A stretch of 64,000 nucleotides of DNA from Prochlorococcus marinus subsp. marinus str. CCMP1375 (GCF_000007925.1 NC_005042.1:1550001-1614000); one strand, 5' to 3'. Positions 1 to 64,000 are shown, counted from the first letter of the stretch. The notes: generated by a model not told the origin, from the letters alone. Translations and numbers: made by a program.

Positions 1-188
1 AATCCAAGTGTATGCAATGGGGCTTTTACAGCAGAAAGATATGCAGGATTAAAATTCAAATAATGATCTCCTGGTCGTCCGTTAATTGTGATTTTTCCAG
101 TGCCTGGAATTAATCTGACTCGAGCTACAGAAGTTTTTCGTCGGCCAGTGCCCCAATAGACAACAGCATTCTTGGAAGAACTATTCAT
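1..188 (-). CDS. rpsI: 30S ribosomal protein S9, N-terminal part
   Basis: Partial gene whose 3' end lies beyond base 1. The visible 62 residues begin [20 protein letters not shown] and continue with the S9 signature [19 protein letters not shown] and a later RPGDHY segment. S9 is a small-subunit protein whose C-terminal tail reaches the P-site tRNA; that tail is not in the window. Its ATG overlaps the TGA of rplM in an ATGA junction (185-188), so the two are translationally coupled, which is the usual L13-S9 pairing. Confidence 0.95.
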
Positions 189-637
189 TTAACTAATTCG
201 TTGGTAGTAATACTAAGAACCTGAGGGTTTTGAGCCGAATGAGGATGCTCAGAGCCCTTATAAACCTTCAACTTTCTAAAAAGTTGTCTGCCAAGAGCAT
301 TGTGTGGAAGCATTCCTTTAATAGCTTTTTCAACAATTCTTTCAGGAATTCTTTCTTGAAGTGAATTAAAAGTTTCTACTTTCATTCCTCCAGGACGTCC
401 TGAATGCCGGCGATAAAGCTTTTGCATTCCCTTTTTACCAGTAACCTTAATTTTTTCAGCATTGACAATGATGACAAAATCCCCTGTATCTAAATGAGGA
501 GTAAAGCTAGGTTTGTTCTTTCCTCGAAGAACAGAAGCCACCTCAGTAGCCAGTCTTCCAAGCGTCTGATTTTCGGCATCTACGAGATACCACTGACGAT
601 TGATTGAGTCGATGGAGGGAGTAATAGTCTTGTTCAT
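185..637 (-). CDS. rplM: 50S ribosomal protein L13
   Basis: 150-residue L13, an early-assembly large-subunit protein. Visible family features are the [18 protein letters not shown] start region, the [23 protein letters not shown] core and the [19 protein letters not shown] segment. The length matches cyanobacterial L13. It is separated from truA upstream by 130-155 nt, the longest gap in this part of the cluster, so it may have its own promoter. Its ribosome-binding site lies at the edge of a perfect 12-bp palindrome (see 642-653). It ends in an ATGA overlap with rpsI. Confidence 0.97.
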
Positions 638-641
638 CTCT

Positions 642-653
642 CCGGCATGCCGG
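642..653 (-). promoter_or_regulatory. Perfect 12-bp palindrome over the rplM ribosome-binding site
   Basis: CCGGCATGCCGG sits 5-16 nt upstream of the rplM start codon. The only Shine-Dalgarno-like bases (GGAG) overlap its right half. In RNA it could form a short hairpin or a dimerisation site covering the ribosome-binding site. Known background: L13 expression is translationally autoregulated in several bacteria. A role here as a translational operator is inference. Confidence 0.4.
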
Positions 654-792
654 GTTTAATTATGCCACTGTTTTGAACAGGGCCTGGTCTATGAGAGTAA
701 GACCAAACCAATGATCTATAGCTCAAATAAATATTTTACACTTTTAAGGAAGCTTTTAGAAAAAAATTCAGAAAGTCCTTTTAAAGAAGAAT

Positions 793-1662
793 CTAAATAA
801 TTCTTTCTGGAGGATCATTCGTAAGTAATAAAAAACCTGGAAAACTGTCAAAAACAATATTTTCACGAAAAATAGATTCCTTATATCCTGCGCGAATAAA
901 ACAAAGACCACGTGCAGGTGCAGCCTCTTTAACTTCGGATCTCAGTTTTAATTTCCATCTTGTTTCGAAATCATTAATAGAAAGCCTATGTTCTCCTATT
1001 GATACAAGTTGCCCTACGAGTAATCTGACCATCCCATACAAAAAACCACTTGCTTGGATATCAAAAACTAATAAATCTCCATGCCTTACAAGCTTAACCT
1101 CTTGAATTGTTGTAAAAGCATGGGTGCGATTACTTCCACTTCGCTGAAAAGCAGAAAAATCATGCATTCCAATAAGTCCTTTTGCAGCTTCTTCCATTAA
1201 TTCTTCATCAAGTTGATATTGGTATTTATGCCAAGTCCAAGGGTTTAAAAAGAGGTTTGGAGTACATCCGTTATAAATGATATAGCGATATCTTCTATAT
1301 ACAGCTGAATGACAAGCATGCCAATCAAGAGATTGCTCAACAGAATCACGAACTCTAATTGCTTCTGGCAATCTCCCATTTAAAGCAGAAGGCCACCTAT
1401 GAACAGGAATTGGGCCAAAACTATCAAAATGTACTACTTGCCCAGCAGCATGAACCCCAGCATCAGTTCTACCAGCTGCAACAACTTTTGCTGGTTTAGA
1501 AGAATCTAATGAGAAAATGGCGTCTTCAAGAATTGCCTGAATAGTGTGTCCAACTTTCTGACGTTGCCATCCAGAAAAATTTGAACCTTGATATTGAATT
1601 GATAATGCAATTCGTTTGATTTTCGATTCTTTGTTGCAGTCAAAACCTTTTGTAGTTGCCAT
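793..1662 (-). CDS. truA: tRNA pseudouridine(38-40) synthase TruA
   Basis: Isomerises uridines 38-40 in the anticodon stem-loop of many tRNAs. The protein has the TruA N-terminus [18 protein letters not shown], the catalytic loop [11 protein letters not shown] with its nucleophilic Asp (about residue 67), and the YRYIIYNG and [20 protein letters not shown] segments of the core. I take ATG at 1662, giving [10 protein letters not shown] and 289 aa; an upstream TTG at 1674 would add four residues but has a poorer position. It follows rplQ by about 24 nt in the ribosomal operon, a common position for truA. Confidence 0.95.
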
Positions 1663-1686
1663 TTCATTAAGCAACTTTCCAATTAT

Positions 1687-2037
1687 TCAAACAAGTTCAA
1701 TAATTGCCATTTCAGCATTATCCCCTCGTCTAGGAACAGTTCTAACTATGCGAGTATATCCACCTTGTCTGTCACCATAACGTTCTTGAGCTTTTTCAAA
1801 AAGAGAATGAACCAGTTTTTTATCATAGATATATCCAATCGCCCTTCTTCTTGCAGCAAGACTTCCATCCTTTGCAAGACCAATCATTCTTTCAACTTCA
1901 TCTCTTAGGGCTTTAGCCCTTGTTTTCGTTGTTGTAACCCTGCCTTCACGTATCAACTGTGTAGTTAAACCGCGTAATAAAGCTTTTCTCTGATCTGCTG
2001 GGCGCCCAAGTTGTGGGACTCGAAGTTGATGTCGCAT
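1687..2037 (-). CDS. rplQ: 50S ribosomal protein L17
   Basis: 116-residue L17, a large-subunit protein near the exit tunnel. The family pattern [20 protein letters not shown], followed by the [21 protein letters not shown] block and a C-terminal [11 protein letters not shown], is intact. It lacks the long C-terminal extension seen in some bacteria. It lies 36 nt downstream of rpoA, the conserved end of the alpha operon. Confidence 0.97.
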
Positions 2038-2073
2038 GTTATGAAAGCTCCTGAAACTAATAAAAATTTAAAT

Positions 2074-3012
2074 TTATGCAGAAGTTCTGCTCTGAGGAAT
2101 AGAAATACCTATTCTCTCAAGAGCTTCTATAACTTCATCTGCGGATTTAGAGCCAAAGTTTTTAATCTCTAATAGATCTTCATAACTAAAGCCCATCAAA
2201 TCTGAAACAGAATTGACTTGAGCTCTCTTAAGACAGTTGTAAGCTCTAACTGAAAGATTCAATTCCTCTAAAGGAATCTGGGCTTCTGCAGTCGGTTCAG
2301 GTTCTTGAGGGACCTCCTCAACCATTGTGACAGTTGCTAACGGCTGGAATAGCTCTATCAACTGATTAGCTGCCTCGGCCACAGCATCGTCAGGAGTTAT
2401 TGAACCATCAGTAACAATTTCCATTCGTAATCTTTCACGCGTTGAACCACCTTCAGATACTGCGGTTTCATCGATAGTGAAATTGACTTTTTTAACCGGC
2501 ATAAACACAGCATCAATCTGAAGCAGGTCGATAGCAGTAGTAGCTTCATTGCGCCTATCTACAGGGCGATATCCAACCCCTCTTTCAACATGAAGTTCTA
2601 ACTCCAAGCTATGCCCGGAATGTACAGTTGCGATTGGACGATCAACATCAACAATTTGAACTTGAGAAGAAAATTGAAGATCACGAGCTTTGACTTCTGC
2701 TGGTCCAGTTACAACAAGGCGGCCAATTTCTAACTCTTGACTTCTACTGTTGACGGTGAGCTCTTTACAATTCAGAAGAATATCGAGAACATCCTCGCGA
2801 ACTCCAGGGACAGTTGCATATTCATGATTTACTCCTGAAATACGCACCGCTGTTACTGCACTGCCTTCTAGGCCACCCATAAGTACTCTTCTAAGAGAGT
2901 TACCCAAGGTTGTTGCCTGCCCTCTTTCAAGAGGGCCTATTAGGAATATTCCTGTTTGGGAGCGATCATCAGAAACTTGATGTTCGATCCGATCAATCTG
3001 GTATTGCAACAC
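2074..3012 (-). CDS. rpoA: DNA-directed RNA polymerase subunit alpha
   Basis: 312-residue alpha subunit that nucleates RNA polymerase assembly. The N-terminal dimerisation domain (about 1-230) shows [20 protein letters not shown]. An acidic, proline-rich linker (about 230-245, [12 protein letters not shown]) leads to the C-terminal promoter-contact domain with [20 protein letters not shown] and [17 protein letters not shown]. Length is normal for cyanobacteria. It sits between rpsK and rplQ. Confidence 0.98.
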
Positions 3013-3075
3013 GGGCTAAATCAAATAAGAAAGAGTTTAAAGAAATTCACATTAAGTGAAGTGAAGCGAAGAAGG

Positions 3076-3468
3076 TTAAACGCGCCTGCGTTTTGCCCTT
3101 CTACAACCATTGTGAGGGAGAGGTGTCACATCTCTAATCAATGTGATCTCAAGACCAGCCACTTGTAGTGCACGAATAGCTGTTTCACGACCAGAACCGG
3201 GTCCTCTTACGAGAACCTCGATCTGACGCATGCCTTGATCAAGTGCTCGCCTAGCTGCAGCTTCAGCTGCAGTTTGCGCCGCAAATGGTGTACCTTTTCT
3301 AGCTCCTTTAAAGCCACTTGCACCTGCTGATGACCAAGAGATAACTTCTCCATTTGTATCAGTTATAGAAACAATTGTGTTATTGAAGGTGCTTTGAATG
3401 TGCACAACACCGTTTGGGACGTTGCGCTTAGACTTCTTTGAACCTGTTTTCTTTGCTGGTGTGGCCAT
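3076..3468 (-). CDS. rpsK: 30S ribosomal protein S11
   Basis: 130-residue S11 of the small-subunit platform, which contacts the 16S rRNA near the E site. Diagnostic segments are [38 protein letters not shown] and the C-terminal [20 protein letters not shown] lysine-rich N-terminal tail precedes the domain, as usual in cyanobacteria. It is 69 nt downstream of rpsM. Confidence 0.98.
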
Positions 3469-3537
3469 TAGATGGGGCCTGCTTGGTAGTAAATGGGGAG
3501 GGGAACCTTCTTTATTAAAAGGTAGAAAATTTAGATC

Positions 3538-3903
3538 TTATTTTTTCCTTCCTGCAACAGTTTTACGAGAACCTCTACGAGTACGCGCATTTGTTCTAGT
3601 ACGTTGTCCTCTAACGGGAAGACTCATTCGGTGACGACGGCCACGGAGACATCCTATGTCCTGCAGTCGTTTAAGAGCCATGCCCTCTTGACGACGCAAA
3701 TCTCCTTCAATAGTGAAGGATTCAGTCGCAGCTCTTAGTTTTTGAACATCACCATCTTCTAAATCCTTTACACGTATATCAGGGTTGACCCCTGTTTTTG
3801 CAAGGATATTTTGGGCTCGGGTTAAACCAATCCCATATATATAGGTGAGGGCAATTTCAACCCGTTTGTCACGGGGTAAGTCAATGCCGGCGATTCTTGC
3901 CAC
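3538..3903 (-). CDS. rpsM: 30S ribosomal protein S13
   Basis: 121-residue S13 of the small-subunit head, contacting the P-site tRNA and bridging to the large subunit. It starts [20 protein letters not shown], has the helix-two-turn-helix segment [12 protein letters not shown], and ends in a basic tail with [13 protein letters not shown]. It follows rpmJ by 116 nt, a gap in which I see no further gene. Confidence 0.98.
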
Positions 3904-4019
3904 TTAAACTTTGAATCAAAGGAGAAGAAAATCCACTCTGTGAGTAGAAAGAAGATTGCTAGAAAAAGTACTTGATGAAAAAACACCTTAAACTTTTAAT
4001 CTAGTAATTTGCCAAAGAA

Positions 4020-4136
4020 TTACCCCTGACGTTGTTTGTGTTTTTGAGTAGCAGTACAAATGACCATTACCCTGCCATGGCGACGAATCACCCGGCACTT
4101 TTCACACATTTTTTTGACTGAGGCTCGCACCTTCAT
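4020..4136 (-). CDS. rpmJ: 50S ribosomal protein L36 (38 aa)
   Basis: A 38-residue gene, short enough to be missed by length cut-offs. It starts [20 protein letters not shown] and ends KHKQRQG. The zinc site C11, C14, C27, H33 matches the Cys-bearing form of L36, so this is the zinc-binding version. It lies 46 nt downstream of adk and upstream of rpsM. infA, which often separates adk and rpmJ in other bacteria, is absent here. Confidence 0.96.
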
Positions 4137-4182
4137 TGGGTGAGGCTCCCCATATTTGCAAAGGTCTATTTTACTACACCAT

Positions 4183-4740
4183 TCAGCTTAATGCTTCCTT
4201 GATCCGACTATTAACATCTTCGACACTCCCGCAACCATTAATAGACTTAAGAATTCCTTGTTTTTTGTAGTGATCTACTAATGGAGAAGTTTGGTCTTTA
4301 TATATCTTGAGTCTATTCTTTATAACTGCTTTATTGTCATCTTTTCTACCTCGTCCAAGCATTCTCTCAGTCAAAATTTCATCGTCTATTTCTATTAAGA
4401 GAACAATTTCAATAGGCTGTGAAATTCTTCCAAGCAAATTTTGTAACAAACTAGCTTGTGCAAGATTCCTTGGGAATCCATCCAAAAGCCACCCTTCTGA
4501 ATATTTGATAAGTCTTTTTTCAACAATAGATATAACAATTTCATCACTTACAAGCTCACCTTTATTCATTATCAATTCAGCTTTTTTCCCTAAATCGGTT
4601 CCCCCAGAAACTTCTTCGCGTAATAAATCTCCTGTAGACAAATGCAAAAAACCTTGATCTTTACAAATAAGGCTTGCCTGTGTACCTTTCCCTGCACCAG
4701 GGGGACCTAAAAATAGCAATCGATTCTTCATTGAATTCAT
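4183..4740 (-). CDS. adk: Adenylate kinase
   Basis: Interconverts ATP + AMP and 2 ADP. The P-loop is [11 protein letters not shown] near residues 11-21, followed by [11 protein letters not shown] (AMP site) and LLDGFPRN. At 185 aa it is the short-lid type: between LGRGRKDD and the end there is no Cys-bearing zinc lid, as is usual in cyanobacteria. ATG at 4740 is taken; a second in-frame ATG at 4731 (MKNRLLF) is equally plausible. It is 22 nt downstream of secY, in the classical secY-adk order. Confidence 0.97.
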
Positions 4741-4762
4741 CTAGAAAAGTTTTTGTAGGAAA

Positions 4763-6082
4763 TCATTGCCGAACAAGACCTTCATACCTTTGTGAAATCA
4801 CATAAGTCTGAACTTGTTTAGCAGTATCAATTGCAACCCCAACGAGAATCAATAAAGAGGTTGCACCTAAACCTTGAAATGTTTGAACATTGGTAGCTCT
4901 CTCGACTGCAGCAGGAACAATTGCAACAGAACCTAAAAAAAGTCCTCCTAGCAAAGTCAGCCTATTTTGAACACCTGAAAGATACTTTGATGTTGCACTA
5001 CCAGGCCTCACCCCTGGAATTGCTACACCCCCCCTCTTTAAATTTGCTGCAATGTCAATGGGATTAATTGTCAAAGAAGCATAAAAATATGCAAATCCAA
5101 GAATTAAAGCAAAAAAAGTAATTGCATAAGGCCAAGGATTTGCAGAACTTGGATTCAAAGCACTAGCAGCTTGTATTAAAAGTGGGTTTTTAGTGAAATT
5201 GGCAATTGTAATTGGAAGAAAAATCAACGCAGAGGCAAATATGATCGGCATCACTCCCCCAGCATTTAATTTTAAAGGCAAATAACTTTGTCTGGTTGGT
5301 AATAAAGCAGTACCGCCTATTTGTCTTTTGGCACTCACAATTGGCAATCTTCTCGCACCTTCTTGGACGAAAATAATTCCTACAATAGTTATCAAGAAAA
5401 CTATTAAAAGAACAATTATTCCAAATACATCATTTCTGTCCCCAGTTTGGGCCTTCTCAATCGTAGAACTAAGTGCCTTAGGAAGAGTTGCCACGATATT
5501 CAAGAAAATAACTAATGAAGCGCCCTGACCAATACCCTTTTCGGTAATAATTTCACTCAGCCACATAACAATCATTGATCCAGTAACTAATGCAATTGCT
5601 GTTTGAAAAACAAATGCAGTTTCACTCAAACTCTCAATTGCATATTGTCTAAGAATTAATGCAAAAACTAAGCTCTGCATAAGCCCCCAACCAAGAGCGA
5701 CATAACGAGTTATCTGAGAAATCTTTCGACGCCCTGCTTCACCTTCATTTTTCTGCAAATCTTCCAACTGAGGCAAAGCCGCAGTTAATAATTGAATAAT
5801 GATTGATGCATTAATGAAAGGCAAAATACCTAAGGCGAAAATGCCAAGAGTTGAAATACCTCCCCCAGTAAATATGTCTAGGAAACCAATAAGCTGTCCT
5901 CCTTGCTGAATAAATTCCTTAAAAGCTTCTCTGTCTATTCCAGGTACAGGAATATATATACCAAGTCTTACAAACAACAACATGCCTAAAGTTATTAGAA
6001 CCCTTCCCCTAAGTTCCTTATTTAGAACTAGTTGGGTAATAACTTCTGATGCACTCGGATTGCGACCTCTAGTAACAAGCAT
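4763..6082 (-). CDS. secY: Preprotein translocase subunit SecY
   Basis: 439-residue channel subunit of the Sec translocon. Ten hydrophobic segments can be followed. Family signatures include VPGIDREAF in the first periplasmic loop, the pair of segments around FLDIFTGGGISTLGIFALGI, and the cytosolic loop QEGARRLPIVSAKRQIGG that contacts the ribosome or SecA. In cyanobacteria one SecY serves both plasma and thylakoid membranes. It follows rplO by 66 nt. Confidence 0.97.
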   Translation of the reverse strand: MLVTRGRNPSASEVITQLVLNKELRGRVLITLGMLLFVRLGIYIPVPGIDREAFKEFIQQGGQLIGFLDIFTGGGISTLGIFALGILPFINASIIIQLLTAALPQLEDLQKNEGEAGRRKISQITRYVALGWGLMQSLVFALILRQYAIESLSETAFVFQTAIALVTGSMIVMWLSEIITEKGIGQGASLVIFLNIVATLPKALSSTIEKAQTGDRNDVFGIIVLLIVFLITIVGIIFVQEGARRLPIVSAKRQIGGTALLPTRQSYLPLKLNAGGVMPIIFASALIFLPITIANFTKNPLLIQAASALNPSSANPWPYAITFFALILGFAYFYASLTINPIDIAANLKRGGVAIPGVRPGSATSKYLSGVQNRLTLLGGLFLGSVAIVPAAVERATNVQTFQGLGATSLLILVGVAIDTAKQVQTYVISQRYEGLVRQ

Positions 6083-6148
6083 GTACTGAAATAATGAATT
6101 TCAATCTAATAAGTAAAATGTAGTAAAGAAAACTTTGCCTTGCCCGGT

Positions 6149-6604
6149 TTACTCAAAAACCTCACAGCTGCCTCCAGCTCCTTCGATCTTAGTTTTAGCA
6201 GAAGCAGTAAATGCAGCAGCTTGAACTACAAGCTTAACTTTTAAATTACCATTACCTAAAACTTTTAAAGGGTACTTAGGGCTAGTAACTATACCGGTTT
6301 TCACTAACGAATCTAGATTTACTGTGCTGCCTTCTTTCAGTGAATTTAAAGATGCAACATTTATTAGGGTAAAAGATTTGGAATTAACTAAAGGAAAATG
6401 TTTTAACTTGGGAACTCTCCTATATAAAGGCATCTGACCACCTTCAAATCCAGGACGCGTTGGCCTACCTGATCTGGATTTTTGGCCTCTCATTCCAAAA
6501 CCACAACTTGCTCCTTGACCAGCAGCAATCCCACGGCCTTTTCGCGTTTTTCTCTTACGAGCTCCTTTATTTGGTTTTAAAGAATCGAGGCTAATAGAAG
6601 TCAT
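6149..6604 (-). CDS. rplO: 50S ribosomal protein L15
   Basis: 151-residue L15. The glycine- and arginine-rich N-terminal tail ([20 protein letters not shown], then [20 protein letters not shown]) threads into 23S rRNA; a globular domain follows. It starts 6 nt after rpsE. rpmD (L30), which sits between rpsE and rplO in many bacteria, is missing here, as I recall it is across cyanobacteria. Confidence 0.97.
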
Positions 6605-6610
6605 TTGAAA

Positions 6611-7246
6611 TCAAGAGTAAATCTGTTCGAGGGATATGCCTCGTTCTTTTGCAGTAGCTTTATGAGTGCGTAATAACGATAAAGCTACCATTGCAGCTCG
6701 CGCATTATTTAGTGGTGTTTTACTACCCAATCGTTTAGCTAAAACATTTTTAATACCTGCAAGTTCTAAGACAGTACGAATAGAACCACCAGCAATTACA
6801 CCAGTACCAGGAGCAGCAGGGCGTATTAAAACACTTGCGGCGCCATCCCTCCCGTTAGAAAGAGTTGGGATTGAACTATTTGGAGTCAAAGGAACTCTTA
6901 CAAGATTCTTTTTACCATCAGCTACACCCTTTCTTACTGCTCCAATGACATCTCCTGCCTTGCCTACACCTACACCTACCTGACCTTTTTCATTACCAAC
7001 TACAACTATTGCCCTAAAACTCATTTTCTTACCACCTTTAACAGTCTTTGAGACTCTTCGGATCTGAATAACTCTCTCTTGCCATTCTGAATCTCTATCC
7101 TGATTCCTTCTATCAGAACGACGCCCTCGTCGCTCTCCTCCGCGGCTATTGCCTCTTTTTTGCTCCTGTTGTTGGCCTTCAGCAGCAGCGGGCACAGGAG
7201 ACGAGGAATTCTCTTTTGATTTGCTCTTTGCTTTAGTTTCAGTCAT
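6611..7246 (-). CDS. rpsE: 30S ribosomal protein S5
   Basis: 211-residue S5, longer than the roughly 166 residues of E. coli because of a charged, low-complexity N-terminal extension (about residues 1-55, rich in Lys, Glu, Gln, Arg and Gly). The conserved domain begins at [20 protein letters not shown] and includes [18 protein letters not shown] and [21 protein letters not shown]5 works in decoding accuracy and the mRNA entry helicase. It is 16 nt downstream of rplR. Confidence 0.97.
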
Positions 7247-7262
7247 TTTAAAAAGGAGGAAT

Positions 7263-7631
7263 TCAGAATGTAAGGCCAGCTTGACGAGCAGCTTCAGCTA
7301 GAGCTTTAACCCTGCCATGATAAAGACTGCCACCACGATCAAAAACAACTTGCTTAATACCTTTACCAAGAGCTCGTTTTGCAAGCATTTCACCTACAGC
7401 CGTAGAAGCAGCACAAGTACTTGCATTAACTTTACTATTTGAGAGAAACTCCTTTTCAAGAGTTGAAGCTGCGCAAAGAGTATTTTGAGCTACATCATCA
7501 ATAACTTGAGCATAAATATGATTATTTGATCTGAAAACAGCAAGACGAGGCCTCTGATCTGTTCCACTTAAGTTACGACGAAGTCGTTTGTGCCGTTTTT
7601 GAGTTTTTTGTTTTCTAGAGAGAGTTGACAT
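7263..7631 (-). CDS. rplR: 50S ribosomal protein L18
   Basis: 122-residue L18, which binds 5S rRNA at the central protuberance. A basic N-terminal tail precedes [19 protein letters not shown]. The C-terminus has the conserved [20 protein letters not shown]. Spacing is 34 nt after rplF and 16 nt before rpsE. Confidence 0.97.
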
Positions 7632-7665
7632 AATTAAAAAAGAGTATTTTTAGTTGAAGAAAATT

Positions 7666-8205
7666 TTATTTCTTCCCAGACTTGCCAGCCTTTCTGAGGA
7701 TACGTTCGCCCAAGTACTTGATTCCTTTACCTTTGTAAGGCTCAGGTGGGCGAATAGCTCGGATTTTTGCAGCCTCATTTCCCACAAGCTCTTTATCAAT
7801 ACCGCTTACCAATACATTCGTATTATTTTCCACCTTAAAAGTAATCCCTTCAGGAGGTATTACCTCAACTGGATGGCTGTATCCAGCACTCACGACAAGT
7901 GTCTTACCCTTCACTTGTGCTCTAGAACCTACTCCAACAATCTCCAATTGCTTTGAATAACCATTGTTCACACCTTCAATCATATTGGCAACCAACGTCC
8001 TAGAAAGGCCATGCCGTTCTCTAGACTTTCTTTTCTCACTATCTGCAGAAACTATTATTAATCCATCTGTTTGATCAATAGTTACTCCTTCAGGGAGAGT
8101 TCTAGTTAATTCACCTTTAGGTCCTTTTACAGTTACCAAAAGTCCATCTAAAGTCACAGCGACCTTTTCAGGAACTGGTATAGGTTTTTTGCCAATCCGA
8201 GACAT
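7666..8205 (-). CDS. rplF: 50S ribosomal protein L6
   Basis: 179-residue L6 with the two internally repeated domains of the family. It starts [20 protein letters not shown] and has the C-terminal rRNA-binding motif [17 protein letters not shown]6 sits at the base of the L7/L12 stalk near the factor-binding site. It is 12 nt downstream of rpsH. Confidence 0.98.
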
Positions 8206-8217
8206 AATAAAAGCTCC

Positions 8218-8619
8218 TTAATAGACGTAGCAGAGAACTTCTCCGCCAACCCCTTGTTTTCGGGCATCCCTGTCACTCATAACTCCCTTAGAAGTAGAAA
8301 TAATTGCGACCCCTAGCCCACCAAGAACCTTTGGCAGGCCTCGATTATTTTTATAAATACGCAATCCAGGTTTACTAACTCTCTTCATAGAGCGAATTGT
8401 TGGATGACGATGCTTACCGCTGTATTTCAATTCAAGTACAAGCTGAGTTTTAACTCCTTCTCCCTCCTCACTGACTTGAGAAATAAATCCCTCATTTTGA
8501 AGAACTTTAGCAATGCTTCTAGACATGCGAGAGGCAGGGATTCGAGTATTCTCATGACGCTTTTGACTCGCATTCCTAATACGAGTAAGCATGTCTGAAA
8601 TTGGATCGTGATTAGCCAT
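8218..8619 (-). CDS. rpsH: 30S ribosomal protein S8
   Basis: 133-residue S8, a primary 16S rRNA binder of the small-subunit body. The start is chosen at ATG 8619 because it gives the conserved N-terminus [20 protein letters not shown]; a longer open frame up to 8700 runs over the end of rplE and adds sequence foreign to the family. A GGAG-type site lies about 10 nt upstream, inside the rplE terminus. The C-terminal [20 protein letters not shown] signature is intact. Confidence 0.97.
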
Positions 8620-8623
8620 AGTT

Positions 8624-9163
8624 TCAGTTACTCCGGAAAGGCATTCCCATCTCCTTAAGAAGAGCTCGGCCCTCCTCATCGGTTCTGGCACTGGTAACAA
8701 TCGTTATATCCATACCTCTAATAGCATCAATTTTATCAAAAGATATTTCAGGGAAAATAAGTTGTTCTTTTACTCCAAGAGTAAAGTTCCCTCGACCATC
8801 AAAACTTTTCGGGCTAACCCCTCTAAAATCCCGAATCCTAGGCAGGGCAAGATTGATTAATCGCTCTAAAAATGCATACATTCTTTCTCCACGAAGAGTA
8901 ACCGCACAACCAATTGGCATACCCTGACGAATCTTGAAACCTGCAATTGCCTTTTTGGCTCGTGTTACAAGAGCTTTCTGACCAGTAATTGTTGAGACTT
9001 CAGAAAGAGAAGCTTCTAGCGCTTTAGAATTCTGTGCTGCTTCTCCTAAGCCCCTATTAACATTGATTTTGACAACTTTAGGGACTTGATGCAGATTTGA
9101 GAAACCTAAATCCTTCAATAATTTAGGTCTAATGGTCTCTCGATAACGATTTTTGAGTGACAT
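8624..9163 (-). CDS. rplE: 50S ribosomal protein L5
   Basis: 179-residue L5, which binds 5S rRNA and the P-site tRNA elbow. It shows [34 protein letters not shown] and the C-terminal [20 protein letters not shown]. Downstream, rpsH begins 4 nt after its stop. Upstream, an 84-nt gap separates it from rplX. rpsN (S14), which follows rplE in many bacteria, is absent. Confidence 0.98.
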
Positions 9164-9247
9164 GGTTGTTTGAGAAAGGATTCTGGTCTTAGTTAGAATT
9201 AATAGAAGAAAATTTCTTAAAGAGAAGGGGGAAAGAAATACTGCAAA

Positions 9248-9604
9248 TTAATCAATCAATTCGCCAGTTTTCTTAAGCCGTCGTTTTTTAGAGCCATCCT
9301 TATCGATAAAAACTTCAACTCGACTTGCAGTTTTTTGCTTTGTGGAATAAACCATCACATTGGAAGCATGAAGTGAAGCTTCTTCAGTCACAATCCTTCC
9401 TGATTCACCTTCTTGTGTTGGTTTCACATGACGTGTACGAAGATTAATACCTTGAACTATTACACGATTTTCAATTGGCAAAGTTTTTAGCACTTCTCCG
9501 GTTTTACCTTTTTCCTTACCATTAATAACTTGGACCGTATCCCCTTTTCGAATACGCATCTTGATAGGTAAAGAAGCTTTTTTAGTTTGATTAAGATTGA
9601 ACAT
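9248..9604 (-). CDS. rplX: 50S ribosomal protein L24
   Basis: 118-residue L24, an assembly initiator at the tunnel exit. The KOW motif is visible in [20 protein letters not shown], followed by [19 protein letters not shown] full Shine-Dalgarno GGAGGTGA lies a few nucleotides before the ATG, encoded within the last codons of rplN; rplN and rplX abut with no spacer. ATG at 9604 adds about 15 residues before the KOW domain; an internal ATG gives [10 protein letters not shown] and is an alternative start. Confidence 0.95.
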
Positions 9605-9970
9605 TTAAATCACCTCCGGAGCTAAAGAAACTATTTTCGTATAATTGCGTTCTCGCAATTCACGAGCAACAGGACCGAAAACCCTTGTGCCACGAGGGTT
9701 TTTATCTTCATTTATAAGTACTGCCGCATTGTCATCAAACCTAATTGAGTTACCTGTCTCTCTTCTCAAGGTTGCTTTTGTACGAACCACAACAGCTTTA
9801 ACAACATCTGATTTTTTAACACCCATATTAGGTACAGCATCTTTCACCGCTGCAACTATCACATCACCGACATGTGCATATCTGCGATTAGAACCAAGAA
9901 CACGTATGCACTGCAAGCGCTTTGCTCCACTATTATCTGCGACAGTAAGATATGTCTCTTGTTGAATCAT
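9605..9970 (-). CDS. rplN: 50S ribosomal protein L14
   Basis: 121-residue L14 at the subunit interface. It starts [20 protein letters not shown] and has [20 protein letters not shown] near the end, both diagnostic. Its ATG overlaps the end of rpsQ by 4 nt. Confidence 0.98.
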
Positions 9971-10233
9971 TTGACAGCCTCCTTTTCTTGCTTAGTGGTT
10001 CTCAATACTTCAGCAACAGACCATCGTTTAGTAGCACTTAATGGGCGAGTTTCAGTAATACGAACTCTGTCACCCACCTTGCAATTATTCTCTTCATCGT
10101 GAGCTTTGTATCGAGTGGTTCTACTAACCGTCTTTTGATAGATGGAGTGTGGAAAACGGTTTACAACCGCAACAACAACTGTTTTATCCATCTTGTCACT
10201 AACAACGGTTCCTAATCTTTCCTTGAGTGCCAT
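9967..10233 (-). CDS. rpsQ: 30S ribosomal protein S17
   Basis: 88-residue S17, a primary 16S rRNA-binding protein with an OB fold. Visible signatures are [18 protein letters not shown] and the conserved [18 protein letters not shown]. It overlaps rplN by 4 nt and follows rpmC by 20 nt. Confidence 0.98.
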
Positions 10234-10253
10234 GATTTTAAAAAGATTTTGTT

Positions 10254-10460
10254 TTAGGTATTGGAGCGACTACGCTCGCCCTGAGCAGTTAGAAGCTGTG
10301 CCAATTGAACACGCGCTTTCTTAAATCGATGCGTTTCATTTAGCTGCCTAGTTGCACGCTGGAAACGTAGATCAAACAGTTCGCGACGAGTGACATCGAT
10401 TTTTTCTTTGATCTCAATGTCAGTCAATTTGCTGACATCTAATTTTTCTGATTCAGCCAT
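10254..10460 (-). CDS. rpmC: 50S ribosomal protein L29
   Basis: 68-residue L29, a helical protein at the tunnel exit where SRP and trigger factor dock. The pattern [20 protein letters not shown] followed by [20 protein letters not shown] is intact. It starts 3 nt after rplP. Confidence 0.96.
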
Positions 10461-10463
10461 GAT

Positions 10464-11012
10464 TTAAGACTCCAAGGGGGTAACTGATGATGCACTAGAC
10501 GCTTCAGTGCCAGCCTGAGCAGCAGCAGTTTCAGTTTCATCTGAGGGCAAGAATGATGACTTTGGAGGCGCCTTACCAACTTGAGTAGGCTTCTCTCCTT
10601 CAGCTAATGCCAAGAATTTTGTTTTTATTGGAAGCTTGTACTGAGCAAGACGCATTGCTTCTTTAGCAATTTCCTCAGTGATTTCTTCTCCACCCATTTC
10701 AAAAAGTATTCGGCCAGGCTTTACAACAGCAACCCAAAATTCAGGATTACCTTTTCCTGAGCCCATACGAGTTTCGGCAGGCCTCATTGTGACTGGTTTG
10801 TCCGGGAAAATACGAATCCATATTTGCCCACCACGCTTGACATATCGAGTCATAGCCCTACGACTTGCTTCAATCTGTCTTGATGTAATCCAGCCACACT
10901 CTTGGGCTTGTAAAGCAAACTGACCAAAAGCAATTTTATTGCCTCTAGTAGCAACGCCTCTCATGCGACCGCGTTGCTGCTTACGAAATTTAGTACGTTT
11001 TGGACTAAGCAT
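10464..11012 (-). CDS. rplP: 50S ribosomal protein L16 with C-terminal extension
   Basis: 182 residues against roughly 136-140 in most bacteria. The first 138 or so are ordinary L16: [20 protein letters not shown], the [20 protein letters not shown] block and [20 protein letters not shown]. After [11 protein letters not shown] comes an extra tail of about 40 residues rich in Ala, Ser, Thr and Glu, low in complexity and without charge clustering typical of rRNA contacts. L16 orders the peptidyl-transferase and A-site region. The tail has no recognisable domain. Confidence 0.97.
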
Positions 11013-11024
11013 GTTTATACCTCC

Positions 11025-11756
11025 TTATTTTCCATCATTAGATCTGTCCTCAAATTGTTGAGGCCTTCGATTGCCTTTCCTTCTAGGACTTGCTCCCACA
11101 GGCAAAGGCTGTTCTTCTTTAGAAAGAACTTCACCTTTAAAAACCCAAACCTTAATGCCAAGAACGCCATACGTTGTATTGGCAGTCTTATTTGCATAAT
11201 CAATCTCGGCTCTAAGAGTATGTAGAGGGACACGTCCCTCTCTAGTCCATTCAGATCTAGCAATTTCTGCTCCATTCAAACGGCCACCTACCTGAATTTT
11301 TAGGCCAAGAACTCCAGCCCTTTGAGCTCGTTGAACCGCCATACGTATCGTTCTTCTGAAAGCGACTCTTTTTTCAAGTTGCTGAGCTATGTATTCAGCT
11401 AAAAGGTGTGCATCTGCATCAACTCGTTCAATTTCAACAACATTAATACGTACCTGTCTACTGCGATCACCAATTGTCTTTTGTATTCCAGATCTTAACT
11501 CTTCAATTCCACTGCCTTGACGACCAACGATCACTCCTGGACGTGCAGTTTTGAGCTCAACCTCGAGTTGATCTGCTTTACGCGCAATCAAAACATCACT
11601 GATACCTGCAGCCCCATACTTCTTTTGAATGAAAACTCGAATACGGTCATCCTCCTGAAGTAGTAAAGGATAGGTTTTACTTGAGGCATACCAACGAGAA
11701 CGATGTTCTTGAGTAATTCCTAAGCGTAAACCGTTTGGGTGGATTTTATGTCCCAT
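11025..11756 (-). CDS. rpsC: 30S ribosomal protein S3
   Basis: 243-residue S3, part of the mRNA entry tunnel. It begins [20 protein letters not shown]. The KH domain is marked by [20 protein letters not shown], and the C-terminal domain contains [21 protein letters not shown] short basic tail ends the protein. It overlaps the end of rplV by 1 nt. Confidence 0.98.
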
Positions 11757-12130
11757 CAGTCAGAAGCCTCCGTGGTCGTTGATTGATTAGAAGGAGCCAC
11801 AGCAATACTGATATGGCAAGTTTGTTTTTTAATGGCAAATGCCCTCCCTTGAGCTCTTGGTCGATAACGTTTCATAGAAGGACCCATATCAGCTGAAGCA
11901 GTTTTAATAATTAAAGAAGAAGGGTCCATCCCAAGATTGTTCTCTGCATTAGCTACAGCAGAACGAAGAACTTTAGTTATTGGGCCAGTCGAGCGATAAG
12001 GCATGAACTCAAGCATTATCAAAGCATCGCGATAGGTTCTACCACGAATTTGATCTAATACACGACGAACCTTAGAAGCAGAACCTCGTATAAAACGACC
12101 ATGTGCTTGAGCAAGTGGTAAGTCTGACAT
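11756..12130 (-). CDS. rplV: 50S ribosomal protein L22
   Basis: 124-residue L22 whose beta hairpin lines the peptide exit tunnel. Family segments are [38 protein letters not shown] and [19 protein letters not shown] short N-terminal stretch and a Ser/Thr-rich C-terminal tail flank the domain. It starts 2 nt after rpsS. Confidence 0.98.
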
Positions 12131-12132
12131 GA

Positions 12133-12408
12133 TTAACGGCCTCCTTTTTTATCTTTCATATGGCCTCTATAGGTTCTAGTAGGAGCAAACTCTCCTAACT
12201 TATGGCCAACCATCTGCTCAGTAATAAAAACAGGCACATGAGTCTTACCGTTATGAACGGCAATAGTATGACCAATCATCATTGGAAGAATTGTGGAAGC
12301 CCTGGACCAGGTCTTAATGACGGATTTGTCATCATCACTATTTTGTTTTTCAACCTTTTTAATAAGGCTGTCGGCAATAAAAGGGCCTTTTTTGAGTGAA
12401 CGTCCCAT
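12133..12408 (-). CDS. rpsS: 30S ribosomal protein S19
   Basis: 91-residue S19 of the small-subunit head. It starts [20 protein letters not shown] and has the conserved [20 protein letters not shown]. It follows rplB by 35 nt. Confidence 0.98.
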
Positions 12409-12443
12409 GGAGAGTTAAGAGAAATACATGACTATGAAGAACA

Positions 12444-13307
12444 TCAAGAATCACGTCCTCCTCGACTCCTTTTGGAGACTCGACGACGTTTCCTAAGAAC
12501 AAACCTATTACTAGGCTTATTACGTTTTCGGGTCTTCAACCCGAGGGCTGGTTTTCCCCAAGGAGTTACAGGGCCAGCACGGCCAACTGGTGCACGACCC
12601 TCACCTCCACCGTGGGGATGATCACAAGGATTCATAACGCTTCCTCTAACTTGAGGCCGCCTTCCTAACCAACGTCTTCTACCCGCTTTGCCTAAACTTG
12701 TATTTCGAATTTCTGAATTCCCCACTTCTCCGAGTGTGGCATAGCATTCTCCTCTAACTAATCTAACTTCTGTGGAAGGAAGCTTTAAAGCTACATACTC
12801 TCCTTCCTTAGCCATAAGCTGAGCACTTGATCCAGCACAACGAACCATTTGTCCGCCTCTCCCTGGATACAATTCCACGCAGTGAACACTAGATCCTAAC
12901 GGAATAGAAGATAACGGTAGTGCATTACCTATCTCAATTGGAACATCTTTCCCCGATAGCACTTCTTGCCCAATGCTTATTCCAGCTGGAGCTAAGATAT
13001 ACCTCTTTTCGCCATCTTTGTAAAAAAGCAATGCTAAACGAGCATTGCGATGTGGATCATAGTGAATCGCAGCAACCTTCGCTGGTACACCATGCTTATT
13101 GCGACGAAAATCAACCAATCTATATTGCCTTTTATGTCCACCTCCTCTATGGCGACATGTAATAACCCCTCTATTATTGCGTCCTTTTAAGCGGTGCTTT
13201 GCAATAACTAGAGAACGTTCGGGTTTGCGACCAGTTACCTCATTAAAGTCTGTGACGACCCTTGTACGGGTACCAGGTGTATAAGGACGGAAAGTACGGA
13301 TTGCCAT
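12444..13307 (-). CDS. rplB: 50S ribosomal protein L2
   Basis: 287-residue L2, needed for subunit association and peptidyl-transferase architecture. It has [20 protein letters not shown], the core [20 protein letters not shown], and the C-terminal signature [19 protein letters not shown]. Length and domain order are standard. It begins 2 nt after rplW. Confidence 0.98.
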
Positions 13308-13309
13308 TT

Positions 13310-13624
13310 TTAACTTTCAGAATCTGGGAATAATTGAATGGAATTACCTTCAGCCAATCTCACAATGGCCTTCTTAACCTGAGCTCTTTTACCAGAAAAG
13401 CGCCCAACTCTCCTGCTACGCCGAGGAGGATTCATAGTACTAATACCAATTACTTTTACATCAAACAGTTTCTCTACAGCTGCCTTGATATCAGGCTTTG
13501 CCGCGCGATGATCAACTTCGAAAGTATATTGATTGATATCAAGGCCTTTCGTAGCTTTTTCTGTAATCAACGGACGTCGAATTACATCAGCAAGTCGCTC
13601 TTTAAACATCTCAGTCATCTCCAT
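13310..13624 (-). CDS. rplW: 50S ribosomal protein L23
   Basis: About 100-residue L23, the docking site for trigger factor and SRP at the tunnel exit. Conserved segments are [18 protein letters not shown] and [20 protein letters not shown]. Three in-frame ATGs compete (13624, 13618, 13609). The last has the best-spaced GGAG, but the first two fit a longer N-terminus (MTEMFKERL). The first overlaps rplD by 14 nt, so translation is probably coupled in any case. Confidence 0.95.
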
Positions 13625-14246
13625 ATACCTCTTTAATTTTGCCTAAAGCATCTTCACCAATAATCAAGGAGTTGGCATTAAGCAAGTCAAAAACATTGAG
13701 GTGCTCTGCGGCAATTAATTTTACCTTCTCTAAATTCCTTACAGATCGACGAATAATATCGGAAGGTTGAGAAAGAATTATAAGCACTTTGGAGTTCGAT
13801 GAAATATCCAAACGTGCAAGAAAATCTTGAATTTCCTTAGTCTTTGGAACTTTAAGCTTGGAACCAAAGTCTTTGACAGCAATGACATCATTGAATCTAG
13901 CCATTAGAGCAGTCCTTAACGCTAAGCGTCTTTCCTTGCGATTCATGGAGAGATTATATTGTCTTGGCTTAGGACCAAAAATAATTCCTCCTCCAGGGCG
14001 AAGAGGAGTTCTAATAGAACCCTGCCTAGCCCTACCAGTACCTTTTTGCTTGTAAGGTTTACGACCTCCACCTCGCACTTCAGCTCTAGTCAAAGTACTT
14101 GCAGTGCCTTGGCGGGAATGAGCCTGCTGGCGTAGAACAGCTCTATGCATTAAATCAACAGCACTAGAATCTTTAGCAACCTTTAAATTTAAGCTCGCTT
14201 TACCAGCTTCCTTACCCTGCCAATCAAGAACAGCACAATTAGCCAT
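13611..14246 (-). CDS. rplD: 50S ribosomal protein L4
   Basis: 211-residue L4, with the long loop that lines the exit tunnel ([20 protein letters not shown] and [20 protein letters not shown]). L4 is the autogenous regulator of the S10 operon in E. coli; the residues known to matter there cannot be judged by eye. It overlaps rplC by 1 nt. Confidence 0.98.
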
Positions 14247-14905
14247 TACTTATTCCCTCCTTTTGATGAATTCAATCCAACACACTTAGCGGGACGAATG
14301 TTAAGCAAGGATCCTGGTTTACCAGGAAGAGAACCCTTGATCACTAAAAGATTTTTATCGCTATCTACCTTCATAATCATGAGTCCTCTGGTAGTAATCT
14401 TCTTGCCACCATAACGACCTGCCATCCTTTTACCTGGATAAATTCTTCCAGGCGTAGTGCCAGCACCTGTAGAACCAGGTTCCCGGTGATTTTTTGAACC
14501 ATGGCTCATTGGTCCGCGACTAAAACCATGTCTTTTTTGATACCCAGAAAAACCTCTACCCATACTGGTACCACTAACATCTACTTTCTGTCCTTCCTCA
14601 AAATCACCAACTGTAATTTGAGCTCCTAACTGAAATTCTCCAACATCTTTTACGCGATATTCACTCATGTAGCGCAACAAGTCATCTCCAGACTTTGCAA
14701 GATGACCTTGAAAAGGCTTATTGATTAATTTCTCACGCACAGCACCAAAGGCAATCTGAACAGCAGAATAACCATCAGTTGCTGAACTTTTAAGTTGAGT
14801 AATTCGACAAGGACCTGCCTCTACCAAAGTAACTGGTATAGACCTACCCTTCTCATCAAAGAACTGGGACATGCCCAATTTCTTCCCTAAAATGCCTATA
14901 GACAT
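14246..14905 (-). CDS. rplC: 50S ribosomal protein L3
   Basis: 219-residue L3 that shapes the peptidyl-transferase centre. It starts [20 protein letters not shown] and has the conserved [20 protein letters not shown] and [20 protein letters not shown]. It is the first gene of the superoperon here: rpsJ (S10), which leads the operon in many bacteria, is not in front of it. A long structured leader precedes it (14906-15207). Confidence 0.98.
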
Positions 14906-15207
14906 AAGAACAATAAAGCCAGCTTGTGAAGCACTTAATTAAAAGCAACTTATATTGAGTTATTAGCTGATTAAAAACCCTGAATTAACAAAAAAGTCAA
15001 ACCTAAATTAATAGGTATTTAAAATCTTGTTCAGCTAGGGCTAGCAAAAAATCAGCTGGCTGAGACTGGATCGAATTAATAAAGTTCGATTAGTTTCTCG
15101 ACAGATTCAGCAAAAAGCCATCTGTACTAACCAATAGATCCAACGCAAACGCTGGAACAGCCTTGTCTTCTGGAGGCCCGGCTAGCATACGGGCACAGAT
15201 AAACACT
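14906..15207 (-). promoter_or_regulatory. Structured leader of the ribosomal superoperon
   Basis: About 390 nt separate rplC from ndhN on the other strand. On the minus strand a -10-like TATTCT (15218-15223) predicts transcription starting near 15203-15210, giving a leader of about 300 nt. It contains at least two strong hairpins: GCCCG/CGGGC (15176-15180 with 15190-15194, 9-nt loop) and CCAGCG/CGTTGG (15140-15155, 4-nt loop), followed by GCTAG-CC-CTAGC nearer the gene. No open frame of note is present. Autogenous regulation by L4 or L3 is inference. Confidence 0.5.
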
Positions 15208-15297
15208 GCGTTTTAATAGAATACACTAAAGCCCCCTTCAAAGTTCACCATTTAGCTGCCAGAATCTAAATAAATAAAATTGATTTCATTCAAAAGA

Positions 15298-15756
15298 ATG
15301 CCTCTTTTGCTATCTGGTAGAAAATTTCGTCATGATCTTGAGGCTTCTGGATGTCTTGCGATCAATGTTCCTTTGGAAGGTGGAGCAGAAACACGTTTAT
15401 TAAGACGCCTTAAAGCAGCTGGCTATAAGACTCAAATCACTTCTGTACGAGGACTAGGAGATCCAGAAGCTTTTCTTCTCAAGCTTCATGGAATACGACC
15501 ACCTCATTTAGGACACCAAAATGTAGGCCGCAATGGAGCATTAGGCGAAGTACAACAAGTTATTCCGCAAGTAAATGAATTGCTTGCGGGAGAGAAATCT
15601 GTAGTTCTTTGGCTATTAGAAGGACAAGTCTTATCTCGTTCAGAAATACTTTCTCTATGTGATTTATGCGATAAAGAGCCCAGATTAAAAATTGTTATAG
15701 AAATGGGGGGTGCAAGAGCTCTTCGATGGCAATCTATGCGCTCTTTTATCCAATAA
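15298..15756 (+). CDS. ndhN: NAD(P)H-quinone oxidoreductase subunit N
   Basis: 152-residue NdhN, a peripheral-arm subunit of the cyanobacterial NDH-1 complex that takes electrons from ferredoxin in cyclic flow and respiration at the thylakoid. Diagnostic segments are [40 protein letters not shown] and [19 protein letters not shown] use ATG 15298, which gives the family N-terminus; a TTG at 15280 would add six residues. Its 3' end overlaps ldpA by 31 nt in another frame. Confidence 0.95.
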
Positions 15757-16805
15757 ACGAAAGATTGAGTTTTTCATTGAACGAAAGTCACTATTCAAAT
15801 GAAATTTCCTTGAGAAGAGGAACTTGGGTGAAATTAATTTGTGGCGCCAGTAATGATGATCTAACTTCTATTTCTGATTTATGTTCTGTTTATGCAGCAG
15901 CGGGTGTGAATTGTATAGATATAGCAGCTGATATTGCAGTTGTTGCAGCTGCAAGAGAAGGTATCACCTGGGCAAAAGACAATCTTGGCATTAAACCTTG
16001 GCTAATGATTTCCTTAAGTGATGGTAAAGATATTCATTTTAGAAAAGCGTATTTCAATCCAAAAGTTTGTCCAAAAGAATGTTCAAGGCCATGTGAAAAA
16101 GTATGCCCTACCAATGCAATAAATCCAACACTAGGAATAATTCAAGATCTCTGTTATGGGTGTGGGCGCTGCATTCCAGCTTGTCCTTTAGAATTAATTC
16201 AAGAAAAGGATAATCTTCTAAGAATTCAAGATTTTGGAAATTTAATTTCTAAAGCTAAGCCTGATGCAATTGAGATTCATACTGCTCCAGGGCGAATTAA
16301 AGCATTTGAACAATCTGTAAAAGAAGTTGTGAAGTCTAAAGTGCAATTAAAAAGAGTTGCAGTTAGCTGTGGATTAGAAGGTCATGGAATTACAAAAGAT
16401 CAACTCTCGCAAGAACTTTGGTCCCGCCATGAATGTTTATGTAGATACAATCAAAAACCTATCTGGCAACTTGATGGCCGTCCTATGAGTGGTGACATAG
16501 GACGTGGGACTGCCAAAGCAGCAATATTACTCTTAGAGAAAATGCATTCTATAGCTCCACCTGGTCCTATTCAGCTTGCAGGAGGAACAAATGAGCAAAC
16601 CATTCTTCATTTACAAAAGAATCATCGTTTAGCAGGAATTGCATTTGGTGGAATGGCTCGAAAATTAATACAACCTTTTTTAATCGAAGCCAAAGCACAA
16701 AATAAAAAACTAATTGACTGGCCTGAAGGGTGGGATAAAGCCTTGAAATTGGCCAAAGGGCTTATCAAACCATGGTTAAACAATGAATATAGAATGCACT
16801 ATTAA
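15726..16805 (+). CDS. ldpA: Light-dependent-period Fe-S protein LdpA
   Basis: 359-residue iron-sulfur protein which in Synechococcus links redox state to the circadian clock. Two ferredoxin-type 4Fe-4S motifs are complete: C115, C119, C123, C127 and C143, C146, C149, C153. The preceding [19 protein letters not shown] region is typical of LdpA. The ndhN-ldpA order is the usual one. ATG 15726 overlaps ndhN by 31 nt; the conserved part starts near residue 31, so a later start cannot be excluded. In Prochlorococcus the clock is reduced, so its role may be redox sensing or NDH-1 related (inference). Confidence 0.9.
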
Positions 16806-16955
16806 TTAATTAAAAGCGCAAGAAAAAGCAATTCAAGTGCATTTAACTCATATCAATCAAAAACCATGTCGTGATGAGATGAACTTGGTGAGTCCACAAT
16901 GTGCAATTATTTTGTATAAGTAAAGAAGAGTCCCTTCTAAAGACTCAGTCCTCAA

Positions 16956-17027
16956 TGGGGCGTCGCCAAGTGGTAAGGCAGCGGGTTTTGGTCTCGCCAT
17001 TCCTAGGTTCGAATCCTAGCGCCCCAG
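16956..17027 (+). tRNA. tRNA-Gln (anticodon TTG)
   Basis: 72-nt cloverleaf. The acceptor stem TGGGGCG (16956-16962) pairs with CGCCCCA, leaving discriminator G at 17027. The anticodon loop has TTG, reading CAA. The T arm CCTAGGTTCGAATCCTAG is perfect. No CCA is encoded. The HAD gene starts 16 nt downstream. Confidence 0.97.
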
Positions 17028-17043
17028 TTTTTTCAATCTTTTT

Positions 17044-17820
17044 GTGACACTGCCGCAAATTTTGGTTTTTGACTTTGATGGAGTCATTGTTGATGGTCTA
17101 TTGGAATATTGGGATAGTTCTCGCAAAGCATTTTTAAAAATTCAAGGGGCACTTGATACAGACGATCAATTACCTCTTGAGATGCCTCACGAGTTCCGTC
17201 AACTTCGTCCATGGGTAAAAAACGGTTGGGAGATGGTTCTGCTAACAGCAGAACTAATCAGAAAAGATAGTCCTCTCTCGATGCATGGTGCCTTCCATTT
17301 TGCAAATGAATATCACAAAAATTGCCACACAGCCCTCAAAACATGGGGATGGGAACCTAAGCAATTACAAAATGCGTTAGACAATATCCGAAAAGAAACT
17401 ATTAAGACTGATAAGAAAAAATGGCTCGCAAGTCATAAATTATTTCCGAATATCGCAGAAAGAATTCATCAACTAGAAAATGAAAGCGTCGACTTTGGAG
17501 TATTAACAACCAAGAGTGCTGAATTCACTTCAGAGCTACTAAACCATTTCAATCTGCATCCCAACTTCCTATATGGTCACGAATCAGGCCAAAAAACTAC
17601 TGTCTTACTTCAAATCTCGAAAGATCATTCGGTTCGTGGTTTTATTGAAGATCGTAGAGCAACCCTTGAGACAGTTCTCAATACTCCTGGGATAAGTTCC
17701 ATCCCATGCTATTTAGCTGATTGGGGCTATCTGAAGCCTGACGATAGAAAAGATCTTCCTTCAGACATCCATTTATTAAAGCCAGAAAAATTAATGTCCC
17801 CATTGGCGAATTGGCCTTGA
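17044..17820 (+). CDS. HAD-superfamily hydrolase
   Basis: 258-residue soluble protein with the HAD motif I FDFDGVIVDG (nucleophile D10, general acid D12). An alpha-helical cap region with the conserved WEMVLLTAELIRKDS follows, then motif II (GVLTTKS) and motif III/IV residues in RGFIEDRRATLETV. The start is GTG 17044, directly after tRNA-Gln; no ATG gives motif I. Substrate is unknown; similar proteins sit beside recA in marine picocyanobacteria as I recall. Confidence 0.8.
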   Translation: MTLPQILVFDFDGVIVDGLLEYWDSSRKAFLKIQGALDTDDQLPLEMPHEFRQLRPWVKNGWEMVLLTAELIRKDSPLSMHGAFHFANEYHKNCHTALKTWGWEPKQLQNALDNIRKETIKTDKKKWLASHKLFPNIAERIHQLENESVDFGVLTTKSAEFTSELLNHFNLHPNFLYGHESGQKTTVLLQISKDHSVRGFIEDRRATLETVLNTPGISSIPCYLADWGYLKPDDRKDLPSDIHLLKPEKLMSPLANWP

Positions 17821-17828
17821 CTCGTTAG

Positions 17829-17842
17829 CGTACGTGTGTACT
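17829..17842 (+). promoter_or_regulatory. LexA-type SOS box upstream of recA
   Basis: CGTACGTGTGTACT matches the cyanobacterial/Gram-positive-like LexA consensus RGTACNNNDGTWCB at every position except the first (C instead of A/G). It lies 90 nt upstream of the recA ATG and 9 nt after the HAD stop codon, in the only intergenic space available for a recA promoter. Confidence 0.7.
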
Positions 17843-17931
17843 AATGGCGAAAGGGACAAGCTGTGAATGCTGAATTTTTCATCCATCAAAACTTGCCACA
17901 ACTTTGCTTTTCACTCAGATAAGTAATCACA

Positions 17932-19071
17932 ATGTCAAACGAAATTAAGTCAATCTCATCTTCCAACTCATCCTGTCCTCCAAATGAAGCACGTTCTGGA
18001 GAAAGAGATAAAGCTCTCAGCCTTGTACTAGGTCAAATAGAACGAAACTTTGGCAAAGGCTCCATCATGCGCTTAGGGGATGCTTCCAAAATGCGTGTGG
18101 AGACAATCTCTACTGGAGCACTGACTCTTGATCTTGCCTTAGGCGGTGGATATCCCAAAGGTAGGGTCGTAGAAGTCTATGGTCCAGAAAGTTCTGGTAA
18201 AACAACGCTGACATTACATGCTATCGCCGAGGTTCAAAAACGGGGTGGAGTAGCCGCTTTTGTTGATGCAGAACATGCTCTAGACCCTGTATATGCAGCA
18301 TCTCTAGGAGTTGACATTGAAAACCTTTTGGTCTCACAACCCGATACAGGAGAAATGGCGCTAGAGATTGTTGATCAATTAATTCGATCATCAGCTGTTG
18401 ACCTTGTGGTTGTTGATTCAGTAGCAGCACTCACGCCTCGATCAGAAATTGAAGGGGAAATGGGCGATCATGCAGTAGGTAGCCAAGCGAGATTAATGAG
18501 TCAAGCAATGCGAAAAATTACGGGGAATATAGGGAAATCAGGCTGTACTGTGATCTTTCTAAATCAATTACGACTCAAAATTGGAGTTACCTATGGAAAC
18601 CCTGAAACGACTACAGGTGGGAATGCTCTAAAATTTTATGCCTCTGTGCGACTCGATATCAGGCGAATTCAAACCCTGAAAAGAGGCACAGAGGAATATG
18701 GGATACGTGCCAAAGTAAAGGTTGCAAAAAACAAAGTTGCTCCTCCATTTCGAATTGCTGAATTTGATATTTTATTTGGAAAAGGCATTAGCACATTAGG
18801 ATGTCTACTTGATATGGCAGAAGAAACAAATATTGTCACCCGCAAAGGTGCTTGGTATAGCTATGAAGGAGATAATATAGGTCAAGGGCGAGACAATACA
18901 ATTACTTGGCTAGAAGAAAATTCAGAAGCAAAAGAGAAAATAGAAAAATTAGTTCGTCAAAAGTTAACCGAAGGTTCAGAAGTGAGCGCTAATTCCATGA
19001 AACCTCTGGCATCAGCAGCTCGTGCAGCAAATACACCACCTGTCATGAAAAAAATATCTAATGCTGCATAA
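17932..19071 (+). CDS. recA: Recombinase RecA
   Basis: 379-residue RecA for homologous recombination and SOS induction. Walker A is GPESSGKT at residues 84-91, Walker [11 protein letters not shown], and loop L2 carries [21 protein letters not shown] Ser-rich N-terminal stretch of about 25 residues precedes the core. The C-terminal tail lacks the strongly acidic end of E. coli RecA. A LexA-type box stands 90 nt upstream. It converges on a DUF2839 gene, 16 nt away. Confidence 0.98.
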
Positions 19072-19087
19072 GCTTAATCTCAAGTAC

Positions 19088-19339
19088 TCAATGTAAATCG
19101 GCGGGAACCCACCATCCTGCCGCAGGACCGACAATCCGCACCACAATCCATATAACAGCCAAAAGGCCTATACCTATCCAACCACCTTGAACAGTTATCT
19201 CAAGAAATTTATTTCTTTGTTTCACTGTTAAAGGAAGCCAATCAATAATTCGTGGGGAATCATTCTTGCCTACTTGATGTTTGTTTTTTGGATTTTGGTT
19301 GCCTAGATCATTTTTAGATCTACGTCGAGCTTCTCCCAT
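19088..19339 (-). CDS. DUF2839 family membrane protein
   Basis: 83-residue cyanobacterial protein of unknown function. It starts MGEARRRSKNDLGNQNPKNK, a basic soluble stretch, then has the conserved SPRIIDWLPLTVKQRNKFLE and one membrane helix (WIGIGLLAVIWIVVRIVG) ending in GPAAGWWVPAD. ATG 19339 is chosen because it gives the family N-terminus; an upstream ATG (19363) adds eight unrelated residues. It ends 16 nt from recA on the opposite strand. Confidence 0.85.
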   Translation of the reverse strand: MGEARRRSKNDLGNQNPKNKHQVGKNDSPRIIDWLPLTVKQRNKFLEITVQGGWIGIGLLAVIWIVVRIVGPAAGWWVPADLH

Positions 19340-19395
19340 GTGTTGTAATTTGATTAATATCATTCTATGAAATGTAAATTGAAATGCCTATTTCA

Positions 19396-20826
19396 TTAAT
19401 CAGGCAAAAGACGTTCTAACGGAGTCCAAGGTTCAAGAGCATCAAAAACCTTCATTCCCCAAGCTCGTGAACGCAACCGTCCATCTAAGACAGCAATTCG
19501 TCCTTGATTTTTCCTAACAGGTAAAACCAATCGTGGCAAAAGTCCTAAACACTCTGGTAAAAGCAAGTCTCGAAACCAATCACGTCCTTGCTGTTTAAAG
19601 GCTTCAACCCTAGAAGCAGTCAAGGGAGTTTCCAAGCTACTAATTGGGAGTAAAGCTAGTATTAATTGTTCTGGAGAAGGGAGATGAATATGTGAGGCAA
19701 GCCACCAAGAAGAAGTACAACAGATCACTCCATTAGAATCAGGAGCCGTAGATTCATAAACCACTCTTGTCCCAAACTCAGAAGCAAGTTCAGAGGTTAA
19801 TTGTCTCAGCAATCGAAGATCATCAAGAAGAATAACTGTGAGACCTTGGCGTCCCAATATCAAACGTCTAGATTGCTCCAACAAATGTTCTGTAAAGCAT
19901 TCTGCATTAGGCAAAGGTTGTCGATAAGGAACAAATAGTTTAATGGGATCTTGATAAATTGGACTACCTAATTTGACCTTAACGTTTGCAAGTGTATCGA
20001 GACATCCCAATTCATGTTGAAATGCGCCGCTTAACAGAACAAAAGGATTATCAATAAAAAGTTTATGAAGAATGTGCAATGGTTCTAAAGGTTGTAAGTG
20101 CCATGTCCAATCGAGAAGCTTGTAATCAAGTTCAGCCCAACTAGCCCATCGTTGATTTGTGGCATCCAGTACATCTGCCCATGGTGCTGGGGGCTGGGGG
20201 AGCACTCCTAATAAATCTTTTAATCTCAAAACATCGCTTAAATCAATCCTTACTAATGCATCAGGGCGAATAGCCTGTGAAAATAATCTACGACTTAAAC
20301 GCTCATATAAATTAATTAATGCAGATGATGTAGAGGGATAGGCTCTTCTTAAACAATCCCAATGAGAAGAAGAAACATGTATAGCCATTGCCTCTCGGAT
20401 TCTCCTGCTAAAAAACTCTCCTTCTGGAATAATTAATTGTCTTGAAGAAAGATGGTTTTTACGAAACGCATTAACAAAACCGACAAAATCTAGAACCCAA
20501 ACCTTCCCATCTAAAGGTGGGTCAGCTCCTTCCCATATAGGGAGAGTTAATCCCTCCTCTTTTAGCCTAGGAATTTCCACTTGAAACAATCGATTTTTTT
20601 GACTTGATGTAACAACCAATACAGCTCCAAAGCTTTGCAAGCAAAGGGGAATAAGAACACCTAACCAATAATCCTCATGATTACTTATTTCGAGCTGAAA
20701 AATTGATTTATCTCTTCGACGCAAACTCCTGGAAACAAGTCTACTCAAAGTCAAATTATGAGGCCAAATCAAATCATCCTCCTTTAGGAGGTTCTTTAGA
20801 TAATTATGAGCATATGCCTCAATCAT
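19396..20826 (-). CDS. DinG-like helicase-related protein, motor motifs degenerate
   Basis: 476 residues related to the C-terminal half of cyanobacterial DinG/XPD-type helicases: VLLSGAFQ (helicase domain 2), the segment PIYQDPIKLFVPYRQPLP, then HLLEQSRRLILGRQGLTVIL and the final motif QQGRDWFRDLLLPECLGLLP with NQGRIAVLDGRLRSRAWG. I find no Walker A (GxxGxGKT) and no DEAH box in the N-terminal 200 residues, where VLVVTSSQKNRLFQ sits instead. It may be a nucleic-acid-binding remnant rather than an active helicase. It diverges from tyrA with an 82-nt gap. Confidence 0.6.
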   Translation of the reverse strand: MIEAYAHNYLKNLLKEDDLIWPHNLTLSRLVSRSLRRRDKSIFQLEISNHEDYWLGVLIPLCLQSFGAVLVVTSSQKNRLFQVEIPRLKEEGLTLPIWEGADPPLDGKVWVLDFVGFVNAFRKNHLSSRQLIIPEGEFFSRRIREAMAIHVSSSHWDCLRRAYPSTSSALINLYERLSRRLFSQAIRPDALVRIDLSDVLRLKDLLGVLPQPPAPWADVLDATNQRWASWAELDYKLLDWTWHLQPLEPLHILHKLFIDNPFVLLSGAFQHELGCLDTLANVKVKLGSPIYQDPIKLFVPYRQPLPNAECFTEHLLEQSRRLILGRQGLTVILLDDLRLLRQLTSELASEFGTRVVYESTAPDSNGVICCTSSWWLASHIHLPSPEQLILALLPISSLETPLTASRVEAFKQQGRDWFRDLLLPECLGLLPRLVLPVRKNQGRIAVLDGRLRSRAWGMKVFDALEPWTPLERLLPD

Positions 20827-20908
20827 ATATTGAGATTACTTAACGAAGATAATTTCCGCCCTATAGTAAAGCGAAAGTTAAGACGAATAAGGAGCATTCT
20901 CAAGATTA

Positions 20909-21775
20909 ATGGTATTACATCGCATTGGCATAGTTGGACTTGGTCTCATTGGAGGGTCTCTAGGACTAGATCTTCAAAAATTAGGATATGAAGTCTATGG
21001 GGTAGTGCGTCGAAAGCAAACGTTAAAAAAGGCTCAATCACGAGGGTTAGCCCAACTTATAAGTACGGAATTTAAAATACTTAAAGATTGTTCAATGGTA
21101 ATCATGGCATTGCCATTATCTCAACTTATTCATCCACCAGAAGAATTAATTCATGCACTACCTGAAAATGCTGTAATTACAGATGTAGGCTCTGTAAAAG
21201 TTCCTGTTATCAATTCATGGCAAAAATTACACCCTAGATTTGTAGGAAGTCATCCTATGGCCGGAACAATAGAAACTGGAGTAGATGCTGGCAAATTTGG
21301 ATTATTTAATAATCGCCCTTGGATAGCTACCCCTAACCAGGCAACTGATCTTAAGGCTCTTGAAATAGTACATCAATTAGCTATAGATCTTGGAAGCAAC
21401 TGGATTACAACAGATCCCAAAATGCATGATCAGGCAGTAGCTCTGATCTCACATTTACCAGTATTTATAAGTGCTGCATTAATACAAACAGTGGGCAATG
21501 AGAAAAATGCTAAATTGCTAAAACTAGCCCAAGCAATTGCTTCTAGTGGTTTTGAAGATACCACAAGAATAGGAGGGGGTAATCCTTATCTTGGAGTCGC
21601 AATGGCAGAAAATAATACATCAGCCATATTAGATGCTATGACATCTTATAGATCATCAATAGAAGCTCTAGAAGCAATTATCAGATCAAAAGACTGGTCA
21701 GGATTACAACAAGAACTAGAAGCAACTCAAAGCACTAGGCCTAATTTTATTAACAGCAAGAAATTATCGACTTAA
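20909..21775 (+). CDS. tyrA: Prephenate/arogenate dehydrogenase
   Basis: 288-residue NAD(P)-dependent enzyme of tyrosine synthesis. The Rossmann motif GLGLIGGSLG starts at residue 10. SHPMAGTIETGVDAG and the catalytic-region ISHLPVFISAAL are typical of the family. Cyanobacterial TyrA mostly prefers arogenate and NADP, which cannot be decided here. A -10-like TATAGT lies about 45 nt upstream. Its 3' end overlaps the convergent crtD-like gene by 12 nt. Confidence 0.92.
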   Translation: MVLHRIGIVGLGLIGGSLGLDLQKLGYEVYGVVRRKQTLKKAQSRGLAQLISTEFKILKDCSMVIMALPLSQLIHPPEELIHALPENAVITDVGSVKVPVINSWQKLHPRFVGSHPMAGTIETGVDAGKFGLFNNRPWIATPNQATDLKALEIVHQLAIDLGSNWITTDPKMHDQAVALISHLPVFISAALIQTVGNEKNAKLLKLAQAIASSGFEDTTRIGGGNPYLGVAMAENNTSAILDAMTSYRSSIEALEAIIRSKDWSGLQQELEATQSTRPNFINSKKLST

Positions 21776-23263
21776 ATTTAATTCTAGCCCCTTTTCAGAC
21801 ATGAATTGCTTACAAGCCATAACAGAAGACTGACTTACTCCCGCTGTACCTTCACCAGGGTAAATAGAATCACCACATAACCATAAACCATTCATAGGAG
21901 TTCTACTAGATAATCCAAAAGGTCCAAAAATTGTTGGCTTCTGCCCTAAACCACCAACAATACCTTGAGGACGACCTGTCCATTTTGCAAAACTTTTTGG
22001 AGTTGCTAATTCTTTATGCTGCCAATTCTCATGTTCAATATTTAACTCTGTATTTAAAACTTCCGTAATGTTTGTTAGAGCCAATTTTTTTTGTATTCGA
22101 TATTCAACTTCATTGCAAGACATCCAAGGTGAAACATCTGTAAAAGCACTTGCAATGACAGTTGCTTCACCAACAGGAGCACGGCCATCCCCTTCTTGAC
22201 TAATAGAAATAAATAATGAACCTTGTTTATCAGACATTACTTGAATATGCCCTGCAATGTTTAAAGGAAGATGACACCGTTTAATTGCGCCATAAAAAAC
22301 AATAGCTCCAGAGGGTTGTGATAGATTCTCTAATCTATGGCGATATTTTAGAGGCAATCCAACAACTAAGTCTAATAGACTCTGTGGGGGAAGGGTAAAT
22401 ATCAAATCTGATGCTTGAAAGTTTAACGACAATTGTTTGTTGATTACTTTTAACTTCCATCCACTGTTCTCATTTTTTTTTACTATTTCTACAACTTTAT
22501 GACCTAATAATAAATTTCCACCATCTCGTAAAAAACAAGCAAGTAAATGATCGCTAAGTTTTTGCATAGACCCATGAAGGTGATATAACCCAAGTGGAGC
22601 CTGCGCCATTTGAAGAACAGTTGCTCCATATAAAGCAGCTGTTTCATCACTTAGCTCTTGAGAATAAAGTTTTAGTTGCAAGTCTAAAAATGCTTTCAAT
22701 CGTTTATCTTGATTACATGCACAAAGCCAAAGGAGGTCAGTGACAGATGACCGGCTGAAGAATCCAGACAATACATTCATCGGCCTCGTTGCTTTAACAA
22801 ACTGCTTTAAATCCCAGTAATTTTGAATAGGCAGAATCGGATCATTGCAAGCAAAGGACCAATTGCTTTGATGTAATTGACTACATAAATACCAAAAAAG
22901 CTCACTCCCAGGGAATTGATCCTTTCTTTCTTCTTGCCATTTGGAAGGATCGTGCCAGAGATGTATTGGTCTCTTCCCATCCCCAAGGTGGACTACACAA
23001 GCAGGGTCTAGGACATCTGCGCTAGGTAAAGGCCATTGAAGATGTCTGAAAATTCGCTCATGAATACCGCCTCTTTCAAAGCCAGCAACTTGTGTTGCTC
23101 CAACATCAAAAATATAAGGTCCTCGTCGAAATGTACCTGCACACCCACCTACTTGATTATGTGCCTCAAGCAAAGTTACATTGATCCCTTCATGAGCCAA
23201 TAAGGCTCCTGCGGTTAAACCAGCTATCCCACCACCAATTACAATTACTGATTGCTCAAGCAT
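21764..23263 (-). CDS. crtD: CrtD/CrtISO-family carotenoid oxidoreductase
   Basis: About 499-residue FAD-dependent amine-oxidase-fold protein of the phytoene desaturase/carotene isomerase group. It starts MLEQSVIVIGGGIAGLTAG (FAD dinucleotide motif), has VGGCAGTFRRGPYIFDVGAT, and ends with LWLCGDSIYPGEGTAGVSQS, the C-terminal FAD signature. ATG 23263 puts the dinucleotide fold at the N-terminus; the longer frame to 23290 adds nine hydrophobic residues. Desaturase versus isomerase cannot be settled by eye, so the symbol is tentative. Only 38 nt separate it from the divergent fructosamine kinase gene. Confidence 0.75.
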   Translation of the reverse strand: MLEQSVIVIGGGIAGLTAGALLAHEGINVTLLEAHNQVGGCAGTFRRGPYIFDVGATQVAGFERGGIHERIFRHLQWPLPSADVLDPACVVHLGDGKRPIHLWHDPSKWQEERKDQFPGSELFWYLCSQLHQSNWSFACNDPILPIQNYWDLKQFVKATRPMNVLSGFFSRSSVTDLLWLCACNQDKRLKAFLDLQLKLYSQELSDETAALYGATVLQMAQAPLGLYHLHGSMQKLSDHLLACFLRDGGNLLLGHKVVEIVKKNENSGWKLKVINKQLSLNFQASDLIFTLPPQSLLDLVVGLPLKYRHRLENLSQPSGAIVFYGAIKRCHLPLNIAGHIQVMSDKQGSLFISISQEGDGRAPVGEATVIASAFTDVSPWMSCNEVEYRIQKKLALTNITEVLNTELNIEHENWQHKELATPKSFAKWTGRPQGIVGGLGQKPTIFGPFGLSSRTPMNGLWLCGDSIYPGEGTAGVSQSSVMACKQFMSEKGLELNLSR

Positions 23264-23301
23264 AATCAGTAATTGTAAGAGCATCCACAAAGGACAAGCT
23301 A

Positions 23302-24192
23302 ATGGACTTCGCTCTTAGAGAAGAAGTAGTCAGCACTAAAGGACCTCTTTCAGGAGAAAAAATCATTGAGGCGACCGCCGTAACTGGAGGTTGTATTCAT
23401 GATGCATGGAAAATTAAATTAAGCACAGGAGAAAAGTTTTTTGCGAAAACATGTCCTGTAGAAAATATTGGAATGTTGAAATATGAAGAGATAGGGCTTG
23501 CTTCATTAAATGAAAAGATAGATCCAAATTTTTTAATAATACCCAAACCAATTATCACTCAAAAACTAGAAACAGCAGCAATATTATTAATGTCTTGGAT
23601 CGACATAAATAGAGGCAATGAAAGAAAGTTAGGTGAAGGTTTAGCTCTAATGCACAAGCACTCTGCAGAGCACAGTCAAAAGAGTTTTGGTTGGCAAGAA
23701 GATGGATTTATTGGTCGCAGCACACAAGTTGGAGGATGGCGAAAAAGCTGGGGGGAGTGCTTTGTCACACTTCGATTAGCCCCTCAATTGGCTATGGCCG
23801 AAGAATGGGGCTTATGTATTCAAAAAGACAAGCTTTTTTCTAAACTTATTGAATATCTTGACAAACATGATCCCCAGCCCTCGATAGTTCATGGAGACTT
23901 GTGGAAAGGAAATACTGGAATTCATAGAGATGGAAAAGGTATAATATTTGATCCTGCAATTTGGTGGGCAGATAGAGAAGTCGATATTGCAATGACAAAA
24001 TTATTCGGAGGATTCTCTATTGATTTTTATAACGGATACAACGAGACATACCCATTAGCTAAAAGTCATGAAGAAAGATCTGACATATATAACCTGTATC
24101 ACTTATTAAACCATGCAAACTTATTTGGAGGAAATTATCAACAAAGCTCTATATCTACTCTTGATAAAATTACGATACTCTTAAGCAAGTAA
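23302..24192 (+). CDS. Fructosamine/ketosamine-3-kinase family protein
   Basis: 296-residue kinase-like-fold protein that phosphorylates sugar-amine adducts so that they fall off proteins (protein deglycation). Visible are the N-lobe EATAVTGGCIHDAWKIKL and KFFAKTC, the catalytic loop VHGDLWKGNTG, and the metal-binding FDPAIWWADREVDIAMTKLF. Length agrees with the bacterial family (about 290). It stands alone between divergent crtD-like and convergent CAAD genes. Confidence 0.88.
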   Translation: MDFALREEVVSTKGPLSGEKIIEATAVTGGCIHDAWKIKLSTGEKFFAKTCPVENIGMLKYEEIGLASLNEKIDPNFLIIPKPIITQKLETAAILLMSWIDINRGNERKLGEGLALMHKHSAEHSQKSFGWQEDGFIGRSTQVGGWRKSWGECFVTLRLAPQLAMAEEWGLCIQKDKLFSKLIEYLDKHDPQPSIVHGDLWKGNTGIHRDGKGIIFDPAIWWADREVDIAMTKLFGGFSIDFYNGYNETYPLAKSHEERSDIYNLYHLLNHANLFGGNYQQSSISTLDKITILLSK

Positions 24193-24200
24193 TCATTGAG

Positions 24201-24566
24201 TTAATCTATGTATTCCTTCCTAAGATTTTGAACTTTTTCTACAACTGCAGCTCGCTTTTCACTTGTAGTAAGATTTTGCCAACTCCATTGTCCAACAACT
24301 ACAAGGCCTAAAAGTTCTAGCAAGCCTGGCAAAATTGGGAAGAAGTTAACAGTGTCAACAACTACCTTGATTACAATTTGGGCAAGGATTACAACTGCAA
24401 TGATCCCTGCAGCTTTACCATATTTACCCATTTGAGACCAATCAACTTTCCCAAGGATTTCATTGGCTTGACCCATGAAATCATTAGCACGATCTGAGAT
24501 ACTTGGACCAGAGGGGGTCGTCTCAGTTTTCGAGTCTTGATTTGACTCAGGACTGACATCACTCAT
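24201..24566 (-). CDS. CAAD-domain thylakoid membrane protein
   Basis: 121-residue protein with the CAAD domain, found appended to some cyanobacterial aminoacyl-tRNA synthetases and in plant CURT1 curvature proteins. The first 40 residues are soluble and Ser/Asp-rich. An amphipathic stretch (ANDFMGQANEILGKVDWSQM) leads to two membrane helices (AAGIIAVVILAQIVIKVVV and FPILPGLLELLGLVVVGQWS), then LTTSEKRAAVVEKVQNLRKE. ATG 24566 is preferred over a GTG two codons upstream. Likely role: thylakoid membrane shape or anchoring (inference). Confidence 0.85.
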   Translation of the reverse strand: MSDVSPESNQDSKTETTPSGPSISDRANDFMGQANEILGKVDWSQMGKYGKAAGIIAVVILAQIVIKVVVDTVNFFPILPGLLELLGLVVVGQWSWQNLTTSEKRAAVVEKVQNLRKEYID

Positions 24567-24687
24567 TACCACAAGTTTACAAATTTTATGTTGGTTTGAG
24601 TGTATCTAAATAATCTTTTAAGTGCCAACATTGATTTAGAGATAATGCCGAACCCTGATAGAGAGAGGACCGAACAAAGAGATTCCT

Positions 24688-25215
24688 ATGAATAATCCAA
24701 GTCATGTTGAATTACATAAGGATTCTGAAAGGATTCTTAGTTCGAGCCTCTTAACGGTAAAGCCAGAAGAAGGATGCGCTTTACTACTAGGAAAATCAAT
24801 TAAAGCAGAAAATCTCGAAGGACGTAATATTTTCCAAATTGAATTAGTTTGGCCATGTTGCAATATTTGGAGTAATTCAATAAATGCAGACAGTGAAAGA
24901 TGTTATGAACTTAATAAAACTACTCTTTTCAAAGAAGGGTCAAGAGAAAATAGATTTCTAATAGATCCAATTGAACAACTTCTTGCGCAAAAATGGGGTC
25001 GATCAAAAAATTTAACAGTATTAGGGGCAGCTCACTCCCATCCAATGGGATCGACTTTTCCTTCACAGATGGATCTATCTATGAATTTTTCACCTAATTT
25101 AATGATTATCGTTAATGGCAACCAGAAAATGCGTGCATGGTGGCTTAAAAGTTCATATATGATTGATTCTCTAGAAATTCCAGTAGTTCGCAAAAGTGGA
25201 AATCATGTCTTTTAA
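24688..25215 (+). CDS. JAMM/MPN+ metalloprotease-like protein
   Basis: 175 residues with a complete JAMM zinc-protease site: the upstream Glu in KPEEGCALLLG (E27/E28) and H116-x-H118-x7-S126-x2-D129 in AHSHPMGSTFPSQMD. Bacterial stand-alone JAMM proteins remove C-terminal residues from ubiquitin-like sulfur carriers before activation or cleave carrier adducts. The gene is 12 nt upstream of an E1-like/rhodanese gene on the same strand, which supports such a role. No small sulfur-carrier protein is encoded beside it in this window. Confidence 0.8.
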   Translation: MNNPSHVELHKDSERILSSSLLTVKPEEGCALLLGKSIKAENLEGRNIFQIELVWPCCNIWSNSINADSERCYELNKTTLFKEGSRENRFLIDPIEQLLAQKWGRSKNLTVLGAAHSHPMGSTFPSQMDLSMNFSPNLMIIVNGNQKMRAWWLKSSYMIDSLEIPVVRKSGNHVF

Positions 25216-25227
25216 TTCCCATTAACA

Positions 25228-26367
25228 ATGAATTTATTTAATGCAAATCATCTGGAATTATCCTCAGATGAACTAGAAAGATATTCTAGACATCTTTTAT
25301 TACCAGAAATTGGAGAAAATGGTCAAAGAAGGCTCAAAAATAGTTCTGTAATTTGTATAGGGTGTGGGGGACTAGGTTCACCTCTTCTTTTATATCTTGC
25401 AGCTGCAGGTATTGGTCATATTGGTATTGTAGATTCAGACTTAGTGGAAAAATCAAATCTTCAAAGGCAAGTCATTCATGAAACAAATTCAATTGGGAAT
25501 ACAAAAATAGAATCTGCTAAGAAAAGTATTTTAGCTCTAAACCCGAATATTAACGTGGAGGTATTTAATACATTACTTACAACCGAAAATGCTTTAGAAA
25601 TACTTCAGCCTTTTGATGTTATTTGTGATTGTACAGATAATTTCGAAAGCAGATATCTCATAAATGATGCTAGTGAAATTCTAGGGAAGCCAAATATTTA
25701 TGGAGCAATTGCAAAATTCGAAGGCCATTCAACTGTATTCAATCTTAGAGAAGGTAGTCCTACATTTAGAGATTTAATTCCTGAACCTCCTGATCCAGAA
25801 CTTATGCCATCGTGCTCTGAAGCAGGAGTAATGGGTATATTGCCAGGTCTTGTAGGAATAATCCAAGCTTCAGAAACAATAAAAATTATTACTGAAATAG
25901 GGGATACTTTAGATGGAAGACTTCTTGTAATTGATGCACTTACAATGAAATTTAAAGAGTTAAGTCTAAGAAGAGATAAGCTTAGAAAGCCAATTATTGA
26001 ATTAATTGATTATCAAGAGTTTTGCTCTTCTAACAAAGCTATAAAGAATTCTATACCTAGTATTTCTGTCTTTGATCTAAAAGAGTTACTAGAATATGAT
26101 GAACCCAAAGTATTACTTATCGATGTCAGAACCACTAGAGAACATAACATCCAGTCCATAAATCAATCTATATCAATTCCGCTTGAGAGAATTAAAAGTG
26201 AAGAGTATATAAATAAGATCAAAGATCTATCTTGCGGGAAAAAACTTTTTATTCACTGTTCAACAGGCAAGAGATCAATCCAAGCAGCTATGATATTAAA
26301 AGACTATGGAATAGAAGCAACCAATATATTAGGTGGAATTGAAGCTTGGTCTCAAGCTAATTTCTAA
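25228..26367 (+). CDS. moeB: E1-like adenylyltransferase with rhodanese domain (MoeB/MoeZ type)
   Basis: 379 residues. The N-terminal E1 domain (about 1-250) has the nucleotide motif GCGGLGSPLLLYLAAAG, NLQRQVIH, the DCTDNFESRYLIN loop and the candidate persulfide cysteine C196 in MPSCSEAGVMG. The C-terminal rhodanese domain (about 280-379) has the active loop HCSTGKRS with C344. It would adenylate the C-terminus of a MoaD/ThiS-like carrier and pass sulfur to it. The paired CxxC zinc motifs of classical MoeB are missing: TFRD and KLRKPI occupy those places. Likely co-transcribed with the JAMM gene. Confidence 0.85.
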   Translation: MNLFNANHLELSSDELERYSRHLLLPEIGENGQRRLKNSSVICIGCGGLGSPLLLYLAAAGIGHIGIVDSDLVEKSNLQRQVIHETNSIGNTKIESAKKSILALNPNINVEVFNTLLTTENALEILQPFDVICDCTDNFESRYLINDASEILGKPNIYGAIAKFEGHSTVFNLREGSPTFRDLIPEPPDPELMPSCSEAGVMGILPGLVGIIQASETIKIITEIGDTLDGRLLVIDALTMKFKELSLRRDKLRKPIIELIDYQEFCSSNKAIKNSIPSISVFDLKELLEYDEPKVLLIDVRTTREHNIQSINQSISIPLERIKSEEYINKIKDLSCGKKLFIHCSTGKRSIQAAMILKDYGIEATNILGGIEAWSQANF

Positions 26368-26381
26368 TTATAAATTAGCAA

Positions 26382-27602
26382 TTAATAATCAACTCCTCTT
26401 TTTAAATCAATACCTTTCTCAGCATAATGTTTGTGGCAAACCATTTCTGAATGTACACTTGCCAAGTCAAAGTAAGGAGGGTGATTTTTACAACGCCCAG
26501 TAATAATTACTTCCGTTTCTGCAGGTTTTCGAAGCAAGGTTTCAACAATTGGTTCTACAGGAAGAAGTTCCAAATCAACAGTAGGGTTGAGTTCATCAAG
26601 GATAACAGTCTTATATAAACCGCTGCTAATTGCTGCTCTCGCAATTTCCCAAGCGCGTTCAGCTTCAACATAATCAATAGGTTGTTGCTGTCCTCGCCAA
26701 ACAATCGCATCCCTGGCAGAACGTAAATGGTCAACTAAATGAGGATAACTTTCTCTAAGTGCAGCAATCGCTGCATCCTCCGTGTATCCATTCCCACCTT
26801 TAAGCCATTGCAAAATCAAAACCCGATGACTTTTGTCTTGACTAATTCCTTTCCCTATAGCTTGCAAAGCCTTGCCTAAAGCGCTGGTAGATTTTCCTTT
26901 CCCCTCGCCGGTATATATCTCAATTCCACCCGGTGATCCGTTAGCAATCGCATAAACATTATCCCCATGAGGTCTACGGTGAGCACGCATTTCAGAATGC
27001 AATTCCGCAATTTGAATAAGCGGTCGCGGAGCAGCCCTACCAGTGACAATAATCTCCATTCCTGCAGGCCTAGAAGCAATTGTCTTAACAACTTCTTCTA
27101 TAGCCAATAAACCAAGGTCTAGAACAGGGTTGAGCTCGTCCAGTACGACTACCGAATAAAGCGCACTTGCAATTGCTCCTTTAGCAATATCCCATCCTCG
27201 CTTTGCCTCTGTTTGATCAAATCTCGTAGCTTCCTCAGCAGTAAAAAAGTCCGCCCTACCAGTCCTGACTTGGTCAATTAAATGTGGGAACCCCTGTTGC
27301 AATGCTTCTATTGCTGCATCCTCGTCATAGGACCTACCAGGACCCTTTAGAAACCTAAGCAGTAAAACTCTAGTCCTTCGCTCCTCGCAAATTCCTAAAC
27401 CAATAGTCCTTAAAACAACTCCAAGTGCAGCTTGACTTTTTCCCTTGCCTTCTCCGTCATAAACATGCAATTGACCATGGCTACGCTCTTTACTATCAGC
27501 AGCAGTAACTATTCCAATAGATTTTTTTCTACCAATGACTGAAGACTTGTCGTTTCTTACTGAAGTATTTGAATCTTGATTTGACTCCATTAAATAATCC
27601 AT
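26382..27602 (-). CDS. cobO: Tandem-duplicated CobO/BtuR-type ATP:corrinoid adenosyltransferase
   Basis: 406 residues made of two homologous P-loop domains. Domain 1 has GEGKGKSQAALG (about 50-60) and VVVLDELNPVLDL; domain 2 has GEGKGKSTSALG (about 232-242) and TVILDELNPTVDL. Both repeat the pattern EDAAI-AL--P-L-D-LR, ERAW-IA--AI-S-LY and an ITGR---P-----ELHSEM-like end. CobO/BtuR transfers the adenosyl group to cobalamin; family members are normally single-domain (about 200 aa). The first 40 residues are low-complexity; ATGs at 27602 and 27590 are both possible. It converges on moeB with a 14-nt gap. Confidence 0.85.
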   Translation of the reverse strand: MDYLMESNQDSNTSVRNDKSSVIGRKKSIGIVTAADSKERSHGQLHVYDGEGKGKSQAALGVVLRTIGLGICEERRTRVLLLRFLKGPGRSYDEDAAIEALQQGFPHLIDQVRTGRADFFTAEEATRFDQTEAKRGWDIAKGAIASALYSVVVLDELNPVLDLGLLAIEEVVKTIASRPAGMEIIVTGRAAPRPLIQIAELHSEMRAHRRPHGDNVYAIANGSPGGIEIYTGEGKGKSTSALGKALQAIGKGISQDKSHRVLILQWLKGGNGYTEDAAIAALRESYPHLVDHLRSARDAIVWRGQQQPIDYVEAERAWEIARAAISSGLYKTVILDELNPTVDLELLPVEPIVETLLRKPAETEVIITGRCKNHPPYFDLASVHSEMVCHKHYAEKGIDLKRGVDY

Positions 27603-27667
27603 CCTAAATAAAGCTTAACTAGATCTCACTAATGAAGAAAATCTTCAAAAAAGTCTTAAAGTAAAAC

Positions 27668-28528
27668 ATGATGCTAAAGCTACAAGATCAACTTGCAAAA
27701 TCAAATGTTAAACAGCTTGATCTGTTAAGAGATTTCATTAAAGACCTTAAAAAAGTTTGCATTGCATATTCAGGAGGTGTAGATAGCTCTCTTATAGCTG
27801 CAATTGGGAAAGAACAATTAGATAACAATGCTATTGCTGTTACTGGTGTATCTGCATCACTAGCTCCTCATCTTCTTGAAGAAGCCCGTTTGCAAGCAAG
27901 ATGGATAGGGATAGAGCATCAGGAATGTAAAACTAATGAACTACAAGATCCCAATTACAAAGCAAATCCAATTGACAGATGTTTTGCCTGTAAAAAGGAA
28001 CTCCATAATAATCTTGGAATAATTGCAAAGAAATTTTCAAATGCTCAAGTAGTAGATGGAGTTAATGCAGATGATATAAAAGATTATCGTCCAGGCATTG
28101 AAGCAGCACATTTAGCAGGAGTTAAATCTCCACTAGCAGAACTACAAATTAACAAAGCTTCTATACGTGAGATTTCAAAAGCACTTGGTTTACCCTGGTG
28201 GGATAAACCCGCTCAACCTTGTTTAGCTTCACGATTCCACTATGGAGATCCCATAAATTTGGAACGTCTCAAACAAGTAGCCAAAGCCGAGAAATGGTTA
28301 ATTGACAAGGGGTTTCCTAAAGTAAGGGTAAGAGTGCAAGGTTTAGTTGCAAGAATTGAAGTGCCCACAAATCGAATCAGCGATTTATTAAGCCACTCAA
28401 ATCGAACAGAGCTTATAGATTATTTCTTATCTATTGGATTTTCTGCAATTAGTGTTGACCTGGAAGGGTTAATAAGTGGCAAACTTAATCGTGAAAATAA
28501 TTTATCTGACACTCCTAAGATTTCTTAA
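27668..28528 (+). CDS. larE: LarE-like ATP-dependent sulfur transferase (PP-loop)
   Basis: 286-residue PP-loop protein with pyrophosphatase motif YSGGVDSSL (residues 34-42). It has a CxxC pair in DRCFACKKEL (C105, C108) and the conserved KPAQPCLASRFHYGDPI segment with C185, which I believe matches the sacrificial cysteine of Lactobacillus LarE. LarE makes thiocarboxylated pyridinium cofactor for nickel enzymes such as lactate racemase. No larA, larB or larC lies nearby, so the acceptor is unknown. ATG 27668 is followed by a second ATG. Confidence 0.75.
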   Translation: MMLKLQDQLAKSNVKQLDLLRDFIKDLKKVCIAYSGGVDSSLIAAIGKEQLDNNAIAVTGVSASLAPHLLEEARLQARWIGIEHQECKTNELQDPNYKANPIDRCFACKKELHNNLGIIAKKFSNAQVVDGVNADDIKDYRPGIEAAHLAGVKSPLAELQINKASIREISKALGLPWWDKPAQPCLASRFHYGDPINLERLKQVAKAEKWLIDKGFPKVRVRVQGLVARIEVPTNRISDLLSHSNRTELIDYFLSIGFSAISVDLEGLISGKLNRENNLSDTPKIS

Positions 28529-28570
28529 AGACCAATTTTGTTAGTCAAGAAGAGAAATACAAATATTAAG

Positions 28571-29038
28571 TCATGGATTTCTTGTTAGATCTTCCATGTG
28601 ATGCGGTGTATCTCTAATAAAACTCTTTAAAAGATTGCTTTTAGCACCAAACTCTCTAGCCAATAAGTTGCAGGCCTTTTCAGGCATTGTTTGATTACCA
28701 CAAGTAAATACATCAATTGCCGCGTATCTACTTTCAGGCCAAGTATGTATTGAAATATGAGATTCAGCTAAGAGTGCTAACCCTGTTATCCCCTGAGGCT
28801 GAAATCTGTGCGTGATCATATTAAGGAGTTTTGCACCTGCAATCTTGGAAGCAGCTGTCAAACTAGTTCTCACAAATGCTTCATCATTGAGTTTATATTG
28901 ATCGCATCCATATAGCTCTAGAATGCAGTGTTTTCCTACCATGTCAGCAGAGCTGCCATTCTGTGAATTCGTTGTAATTGCTCGATTACAATTTACCCAT
29001 CCAGGATTGGGATGGAGGTAAGAAAGAGCTTGTTCCAT
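28571..29038 (-). CDS. speD: S-adenosylmethionine decarboxylase proenzyme
   Basis: 155-residue class 1b SpeD, which supplies decarboxylated AdoMet for spermidine. The self-cleavage site is between E92 and S93 in [12 protein letters not shown], generating the pyruvoyl group; the conserved H and C of HTWPE and DVFTCG follow. The start at 29038 gives an N-terminal extension of 32 residues ([14 protein letters not shown]) before [14 protein letters not shown]; that second ATG (28942) gives a length nearer the usual 120-130, but I recall similar extensions in relatives. It lies 25 nt downstream of recF. Confidence 0.92.
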
Positions 29039-29063
29039 CTAAAGATAATAAACGCTTTTTACA

Positions 29064-30191
29064 TTAACCGACTTCCAGAATTCCATCTTGCTGCAATGCT
29101 AATTCAAGGATTTGAGAATTTTTCCTCCAATCGCCTTCAAAAGCATCCAAATGGGTTGCACTTATTAAACATTGATGGTTGTCACCAACTGCCTCAAGAA
29201 GTAAAAGCTGTCGAATAGGATCAAGTTCTGCAAATACATCATCTAAAAGCAATATTGGAGGGTCTTTATACATTTCTCCAACAAATTCCAACTCAGCTAA
29301 TTTCAAAGCCAAAACAAGTGTCCTTTGCTGGCCAGCAGAGCCAAACTTACGAGCTGGAACCCCATTCAATAGAAATAACACCTCATCACGATGAGGCCCA
29401 ACTTTACAAATACCTAATCGCTCTTCTTCATTGCGCTGCTCAGCCAGTTGTTTTTCAATAGTTAATCGCCATGCCAATTCCTCCTCCTCTCCTTCCAAAA
29501 TACTACCCGGATGATACTTAAGCTCCAAATCTTCTTTGCCTTTGCTAAGACGCTTTTGCCAAGTTGCTGCAATAGGTCCCAAATGTTTTAAAGCCCTAAT
29601 ACGGCGACGATGAATCCGAGTACTGACCAATGCCATTTGTGAGTCAAAAGCATCTAAAAGAGCATAATGCTCATCTTTTGAACGATCTTTCCATTGACGC
29701 CAGAGTTGATTTCTCTGACGCAACAATCTATTAAATCTAGTAATTAAATCCCCATAAACTGGCTCAAGTTGCTGCACAACTCGATCAAGCCAATTTCTAC
29801 GAAGTAAAGGTTCCCCTCTCACTAAACTTAAATCCAGTGCACTAAAACCAACACATCTCAGTGAGCCTAATAAATCCAATTGACGAGCTAACGATTTACC
29901 ATTTCTAGATGCTTTTCTTCCTCCTAATTTACGAAATTCCAATTGAAGTTTTTCCTCATCACTTGTAATTGCACGAACAACTGCCTCACTGGCTCCCCAA
30001 TGAATTAGATCTTGGTCACTACTCGAACGATGGGAACGTAAACTGCCTAACAACTCTACTGCTTCTAAAAGGTTTGATTTGCCAGCACCATTAGGCCCAA
30101 TAACCAAAAGGCGTTTCTCAGTTAATTTCAATTTGAGGCTTCTGTAACTGCGGAAATAACGCAGTTCTAATTGCTGAAGGCTGATCTTAAT
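29064..30191 (-). CDS. recF: DNA replication and repair protein RecF, non-canonical start
   Basis: SMC-like ATPase that loads RecA at gaps. Walker A is [14 protein letters not shown], the signature [16 protein letters not shown] and Walker [15 protein letters not shown]. The family N-terminus is present in frame upstream of the first usual start codon (TTG 30131): [19 protein letters not shown]. Between that TTG and the upstream in-frame stop there is no ATG, GTG or TTG before it, so I place the start at ATT 30191 (375 aa); a neighbouring ATC or CTT is also possible. It runs toward speD, 25 nt away. Confidence 0.8.
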
Positions 30192-30264
30192 TAAGGCACC
30201 TTTAGCTAAGCTAACTCTATTGAGACTTTATTAGTTCTCATCTTTCGACTTACGGTCGATTTTT

Positions 30265-30338
30265 GGGCATGTAGCTCAGTTGGATAGAGCATCAGATTCC
30301 GGTTCTGAGAGTCGGGGGTTCGAGTCCCTCCATGCTCG
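30265..30338 (+). tRNA. tRNA-Arg (anticodon CCG)
   Basis: 74-nt cloverleaf starting GGGCATG (30265) and closing with CATGCTC plus discriminator G (30338); the second acceptor pair is a G-U. The D arm GCTCAGTTGGATAGAGC and T arm GGGGGTTCGAGTCCCTC are intact. The loop TTCCGGT gives anticodon CCG, reading CGG. Confidence 0.96.
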
Positions 30339-30350
30339 TAAAAACAAATC

Positions 30351-30803
30351 TCATCTAATGCGATAAGCCATTGTTCTTATCCCACTTGGATCAATGATAA
30401 ATCCTTCCTCTTCTAACGGCCGTATAGAAATAATTGGCGCAGAGACTGACACACTGCATCCAGGTAAGTCCTTTCTAATAATTGCAAGTGCGTGATGAAT
30501 TAATACAGCTAAAAACTTTTTTTGATTATCCCCTGGAGCAGCAACAAGGTCCCATAAATTTGCATTTAATCCTTTGTCACTTGTGATGCGAACAAATCCA
30601 AAAAGTTTAAATGTTTTATCTTGCAAAATAGAAAGATTACAATAACTATTGTTCAAGGCTAAAGATAATTTCCTTGAAGAATAAGTATCTGCATTACATC
30701 TAGATAGCAATCTATTAAGTTCTTGAGCAGTAGGAGCCTCATTGAGCTCTAAAAAAAAGCCTAAAGGAAGCTTAGATGATTTAGGGTTCTGAAAAGGGAA
30801 CAA
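30351..30803 (-). CDS. Conserved hypothetical protein, possibly GNAT-fold
   Basis: 150 residues without a clear family signature. The pattern (APTAQELNRLLSRCNADTY near the start, a central strand LFGFVRITSDKGLNANLWDL, then KKFLAVLIHHALAIIRKDLP and a final GFIIDPSGIRTMAYRIR) is reminiscent of a small GNAT acetyltransferase, but the usual Q/RxxGxG/A acetyl-CoA loop is not evident. It follows ppc by 3 nt and is likely its operon partner. Confidence 0.55.
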   Translation of the reverse strand: MFPFQNPKSSKLPLGFFLELNEAPTAQELNRLLSRCNADTYSSRKLSLALNNSYCNLSILQDKTFKLFGFVRITSDKGLNANLWDLVAAPGDNQKKFLAVLIHHALAIIRKDLPGCSVSVSAPIISIRPLEEEGFIIDPSGIRTMAYRIR

Positions 30804-30806
30804 CTC

Positions 30807-33800
30807 TTAACCTGTGTTGCGCATCCCAGCCGCAATGCCATTAATGGTTAACAAAGCACCTCTTAAGAGTTCACTTCTACTATACGTACGTCCAATATCA
30901 CCTTCGGTTAACAAAGTCTCACTCATAGGTGGCTGTCGATTTTGATCACGTAAACGACAGAGTAAAGCCACTTGAAGAAAGCCTAAAGGCACTATTGTGC
31001 GATTACGTAGATCTACTGACAACTGTAATGCTGGGTCAGCACTCAATAGTTTTGGCTTACCAGTGATTTCTAAAACCAATCGCCTAGTTAACTTGTACTC
31101 ATTAGAAATTATTTCAAAAATACAATTAAACGCTTCTCTATTTTCATGACTTCCAAGACTAGTCATGTAATGGTAAGCAACCTCTAGATCTACTTTAGAA
31201 AGAGTCATCTCTACCTTAGAGATCAACATACGAAAAAAAGGCCAACGCTGATTAAGCATCCTTAACAATTCAATGTGGTCTGGATCAGACTTAAGTTCTT
31301 CTTCCAAAGCTGTTCCAACACCAAACCAACTAGGTAAAAGAAAACGACTTTGTGTCCAACCAAAAACCCATGGAATAGCTCTTAAGCTCGAAAGATCTTT
31401 AGCACCAGTTTTCCTACGAGCAGGGCGACTAGATATTTGCAATTTACTAATCTCCTCTATTGGAGTTACTTCTTGAAAAAAAGCAACTAAATCAGGATTG
31501 TCATGAACAAGGGCTCTGTAATGTTGCCTAGAGCGGACAGCTAAACGTGTCATTAACTCATTCCAACTGGGAGTTGCATCCCATTGATTAGTTACCAAGC
31601 TGTTCTGCAACACAGCTGTTGTCACTGTCTCAAGGTTATAAAGCGCAAGTTCAGGCAGGCTGTATTTTGACGCTAGGACTTCTCCTTGTTCCGTAATTTT
31701 AATGCGTCCTTTTAATGTTCCACTGGGTTGAGCAAGTATGGCTTGATACGCAGGTCCCCCTCCTCTACCAACAGATCCACCACGACCATGAAATAAGCGT
31801 AAAGCAACTCCATGACTACTGGCTAAATTCTGAAGAGCTATTTGCGCCTGATGAATCTCCCAATTGCTTGATAAAAAACCTGAATCTTTGTTGCTATCAG
31901 AATAACCAAGCATTAGCTCTTGTAGTGGTTGAGATTTTTCCCCCACTCGAGGTAATAACTTAAGATAAATCTCAGATTGAAATAATTCCTCCATCACCGA
32001 TGGAGCATGTTGAAGATCTTCGACTGTCTCAAACAAAGGAATAACTAGTAAATCAGAAGATTCCGAAGAGATGTCTACTAATCCATACTCTTTTGCAAGA
32101 AGAAGAACCTCCAAAAGATCAGAAACTGTATGACTCATCGAAATTACATATGAACGGCATATCCGGCTCCCAAACTCTTTTTGCAAGCGATCAAGCATTC
32201 TAAATACAGCAAATGTTTCTTCAGTACTTTTGGACCATTGAACTGCTGAAGGAATTAATGGTCTCAATGTTTGCAGCTCATCCATCAACCATATAACTTT
32301 CTCATCTTCAGTCATCTCTATATAGCTCTTGGGAAGATTGAGATATCTCGTTAATTCGTCAATGGCCTCACTGTGACGAGTACTTTCTTGTCGAATATCA
32401 AGGCTTGCCAATGAAAAGGCAAAAATATGAACCTGAGTCAATAGTGTATCTAATTGTTCACAACTTAAATTAGTTGCAACCAGACTGTTTCTAATCAGTT
32501 CTAGATCCCTTCTAAATTCATCAATAGAGCAATAATGTAGATCTTCATCGGGATTATTAGAGACATTAGTCCTTTCTATAGTTGTCGCCCAACCTGCTTC
32601 TGAAAGTTCTTGATTGCGTTGTTGAGTAAACTTCAAACGCTCAAGTGTATAACTTAGTTTTAATCGATAAGGTTCAAGTCTGTATCTAGCTGCTCGTTCT
32701 TCATAAATGTGTGGAAAACGAACACGATCCATTTCCAAAGATTCAAGAAGTTGAGTACTCACTTGACTCCATTGCATTGAGATACTCAATTGATTTCTCA
32801 ATTCTTGTACTGAATGCATATAGCGATCCAACATCAACTTCCGTTGATAACAAGCAGTACGCCACGTAATCTCCGGTGTTACAGACGGATTGCCATCTCT
32901 ATCAGAGCCGACCCACGACCCGAAAGTACAAAATGCTTCCTGAGGAACATCAATATCTGGATAACTTTGAGATAGAGCAGAACAAATTCGACGGCGCAGC
33001 TGAGGCATTGCATCAAATAAGACCTGTTGAAAATAGTGCAGTGCATAATCAACTTCATCTAACACTGTAGGCTTAAATTGATGTAGCTCATCCGTTCGCC
33101 ACCATAGTCTTATCTCCTCCTCTAATTGCAATCTTAAATTATCTCTCTCAGACAATGAAAAGACTTCATCTGATTGAAGCTGTTGTAATAAACTAGCTAC
33201 TCGGCGTTGCTTATGTCTAACCGTATGTCTAACTATTTCAGTAGGGTGTGCTGTAAAAACAAGTCGAATATCCATTTCTCTTAACAACTCCTCCAGCTGT
33301 CCTGGCGGAACATTTAAGCGACGTAAGCGGTCAAAAAGTTCACTAAAAGTTGCTGGAGCAGTCTGACTTGCCAATGGAGGAGCAAACGGGTCTATAGAAG
33401 TATTAATTTTTTCTTCTTGGCCCCGACTAATACTTTCCAAGTAACTATCTTCCTCAATTCTTTGCTCAAGGATGTTCACTAACTGAAAATATAAGGAAAA
33501 CGCTCTAGCCGCAGAAATAGCTTCTGCCAAATCCATTTCTTTGATCAATTCAACAATCTCATTAATTTGATTAGTCTGTTCTTCCCCAACAATCCCACTT
33601 GAGTTACTTAATTGTTTTAGGCGTAAAAGACGTTCTACTTGCTCTAATGGACATTCACTACGCACAACAGTTTCCCAAAGGTCCTCAACTAACTCCAAAC
33701 GTTTCTGTAATAGTCTGCCAGACATATGGTCGGCTAAAATCTGACTCGATTCTTTTCTATCAGGAACTTGTTTAGATGCTTCTAACATCGAAAAATTATC

Positions 33801-33812
33801 TAATTCAGTCAT
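30807..33812 (-). CDS. ppc: Phosphoenolpyruvate carboxylase
   Basis: 1001 residues; adds bicarbonate to PEP to give oxaloacetate, replenishing the incomplete TCA cycle. Catalytic signatures are present: [20 protein letters not shown] (His and Arg), [33 protein letters not shown], and [16 protein letters not shown]. The C-terminus ends with the conserved [10 protein letters not shown] that carries active-site residues. It overlaps gshA at an ATGA junction, an arrangement implying co-transcription. Confidence 0.98.
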
Positions 33813-34954
33813 GAGGAACTATTGTCAACTAATTTAGTTCTTGAGTGATCTTCCTGATTTCTCATTGTCTCAATAGAATCTTGAAGCAGAAGCGGCAAAG
33901 ACATTCCATGCGAAAAAGATTCCAGCCATTTCATTGACTGATTCCCTTTATCCAAAACTTCCTGAATTGGTGCAAGAACAGACAAGAGGTCTAACTCAAT
34001 TGCTATTGGTTTTACTTCATCAATTAATTCAGTAATCCAATCACGACAAGAAATTTCATGGCCATCACGCCAATGGTACAAAGTAGCATCAAGACTATTT
34101 GTCGCAGCTTTCACTTCATTCATATCACTTAAATCAACAAGTTCAACAGCGCTAAGCTTGCTGATTTTAACTGGATCCAATTGATTTGGATTCTTTATAA
34201 GACTAATGACTCTCAATTCAAGTAAAGCCGTAATCGCCAAAAGCAAATCACAATCTGTAATCAAGTCACATATGCGAAGCTCCAATCGATTCAATTCGTA
34301 AGGACGTCTCGATCCGTTAGGTCTAACAGCAGTCCAGAGATGGCGCTCATTGCACATAGTTCCCGTATTAAGTTGTTGCTCTATCCACTTCACATAATGA
34401 GAATGATTTAAAAACAAAGGTACTTTCTTTGGTGTTTTTGGAAATTGAATCCATCTTTGTGAATGAACTCCAGTAGGTACACCATCTAAAAAAGGAGAGC
34501 TTGCACTTAGCGCTAAATAAAGAGCAGCCTCACATCTAACTAAACGAAGAGCTTCAAAAATAACAGATATGTCTTCAATCCCTAAATTAATATGAATACT
34601 AGCTGTAACTACTTTTGTACCATAGTTTAATTCAATAAATTTATGATAAGGATTTGAAGGATCAGATCTTATAAACTTGGAACTATCTCCTAAACTTAAA
34701 GTACTTCCTGGCAAAATAGTTAAATCTCTACTTCTTAACCAATTTCGCAATCTTCTTCTAGGCTCCAAAAGTAATTCTTTGATATTTTCATAATATTTTT
34801 CAGGCTTTGTAATATATTCAAGATTACGTTGATCTGGTTCCTTCACAAAATCTGAAAACTCATTAGCTACTGCATCAGATACACCTACATGCTTTCCAGT
34901 ATTAAGACCTGTAAAAAGTTCAACTTCAAAGCCTTTGAGCAAAAAATCTTTCAT
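33809..34954 (-). CDS. gshA: Glutamate-cysteine ligase, cyanobacterial type
   Basis: 381-residue enzyme of the first step of glutathione synthesis. It starts [20 protein letters not shown], has the conserved [33 protein letters not shown] and [16 protein letters not shown] blocks typical of the cyanobacterial GshA lineage. It lies between trpE (3 nt upstream) and ppc (4-nt overlap), so trpE-gshA-ppc form one transcription unit. Confidence 0.93.
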
Positions 34955-34957
34955 AAA

Positions 34958-36475
34958 TCAAATAGAAGGTTCTAGGCAACCCAAAGCGATAAGCATTCCT
35001 TTGGCTTTATTCAAAGTTTCTTGAAATTCATTTTGTGGAATTGAATCAGCCACAATTCCTGCACCGGCTTGAACTTCCACATTAAAAAGATCCTTGGAAT
35101 GATGAGACACAAGCATTGTACGAATCGTTATTGCAGTATTTAATGCTCCATTTAAATCCATCGAACCATATACGCCAGAATAAGGTCCTCTGATATGAGG
35201 TTCCAACTCATGAATTAATTGCATAGCTCTAATTTTTGGCGCCCCTGAGACTGTTCCTGCAGGGAATGCTGCCATCAATAAATCCCATACATCCATATCA
35301 TCTTTAAGGTATCCCTGCAGCTCACTAACAATATGCATGACATGCGAATATTTTTCGATAATCATTAATTCATTTACTGATACAGAACCTGCTCTGCAGA
35401 CGCGTCCTAAATCGTTGCGGCCTAGATCTACTAACATGACATGCTCAGCTATTTCTTTAGGATCAGCTAAAAGTTGAGCTTCCAACTCGGAATCTTCATT
35501 AGCAGTTTTTCCTCTCGGGCGAGTACCTGCAATTGGGCGTAAACTTGCTGAAACTTTTTTATCAATAGGCTTCGCCTGAACCATGACCTCGGGACTAGAT
35601 CCAATAAGTTGCCAATCACCAAAATCATAAAAAGCCATAAATGGAGAAGGGTTGACTATTCGCAAACTCCTATAGAGTTCCAAAGGAGAGTGAGGAACTT
35701 GGGTCGTAAATTTTTGACTCAAAACAAGTTGAAAAATATCGCCTTTAGAAATGTATTCTTTTGCTTCTTCAACAGCATGTTCAAATTCAGACTTGCTCCA
35801 ATTACTCTCAATGGAATCAGGTATTGAAGGCTTTTGGTTCCATTTCAAAGATTTAATAGAAGGCAGTGGTTCTTGCATAAGACTCTCAAATTCCTTAATT
35901 CCTTGGAAGGCTTTTTCATACGCGTCTTCAGGGGAATCCGCGGACGTCAAATCTCCATAAGATACTGCTGTGATTAGTCTTTTAACTTGATCAAAAATTA
36001 AAATTTTATCCATGAACATCCAGATACCATCAGGGAATTGTTCATCATTTTGAGAATACACTGGTACTTTAGGTTCAATCCATTTGATCAACTCATATCC
36101 CCACATTCCATAAAGCTGCCCTAAAGATGGCAGGCCAGGAATTAATTGCGATTTATATGGTGCTAAACACTTTCTAAGAAGTTCAAATGGATTTCCAACA
36201 AATTCTTCTTTCTCGTTATTTCTCCAAGTTCTAGTTATTTTCTCTCCTTTTATAGTCACTACCCATAATGGATTGGACGCTACAACACTCCACCTACCCA
36301 AAGTATCTCCACCTTCAACTGATTCAAGCAGAACCCCTGGTGGATTCTTCTGGCCAATTTTTAGCCATGTAGAAAGAGGAGTCTCAAGATCTGCTGGCCA
36401 AGTTTGAACTAAGGGAATAAAATTTATACCCCTAGAAGCAGCATCTAAAAAAGAAACACGATCAGATATTGACAT
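34958..36475 (-). CDS. trpE: Anthranilate synthase component I
   Basis: 505-residue chorismate-using enzyme committing to tryptophan. The C-terminal catalytic domain shows GDIFQLVLSQKF, the IAGTRPRGKTANEDSELEAQ block, LVDLGRNDLGRVCRAGSVSV, PAGTVSGAPKIRAMQLIHEL and VQAGAGIVADSIP. The N-terminal LLESVEGGDTLGRWSVVAS motif of the feedback-regulated tryptophan site is present, favouring TrpE over PabB. The glutamine amidotransferase partner is not in the window. Confidence 0.92.
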   Translation of the reverse strand: MSISDRVSFLDAASRGINFIPLVQTWPADLETPLSTWLKIGQKNPPGVLLESVEGGDTLGRWSVVASNPLWVVTIKGEKITRTWRNNEKEEFVGNPFELLRKCLAPYKSQLIPGLPSLGQLYGMWGYELIKWIEPKVPVYSQNDEQFPDGIWMFMDKILIFDQVKRLITAVSYGDLTSADSPEDAYEKAFQGIKEFESLMQEPLPSIKSLKWNQKPSIPDSIESNWSKSEFEHAVEEAKEYISKGDIFQLVLSQKFTTQVPHSPLELYRSLRIVNPSPFMAFYDFGDWQLIGSSPEVMVQAKPIDKKVSASLRPIAGTRPRGKTANEDSELEAQLLADPKEIAEHVMLVDLGRNDLGRVCRAGSVSVNELMIIEKYSHVMHIVSELQGYLKDDMDVWDLLMAAFPAGTVSGAPKIRAMQLIHELEPHIRGPYSGVYGSMDLNGALNTAITIRTMLVSHHSKDLFNVEVQAGAGIVADSIPQNEFQETLNKAKGMLIALGCLEPSI

Positions 36476-36539
36476 TTATTTATCATCGCAGACTTAACAA
36501 ACAATTAAAACCTATCAGTCCTAAGAAGTTGTTATCTAA

Positions 36540-36965
36540 TCAAGCGTCGAACGTGTTTTTACCAGTAAATTTAATGCTTGCAGGATTTGGATTCTGACCA
36601 ATTCTGCGAGGATTATGATTTGTAATTGGTCTACCCTCATTAACTTTTTCTGGGAATACCCCATCTTTTGGATGAAGATACTCTGTATCTCCTCCTGGGA
36701 AAATTCTATAAATTTTAAAGTCCTCAATTCTAGGCTTAAAACCTCTAAATTGAGTCCCTAAGGCTAGGCATTGCTCCTTTCTAGCAAAATACATAATATT
36801 CTCTCCTTCGTTCATCATGGCTGCTCCCCCTGTAGGGAGTTCAAAAGCTTGTGATTTTTTACTTGTCCAAGTTATTGCATACTTCTCCTCAGTTTCAGCA
36901 GAATTCAGAAGGCCTCCTGTACTTCCAATACTTTGAGGGAGACTACCTTTGAGAACTTCAGTCAT
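36540..36965 (-). CDS. psaD: Photosystem I subunit II (PsaD)
   Basis: 141-residue stromal/cytoplasmic PSI subunit that docks ferredoxin. It starts [20 protein letters not shown] and has the conserved [40 protein letters not shown] and [23 protein letters not shown] 36965 gives the family N-terminus; the frame remains open to 37010 but adds unrelated residues. It lies between trpE (64 nt downstream) and the sensor-kinase-like gene. Confidence 0.96.
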
Positions 36966-37076
36966 TGCGGTTCTTAATAAACTGACTTCACTACAAGTTG
37001 AAAGTAGCACTAACTTTTGTACCTTTTATCACTTTAGGAGGAGAACCTTCACACGAGTCAACATTAGAACCAGCAA

Positions 37077-38450
37077 TTATTTGATTTCTGCTGTGGGAAA
37101 AAATATTGTTATCCCTCTATCTCGTCTTCTGATTAATCTCCCACCAAGACTTGCCAATAATCTTTGAGTAGCAGCTTGAGTCAATTGAAGGCTTCCTGTA
37201 TTTGGGTTCCAACTTAATACAGTCCCAAGATCAGAATTTTGATCAAAAGTGCTTTCATTCCTTTGTTTTGTATATGAGAAATTACTGGTGATTTTGAGTT
37301 TTAGACGTTGTCCTGCTGGTCTCAATTCCAACAAGAGAATCCCTCCATTTTGAATCCCTCTAGTATTTCTATCAATTAATCCTCCCAACATCAATTCAAG
37401 ACGTTCAGGATCACTCAGGACCTCTGGTAAGTCTGGTGTTATATCTAATTGAAGTTTAATTCCACGTCTATTCAATTGTTGTTCCCAAACAGGAAATAAT
37501 ATTTCAAGAATATTCCCCAAATCCGTTTTAGCTAAATCTGACTTTTGAGTTTGATTTCTTTCAAGCTCAACAGCATTAAAAATCAACCCAAATCTATCAA
37601 TTTGCTCTGTACATTCTGCATCAATTTCTTTTAATCTAGAAACAACCGTAGGAGCTAAATCCTCCCTTCGCAATATTGACCGGATAAGTGTTCTAATAGT
37701 TGCCAAAGGAGTACGAATTTCATGAGTGAGAGCTTCTAATAATGAAATTTCTCCTGGAGGTTGAGACTCGTGTTGATCTAATTGCTCTGAATTCTGGTAA
37801 GTCTGAATATTTAAGCTAGGCGCAATACCTGCCAACCTAGAAGCAATAAGAGGCCAAAAAACCTTTGCTACATCTTCATTGCTGGTTAACTGGCCTAAAT
37901 CTGCCAAAGAATCTCGTATTTCCTTTGCTTGTTCTGGAGCTTCTAGATTCAATCTTTGATCCAAAATATTTAATACATCAGTCAAAGTTTCAGGATCACT
38001 TCTCATAATTAAATTTCTTTTACCTGGTTCACCTTGCAAAGCAAGAGCTATCTGCACTTCAGGAGTAAGTATTATTAGCAAAGGATCTTGTCCATCATTT
38101 TTACGTAAAGGCAACCGCCTAAAATGCTTAGAGCCAGAAACATTACCCTGATGAATCGACCTGGTAGATGCAGGCAATAAGCCTGCGTAAGGAGAACTAA
38201 GCATCGACAGTTCCTCAGGAGCCCATACCCATCCTTGCAATCGCGCCAATAATTTTGACTCATAGAGAGCTGGTAAAGGTGAAGCAAGCCAGAGTCCTTT
38301 CTCAAGGTTCATAGGCAACAAAATTTGTTCTTGGAGAATATCCAATGCAGCCCACCACAGTCTTCGAACAATTTGCTCATCAACGCTTCCAGTAGGTGCA
38401 CCAAGAGCCATACGCTGCTGAATAGAACTAATTGAAGCTGTATTTACCAC
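37077..38450 (-). CDS. Sensor histidine kinase with degenerate ATPase domain
   Basis: 457 residues. The N-terminal 230 have no membrane segment and no domain I recognise. The dimerisation domain keeps an H-box LTHEIRTPLATIRT with H243. In the expected ATPase domain the N-box position reads LGGLIDRNTRG (351-365) instead of NLxxNA, and no DxGxG G1 box or GxGLGL G2 box appears; the protein ends ASLGGRLIRRRDRGITIFFP. It could be a receiver of phosphate or a scaffold rather than a kinase. Start GTG 38450 shares one base with the rodA stop. Confidence 0.75.
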   Translation of the reverse strand: MVNTASISSIQQRMALGAPTGSVDEQIVRRLWWAALDILQEQILLPMNLEKGLWLASPLPALYESKLLARLQGWVWAPEELSMLSSPYAGLLPASTRSIHQGNVSGSKHFRRLPLRKNDGQDPLLIILTPEVQIALALQGEPGKRNLIMRSDPETLTDVLNILDQRLNLEAPEQAKEIRDSLADLGQLTSNEDVAKVFWPLIASRLAGIAPSLNIQTYQNSEQLDQHESQPPGEISLLEALTHEIRTPLATIRTLIRSILRREDLAPTVVSRLKEIDAECTEQIDRFGLIFNAVELERNQTQKSDLAKTDLGNILEILFPVWEQQLNRRGIKLQLDITPDLPEVLSDPERLELMLGGLIDRNTRGIQNGGILLLELRPAGQRLKLKITSNFSYTKQRNESTFDQNSDLGTVLSWNPNTGSLQLTQAATQRLLASLGGRLIRRRDRGITIFFPTAEIK

Positions 38451-39730
38451 TAATTTCGATGAAATAATTTTGCTCTACGAGATACAGATAGACACAGTCC
38501 TAACCCAATAAAACTAGCGATCAATGCTGTTCTTCCATAACTCATAAATGGTAATGGAATACCAGTTATAGGTCCAAGACCAATGGTCATAAAAATATTT
38601 ACTGCCACTTGAAATAAAATCATAGTAGCGATTCCAATAACAATTAAAGACTCAAAATTTGTATAAGCATTTCTAGCAATAGTCAATAGCCGAAAAATGA
38701 ATAGCAAAAATGCAATTGATACAAACATTGTTCCAAAAAAGCCTATTTCTTCTCCTAATGCACTAAAAATAAAATCTGTATGTTGTTCCGGAATAAAGCG
38801 TAATTTAGTCAATTGACCTTGTAATAAACCGGTTCCAAAAAGGCCTCCTGACCCTATCCCTATAGTACTTTGAATTAAATGATAACCTCCGCCAAGAGGA
38901 TCTTTCCCTGGATCAAGAAATAATATGAGTCGATCTCGTTGATAATCCTTTAAGGCATTAATCCAAAGCCAAGGTGTAGAAATAGCTATTCCACTTAAAG
39001 TGCTCATTGTTAAAAATGCACTCAAATATTTTTTAGGCAATGAACGATATGCCAAGAATCCCATGAAAGGAATCCATAAAAAAAGTCCCCAATGAAATAT
39101 TCCAACTAAAACAGCTGTAAGAATTCCTGATAAAAATAATAACAACCACTCCAACGGCATACCTGACCAATAAAGCATAATCAACAAGACTGCTCCAAAA
39201 ACAAGTGACGTGCCTAAATCAGGTTGAATAAAAACCAAAAACCAAGGTATTAAAATGACTACAAAAGGCCTCCATAATTGTATTGGAGAATTAAACTTTT
39301 GATTTTCAAGTATAGAAGCAAGAATAATTATCAAAGAGATTTTTGCAATTTCAGAGGGCTGAATATTTAATCCTCCAATACTGAGCCAGCGTTGTGCCCC
39401 TAAAGCAGAAACACCTAAAAGTTTTACAGCTAAAAGACTAGAAATAGTAATTAAGTATAAAGGAAATAAAAAATTACGTATTCTTTCTAAATGCAATCGA
39501 GAAATAATTAATGCAAGAAAACCCCCAAATACTGCAGTAATTAAATGCTGGTACCAACTGCCATAAAATACTTGTCTTTGAGTACTTGCAATTAATACAC
39601 TAGATAAAACAACTAAACTTAAAGGAACAAACCAAAGAATTAATTCAGCATCATTTAACTGTTTTCTTCTGAAATCTAATTTTGTTGATCGATTACTCTG
39701 TCGAGCAAAAGAATTAACAATAGAAGGCAT
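38450..39730 (-). CDS. rodA: SEDS-family cell-wall glycosyltransferase RodA/FtsW
   Basis: 426 residues, about ten membrane helices. It polymerises lipid II for peptidoglycan. Diagnostic parts are GAQRWLSIGGLNIQPSEIAK, FIQPDLGTSLVFGAVLL, and the C-terminal PEQHTDFIFSALGEEIGFFG followed by GIPLPFMSYGRTALIASFIG. The ending resembles RodA more than FtsW. It lies immediately downstream of mrp (no gap) and runs into the kinase-like gene. Confidence 0.88.
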   Translation of the reverse strand: MPSIVNSFARQSNRSTKLDFRRKQLNDAELILWFVPLSLVVLSSVLIASTQRQVFYGSWYQHLITAVFGGFLALIISRLHLERIRNFLFPLYLITISSLLAVKLLGVSALGAQRWLSIGGLNIQPSEIAKISLIIILASILENQKFNSPIQLWRPFVVILIPWFLVFIQPDLGTSLVFGAVLLIMLYWSGMPLEWLLLFLSGILTAVLVGIFHWGLFLWIPFMGFLAYRSLPKKYLSAFLTMSTLSGIAISTPWLWINALKDYQRDRLILFLDPGKDPLGGGYHLIQSTIGIGSGGLFGTGLLQGQLTKLRFIPEQHTDFIFSALGEEIGFFGTMFVSIAFLLFIFRLLTIARNAYTNFESLIVIGIATMILFQVAVNIFMTIGLGPITGIPLPFMSYGRTALIASFIGLGLCLSVSRRAKLFHRN

Positions 39731-40810
39731 TTAATTTGAATTTGTCTCAATAATTTCTAAAACTGAAAGAGCTAGTCTTTCAAAAGCCTTTGCAGTTTTT
39801 GAATCTGGGTATTGAAAAACTATGGGTTTATCTTCCTCATTCCCATTAGAAGTATTCATTTCTAAAGGCAATTTTGCTAGTAGAGGTACAGAGTTTTCTT
39901 CCGATAAGACTTGTCCACCACCTGTGCCAAATATTGCATATTCTCTCTCCGGCTGATCAGGGGGGATGAAACTAGACATATTTTCTATTACTCCAAGTAT
40001 TGGAACATTCATTTGCTTGAACATAGCCAAGCCTCTGCGTGAATCTTGCAATGAGACTTTTTGAGGAGTAGTGACTATTAAAACGCCACTCATCGGAACA
40101 GCCTGAGCAAGCGAAAGCTGCGCATCTCCTGTGCCAGGGGGAAGATCAACTACCAAAAAGTCTTTTTCGCCCCAACTAGCTTGATAGAGAAATTGTCTAA
40201 TAATCCCATTCAGCATTGGTCCACGCCAAATCACTGGTTGATTGTCGTCAATTAGCAATCCCATAGAAACCATGGAAATTCCAAAGCTCTCAATTGGAAT
40301 AATTTTCTGTTCAGCTCCACTACCTTGAACTTCTGGAGTTTTATCTGATACTCCAAGCATAATTGGCGTATTTGGACCATATATATCTGCATCAAGTAAA
40401 CCCACGCTATATCCTTTTTGAGAAAGTCCACAAGCAAGATTTACTGCAACGGTACTTTTACCTACTCCTCCTTTCCCACTGCTAACTGCAATTACATTCT
40501 TAACTCCAGGAATTTTCTGAAGAGAGGAGACTTGACCATGCCCAGCATTACCAATTTCTGATTGACCATTGGCATTGCTTAATTCAATCTGCAATTCAGA
40601 GATTTCTCTATAACTCTCAACAATTCTTTTTGCCTCAGCAGCTATTCGATCCCTTTGGCTTTGTGCATAGCTGGGTAAATTCAATCGAACAATTGCCTTG
40701 GGGTGGTTAATTCTTAGTTGATCTAACCAACCAAGATCGACTACGGATCGATTACTCCCAGAGTCTTTTATAGAAGAAAGTGCTTTCAGTAGCTCTTCTT
40801 CGGAAAGCAT
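39731..40810 (-). CDS. mrp: Mrp/ApbC-family P-loop Fe-S carrier ATPase
   Basis: 359 residues. An N-terminal DUF59/MIP18-like domain (about 1-85) precedes the deviant Walker A SSGKGGVGKST (110-120), the IYGPNTPIMLGV region and VVDLPPGTGDAQLSL. These proteins bind and transfer Fe-S clusters. The CxxC motif that bridges the cluster in many homologues is absent here: the region reads ENMSSFIPPDQPEREYAIFG. Directly followed by rodA. It diverges from hemF. Confidence 0.9.
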   Translation of the reverse strand: MLSEEELLKALSSIKDSGSNRSVVDLGWLDQLRINHPKAIVRLNLPSYAQSQRDRIAAEAKRIVESYREISELQIELSNANGQSEIGNAGHGQVSSLQKIPGVKNVIAVSSGKGGVGKSTVAVNLACGLSQKGYSVGLLDADIYGPNTPIMLGVSDKTPEVQGSGAEQKIIPIESFGISMVSMGLLIDDNQPVIWRGPMLNGIIRQFLYQASWGEKDFLVVDLPPGTGDAQLSLAQAVPMSGVLIVTTPQKVSLQDSRRGLAMFKQMNVPILGVIENMSSFIPPDQPEREYAIFGTGGGQVLSEENSVPLLAKLPLEMNTSNGNEEDKPIVFQYPDSKTAKAFERLALSVLEIIETNSN

Positions 40811-40896
40811 TGTTTAAATACATCTATTACTAATCCTAATGAAGAGAATCAAATGACTTAGCCTCCTAGAGAAAAACAAAATAAAATTGTTCTCTC

Positions 40897-41928
40897 ATGA
40901 GCCTTAGCCAACCATCAACACAATCAAGAGTTAAGGTAAAAAGTTTTCTCACAGGTCTTCAAGATGACATATGCAAAGGACTTGAAAATATAGATGGTGA
41001 GGGTACTTTTCAAGAAGAATCATGGGAACGACCTGAAGGCGGTGGTGGGCGATCTAGAGTCATGAGAGAAGGGAGGATTTTTGAACAGGGTGGAGTAAAT
41101 TTTTCAGAAGTACACGGTGAAGAATTACCTCCCTCAATCCTGAACCAACGACCAGAAGCAAAAGGTCATAAGTGGTTCGCGACTGGGACTTCAATGGTCC
41201 TACATCCTAGAAATCCTTATATACCAACTGTTCATCTAAATTATCGTTACTTTGAAGCAGGCCCAGTTTGGTGGTTTGGGGGAGGGGCAGATCTTACTCC
41301 TTACTATCCCTATTTAAAAGATACTCGTCATTTTCACAAAATTCATCAAGAAGCATGCGACTCTATCAATCCTAAACTTCACAAAGTTTTTAAACCATGG
41401 TGTGATGAATATTTCTTCTTAAAGCACCGGAATGAAAGTAGAGGCGTAGGAGGAATATTTTTTGATTATCAAGATGGGTCTGGGAAATTATATAAAGGAC
41501 AAAATCCTAATGGACTTTCTTCAATTGCTTCTAAAGAGCTTGGAGAATACAAACTATCTTGGGAAGATCTTTTCTCGCTCGCAAAGGCATGTGGCAATGC
41601 ATTCCTACCCTCTTACATTCCAATTATTGAAAAACGTCATAATCAAACGTTTAGTGATAGAGAGAGGAACTTCCAGTTATACCGACGTGGAAGATACGTT
41701 GAATTTAATTTGGTTTGGGATAGAGGGACTATTTTTGGACTGCAAACTAATGGAAGAACAGAATCTATCCTCATGTCTTTACCACCACTGGCACGATGGG
41801 AATATGGATTTAAAGCTCCTCCAGAATCAAGAGAATCTCTACTCACTGACGTCTTTACAAAACCACAAGAATGGTTTACAGATGAGAGTCTGGAAGAAAA
41901 ATGTCGTCCTCATCACGCAGTGGATTAA
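40897..41928 (+). CDS. hemF: Coproporphyrinogen III oxidase, oxygen-dependent
   Basis: 343 residues; converts coproporphyrinogen III to protoporphyrinogen IX for chlorophyll and heme. The family segments [52 protein letters not shown] and [20 protein letters not shown] are all intact. The 3' end overlaps the amidase-like gene on the opposite strand by 53 nt, both reading frames being coding. Confidence 0.96.
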
Positions 41929-42697
41929 AAGGACCAGTTTTCATCACACCATCCAAGATCCCTTGAACAATGAGATTTGCAATTTTCTCTATTGTCTTGT
42001 CCCTTGAATCTAAGTCTCTTAATTTTTTTTCCAGATCGCCCTCTAATTTGCCTATTTCCAAAATTCTTATTTGGCGTCTTGGCCCACCCAAACCGCCACG
42101 AAAAAATATTGGATAACGTCCAAAGCTCTGAGCAAGCGCCTCATCAATATTGTTGATATTTTTGGACAATGGTGGAATTAATCCTGAGCCAAAACCGTGT
42201 TTACCATAAGAGTCAAAGTGAATCTCAATGACATAGCCACCCTTTGCAGCATGTCGAGAACCAACTGACCAATTTGTCTGAAAATCATTTTCATCAACTA
42301 TGGTTCTAATACTTGGAGAATAAGAGTCAATCGTCAACCCATTATCCTTGCCTACTTTGACCACAGCATCTTGAATTTTAAAATTCCAAAACAGTTCATC
42401 ACTAATTTCTGGATCCATAGGTTTAGATCCATTTATACCTACTGCCTCTCCGACCGTACCCGCTCCTTCAATTCCTTGAGAATCAGCATGCCCAGCCAAA
42501 ATCAAAATCGAGATTGAAGGTGATACAACTTGATTGCCAACCCATCTAGCATTTTTCTGAATTCTTTGACCGAGAAAAGAATCAAGATTTTCTGCAGAAA
42601 GAAATAACGGGATACATGAAGCATGAAGAGTTAGAAAAACAACACTCCAAAAATTTAATCTGAGAACCTTTGCAAATAACGCGGGAGTTAGTCCCAT
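41876..42697 (-). CDS. Exported amidase-like protein (possible Amidase_3 fold)
   Basis: 273 residues. Residues 11-35 look like a signal peptide ([20 protein letters not shown]). Three elements match the zinc-ligand order of N-acetylmuramoyl-L-alanine amidases: H70 in [13 protein letters not shown]160 in [10 protein letters not shown] and E214 in RQIRILEIG. The intervening sequence is unlike well-known AmiC proteins. Suggested job: peptidoglycan remodelling in the periplasm (inference). It is 6 nt downstream of the CCB gene and overlaps hemF 3' end to 3' end. Confidence 0.6.
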
Positions 42698-42703
42698 ACG
42701 TTT

Positions 42704-43258
42704 TCAAATTGGAGAAGAAGTCAATGAACCATCGCTTGCCAATTGAAGGTTCTCTGCTAGTTCTGCTTCTATAGCAATCAATTCATCTCTATGCGCCTTT
42801 ATGCGCAATTGACTTTTCTTATCATTAACCTTGCTTACTAATCTCATTTCTAAGGACTCTATTCTCGAAGCTCTATTTCTATAAAAGAAGCCTGCAAAAG
42901 GGCCTAGCAGAACAAGTACTAATGGCCACCAATTTAATGAAGCATAAAGCTGACAAATCACTAATCCCAAACAAGCACCTCCTAATCCACAAAGTATTGA
43001 TAAGAAAACAGCTAATACTGGGCTAGATGAAACACGACCGTTAAACCTAAGCACTTTTCTATCAGCATCTCCACCTTCTCTTCTCCATCCACGCTCCTCA
43101 AGCCAATTGCTAATTCCATTTAACACATCTAGCGGAGGCAAGGGTGAGGAAATATCTACAATAGTTGTACGATCTTTGCTAGCCGCTCGTAGAAAAAAGG
43201 CAAGACCAATAGCTAACAATATCGTTAAAATAAATGTTGAATAATATGAGGATTCCAT
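42704..43258 (-). CDS. Cofactor assembly of complex C subunit B (CCB2/CCB4 type)
   Basis: 184 residues with an N-terminal membrane helix (YSTFILTILLAIGLAFFLRA), a soluble stretch WLEERGWRREGGDADRKVLR FNG-type segment, two further helices (PVLAVFLSILCGLGGACLGL and WWPLVLVLLGPFAGFFYRNR) and a helical charged C-terminus. This pattern fits the CCB2/CCB4 family that attaches heme c(i) to cytochrome b6 at the thylakoid. Family assignment is from memory of the motif, not from a search. Confidence 0.75.
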   Translation of the reverse strand: MESSYYSTFILTILLAIGLAFFLRAASKDRTTIVDISSPLPPLDVLNGISNWLEERGWRREGGDADRKVLRFNGRVSSSPVLAVFLSILCGLGGACLGLVICQLYASLNWWPLVLVLLGPFAGFFYRNRASRIESLEMRLVSKVNDKKSQLRIKAHRDELIAIEAELAENLQLASDGSLTSSPI

Positions 43259-43459
43259 CTCTCAAGAATAAATCAGGTAAATCCAATTGATATCAAAACT
43301 TTAATGGCAAACAAAGTTAATTGATAAATATTTGGAAAATAAAACAAGACCTATAAGTCTGTAAACTAAGACTAGTAAGAAATTAAATTAAAAGCTATTT
43401 AAACGTGGTGAAATTTGTTTCTTCTAAAAAAGTCTGATCTAAATTTTCTCTGTAAACGT

Positions 43460-44104
43460 ATGTCAAGCTTTGCCAAAAAGCCAGCCAGTTTTAAGGTCTT
43501 TGAGACTGACCTTGATGATCAATGGACGCAACATTTTTCCACACAATCCTGCTTAGCTATAGATACAGAAGCGATGGGTCTTATACATGGTCGTGATCGA
43601 CTTTGTCTAGTTCAAATCTGCGATGAGCAAGATAATGTTGCTTGTATAAAAATCCAACAACACCAAACAAAAGCAAATAATCTCCAATCATTAATGGAAG
43701 ATTCCGCTATTGAGAAAGTATTCCATTATGCAAGATTTGATGTAGCTGCTATTTCATGCAATCTCAATATTGCTGTAAATTCAATATTCTGCACAAAATT
43801 AGCGAGCAAAATTGGGAGGACATATTCCCCTAGGCATGGATTAAAAGAAGTGATTTTGGAACTTGTTGGAATAGAACTAGATAAACAAGCTCAAAGTAGC
43901 GATTGGGGAAGAGTTGGTGAGCTAACAGAAAAGCAACTAGAATACGCTACTAATGATGTTCGCTATCTTATTCAAGCAAGAAATCAATTAGAAAAAATGT
44001 TAATCAGAGAAGACAGGTGGGAGCTAACAAAACGGTGTTTTGAATGTATATCGGTCATGTCAGAATTAGACATCAGACGTTTTCACAATATTTTTGAACA
44101 TTAA
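43460..44104 (+). CDS. rnd: RNase D-like 3'-5' exonuclease
   Basis: 214-residue DEDD-type exonuclease. The metal ligands are seen in LAIDTEAMGL (D, E), FHYARFDVAAI (D) and EYATNDVRYL (D plus Tyr of the DEDDy type). There is no HRDC domain, as in other short cyanobacterial RNase D proteins. It would trim tRNA or other stable RNA 3' ends. ATG 43460 gives MSSFAKKPAS; a TTG at 43415 is possible but weak. Confidence 0.88.
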   Translation: MSSFAKKPASFKVFETDLDDQWTQHFSTQSCLAIDTEAMGLIHGRDRLCLVQICDEQDNVACIKIQQHQTKANNLQSLMEDSAIEKVFHYARFDVAAISCNLNIAVNSIFCTKLASKIGRTYSPRHGLKEVILELVGIELDKQAQSSDWGRVGELTEKQLEYATNDVRYLIQARNQLEKMLIREDRWELTKRCFECISVMSELDIRRFHNIFEH

Positions 44105-44370
44105 TCTTCTACCATAAAATTTTCTTCTTCTGCTAGTGCCTCTAATAAATTATCCAATTGATTAGCAATTGTAGTTTCATTCGAACTTGAATATTTAATA
44201 GCTTCTTCTAGCAATTTTGCAGCTATTTCTTTTCTTGAAGAAAGATCTCTTGCTCCTTTTCTGGCTGCAGCAAGATCAATTTTCTTTTTTGCAGCTGAAA
44301 TACTAATGCTTAAGCAAGAGGCCAATTCAGCACATACTTTTAAATACTCATGTTCTTTAATACTTGACAT
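44101..44370 (-). CDS. Small conserved hypothetical protein
   Basis: 89 residues, soluble, mostly helical, with the pattern YLKVCAELASCLSISISAAK then KIDLAAARKGARDLSSRKEI, and an acidic C-terminus. I do not recognise a domain. The Lys/Arg-rich middle and acidic tail suggest a small adaptor or nucleic-acid-associated protein, but this is a guess. It overlaps the rnd stop codon by 4 nt on the opposite strand. Confidence 0.7.
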   Translation of the reverse strand: MSSIKEHEYLKVCAELASCLSISISAAKKKIDLAAARKGARDLSSRKEIAAKLLEEAIKYSSSNETTIANQLDNLLEALAEEENFMVED

Positions 44371-44422
44371 GACTTAGATCAATAAAACTTTGATATATCT
44401 ACTTTAGTTTAAGCATCTCAAA

Positions 44423-45700
44423 TTATTGAATATTTACCACAAAAGAATTCAAAATCAATTTAGCCAAAGCCTTACTTCCCCCCGCTGGCCCCATACGTTT
44501 CTTCCCTACTAATGATAGAGAATCTCTAAATTTAGACTGTCTCAGCAATACAGGAATTATTTGCGCCATTTGTTTAGGGCTCTTACATGGAATGACAGCA
44601 CCACCTAGCAACCGACTCTGGCGAGTCGCAAATGCATATTTAAATTGCGGTCCATCTCCTGGTAAAGAAACACAAGGAACACCTAGGCCTACAAGTTGCT
44701 CAGTAGCCGTTCCTGCATTGGCAATTCCCACTTCAGCAAACCTTGACCATTCAACGAATTTGCCAACCCCAATAACAATTTTGAGTCCTTTTTTTTCAAA
44801 GCAAGCGTCTGAAGATAATCCTTGCTCAAAAGATGGTTCCTTTCGATAGCCCACTCTGCTCAAATAATCGCAAAGCTCAATCAAAGAAGGTTCAGCTCCA
44901 ATTGCTACAAGAATCAAAAAAGGAGTATTCCTTTCAATTTGTTCAATAGCTAAAAGTAATCGCTTGAAATTCCTCATTGCTTCTGGCATACGACTACCAC
45001 AAAGCAAAATCAAACGCCTAAAACTTTTTAAAGAAAGTGGGCACTGCATGTGACCCAAGCCATCCATCATTGGATTGCCACAGGCCATTGCTCTTATACG
45101 TTTCATTCTTAAGCTTCTTGCAGTTAATTGATCTCTAACAGCAACTACTTTGCATCTAACATCTTGCATGAGATAGCACTCCCAAGGATCCCATTCCGTC
45201 CCTTTAAATCGATGATAATAATCACTAAAGGATTGTCTTTGAGCAGATACCCATGTGTAATCACTTTTAGGAGTACCCAAGAAAGCATATAAACCGCCAC
45301 TACTCCATGCAAAAAAAAGAGGTAACAAGTCTCCAATAGCCAGAATAAAACTGCCATTCTTTGCAGCATTTCGGACAACTAACCAATTCTTCCAAGTGAC
45401 ACATATAAGACCTGCTGTTATATCAGCAAGAAACCCCCTAAGACTCTGATTACTAAACCCACCACTTGGCAAACGCTTAGAGATACCTTTCTTGACCAGC
45501 CATTGATTTGCAATTGCTTTTGAAAAGGTTTTACCTTCTCCAACCAATGGAAGCACCTCAAGTTTTAATTCATGATTTAAGTGATGTAAAGCCTCAATTA
45601 CTCTTAAAGCAATTAGATCTTCCCCATGACCATTCGAGAGCACTAGAACTTTTTTTTTCTTTTGACTGATACGATCCAAAGGTGTGATTATATCTTTCAA
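44423..45700 (-). CDS. Lipid-A-disaccharide synthase-related glycosyltransferase
   Basis: About 426 residues related to LpxB (GT19-like). Signatures: KVLVLSNGHGEDLIALRVIE, ILAIGDLLPLFFAWSSGG, GTPKSDYTW, and the C-terminal GIANAGTATEQLVGLGVPCV and SLPGDGPQFKYAFATRQSRL nucleotide-sugar site. The frame is open to 45859, but the extra part is the antisense of tRNA-Cys and is not coding. Starts TTG 45700 (MKDIITPLDRISQ) or TTG 45679 (MDRISQ) are the candidates; no ATG is available upstream of the conserved domain. Marine picocyanobacteria make unusual LPS, so its product is uncertain. Confidence 0.75.
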   Translation of the reverse strand: MKDIITPLDRISQKKKKVLVLSNGHGEDLIALRVIEALHHLNHELKLEVLPLVGEGKTFSKAIANQWLVKKGISKRLPSGGFSNQSLRGFLADITAGLICVTWKNWLVVRNAAKNGSFILAIGDLLPLFFAWSSGGLYAFLGTPKSDYTWVSAQRQSFSDYYHRFKGTEWDPWECYLMQDVRCKVVAVRDQLTARSLRMKRIRAMACGNPMMDGLGHMQCPLSLKSFRRLILLCGSRMPEAMRNFKRLLLAIEQIERNTPFLILVAIGAEPSLIELCDYLSRVGYRKEPSFEQGLSSDACFEKKGLKIVIGVGKFVEWSRFAEVGIANAGTATEQLVGLGVPCVSLPGDGPQFKYAFATRQSRLLGGAVIPCKSPKQMAQIIPVLLRQSKFRDSLSLVGKKRMGPAGGSKALAKLILNSFVVNIQ

Positions 45701-45706
45701 TCCCAC

Positions 45707-45777
45707 GGCGGCATGGCCAAGCGGTAAGGCAGAGGATTGCAAATCCTTTATCCCCAGTTCGAATCTGGGTGCCGCCT
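45707..45777 (+). tRNA. tRNA-Cys (anticodon GCA)
   Basis: 71-nt cloverleaf. The acceptor GGCGGCA (45707-45713) pairs with TGCCGCC, discriminator T at 45777. The anticodon loop ATTGCAAAT shows GCA. The T arm CCCAGTTCGAATCTGGG is perfect. It starts only 6 nt from the candidate start of the LpxB-like gene on the other strand. Confidence 0.97.
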
Positions 45778-46002
45778 TCTTTATTTTATGCTTAACTTTC
45801 CTGAGAAGGCTCTCTAGAACTATGCTCCAGCGGTATCGAGTAGCAAGTCTCAAGAGCAAATCAAGCTATTAAACGAATGGTACATAGCAATGGAGCCAGA
45901 CCGTATATTAATTGTCGCAAACACATATAACTGAGGCACTTACATAAAACATTCATCGCCAAGGCTTTTTGGAACGCTGAAGAAGCAAATATAAAATTAG
46001 AC

Positions 46003-46064
46003 AAAAAAAAGAGCGCCCTCAACGAGCAGCGCCCTATTGGACAATTGTGTGAGGAGTGTCCTTT
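46003..46064 (-). ncRNA. yfr1: Yfr1 small regulatory RNA
   Basis: The minus strand contains the 11-nt Yfr1 core ACTCCTCACAC (46047-46057), the hallmark single-stranded motif of this cyanobacterial RNA. GGACA/TGTCC (46057-46061 with 46039-46043) closes a stem around it. A terminator follows: 8-bp stem AGGGCGCT/GGCGCTCT with inner CTC/GAG, then eight T (46003-46010). A -10-like TATAGA stands just upstream (near 46070-46077), giving about 60 nt. Yfr1 base-pairs with porin mRNAs in Prochlorococcus. The region has no gene between tRNA-Cys and the 42-aa ORF. Confidence 0.88.
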
Positions 46065-46161
46065 ATCACTCTATACCAAGAAAAAGAACTTTTCCAAAAT
46101 TAATCCGATTTTACAATTCAATAGTTATCGTCTCCTCCAAGCTAATTCCTGATAATTCATT

Positions 46162-46205
46162 GAAGCTAAGGCTTCTCACAGAAATCAAATCCTTCTTTCT
46201 GTGAG
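46162..46205. repeat. Double hairpin element (perfect inverted repeat)
   Basis: Two adjacent hairpins: GAAGC-TAAG-GCTTC (46162-46175) and CTCACAGAAA/TTTCTGTGAG (46175-46184 with 46196-46205, 11-nt loop), the second a perfect 10-bp stem. There is no T-run suited to either strand, so it is not a simple terminator. It lies between Yfr1 and the 42-aa ORF, in a 600-nt stretch with no other gene. It could be part of an unrecognised RNA or a 5' leader of the small ORF. Confidence 0.5.
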
Positions 46206-46380
46206 CAAAAAATAAAATGAAACCAGGAATACTGTTTGCTTATGAAATATATTGTCCCTAAATCCAGCAGAAATTTTTATTATCAATTACTTTTTAGCAA
46301 GTGAGACTTGTAAATTGTTAAGATCTTTCGCTTTATTTTGACTAATCTTATAGAGTCCTGAAAATAAATTAAACAATTTC

Positions 46381-46509
46381 ATGGCGCCTCAAGTACAGCC
46401 TCAAGATAATCTATATACACTTTTCGGAGTGTTATTATTTTCCAGCATTATTATAGCTTCCCTTGGAGCTTTAATAGGTTATGAAAAAGTTTTCTTCCCA
46501 TTCTCATAA
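46381..46509 (+). CDS. Small single-helix membrane protein (42 aa)
   Basis: A 42-residue open frame starting MAPQVQPQDNLYTLFGVLLF and ending EKVFFPFS. A polar N-terminus is followed by one membrane helix (LFGVLLFSSIIIASLGALIG). Size and topology fit the small subunits of cyanobacterial photosynthetic or NDH complexes, but it does not match PsbX, PsaM, PetN or Hli sequences I remember. No clear Shine-Dalgarno site. Its location beside Yfr1 in an otherwise empty region supports it being a real gene. Confidence 0.6.
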   Translation: MAPQVQPQDNLYTLFGVLLFSSIIIASLGALIGYEKVFFPFS

Positions 46510-46594
46510 TTAACTGAAAAAAGGAACGTCTAGTATTAAAAAATTAAACTATATTTAATCAGTTAAATATATAACTTTTAAAAAAGACAGGCTT

Positions 46595-46759
46595 CTAGTA
46601 ATCATTATCAGCAACACACATACCAATGCATGACAGGCCATTGTTTTTTGTCCTCTTGCAATAGGGACAAAGCACCTTGAACTTGCTATCTTCTATTTCA
46701 TTATTTAGTTCCCTTTCTAGTCTTCTTTTCTCAAAATCCTTAGAGGATTTAATTGCCAT
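46595..46759 (-). CDS. Small zinc-ribbon-like protein (54 aa)
   Basis: 54 residues: a charged helix (MAIKSSKDFEKRRLERELNN) then VLCPYCKRTKNNGLSCIGMC, with four cysteines in the order CxxC, C, C compatible with a zinc site. No recognised family. It begins 21 nt downstream of the 206-aa hypothetical gene on the same strand, so the two may be co-transcribed. Confidence 0.65.
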   Translation of the reverse strand: MAIKSSKDFEKRRLERELNNEIEDSKFKVLCPYCKRTKNNGLSCIGMCVADNDY

Positions 46760-46780
46760 CTCGATATTTTAATAACTGGA

Positions 46781-47401
46781 TTATTTCAACTCATCCGTAA
46801 TTAATACTGCTGAAGTATTAGATGAAGAAGGTAGATCAACTATTTGAAGTGGTGGCGAATCATCTTTAACCACTTCTGGGACAGGAGCATTCTTTGCGTC
46901 CTCTTCTTTTGCACAAGCCTCTAGAGCCTCTCGTAATAATGAATCAAAAGTTGCTCCAGGTAATCTATGACGAGCAACCTCAAGAAAAGTTCTCGGCAAA
47001 GACTCTGTAGCAGCATCTTTTAATGCAGGATTATTGCGTCTATGATCCTGTTCCCCTTCTATAGCCCTTATAAACCTAAGCGTAACCTCATGCTTGGTAG
47101 AAGCCTTAATTAAAGTGTCATTATCATTATTTGTAGTGTCACCCTCTAAATCAGTAATACGCCTCTCAAGGCTGGTCAACACTTCCTCGGCTTCCTTGGA
47201 TATATGTGCTAACTGACCATCTGAAAGATTTGGTAAATCGGCAACATAGACTTTTCCATGATCTCTAAGAGTAAGGAATGTCGGTCTAGGTCCCTGTCTA
47301 TTATCCATGACAGAAGAATTGTTGCCCAAAGGCCTCCTAGGAGGAACTGGACCTGCTGAGCTTCGTCTACGCGTTGAACGCTGTTGATTTTCCAGTGGCA
47401 T
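46781..47401 (-). CDS. Conserved hypothetical protein with basic N-terminus
   Basis: 206 residues. The N-terminal 40 are basic and proline-rich (RSTRRRSSAGPVPPRRPLG). The middle (residues 42-150) looks folded: RDHGKVYVADLPNLSDGQLA, a helix LTSLERRITDLEGD and FLEVARHRLPGATFDSLLRE. The C-terminal 40 are acidic and low-complexity. No signal peptide or membrane helix. I do not recognise the family; I recall similar proteins in marine Synechococcus and Prochlorococcus. It lies downstream of purM on the same strand, 171 nt away. Confidence 0.7.
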   Translation of the reverse strand: MPLENQQRSTRRRSSAGPVPPRRPLGNNSSVMDNRQGPRPTFLTLRDHGKVYVADLPNLSDGQLAHISKEAEEVLTSLERRITDLEGDTTNNDNDTLIKASTKHEVTLRFIRAIEGEQDHRRNNPALKDAATESLPRTFLEVARHRLPGATFDSLLREALEACAKEEDAKNAPVPEVVKDDSPPLQIVDLPSSSNTSAVLITDELK

Positions 47402-47572
47402 TGATTAATTTAAGTCAAGATCTAACTTCGCAGCTTCCGAAATAATCTTCGGTTTGCATTAATAATTAGTGTTTTAGTATCTATCATCATCAACTTTTGG
47501 TCAAGAGGCATTATTTACTTCATTCCTTAAAAAGCAATAATTTAATTCAAAGAAACAATAAATACCTTTGAT

Positions 47573-48610
47573 CTAAGTTGGCAATCCAACAATTCTGGAC
47601 TGCATTTGTTTAGGTTGCTCTTCAACTTGACCAATGTTCCAAGCAACGAAGCCATTAGCAGAACACATATCTATTAAATCCTTAGATTGGTCTGGAGATA
47701 CAACTAAGCAAAACCCAATACCAAAATTAAATGTATTCCACAAATCACTCTCTGGAATATCTCCTTCATTGCGCAACCATTTGTAGATAGAAGGTTCTTC
47801 CCAATTGTTTCTATCAATCGAAGCTGCCAAGCCATCAGGAAGGCATCTTGGCAAGTTCTCAGGCAATCCTCCGCCAGTGATATGTGCCATTCCCTTTACT
47901 GGCAAATTTGCTTGAAGTAATGCTTGCACTAAATGGACATACAACTGTGTGGGCTTAAGTAAATAATCGATTAAAGGAACTTTCCTTGATCCAAAGCAAC
48001 TTTTTTCATTAACGCCAGCCAGTTTCACAACCTTGCGTATCAAACTAAAGCCATTGCTATGAAACCCATTACTTTTAATCCCAATAATTTGATCGCCAAC
48101 TTTGATTTTGCTTCCATTAATAATTTTATTTTCTTCTACTACAGCCACACAAAAACCTGCTAAATCATATCTTCCATCAGAATAAAAACCTGGCATTTCC
48201 GCAGTTTCCCCACCCAATAAAGAGCATTTAGATTGATTGCATCCTTCTGCTATCCCTTCAATTACTTCCGTTAAAGCCTCAGGAGTCAATTTCCCAGTTG
48301 CAATATAATCAAGAAAAAAGAGTGGTTCTGCTCCACTAGTAATTACATCATTAACACACATAGCAACCAAATCGATGCCAACCCCATAATGAGAACCATA
48401 ATCCTGAGCTAGTTCAAGCTTTGTCCCTACACCATCAGTTCCAGATACTAAAACTGGTTTTTCCAATCCTCTCGGTAATCGCATAAACCCCCCAAAACCG
48501 CCTATCCCACCAATTACCTCAGGGCGCGAAGTGCTTTCGACACTTGCTTTGATTCGATTTACAAAGGCTCTACCTGCCTCAACATTGACACCAGCTGACT
48601 TGTAATCCAT
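47573..48610 (-). CDS. purM: Phosphoribosylformylglycinamidine cyclo-ligase
   Basis: 345-residue AIR synthetase of purine synthesis. It starts [20 protein letters not shown] and has [60 protein letters not shown] and [19 protein letters not shown]. All are diagnostic. It diverges from panC-cmk with a 137-nt AT-rich gap. Confidence 0.97.
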
Positions 48611-48747
48611 GGTTTTAATAAATTATGCTTTTGCTTAATCTTTGATTTTTATTTTTAATCAAAAATTTCGCCAATGTGGAGTAAATACTATTTTCACTAA
48701 AAACAGACTATCAAAGGAAATTTTAAAATGATTGCTATTAATCCATT

Positions 48748-50307
48748 TTGAACTTAACTATTCTCAGAACAAAAACTGCTTTAGAAGATTGGTGTAGGCA
48801 AAAACACAATCATGAAATTAATTTTGTCCCAACTATGGGAGGTCTACATCAAGGCCATCAAGAATTAATCAAAACAGCGCGATCTTTTTGCAAAAGAAAA
48901 CACTCATCGCAAGTATTAGTAAGCATCTTTATAAATCCACTTCAATTTGACCTTGAAGAAGATTTTAAGAAATATCCTAGAACTTTCGAAAATGATTGCA
49001 AAATAGCCTATGAGGCAGGCGCAAATGCGATTTGGGCTCCTTCATTTGAAAGTGTATTCCCCAATGGGGAAGAGGCTCATTTCAAAATCCAAGTCCCTTT
49101 TTCACTAAACAAATATTTATGTGGGGCTTCCCGGGAAGGACATTTCGATGGTGTTGCAACAGTAGTAGTCAGACTATTAGCTCTAGTGCGTCCTAATCGT
49201 ATTTTTCTCGGTGAAAAAGATTGGCAGCAATTAGTTATTTTGCGTCAGTTAATTAATGATCTTGGCTTACCAGTCTTAATTCACTCAATCCCCACAAAAA
49301 GAGATCAAGATGGTCTTCCATGCAGTTCGCGAAACGTTAACCTTTCAAAAGAAGAAAGAAAGAAAGTTGTAGCTTTACCTGCCGTACTTCAACAAGCAGC
49401 TCAGGCATTTCAAGAGAATAAGCCTATTAATCTAAATAATATGAAGACAACGTTAGAAGAGCATGATCTCAAAGTTGAATATCTAGAAACTGTAGATTTA
49501 AAAAATCTCAATCCAGTCAATCACGATGAAAGCAAGCTTTGCTTGCTTGCTGCAGCTGTCCACTGCGGCAATACTCGCTTGATAGATCACGGCTTTTTAA
49601 TGAAAAGAAATCCAATTGTTGCTATAGATGGACCTGCTGGAGCAGGAAAAAGCACTGTCACCAAAAAGTTCGCCCAAAAACTTGGTCTCATTTACCTTGA
49701 TACAGGGGCAATGTATAGAGCTGTTACTTGGCTAATTCAAGAAAACAATATCGATCCTCAAAATTCCAGTGAACTAGAATTAATTTTAAATGATATCAAT
49801 CTAGATATTTGTTTATCAAATACAGGAAATCAACAGGTTTTAATAAATGGTAAAGATATCACTACTTTAATTCGTTCGCCTACAGTAACTTCTCAGGTGT
49901 CTTTGGTCGCTGCCATAGGTTCAGTACGAGAAAAACTTACCAGTCAACAAAAAGAATTAGGATCAAAGGGTGGACTAGTGGCTGAAGGTAGAGATATTGG
50001 TACAGCAGTCTTCCCAGATGCTGAGCTAAAGATTTTCCTCACCGCTACTGCCCAAGAAAGAGCAAAACGAAGAGCTATCGATTTAAAAAAGCAAGGTTTT
50101 TCTACTCCTAGTCTTTCAGAGCTTGAAAAACAAATTAAAGAAAGAGATAGACTTGATAGTTCACGAGAAATAGCTCCTTTATCAAAAGCCAAAGATGCAC
50201 AAGAATTAATTACTGATGGAATGAATATAGAGGAAGTAGTAGAATTATTAATTAATATATTTAGAGAGAAAATTCCACAAGAGGTTTGGCCCACTAATGC
50301 TACTTAA
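48748..50307 (+). CDS. panC-cmk: Bifunctional pantothenate synthetase/cytidylate kinase
   Basis: 519-residue fusion found in cyanobacteria. PanC (about 1-285) shows INFVPTMGGLHQGHQELI, GEKDWQQL and PCSSRNVNLS, and makes pantothenate from beta-alanine and pantoate. Cmk (about 289-519) has VAIDGPAGAGKSTVTKKFAQ (P-loop 295-302), LDTGAMYRAVTWLI and GRDIGTAVFPDAELKIFLTA, and phosphorylates CMP/dCMP. The start is TTG 48748: an in-frame stop lies three codons upstream and no ATG precedes the PanC nucleotide-binding motif. The 3' end overlaps the phosphatase gene by 8 nt. Confidence 0.95.
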   Translation: MNLTILRTKTALEDWCRQKHNHEINFVPTMGGLHQGHQELIKTARSFCKRKHSSQVLVSIFINPLQFDLEEDFKKYPRTFENDCKIAYEAGANAIWAPSFESVFPNGEEAHFKIQVPFSLNKYLCGASREGHFDGVATVVVRLLALVRPNRIFLGEKDWQQLVILRQLINDLGLPVLIHSIPTKRDQDGLPCSSRNVNLSKEERKKVVALPAVLQQAAQAFQENKPINLNNMKTTLEEHDLKVEYLETVDLKNLNPVNHDESKLCLLAAAVHCGNTRLIDHGFLMKRNPIVAIDGPAGAGKSTVTKKFAQKLGLIYLDTGAMYRAVTWLIQENNIDPQNSSELELILNDINLDICLSNTGNQQVLINGKDITTLIRSPTVTSQVSLVAAIGSVREKLTSQQKELGSKGGLVAEGRDIGTAVFPDAELKIFLTATAQERAKRRAIDLKKQGFSTPSLSELEKQIKERDRLDSSREIAPLSKAKDAQELITDGMNIEEVVELLINIFREKIPQEVWPTNAT

Positions 50308-50770
50308 TATCTCTAATTAATCCTTCGATTGCATTTTCTAGAAGATTCAAAACATCCTCAAAACCCTTTTCTCCTCCATAATATGGATCTGGTACTTCAA
50401 CCAAATCTGTATTTGTTGCGTATTCTAGCAAGGGCTTAACTTTCGCCTTATAAGAAATATTCAACTCTTTTGCCAGAGAATTTACATCATCTAAATTTGA
50501 TTGATCCATTGTTAAAATTAAATCAAAATTATTAAAATCATTTAATGATATTTGTCTAGCCCTACTTTCAATCACAATTCCTCTACTCAATGCAGCAGAT
50601 CGCATTCTTGAATCTGCCTTTTTACCAACATGCCAACCACCAGTACCTGCCGAGTCAACAATGAATTCATTGATTAGATCTATCTCTCTAAGATGATGTA
50701 AGAAAATAGCTTCAGCAGCAGGAGAACGACATATATTACCTAAGCAAATAAACAAAACTTTTCTAATCAT
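50300..50770 (-). CDS. Low-molecular-weight protein-tyrosine phosphatase
   Basis: 156 residues. The active-site loop CLGNICRS (C9, R15) is at the N-terminus and the general acid Asp lies in VEVPDPYYGGEKGFEDVLNL near the C-terminus, the full LMW-PTP arrangement. Neighbouring genes do not reveal its substrate; in other bacteria these enzymes act on exopolysaccharide tyrosine kinases. It converges on panC-cmk and lies 90 nt upstream of the peb operon end. Confidence 0.9.
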   Translation of the reverse strand: MIRKVLFICLGNICRSPAAEAIFLHHLREIDLINEFIVDSAGTGGWHVGKKADSRMRSAALSRGIVIESRARQISLNDFNNFDLILTMDQSNLDDVNSLAKELNISYKAKVKPLLEYATNTDLVEVPDPYYGGEKGFEDVLNLLENAIEGLIRDIK

Positions 50771-50860
50771 GGCATATGGTTAAAGAATAGATAACAACTA
50801 TCACACAATAAGTAGGCTTCAAATAAAAATATCAAATAAATTTATTGTCAATAGAGGTTT

Positions 50861-51634
50861 CTAAATATTAAAAAGAACTTTATGGATATAGTCTTCTGTC
50901 CATTCTTTGCCATAAAAACGACAAAGCATTGCTCGAGCAGGATCTTTAGTAGACCTATAATTGATATAAGCTTTCTGCCCTTCTAGAATTTTTAAAGCAC
51001 GTTCTTTTTTTAAAGGTTTGGCAATATGAAGTAGTTCAATATAAAGAGAAAGGTATTCTCCAAAAGCAGGTCTCAAAATTTCACTAATAATATTATCGCT
51101 CTCTTTACTCAAAGGTAGTCTTGACCATAAAAAACCTGGAGAGAAATAAGGTTCTGCCTCTTTAGGAATTTCACCTCCTGATGGAAGTAATGATTGCCAG
51201 TGATCATGTAAAGGAATCAATCTGGGCCAGACATTTTCTGTATGAATATTATCTAATTTTAATGCAGGTTGTAGGTCTAATGCTAACAGGTGACCATTAG
51301 GTAAGGTTACAAAGTCAGCTCCAAAGAAAGGTAAATCATAATCGTTTAAAGGATGTATTAATAAATTAAAAACTGATAATGATTCCCCACCCTTAATACA
51401 AGCAAGACGCACCTGCTTTATTTTTTCAAATTTAGCTGCCCAAGTTAAGGTAGTAACATGTACAGGATTTCTTCGAGAGCCAGTAATACTTTCTTTGGAT
51501 AGAAAATCATGAGATACCGGATAAGGCTCAATTTCAAAAACAGACAATTTATCGACTAAGTCATTGAAAAATGGAGTCCATATCCAATCTCGTAAATCTA
51601 TTTTTGATAGACTATTATCTCTTTTAATTATCAT
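50861..51634 (-). CDS. pebB: Phycoerythrobilin:ferredoxin oxidoreductase PebB
   Basis: 257-residue ferredoxin-dependent bilin reductase converting 15,16-dihydrobiliverdin to phycoerythrobilin. Features: SRRNPVHVTTLTWAAKFEKI, FFGADFVTLPNGHLLALDLQ, PYFSPGFLWSRLPLSKES and the C-terminal DPARAMLCRFYGKEWTEDYI. It directly abuts pebA (no spacer) as the last gene of ho1-pebA-pebB. Its presence with pebA implies that PEB is made here, presumably for the reduced phycoerythrin of low-light Prochlorococcus. Confidence 0.92.
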   Translation of the reverse strand: MIIKRDNSLSKIDLRDWIWTPFFNDLVDKLSVFEIEPYPVSHDFLSKESITGSRRNPVHVTTLTWAAKFEKIKQVRLACIKGGESLSVFNLLIHPLNDYDLPFFGADFVTLPNGHLLALDLQPALKLDNIHTENVWPRLIPLHDHWQSLLPSGGEIPKEAEPYFSPGFLWSRLPLSKESDNIISEILRPAFGEYLSLYIELLHIAKPLKKERALKILEGQKAYINYRSTKDPARAMLCRFYGKEWTEDYIHKVLFNI

Positions 51635-52372
51635 CTAATCAGCAGTCAAATGACTATGAGGGAATAAAAATTCCCGGACAAATTGGTCCGCCCATGTTTG
51701 GCCAAAATAACTTTTAAATAATCCATGGGCAGGATCTCTTTCAGCACTATATATATCATAGTTAATATGCAACTGCTCTACCTTGGAAGGAATTATCTTG
51801 ATATATTCCCTAGAATTATTATTATCCACTTGCCAATAAGCATGCAAAAATTCATCTAGAATTTTCGCTAATGAGCATTGTAAATCATCAAAACTTCCAT
51901 TATAAAGTAATACCCAGGGCGAAAAATACTTATTTGAATCGTAAATCTTCATTGTTTTTTGACTATTAAAATCTACAAAACGATTTTTCAAAATTTGAAG
52001 GTCTTTATAATATCTGCAAAAATAACGCTCTTCTTGAACAAGAGGTTGAAAATCAAGTACTGCAACTAATTTACGCTTTAAACCAAACCAAAGAATATCG
52101 ATTCCTAAAATTGGTTTGTCATTAGTATATGCAGGATAAGCAACTGAATTTAAAACTTGTAGTTTATCACCTGCATCCATCCTAGTAACCCGCCAGCGTC
52201 TAAACCCCGGAACATCCCAAAGCCAACTTTTGATTACAGTATCTTGTTTATGTGAGAAGCGTTCACTCATACCATTTTCCACTTCTATGGGCTTGCCACC
52301 ATGAGAAATAATTCGTCTTTTCAAATTATTATGAAGATCTTGAAGCATTAATTTATTCATCTTTCTATCCAA
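51635..52372 (-). CDS. pebA: 15,16-dihydrobiliverdin:ferredoxin oxidoreductase PebA
   Basis: 245-residue bilin reductase, first of the two-step PEB pathway, reducing biliverdin at C15-C16. Visible: SWLWDVPGFRRWRVTRMDAG, KPILGIDILWFGLKRKLVAV (with the acidic substrate-contact residues), YFSPWVLLYNGS and the C-terminal SAERDPAHGLFKSYFGQTWA. Two early ATGs (52372 and 52360) are possible. It lies between ho1 (72 nt upstream) and pebB. Confidence 0.92.
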   Translation of the reverse strand: MDRKMNKLMLQDLHNNLKRRIISHGGKPIEVENGMSERFSHKQDTVIKSWLWDVPGFRRWRVTRMDAGDKLQVLNSVAYPAYTNDKPILGIDILWFGLKRKLVAVLDFQPLVQEERYFCRYYKDLQILKNRFVDFNSQKTMKIYDSNKYFSPWVLLYNGSFDDLQCSLAKILDEFLHAYWQVDNNNSREYIKIIPSKVEQLHINYDIYSAERDPAHGLFKSYFGQTWADQFVREFLFPHSHLTAD

Positions 52373-52444
52373 TTACTCTTCTTTAAAATAGTTAGATATA
52401 GCTAACATAATAAATTAATTTAAAATTGAAGTAGAATCTCTAAA

Positions 52445-53158
52445 TTAAACACTTTCGGTACTTCCACGCCTAGATTTTCTTGTCAGAAAAGAGAACAATA
52501 GTTTACCTATGACACCAATCAGATTTCCTTCTAACTCTTTGAACATATCCATATTATATTTAAAAGCTAAATTAGCTTCATCTATTATTGAATCTGCCAT
52601 TTCTTGATCTATGGGCAATGTATTTAAAGTTTGAGTATATTTTAATTTAAATTCTTTTTGGTCGGAAATTTGTTCAAATTCATAGAATCTTAAGCCATCT
52701 TTGCCAGTTAGATTCATAGCCTTTCGTGCAATTCTGCTTAAAATTTGTCCTCCTGAAAGATCGCCAATATATCTTGTATAGTGATGCCCTACTAATAACT
52801 CAGGGGTAGCTTTGGCAATATGGCGTATTCGATCTACATAGGCCTTTGCCGAAGAAGAGGGCTGTACAAGATCTGACCAATCTTCTCCAAAATAAAAATG
52901 TAAATCTTGCTCAATAGTTTCAAGTCTATTTAGTTCTTGAAAGCCTATTAAAGAAACGACAGGATGATTTGCTTTAGATAGTCTCCCAATCTCATCTTCC
53001 ATAGCTAAATAAACAAAATATAAATCTGCCATCAATTTCCTATAAGTTGACTTATCTACAACTCCTTTTAAGAAACAACTTACAAAGCCAGTGTTCTCAG
53101 CCAATGTATGGGACTTTTTGGTCCCTTCTCTAAGTTGTATAGCAAGAGCTAATGGCAT
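52445..53158 (-). CDS. ho1: Heme oxygenase
   Basis: 237-residue heme oxygenase that opens heme to biliverdin IXalpha using ferredoxin. The proximal His is H17 in GTKKSHTLAENTGFVSCFLK; the distal helix with GHHYTRYIGDLSGGQILSRI is typical. First gene of the ho1-pebA-pebB transcription unit, providing the substrate of PebA. Confidence 0.95.
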   Translation of the reverse strand: MPLALAIQLREGTKKSHTLAENTGFVSCFLKGVVDKSTYRKLMADLYFVYLAMEDEIGRLSKANHPVVSLIGFQELNRLETIEQDLHFYFGEDWSDLVQPSSSAKAYVDRIRHIAKATPELLVGHHYTRYIGDLSGGQILSRIARKAMNLTGKDGLRFYEFEQISDQKEFKLKYTQTLNTLPIDQEMADSIIDEANLAFKYNMDMFKELEGNLIGVIGKLLFSFLTRKSRRGSTESV

Positions 53159-53247
53159 TTTAAACCTTGGATAAGACTTTGGTTGAAAGAGTATTTCTAC
53201 TCTAATGAGCTTTTTAAGTTAAAACAGAGAGGACCAAACACTTACAC

Positions 53248-53673
53248 TCATTCTGAAGGAAAAAGAAGAAATAAATCACGACATATGGAATGCAACTGAT
53301 TCATTACTACTAGTTGCTGTGGCAAATGAGAGCCAGTTGGTTGCCAATCACCCACTGTGGCAAGTCTCCACCTCTCACCATCAAATGTAACCCCTCTCAT
53401 AATTACACCTAACAAGCGAGGTAACTCCCTTGGCTGATCTTTTACAACTCTAAGTTGTATCAAAAGGCTCCTGCACTGAAGTCTTGGGCTCCAGCCAGGG
53501 AAATGAAGTGCCAAATCAAGACTGTCTTCTTCAAACCATAGTTTTGTAGAACAGTCCTCTCTCCAGGGACTGAAATTAATAGATGCAACAGGGAAGTAAT
53601 TCTTTAAAAGACTTCCTGTTGAAGCAAGCGCTTGAATAGACCACAAGTTTGTTGCATGATCGGCAGCATTCAA
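53248..53673 (-). CDS. Conserved hypothetical protein
   Basis: 141 residues, soluble, Trp- and Arg-rich (WSPRLQCRSLLIQLRVVKDQ and GVTFDGERWRLATVGDWQPT). No domain recognised. Codon use and composition resemble the housekeeping genes around it rather than the neighbouring peb genes. It is 89 nt upstream of ho1 on the same strand and diverges from icd; a link to bilin synthesis cannot be shown. Confidence 0.65.
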   Translation of the reverse strand: MNAADHATNLWSIQALASTGSLLKNYFPVASINFSPWREDCSTKLWFEEDSLDLALHFPGWSPRLQCRSLLIQLRVVKDQPRELPRLLGVIMRGVTFDGERWRLATVGDWQPTGSHLPQQLVVMNQLHSICRDLFLLFPSE

Positions 53674-53832
53674 TTAAAGAACTCTCTAATTAGCTTTGAC
53701 AATGCCACGCAAATGGCCTAAATGCACGTTTAAATCAAAAGTGTTAAATGTGCGTTGTGAAATGCGGATTTAGTCCAAGAGGTTCCAAAAAGTCATATTC
53801 TCAAGAAACACCCTAGAGAGTTAGCAATTTAA

Positions 53833-55257
53833 ATGGTTCATTATGAGAAGCTCTCTCCACCAACCACAGGAGAAAAAATTAAATTCAATAATGGATTGCC
53901 TATAGTGCCCGCAAATCCCATCATTCCTTATATAAGAGGAGATGGAACAGGGGTAGACATCTGGCCCGCAACACAAAAGGTAATTGATCAAGCCATAGAA
54001 AAAGCCTATGGGATTGATAGAAAAATAGAATGGTTCAAAATATATGCAGGCGATGAAGCTTGTGATTTATATGGCACTTACCAATATCTACCTAAGGACA
54101 CCATAGAGGCAATTCGAGAGTATGGAGTGGCAATTAAAGGGCCCTTAACAACACCAATTGGGGGAGGCATTAGATCTTTAAATGTTGCTCTTAGGCAAAA
54201 ATTTGATCTATATAGTTGTGTACGACCATGCCGTTATTATCAAGGTACACCAAGTCCTCATAAACATCCTGAAAACCTAGATGTAATTGTTTATCGCGAG
54301 AATACTGAAGATATATATATTGGTATTGAATGGGAGTCAAATGATCCAATTGGCATAAAGCTTATAGAGCATCTAAACAATGATGTAATTCCTGCTAGTC
54401 CGTCTCTTAAAAATCGAATTATTCCTCAAGGATCAGGTATTGGAATCAAGCCCGTTAGTAAAGATGGTAGCCAACGACATATTCGAAGAGCTATACAACA
54501 TGCTTTGAAACTGAATGGCAATAAACGTCATGTAACGCTAGTACATAAAGGAAATATTATGAAATTTACTGAAGGCTCATTTCGAGATTGGGGATATGAA
54601 TTAGCAACTAATGAATTTCGTAATGAATGTATAACTGAAAGGGAAAGCTGGATACTTTCCAATCTAGAGCAAAATCCTAGATTAAGTATTGAAAATAATG
54701 CAAAGTTGATTGACCCTGGTTATGAATCATTAACAAAAGAAAAAAAAGATATTATTTGCAATGAGGTTCAACTTGTAATTAATAATATTCATAAAACACA
54801 TGGAAATAACAAATGGAAAAAAATGGTTTTAGTTGACGATAGGATTGCAGACAGTATATTCCAACAAATACAAACCAGACCTCAAGAATATTCCATATTA
54901 GCAACATTAAATTTGAATGGGGACTACATATCAGATGCCGCTGCTGCAATTGTTGGAGGATTAGGAATGGCTCCCGGTGCAAATATTGGTGATCGAGCTG
55001 CGATTTTTGAAGCCACACATGGCACTGCTCCAAAGCATGCTGGACTCGATAGAATTAATCCAGGTTCAGTGATTTTAAGCGGCGTAATGATGCTGGAATA
55101 TATAGGTTGGCAAGAAGCTGCTGACTTAATTACAAAAGGTTTGAGTCAATCAATTTACGATAAACAAGTCACTTATGACCTTGCCAGGTTAATGGAACCT
55201 CCTCAATCTCCATTAAGTTGTAGTGAATTTGCAAATGCGGTAATTGAACGATTCTAA
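53833..55257 (+). CDS. icd: Isocitrate dehydrogenase, NADP-dependent
   Basis: 474-residue enzyme making 2-oxoglutarate, the nitrogen-assimilation carbon skeleton. It shows IIPYIRGDGTGVDIWPATQK, SLNVALRQKFDLYSCVRPCR, VIVYRENTEDIYIGIEWESN, KGNIMKFTEGSFRDWGYELA and the C-terminal FEATHGTAPKHAGLDRINPG. A cyanobacterial insertion of some 45 residues lies near 250-320 (ITERESWILSNLEQNPRL). No GTAN8TAC NtcA box is seen in the 160 nt before the start. It converges on the DUF1537 gene. Confidence 0.97.
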   Translation: MVHYEKLSPPTTGEKIKFNNGLPIVPANPIIPYIRGDGTGVDIWPATQKVIDQAIEKAYGIDRKIEWFKIYAGDEACDLYGTYQYLPKDTIEAIREYGVAIKGPLTTPIGGGIRSLNVALRQKFDLYSCVRPCRYYQGTPSPHKHPENLDVIVYRENTEDIYIGIEWESNDPIGIKLIEHLNNDVIPASPSLKNRIIPQGSGIGIKPVSKDGSQRHIRRAIQHALKLNGNKRHVTLVHKGNIMKFTEGSFRDWGYELATNEFRNECITERESWILSNLEQNPRLSIENNAKLIDPGYESLTKEKKDIICNEVQLVINNIHKTHGNNKWKKMVLVDDRIADSIFQQIQTRPQEYSILATLNLNGDYISDAAAAIVGGLGMAPGANIGDRAAIFEATHGTAPKHAGLDRINPGSVILSGVMMLEYIGWQEAADLITKGLSQSIYDKQVTYDLARLMEPPQSPLSCSEFANAVIERF

Positions 55258-55277
55258 AACTAGCTTAATTAACCTAA

Positions 55278-56636
55278 TTACTGATTCTCCATAATCTTCC
55301 AAACATTTAAAAGACTTTTCTGATCACCTAAGTTGCCAGGAAAAGTAATAATCGGTAATCGTACTTTATATGGTTCATCAGGGCATACAACAGATACTCC
55401 TGGTACAACTTGTCCTTTTAAATTAACAGATTTCAAATTCAAGCCTTTCTCAAGAAGTGTATGCGTAGTAATTCCGCCTTTACTTATTACATAACCCAAC
55501 TTATTCGAAATTTTAGAAACTAAGCGACTAATTAATTCTGAAAGAGCAATTCCGAAATTTATTCTTTCTAAATTAGATTCCAATAAGAGCTCTCCTCTAC
55601 TAGTATATAAAACTGGGGTTTTACCTCTTTTCATTATATTAGTCAATTGTTTAAACCAAATATTCTCCAAATCAGGAAGTAAAGTATCTCGCAAGGATCC
55701 ACTTAAAATTCTAGAGATTTTTTTTACAGGCAACTGAACTCCATCAAAACATTTCTCTGCTAATAAAACTTCTAATTGATCATCTGCTAGTTTCACATGA
55801 GAGCCAATGACGACTAAACCAGGCCGAGGGGTGCCAGATTCATCTTTTAATCTTAAAGAAGAAAAATCTTTAATACTATTAGAGTCAGAAGTGATTCCAG
55901 ATAAAGCATTAATTAAACTTGCTGCAGAGCGGAAAAGAAAATTTTTTTTATAATGCAAATCTTTAATTGCATATGCAAATGAAGATAAATCAGCTGAAGT
56001 TTCTGCATCTACAATAACAGAATCATTTCCTGAAAATTTAGATAATGAATTAATGAAATTCTTCATTTCTATTTTGTTATTATTTGCTCGTTTTAATTTT
56101 TCGAGTGAAATAGATTTAACATCTTTAGAATTTATTTTACCTTTGCTTTTATCTTCTAACCAAAAAGCTAAGTTACTTGTCTTATATCCAAAAATCTTAT
56201 CTTTAGCAAAAATTGTTTTGTGAACAGGGATTCCATTTAAAAGATGAATCCCATTAAGAGTAGTTCTGCCACCTTCAATAAATGCTGGTACATGAAAAGT
56301 TGCATCGAAAGGGCCAAGTTCTTCATGTATGACTTTTGGTTCTAAATATCCATGCCCTCTTAACGTTGAGTCTCCCCTACTTATAAAAAAAATATCTTTA
56401 TATCTTAAAGCATTCTCTTTGATTACCTGTTTAAGCACTTTGCAAATCTCTCTGAGTCTTTCCTCTGCCATCTCAGGAGATAACGATCTCGTATTAGTTA
56501 ATAAAAAAAGCAATGGCGAAGAATCTTGAAGACCTTTTCTCACCATTTCTTTATCCCAACGAAGCAATAAAGGACATCCGTAAACAGTCTGCGAGCCAGT
56601 GGGATCATCGTCAAACACAACAATCTTAATCATCAA
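55278..56636 (-). CDS. Four-carbon sugar-acid kinase family protein (DUF1537)
   Basis: 452 residues of the DUF1537/OtnK-type family that phosphorylates aldonic or four-carbon acids. The N-terminal nucleotide motif is FDDDPTGSQTVYGCPLLLRW; SRGDSTLRGHGYLEPKVIHE and the C-terminal KGGITTHTLLEKGLNLKS and FPGNLGDQKSLLNVWKIM complete it. Lys/Asn/Ile-rich composition suggests a higher AT content than the neighbours. It lies 34 nt downstream of the FMN hydroxy-acid oxidase gene, probably in one operon with it. Substrate is unknown. Confidence 0.82.
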   Translation of the reverse strand: MMIKIVVFDDDPTGSQTVYGCPLLLRWDKEMVRKGLQDSSPLLFLLTNTRSLSPEMAEERLREICKVLKQVIKENALRYKDIFFISRGDSTLRGHGYLEPKVIHEELGPFDATFHVPAFIEGGRTTLNGIHLLNGIPVHKTIFAKDKIFGYKTSNLAFWLEDKSKGKINSKDVKSISLEKLKRANNNKIEMKNFINSLSKFSGNDSVIVDAETSADLSSFAYAIKDLHYKKNFLFRSAASLINALSGITSDSNSIKDFSSLRLKDESGTPRPGLVVIGSHVKLADDQLEVLLAEKCFDGVQLPVKKISRILSGSLRDTLLPDLENIWFKQLTNIMKRGKTPVLYTSRGELLLESNLERINFGIALSELISRLVSKISNKLGYVISKGGITTHTLLEKGLNLKSVNLKGQVVPGVSVVCPDEPYKVRLPIITFPGNLGDQKSLLNVWKIMENQ

Positions 56637-56670
56637 ACTATAAGCTCGCTCTCAATGAGGCAAAGCCAAT

Positions 56671-57843
56671 CTATTTCCAACTTTCAGGAATAGTTATAAA
56701 AGAATTATTTAAACTTTTTACTGAATCGCACCCTAATAATTTCATCGTACGTAAAACATCAGTTTTAATAATTTCAATTGCCCTCGCAACACCTGGCCCG
56801 CCAGCAGCGGCTAACCCATAAGCATATGCCCTACCAATCAACACTCCCTTAGCTCCAAGACATAAGGCTTTAATAACATCGCCCCCACGTCTAATACCTC
56901 CATCTAACAAAACATCTATTTTCCCATTTACAGCTTTTACAACCTCAGGTAAAACACGAATAGTGGGAGCAACGCTATCTAATTGGCGTGCTCCATGATT
57001 AGATACAACAATTGCATCAACGCCTAAAGCAAGGGCCTTACGAGCATCATCTCCAATATGAACACCTTTAACAACAATCTTGCCACCCCAAGCTTCTCTA
57101 ATCCATTTGAGATCTTCCCAAGTCACAACGGATGCCTCTAAGGCAGGGCCAATTTCGGTATAGCCCATGGGCCCATCTTCAAGTTCAACATTTGGAAAGC
57201 TCATTAAGCCACCATCCCCCAACCACTGAGTCATCCAGCAGGGTTTAACAACCATTTGAGAAAGATAAGGAAGCATTTTGATTGGATTTCTAGAAAGCAA
57301 CTCTTTAGTCCCATTAAGCAAATCACGTTCTCTTAATCCTGAAACAGGGGTATCAATCGTCACAACTATTGCGGAAAAGCCTGCCAACTTCGCTCGCTGA
57401 ATTGTTTTCAAGGCGACATCACGGCCACCAAGCAAATACAACTGATACCACGCAGGAGAGTTAGTTGCTTCCTTCACATCTTCTAATCTGCAACCAGACA
57501 AAGTGGATAGTGTATAACCTGTTCCTGCCTTCCCTGCTTCTCTAGCTGCTACAACTTCTCCTTTTGGGTAAAACAAACGACTGCTACCTACCGGCGCAAG
57601 CATAAAGGGAAGCTGAAACTCTTGATCAAGAACTGAAGTAGTTAAATTGCAAGTTGGTGTTGCAACAGCACATCTTGGACGAAAAAATATTTCATTAAAT
57701 GCTGCGCAATTTTGAGATAAGGTTTGCTCTCTATCAGCACCACTATCTATATAGTCAAAAACCATTCTAGGAAGCCTTTTCTCCGCCAATAAGCGTAGAT
57801 CGCTAATATTTACAACTGCCGGTGATGAAACATTAGCGCCCAT
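56671..57843 (-). CDS. lldD: FMN-dependent alpha-hydroxy-acid oxidase/L-lactate dehydrogenase
   Basis: 390-residue flavoenzyme of the glycolate oxidase/LldD group. Visible: LPRMVFDYIDSGADREQTLS, FRPRCAVATPTCNL, the active-site SNHGARQLDSVAPTIRVLPE (catalytic His) and FMN-binding LLDGGIRRGGDVIKALCLGA. Its substrate could be L-lactate, glycolate or a similar 2-hydroxy acid; adjacency to a D-lactate dehydrogenase favours L-lactate (inference). It lies 117 nt downstream of dld on the same strand. Confidence 0.85.
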   Translation of the reverse strand: MGANVSSPAVVNISDLRLLAEKRLPRMVFDYIDSGADREQTLSQNCAAFNEIFFRPRCAVATPTCNLTTSVLDQEFQLPFMLAPVGSSRLFYPKGEVVAAREAGKAGTGYTLSTLSGCRLEDVKEATNSPAWYQLYLLGGRDVALKTIQRAKLAGFSAIVVTIDTPVSGLRERDLLNGTKELLSRNPIKMLPYLSQMVVKPCWMTQWLGDGGLMSFPNVELEDGPMGYTEIGPALEASVVTWEDLKWIREAWGGKIVVKGVHIGDDARKALALGVDAIVVSNHGARQLDSVAPTIRVLPEVVKAVNGKIDVLLDGGIRRGGDVIKALCLGAKGVLIGRAYAYGLAAAGGPGVARAIEIIKTDVLRTMKLLGCDSVKSLNNSFITIPESWK

Positions 57844-57960
57844 ATCAAAAGCTATGATGTATAAAAAATATTCTAAGATATAACGTGGCAGTAAAGAAAA
57901 AGAAATCGATTAAGTGAATAATTTGAGTAATAAGTGTAATTACTACAATTTTTATTCAAC

Positions 57961-59661
57961 TTATTGGTAATTTTTTCTCTTAGACATTTTGCCTATACCT
58001 GAGTTAAAAGTATTAGTAGGATCAAGTTCTCTATAAAAAACTTCTAATGATTTTTCAGCCTTATATAAATGACCAACATTATGTTCGGCAGGATATTTTG
58101 CATTTATTGAATCCAAGAATTTCAGTATTTTTTCTTTTAATAATTTTGAATCGACTCCTTTTTTAACGACAAAATCTAAGTGGAATACCATGCAAAGAAA
58201 ATGCGCCATCTCAAATGAATCTGACATTTCATTAAGAATATCCTGAGGTAATAATTGATCCCAATCTTTAAAGTTACGTGGAAATGCAATATCTAAAGGT
58301 AGTAGATCTCCTGCTAAGTCCGGATTAAGTATTTTATATCTAGCAGGAGCTGCTCCTGCAACATATCTATGCAATAATGCATCTTTGCCTTCACTCTCTG
58401 TACATTCTATATATTCAAAATCTTCACTTTTTTCTGTTTCAATATCTAATAATAGTTTCATTTCTTCAATAGAGTTATTACTAGCCAAGAGCAACATATA
58501 ATAATTAAATTTCTTGCGGAAAGATAGTAGCCTTATTGGCAGGTGGTTAGGAAGAATATCTGCTATAAATTGCATCAATCTATCTGAAATATTTTCTGGT
58601 AGAAAAGTTACTTGTCCTGTTAACTGATCTATATATCGTTTGGCTTCTAAAAGTTTAGGTAAATACTTAGTTCCAAAATATTTTAGAAACAAAAAAGTGT
58701 CTTTACAATACTTAGCAGATCCATCAAAGTAACTAAAGTGCATATATTCTCCCATGTCAGGCAAAGAATTCATATTTGTCAATATTTTCTCTCTTAAATG
58801 CGTCAAATGTTCGGCATTATTTGTACCAACAAAGAAAACTTTTTCTCTTTCAGGAAGTGGAAAAGTGTCAAGTCTTACAGCAAAAACAGCGATTTTTCCT
58901 GCACATCCACTTGATTCAAACAGGCGTCTTGAATCTGAATTAAATCTAGCTGGTGAACTGGCATTAATATCTCTTACACGAAATTGGTATTCCTTATCAG
59001 ATGCTAAAGATTCTGTATCAGGAACGTTCTGAATATTAAAATTAATAGCCTGTAAATTTGTAAAAATTGATCTGGGAGATTTACCTAGATTTATGCCTAA
59101 ATGATTCACTAATTCTAACTTTCCTAACTCATTTAATCTTGCATAAAGCGAAAGCTCGGTATAAGCAGGTCCTCGATTAACCAAATTTCCTCCTGAATTA
59201 TTGCATACTCCACCAATAACTGATGCGCCAATGCAGGAGGATCCAATTACTGAATGCGGTCCTCGACGAAATGGCAATAATTTTTCTTCTAGATCATATA
59301 AAGTAGTACCTGGCAATGCGATTACTTGAGAAGCAGAATTAATTAAAATTAATTGTTTAATATGAAGACAGTTTATTATAACTATCTCTCGATCATAATT
59401 ATTTCCATCTGGTGTGGAACCTCCTGTTAAACCAGTATTAGCAGCTTGCATAATAATAATTTTTTCATGCCGAATACATTCTTCCAAAACCTGCCAAAGT
59501 TGAAATAAATCATTAGGGAAAACAACCATAGCAACAACTCCGCCTCCAACTCTTATCCCAGTGCTATAAAATAGGGTTTTATTCTTATCAAGTAAAATAT
59601 TTTTTCTGCCAGCAATAGAAATTATTTTACTATTAAAATCTGATTGAGAAGTATTATTCAT
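57961..59661 (-). CDS. dld: FAD-dependent D-lactate dehydrogenase, Dld type
   Basis: 566-residue membrane-associated respiratory D-lactate dehydrogenase resembling E. coli Dld closely over its length. Shared features: VMQAANTGLTGGSTPDGN-type FAD loop (here IIMQAANTGLTGGSTP), HSVIGSSCIGASVIGGVCNN, RLFESSGCAGKIAVFAVRLD, and the C-terminal FHLDFVVKKGVDSKLLKEKI then YPAEHNVGHLYKAEKSLE. Dld enzymes reduce quinone. Such proteins are unusual in cyanobacteria, and the strong proteobacterial likeness suggests lateral gain. The gene stands 122 nt downstream of the galM-like gene. Confidence 0.9.
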   Translation of the reverse strand: MNNTSQSDFNSKIISIAGRKNILLDKNKTLFYSTGIRVGGGVVAMVVFPNDLFQLWQVLEECIRHEKIIIMQAANTGLTGGSTPDGNNYDREIVIINCLHIKQLILINSASQVIALPGTTLYDLEEKLLPFRRGPHSVIGSSCIGASVIGGVCNNSGGNLVNRGPAYTELSLYARLNELGKLELVNHLGINLGKSPRSIFTNLQAINFNIQNVPDTESLASDKEYQFRVRDINASSPARFNSDSRRLFESSGCAGKIAVFAVRLDTFPLPEREKVFFVGTNNAEHLTHLREKILTNMNSLPDMGEYMHFSYFDGSAKYCKDTFLFLKYFGTKYLPKLLEAKRYIDQLTGQVTFLPENISDRLMQFIADILPNHLPIRLLSFRKKFNYYMLLLASNNSIEEMKLLLDIETEKSEDFEYIECTESEGKDALLHRYVAGAAPARYKILNPDLAGDLLPLDIAFPRNFKDWDQLLPQDILNEMSDSFEMAHFLCMVFHLDFVVKKGVDSKLLKEKILKFLDSINAKYPAEHNVGHLYKAEKSLEVFYRELDPTNTFNSGIGKMSKRKNYQ

Positions 59662-59783
59662 ATTGAAATCAAATGCTAATTTTGATCATGATAAAAATAA
59701 TCATCACTAGATAAATAAATCTCTATTAATTATTTGAAGTAAAATAAACAATCTAAATGAAAAAATTAATACATTCATGCAAT

Positions 59784-60641
59784 TTATTGTGAAACTAAAA
59801 AAGTGCAAATCAATTCTTTATATTCTCTTGGATTAAGAAATAATGTTTGTTCACCACTATTTAAAGAGTTTCTTGGACTAGTCCAGGGTTCCAGGCAAAC
59901 CATATTTCTAGGTGGATCAGTCCAAACAACTACATTATTAAAAGGGTAAAGATATTTCATTTCTATAGTTGTCCCTGTTAATAAATCTTTTAAGTAAAAA
60001 GGTCCTTTTCCATTGCTAAGAAAATCAACTCCTTCTGATAGTTTTTCTATTTGTTTAGATGTCAGAGATTCTTCTTTTTGCAGATGATTAAAACAAATAT
60101 CAGGCAATCCTGCTATCGATACTTCTGTCAAATCTGTTACTTTAAAATAAGGGTGGATACCAAAACTAAAGGGCATATTCTCTTCACCTCGGTTATGAAC
60201 AATACTCTTGATTTCCAAAGTATTTTTAGAAGGCCTTACCTCAATCGCAAGTGAAAAAAAATATGGATATGACGCAATGGTTTGTGGAGAATCATTCATG
60301 GTCAAGGAAAAGCCTTTGTGATCATTCAGCAAATTAATTTCCCAAATTGCATCTCTAGCAAAGCCATGTTGATTAAGCGAAAACTCACCCTGAGGCAACC
60401 GCAAAATACTTCTAGGCAAATCCCCACAAATAGGAAATAAAATGGGCATACCTCCTCTTACACTCTTAACTGTTTGTTGAAAACGATCTAGATCAAAATA
60501 TAAAACTTCCCTTCCATTGGAAAGCCATTCTGTGATCAAGCCTCCTCTTTCAGGGACTATTCTTAAGCGGCATTGATTGTTCTCATCAGAGTATTCCCAA
60601 TGAGAATAAGGCTCATTTCTTTCTGTTAATTGTACAGACAT
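59784..60641 (-). CDS. Aldose-1-epimerase family protein
   Basis: 285 residues of the GalM/YeaD superfamily. It has RLRIVPERGGLITEWLSNGR, RGGMPILFPICGDLP, FSLNQHGFARDAIWEINLLN with the catalytic His, FSFGIHPYFKV (second His) and VWTDPPRNMVCLEPWTSPRN. The last two match hexose-6-phosphate mutarotases. Probably equilibrates anomers of a sugar or sugar phosphate. It is 16 nt downstream of the hydrolase gene. Confidence 0.82.
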   Translation of the reverse strand: MSVQLTERNEPYSHWEYSDENNQCRLRIVPERGGLITEWLSNGREVLYFDLDRFQQTVKSVRGGMPILFPICGDLPRSILRLPQGEFSLNQHGFARDAIWEINLLNDHKGFSLTMNDSPQTIASYPYFFSLAIEVRPSKNTLEIKSIVHNRGEENMPFSFGIHPYFKVTDLTEVSIAGLPDICFNHLQKEESLTSKQIEKLSEGVDFLSNGKGPFYLKDLLTGTTIEMKYLYPFNNVVVWTDPPRNMVCLEPWTSPRNSLNSGEQTLFLNPREYKELICTFLVSQ

Positions 60642-60657
60642 TTTACGACAATTCTCT

Positions 60658-61563
60658 TTAAAGAGTTTTCAACCACTCTAAAAGTGCTGTGTTCACCTTC
60701 TCTGGCACTTCATCGTGAGGACAATGACCTGCGTCCAATATGACTTCTTTTGTGGAAGCAGGAGTGAATCGAGAATACATTGCTCTTTTACTTGGAGCAT
60801 TCATCCAAGGATCTTGATTACCCCAAACCAGAAGCAGAGGAGAACTTAATTGAGCAAATAATTCATCTAAAGGCCTTCCTTGAGGGCCAGCAGGTTCGAA
60901 TACACTTCTAAAAACACCAAAGGCTCCTTTATCAAGAGATGGTCTTCGAATCGACTCGACAAGATCATCGTCAACATTACTACTATCGATATAAACCTGA
61001 TTCAATGTCCTTCGAATAGTTGAAGGTTGTCTAAGGTTTTCAAAAAGTATTCTTTGGAAAAGGGCATTTTTTAAAAAAATGTCTGCAAATGTTTTTCTAG
61101 CAGTAGACCAAAATCCTTTAACAGTGACTTTCTCTTCACTAAATCTGCCTGCAGCATTCAACAAAACAACACCTGCAGCTTCATCTCCTAAGGCACAGCC
61201 TGCAGCTAAAGCTGCATATCCACCTAAAGAATTTCCCACTAAGACAGTAGGTCGACCAATCTTTTCTTTTACATAAGCACTAACTTGGTCTTTCCACAAA
61301 GGTCCTCCATATTCCAATCCTGCAGGTTTAGAACTTCTGCCAAATCCAAGTAAATCAATCGCATGCACTTCGCAAAAGGTACTAATTACTGGAAGATTAT
61401 GTCTCCAATGATCAGTAGAAGCCCCAAAGCCATGAATCAAGAGCACTGCTGGAGATTTAATTAAAGCTTCTCTTGATAAATCTGGTGAATTGCTACAGCA
61501 ATAAACAGAATGTCCCATATAAGTCCATAAATTATTTTTCTCTTGAGCTTGAACAGAAGTCAC
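60658..61563 (-). CDS. Alpha/beta-fold hydrolase
   Basis: 301 residues. The nucleophile elbow is VLVGNSLGGYAAL, the oxyanion region LLIHGFGASTDHWRHNLP, and the catalytic Asp/His occur in LLVWGNQDPWMNAPSKRAM and LDAGHCPHDEVPEKV. An uncharacterised cyanobacterial family similar to chlorophyllase-type or epoxide-hydrolase-like proteins. No signal peptide. Operon with the epimerase downstream. Confidence 0.85.
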   Translation of the reverse strand: MTSVQAQEKNNLWTYMGHSVYCCSNSPDLSREALIKSPAVLLIHGFGASTDHWRHNLPVISTFCEVHAIDLLGFGRSSKPAGLEYGGPLWKDQVSAYVKEKIGRPTVLVGNSLGGYAALAAGCALGDEAAGVVLLNAAGRFSEEKVTVKGFWSTARKTFADIFLKNALFQRILFENLRQPSTIRRTLNQVYIDSSNVDDDLVESIRRPSLDKGAFGVFRSVFEPAGPQGRPLDELFAQLSSPLLLVWGNQDPWMNAPSKRAMYSRFTPASTKEVILDAGHCPHDEVPEKVNTALLEWLKTL

Positions 61564-61685
61564 AACAATTTAATGGAAATAACTGGATTAAAATACTACT
61601 TAATTTGTGCACCAGATAGGACATGAGAGAAGCAAGCTAAATGCTTCTAAATGCTTCTATTGATTTAGATAATGCATTAAGGAAT

Positions 61686-63059
61686 TCAAAGCAAACCTAC
61701 AGGATCCGCAGCAATATCATCAGGTATTGCATTCCCTCCTCCAGGCTTTTTATCTTTAAGAACAATTCTAAGTAGCACAGGAGCAAGAAAAGTTGTTCCT
61801 ATAACCATCAAAAGAATTGCAGCTTCTAAGGAAGGTGTAAGTAATCCTGCACTAGTACCAAGACCTAGAAAAATCAATCCCACTTCGCCTCGAGGCATCA
61901 TTCCTAAACCAACAACTAATCTATTAGTTGGCTTATCAATTACAAAAGACCAACCAGCTGCAATCTTTCCAATAATTGCAACTATCAAAAGGAATCCTGC
62001 AACAATCAAAGCTGAGCGACTCGCTGGGTCTAAAGGGTTGATTACCGAGAGATCCATTCCAGCACCAACTAAAACAAAGAAAATTGTTGCGAATAAAGAT
62101 ACGAGAGGTAGAACAGATTGCTGAATTGCATGATTATTTTTTGAGCTACTCAGAATCAAGCCAGCAGCAAATGCACCCAAAGCAGCTTCAAGACCAATTG
62201 CTGTAGCTACAAAACAACTAAGAACCAAAATCACAAAAGAAGCTACTACTACCGCTCCTGGAGCCTTAAGCCTATCTAACAACCAATCAAAAGCTGGCGC
62301 TGCAGTTCTGCTTAAGCCAATGGGTGCTATTACAAAAACTGTTGCTGCAACAACAAGTTTCACAATTGGGGCAATTTCTAATGAACCACCTGTTGCCAAA
62401 GCTACTACAACCGCAAGAATAACAATTCCAAGAATGTCATCAAGAACAGCTGCTCCAATAACTATCTGTCCTTCACGAGTCTTTAGATAGCCAAGCTCTC
62501 CAAAAACACTTGCTGTTATACCAATACTTGTAGCTGTCATAGAAGCACCAGCAAATATTGCAGGTATTAAATCGACATGAAAAATAAACATCAATCCCAA
62601 TGTTCCAAATGCAAACGGCAATATCACACCTGCCATAGCAACAGTGAAGGCTTGGGTGCCAACTGCAACAAGCTCTTCTAATTCACTTTCTAAACCTGTT
62701 AGAAATAGCAATGCATATAGACCCAGAGTCGCAACAGCTTGCAAAGAGGGAAAAGTCTCAAAATACAAATCTGGCACTGCTTCTTTAGGTATCGAGGCAA
62801 GAGAACTAATTATATTGATCAAACCATTATTTAAAGAAGCATGAGCACTTGGTGGTATCAGCAAATGCAGGCCAGAAGCACCTATTAAGACACCTGCCAA
62901 AAGCTCTCCAACAATTGTTGGCAAACTCAATCTGACTAAGATCTCAGCCAATGTTCTTGCTGCAACAAATATCAAAAGAAATCTAATTACACCGATTAAT
63001 GTTTCTGCAACCTCTATATCGTGAGTGCTCAGAACAGAAATTACTGGTGAAAACAACAT
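61686..63059 (-). CDS. CPA2-family cation/proton antiporter
   Basis: 457-residue membrane protein with about 12-13 helices, of the NapA/Kef type. Visible: LVRLSLPTIVGELLAGVLIG at the start, the helix pair GASMTATSIGITASVFGELG, AAVLDDILGIVILAVVVALA with the paired Asp residues of the ion site, and a C-terminal IIGKIAAGWSFVIDKPTNRL. No RCK or TrkA-N domain follows. Likely Na+/H+ exchange at the plasma membrane, relevant to marine sodium. It diverges from glgP. Confidence 0.88.
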   Translation of the reverse strand: MLFSPVISVLSTHDIEVAETLIGVIRFLLIFVAARTLAEILVRLSLPTIVGELLAGVLIGASGLHLLIPPSAHASLNNGLINIISSLASIPKEAVPDLYFETFPSLQAVATLGLYALLFLTGLESELEELVAVGTQAFTVAMAGVILPFAFGTLGLMFIFHVDLIPAIFAGASMTATSIGITASVFGELGYLKTREGQIVIGAAVLDDILGIVILAVVVALATGGSLEIAPIVKLVVAATVFVIAPIGLSRTAAPAFDWLLDRLKAPGAVVVASFVILVLSCFVATAIGLEAALGAFAAGLILSSSKNNHAIQQSVLPLVSLFATIFFVLVGAGMDLSVINPLDPASRSALIVAGFLLIVAIIGKIAAGWSFVIDKPTNRLVVGLGMMPRGEVGLIFLGLGTSAGLLTPSLEAAILLMVIGTTFLAPVLLRIVLKDKKPGGGNAIPDDIAADPVGLL

Positions 63060-63223
63060 GATTTAATTGTTCAATCCTTTATTAAGAACTTAAATTACTC
63101 GATAGACAGTCTCTTAAGAACTCACCATAGAAAAGAACTGTAGGAAATCAGGTGTTGATCTGAAGTTACTCAAGATCTGAATCCAAAAGCTTGGCTAGCG
63201 TCCTTCAATATAAAACTCTACCC

Positions 63224-64000
63224 ATGAGCAGCTCTCAGCCTAAAGATCTGCGTCTGCCTACTCCTGGATGTTACGCAGATCCAATCAAAGCTGGCATTGA
63301 TGCAGATGCAGTCTTTGATGGAATGACTGAGCATCTATTTTTTAGCCTTGGGAAACTTGCTACAACAGCTAGTCTCAGAGATCTTTATATGGCATTGAGC
63401 TATGCAGTAAGAGATAGATTGATGACTAGATACCTTGCATCACAAGAAGCAATACGTGCAAAGCCACAGAAAACAGTAGCTTATTTGTCTGCAGAATTCT
63501 TAATTGGACCTCAATTAAACAATAATTTACTCAATCTAGGAATTACAAAAGAAGCAGAAGAAGCAGTAGGAAGATTTGGAATTGAATCGCTTAGTCATAT
63601 TCTTGAGGTAGAAGAAGAACCAGGCTTAGGTAATGGTGGTTTAGGAAGACTGGCAGCTTGTTACATGGAATCACTTGCCAGCTTGCAAGTTCCCGCAATT
63701 GGATATGGCATTCGTTATGAATTTGGTATTTTCAATCAACTGATAAGAGATGGATGGCAAGTTGAAGTAACAGATAAATGGCTCAAAGGAGGTTGGCCCT
63801 GGGAATTACCACAGCCTGATGAATCATGCTTTGTAGGATTTGGAGGTCGTACAGAAAGTTATGTAGATGAGAAAGGGAAATATCGCTCGCGCTGGATTCC
63901 ATCAGAACATGCTATAGGGGTTCCTCATGACATTCCTATTCTTGGATATAGAGTAAACAATTGTGATCGCCTACGTTTATGGAGGGCAGATGCAACTGAA
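63224..64000 (+). CDS. glgP: Glycogen phosphorylase, N-terminal part
   Basis: The first 259 codons of a glycogen/alpha-glucan phosphorylase, cut by the right edge of the window. It starts MSSSQPKDLRLPTPGCYADP, then has TVAYLSAEFLIGPQLNNNLL, EEEPGLGNGGLGRLAACYME and YGIRYEFGIFNQLIRDGWQV, all typical. The catalytic lysine with PLP is outside. It releases glucose-1-phosphate from glycogen at night. Confidence 0.95.
   Translation, partial: MSSSQPKDLRLPTPGCYADPIKAGIDADAVFDGMTEHLFFSLGKLATTASLRDLYMALSYAVRDRLMTRYLASQEAIRAKPQKTVAYLSAEFLIGPQLNNNLLNLGITKEAEEAVGRFGIESLSHILEVEEEPGLGNGGLGRLAACYMESLASLQVPAIGYGIRYEFGIFNQLIRDGWQVEVTDKWLKGGWPWELPQPDESCFVGFGGRTESYVDEKGKYRSRWIPSEHAIGVPHDIPILGYRVNNCDRLRLWRADATE

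Follow-up and report, generated by a model that had tools for sequence, protein, structure and literature searches.

Exclusion between an LldD-type flavoprotein and GlcDEF beside a DUF1537-family kinase in the icd–galM slot of picocyanobacteria

Glycolate dehydrogenase, GlcDEF, of Escherichia coli and its cyanobacterial counterparts carries out flavin-linked oxidation of a small 2-hydroxy acid with three subunits and Fe-S clusters. In relatives of Prochlorococcus marinus SS120, glc genes occupy the same slot, and flank the same kinase, as the genes described here, and no lldD genome of the 79-genome panel described below has GlcDEF. E. coli LldD and Pseudomonas aeruginosa LldA, which are linked to quinone, share with the LldD-like enzyme of SS120 (here LldD) the FMN_dh family, the catalytic residues, a long loop 4, and a lactate-like pocket; however, SS120 LldD is about 39–42% identical to them, and its gene comes without lldP or lldR and is tied instead to dld and a DUF1537 kinase. 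Nostoc LOX and plant GOX, which belong with SS120 LldD to the FMN_dh superfamily, each accept glycolate as well as L-lactate, but are soluble oxidases having a short loop 4 and pocket residues that differ from those of SS120 LldD. The monotopic membrane (S)-mandelate dehydrogenase (PDB 6bfg) is similar to SS120 LldD in loop 4, by alignment, and in predicted fold. E. coli Dld (quinone-linked; PDB 1f0x) is matched by SS120 Dld over the full length, in both domains, and above the equivalog cut-off, but picocyanobacterial Dld forms its own clade and in some genomes is relocated to other loci. D-threonate and 3-oxo-tetronate kinases (PDB 4xfm/4xgj) share both Pfam domains and the fold with the slot kinase, which differs from them in having no linked isomerase, decarboxylase, or PdxA2 in the slot.

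Genes of both kinds, lldD-like and dld-like, are annotated in Cyanorak as L- and D-lactate dehydrogenases (PMC9361551). According to a published model, only some LLIV Prochlorococcus recover photorespiratory 2-phosphoglycolate, glycolate being excreted by the remaining ecotypes (PMC8782455). Each enzyme by itself is known; for the displacement of one set by the other there is no prior description that we could find, a search of the open-access literature having yielded no account of in-place replacement or of exclusion between lldD and glcDEF.

Genes of the locus in SS120

We analyzed a window of 64,000 nucleotides from the genome that carries the dld-lldD-kinase locus (SS120; 1,751,080 bp, single contig). 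The relevant features, in window coordinates, are:

53833-55257, plus strand: icd, NADP isocitrate dehydrogenase, slot boundary (NCBIfam PRK07362, 971 bits)
55278-56636, minus strand: DUF1537-family kinase, SBD_N + NBD_C (Pfam)
56671-57843, minus strand: lldD-like FMN alpha-hydroxy-acid dehydrogenase (Pfam FMN_dh, 410 bits)
57961-59661, minus strand: dld, FAD respiratory D-lactate dehydrogenase of E. coli Dld type (PRK11183)
59784-60641, minus strand: galM-like aldose 1-epimerase family gene, slot boundary (Pfam Aldose_epim)

The three open reading frames between the slot boundaries lie in one direction (minus strand), separated by gaps of 34 bp (kinase/lldD) and 117 bp (lldD/dld) with no further gene in between, and their products match Pfam, NCBIfam, and PDB entries for a DUF1537 kinase, an FMN alpha-hydroxy-acid enzyme, and Dld far beyond chance; the arrangement and the gene families given in an earlier note on this DNA are thereby borne out. 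GC contents (kinase 0.324, lldD 0.422, dld 0.320, window 0.381) mark no foreign block of the kind for which that note had proposed a comparison with neighboring genes: relative to the mean of the window, lldD is higher and dld is lower. Elsewhere in the window, a single long open reading frame at 48748-50307 reads, from its translation, as a pantothenate synthetase-cytidylate kinase fusion, a fusion common in cyanobacteria. A Na+/H+ antiporter-like gene at 61686-63059, unlike its neighbors, is 88–96% identical within Prochlorococcus and ~71–79% identical to Synechococcus, with a ratio of Prochlorococcus-Synechococcus to Prochlorococcus-Prochlorococcus distance of 3.2, vs. ~1 for icd, kinase, and lldD.

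SS120 Dld scores 817.5 bits against the PRK11183 equivalog (cut-off 391; residues 3–566, full-length), 383.8 bits against the membrane-binding domain PF09330 (full domain), and E=1e-179 against PDB 1f0x. It is 48–51% identical to gammaproteobacterial Dld (best plasmid-borne proteobacterial match, 50.5%), is without a counterpart in those genomes of the class that were sampled beyond the picocyanobacteria, and falls with its relatives into one picocyanobacterial clade in the Dld tree; the earlier suggestion that it is nearer to proteobacterial than to cyanobacterial enzymes thus holds.

LldD has the FMN_dh fold and the catalytic Tyr/Lys/His/Arg set: Y31, K259, H283, and R286 align with those of GOX and LOX and are invariant in 15/15 carriers. 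It scores below both NCBIfam LldD cut-offs (NF033901, 278.5 vs. 550; PRK11197, 314.7 vs. 376). The nearest relatives outside picocyanobacteria are only about 44% identical (best plasmid-borne proteobacterial match, 43.7%), FMN_dh proteins of other cyanobacteria are about 36–43% identical (about 41–43% over the matched part for the cyanobacteria sampled outside the picocyanobacteria), and the lldD tree that includes outside relatives has long branches. In the alignment, loop 4 is long, a trait shared with E. coli LldD and with mandelate dehydrogenase, and the predicted structure, which has a good core and a loop 4 below pLDDT 50, gives its best query-normalised TM-score among the listed solved structures, 0.85, with 6bfg. 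Relative to SS120, identity among carriers is 78–91% for LldD vs. 76–85% for Icd, and about 45–65% for kinase, galM, and Dld. Conservation of LldD on a par with Icd, while kinase, galM, and Dld drift, points to a function that is probably under strong selection.

The kinase has the DUF1537 fold (Foldseek) and both SBD_N and NBD_C, which place it in the superfamily, and represents a divergent subfamily with the motif DDDPTGSQ and other conserved motifs; its scores fall far below the NCBIfam cut-offs for D-threonate and 3-oxo-tetronate kinase (67.9 vs. 450; 24.8 vs. 350). Present in 273 of 300 family genomes, it is a picocyanobacterial core gene. In two genomes the kinase gene contains one in-frame TGA (G004, L017; G012, L018), and in a third it is in two pieces (G054, L286); these interruptions could reflect errors in assembling partial genomes, or gene decay. 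We considered the kinase as a missing glycerate kinase and dropped this candidate, since a class III glycerate kinase has been reported from Prochlorococcus (PMC2063504).

Slot states and exclusion between lldD and glcDEF

Gene order in the slot was read in about 55 genomes, and icd and the galM-like gene are the slot boundaries in nearly all genomes compared. The states are as follows (arrowheads give orientation):

State A (Synechococcus and several early Prochlorococcus-like genera): icd> glcF> <kinase glcE> <galM
State B (low-light Prochlorococcus, including SS120): icd> <kinase <lldD (<dld) <galM
State B' (marine Synechococcus G270, G276, and G282): icd> dld> lldD> <kinase <galM
State C (high-light Prochlorococcus and G037): icd> <kinase, with neither lldD nor glcEF

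The kinase occupies the same icd-galM slot in all states seen. In state A, the opposite-strand genes that flank it have their best scores as GlcE and GlcF, and glcD is located elsewhere, outside the slot. In state B, the new genes occupy the place of glcE; in state B', they occupy the place and have the orientation of glcF, on the other side of the kinase. The high-light genomes include those that we take to be MED4 (G159), MIT9312 (G126), and MIT9301 (G105). A published report of glcDEF in two Synechococcus strains and of the absence of glcE and glcF from MIT9312 (PMC9723591) agrees with states A and C. Synechococcus G294 has the order icd> dld> <kinase and is without lldD and without glcDEF. 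Synechococcus G294 and G226 carry a further FMN_dh gene that is more divergent (about 42–46% identity; L222:4711-5964 and L223:4383-5636); in G294 it could be a third substitute.

Because the kinase is a core gene and resides in the slot in every state, the three genes are not one inserted block, and a single foreign three-gene block is ruled out. The earlier proposal of an insertion therefore stands for lldD and dld, which replace something (glcE, glcF), and falls for the kinase, an ancestral resident of the slot. Nor do all Prochlorococcus carry the same three genes in this place, the outcome that the earlier note had named as refuting its reading: high-light strains keep the kinase only. 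Across 300 family genomes, the lldD-like gene is found in about 60, at 79–91% identity, and dld in about 37, and several lineages, for example g56 and g4, have lldD without dld. Dld is mobile: in some genomes its gene has a different location, with purK and a carbamoyltransferase gene close by (G005/G010) or near lexA/argF (g39), and lldD and kinase stay in the slot. These relocated copies group together with 99% SH-aLRT, suggesting transfer of dld between lineages. Coordinates of relocated copies are L096:9002-10702, L098:9542-11242, L100:9282-11006, and L102:9738-11438.

In the 79-genome panel, which is phylogenetically clustered and was chosen after the lldD result was known, 39 genomes have lldD only, 28 have glcF only, 12 have neither, and 0 have both. 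None of the 39 lldD genomes has GlcF or full-length GlcD; GlcF and full-length GlcD occur in the very same 28 genomes, and lldD is found in 0/28. A genome search of SS120 returned no GlcF match and no full-length GlcD. Exclusion between lldD and glcD/glcF has a Fisher p of 4e-12, a value that ignores relatedness and comes from a panel picked after the lldD search. The results establish the gene identities, the gene order, and the mutual exclusion. G129 has a Dld gene (L112:8760-10460) and glcDEF in the same genome, with dld elsewhere; dld is thus not strictly tied to loss of glcDEF.

In a tree built from icd, Na+/H+ antiporter, hydrolase, and kinase, the Synechococcus lldD carriers are nested in a genus whose remaining members keep glcEF, and the high-light strains are nested within the lldD group. 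We conclude from these placements that there were at least two independent switches, followed by secondary loss among the high-light strains. The tree positions of G043 and G062 hint at additional switches within Prochlorococcus, although one common Prochlorococcus group is not rejected (p-AU 0.37). Counting supported branches alone, the two traits differ together in no more than two independent pairs, each time in opposite directions. Since there are only two such pairs and a single Prochlorococcus switch is not rejected, the exclusion is a strong pattern with few independent events. When transfer of lldD between the genera was examined, the distance ratio defined above was 1.04 for lldD vs. 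1.06 for icd.

Substrates and reaction direction

In enzymes of this superfamily, glycolate specificity is associated with T/W/V, and lactate specificity with M/L/F, at three positions (PMC7020209). The pocket of SS120 LldD has V85, L115, and, by alignment, Leu. The resulting V/L/(L) lacks the T/W/V signature of GOX, is not exactly M/L/F, and is closest to V/V/L of E. coli LldD. As main substrate of LldD, pocket residues favor L-lactate, and gene context favors glycolate.

Alternatively, Dld and LldD might serve only to clear internal lactate, oxidizing the D- and L-lactate of methylglyoxal detoxification and side reactions, in which case the GlcDEF that they replaced in picocyanobacteria would have been mainly a D-lactate dehydrogenase and glycolate would be uninvolved. 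The wide margin by which Dld passes the D-lactate dehydrogenase model, the lack of an LldP-type permease, and a rise in lactate with glucose in these cells (PMC10100731) fit this proposal as the lactate-like pocket does. However, lldD was exchanged for glcDEF, not added to it; g56, g4, and other lineages carry lldD without dld; and high-light strains manage with none of lldD, dld, and glcDEF. We consider the proposal unlikely.

Use of dissolved D- and L-lactate from sea water was the function put forward in the earlier note, as mixotrophy with lactate or sugar acids, and the two enzyme families do cover both lactate enantiomers. A search for Lactate_perm (PF02652; LldP/GlcA) that was positive in E. 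coli and B. subtilis found no such gene in 42 picocyanobacteria, that is, in SS120 or 41 relatives, and the locus has the character of an in-place enzyme replacement, one that alternates with glycolate dehydrogenase, not of a catabolic operon with regulator and permease like E. coli lldPRD. Mixotrophy on lactate or sugar acids is thus not supported, and we regard it as improbable.

The same genes have been read as serving lactic fermentation, with pyruvate reduced to lactate and NAD+ regenerated in the dark or on glucose (PMC2565063, PMC10100731, PMC9361551), and in SS120 both the dld transcript and an 'L-lactate dehydrogenase' protein do increase with glucose (PMC2565063, PMC10100731). The published SS120 dld primers (PMC2565063), however, match the Dld open reading frame exactly, at 58874-58892 and 58794-58812, and so report on a FAD respiratory enzyme; the second enzyme is of FMN type; and neither family is NAD-linked, members of both donating to quinone or oxygen. 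SS120 has no match to PF00056, the family of NAD-linked L-lactate and malate dehydrogenases, for which 13/14 control genomes were positive (this search covers the L-type; NAD-linked D-lactate dehydrogenase belongs to the 2-hydroxyacid dehydrogenase family, which overlaps with SerA). The absence of an LldP-type permease and of NAD-linked L-lactate dehydrogenase argues against mixotrophy and fermentation alike, and we judge fermentation very improbable. The increases with glucose are compatible with use of internal hydroxy acids.

A link to vitamin B6 would have the kinase and a flavin dehydrogenase carry out the initial steps that are missing from DXP-dependent PLP synthesis, phosphorylation of erythronate and oxidation of 4-phosphoerythronate. 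Cyanobacteria lack Epd, PdxB, and PdxR, GlcDF-like proteins have been suggested as stand-ins for PdxB in Desulfovibrio, and DUF1537 kinases are able to supply the pathway (PMC9997740); the kinase, moreover, is near-universal in picocyanobacteria. Against this, LldD enzymes act on short L-2-hydroxy acids, and high-light strains have the kinase with neither glcEF nor lldD, so that the oxidase cannot be essential for B6. We find this link scarcely credible.

Proposed replacement of GlcDEF

According to the explanation that we favor, LldD, with Dld, probably replaced GlcDEF in the flavin-linked oxidation of small 2-hydroxy acids; the locus comparison suggests an exchange of enzymes, not a gain of lactate feeding or of lactic fermentation. 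The icd-galM slot would be a locus for hydroxy-acid oxidation with a DUF1537 kinase as its constant element. In Synechococcus and early Prochlorococcus-like lineages, glcE and glcF of the FAD/Fe-S enzyme GlcDEF flank this kinase; in low-light Prochlorococcus and, separately, in one marine Synechococcus group, glcDEF is missing, and the gene for an FMN LldD-type enzyme, usually together with that for a FAD Dld-type enzyme, lies next to the same kinase. LldD (and Dld for the D-isomer) would most likely convert small 2-hydroxy acids (glycolate from photorespiration, L- and D-lactate made inside the cell, or both) to 2-oxo acids and would pass the electrons to the membrane quinone pool, so that two single-subunit, iron-free flavoproteins would take over the job of an Fe-S complex. 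That glycolate is a main substrate is a possibility we hold at somewhat less than even confidence.

Several points count against replacement of GlcDEF by LldD and Dld: the apparently lactate-leaning pocket, the co-occurrence of glcDEF and dld in G129, and the presence of dld without lldD or glcDEF in G294. In addition, a GlcD2-like FAD oxidase is present in all lineages (our search; also PMC9723591) and might oxidize glycolate.

A saving of iron is a plausible advantage of the proposed swap, given the Fe-S clusters of GlcF (Fer4 and CCG domains), the reported exchange of Fe-S proteins for iron-free substitutes in low-iron Synechococcus and Prochlorococcus (PMC10545762), the naming of CRD1 Synechococcus among lactate dehydrogenase carriers (PMC10100731), and the induction at low iron of LldA, an alternative enzyme of P. 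aeruginosa (PMC11389411). We advance tentatively the more specific proposal that the independent replacements in low-light Prochlorococcus and one Synechococcus group installed, under selection by iron scarcity, an FMN glycolate dehydrogenase that descends from LldD, contains no iron, is associated with the membrane, and differs from GlcDEF as well as from plant-type GOX as a photorespiratory enzyme.

The locus comparison suggests that low-light lineages keep hydroxy-acid oxidation by means of a substitute enzyme and that high-light lineages lost it, a picture that differs both from the model in PMC8782455 and from the lactic-fermentation reading of the same genes. If true, it would affect the view of which picocyanobacteria supply SAR11 and other heterotrophs with glycolate, and of the influence of iron scarcity on central metabolism.
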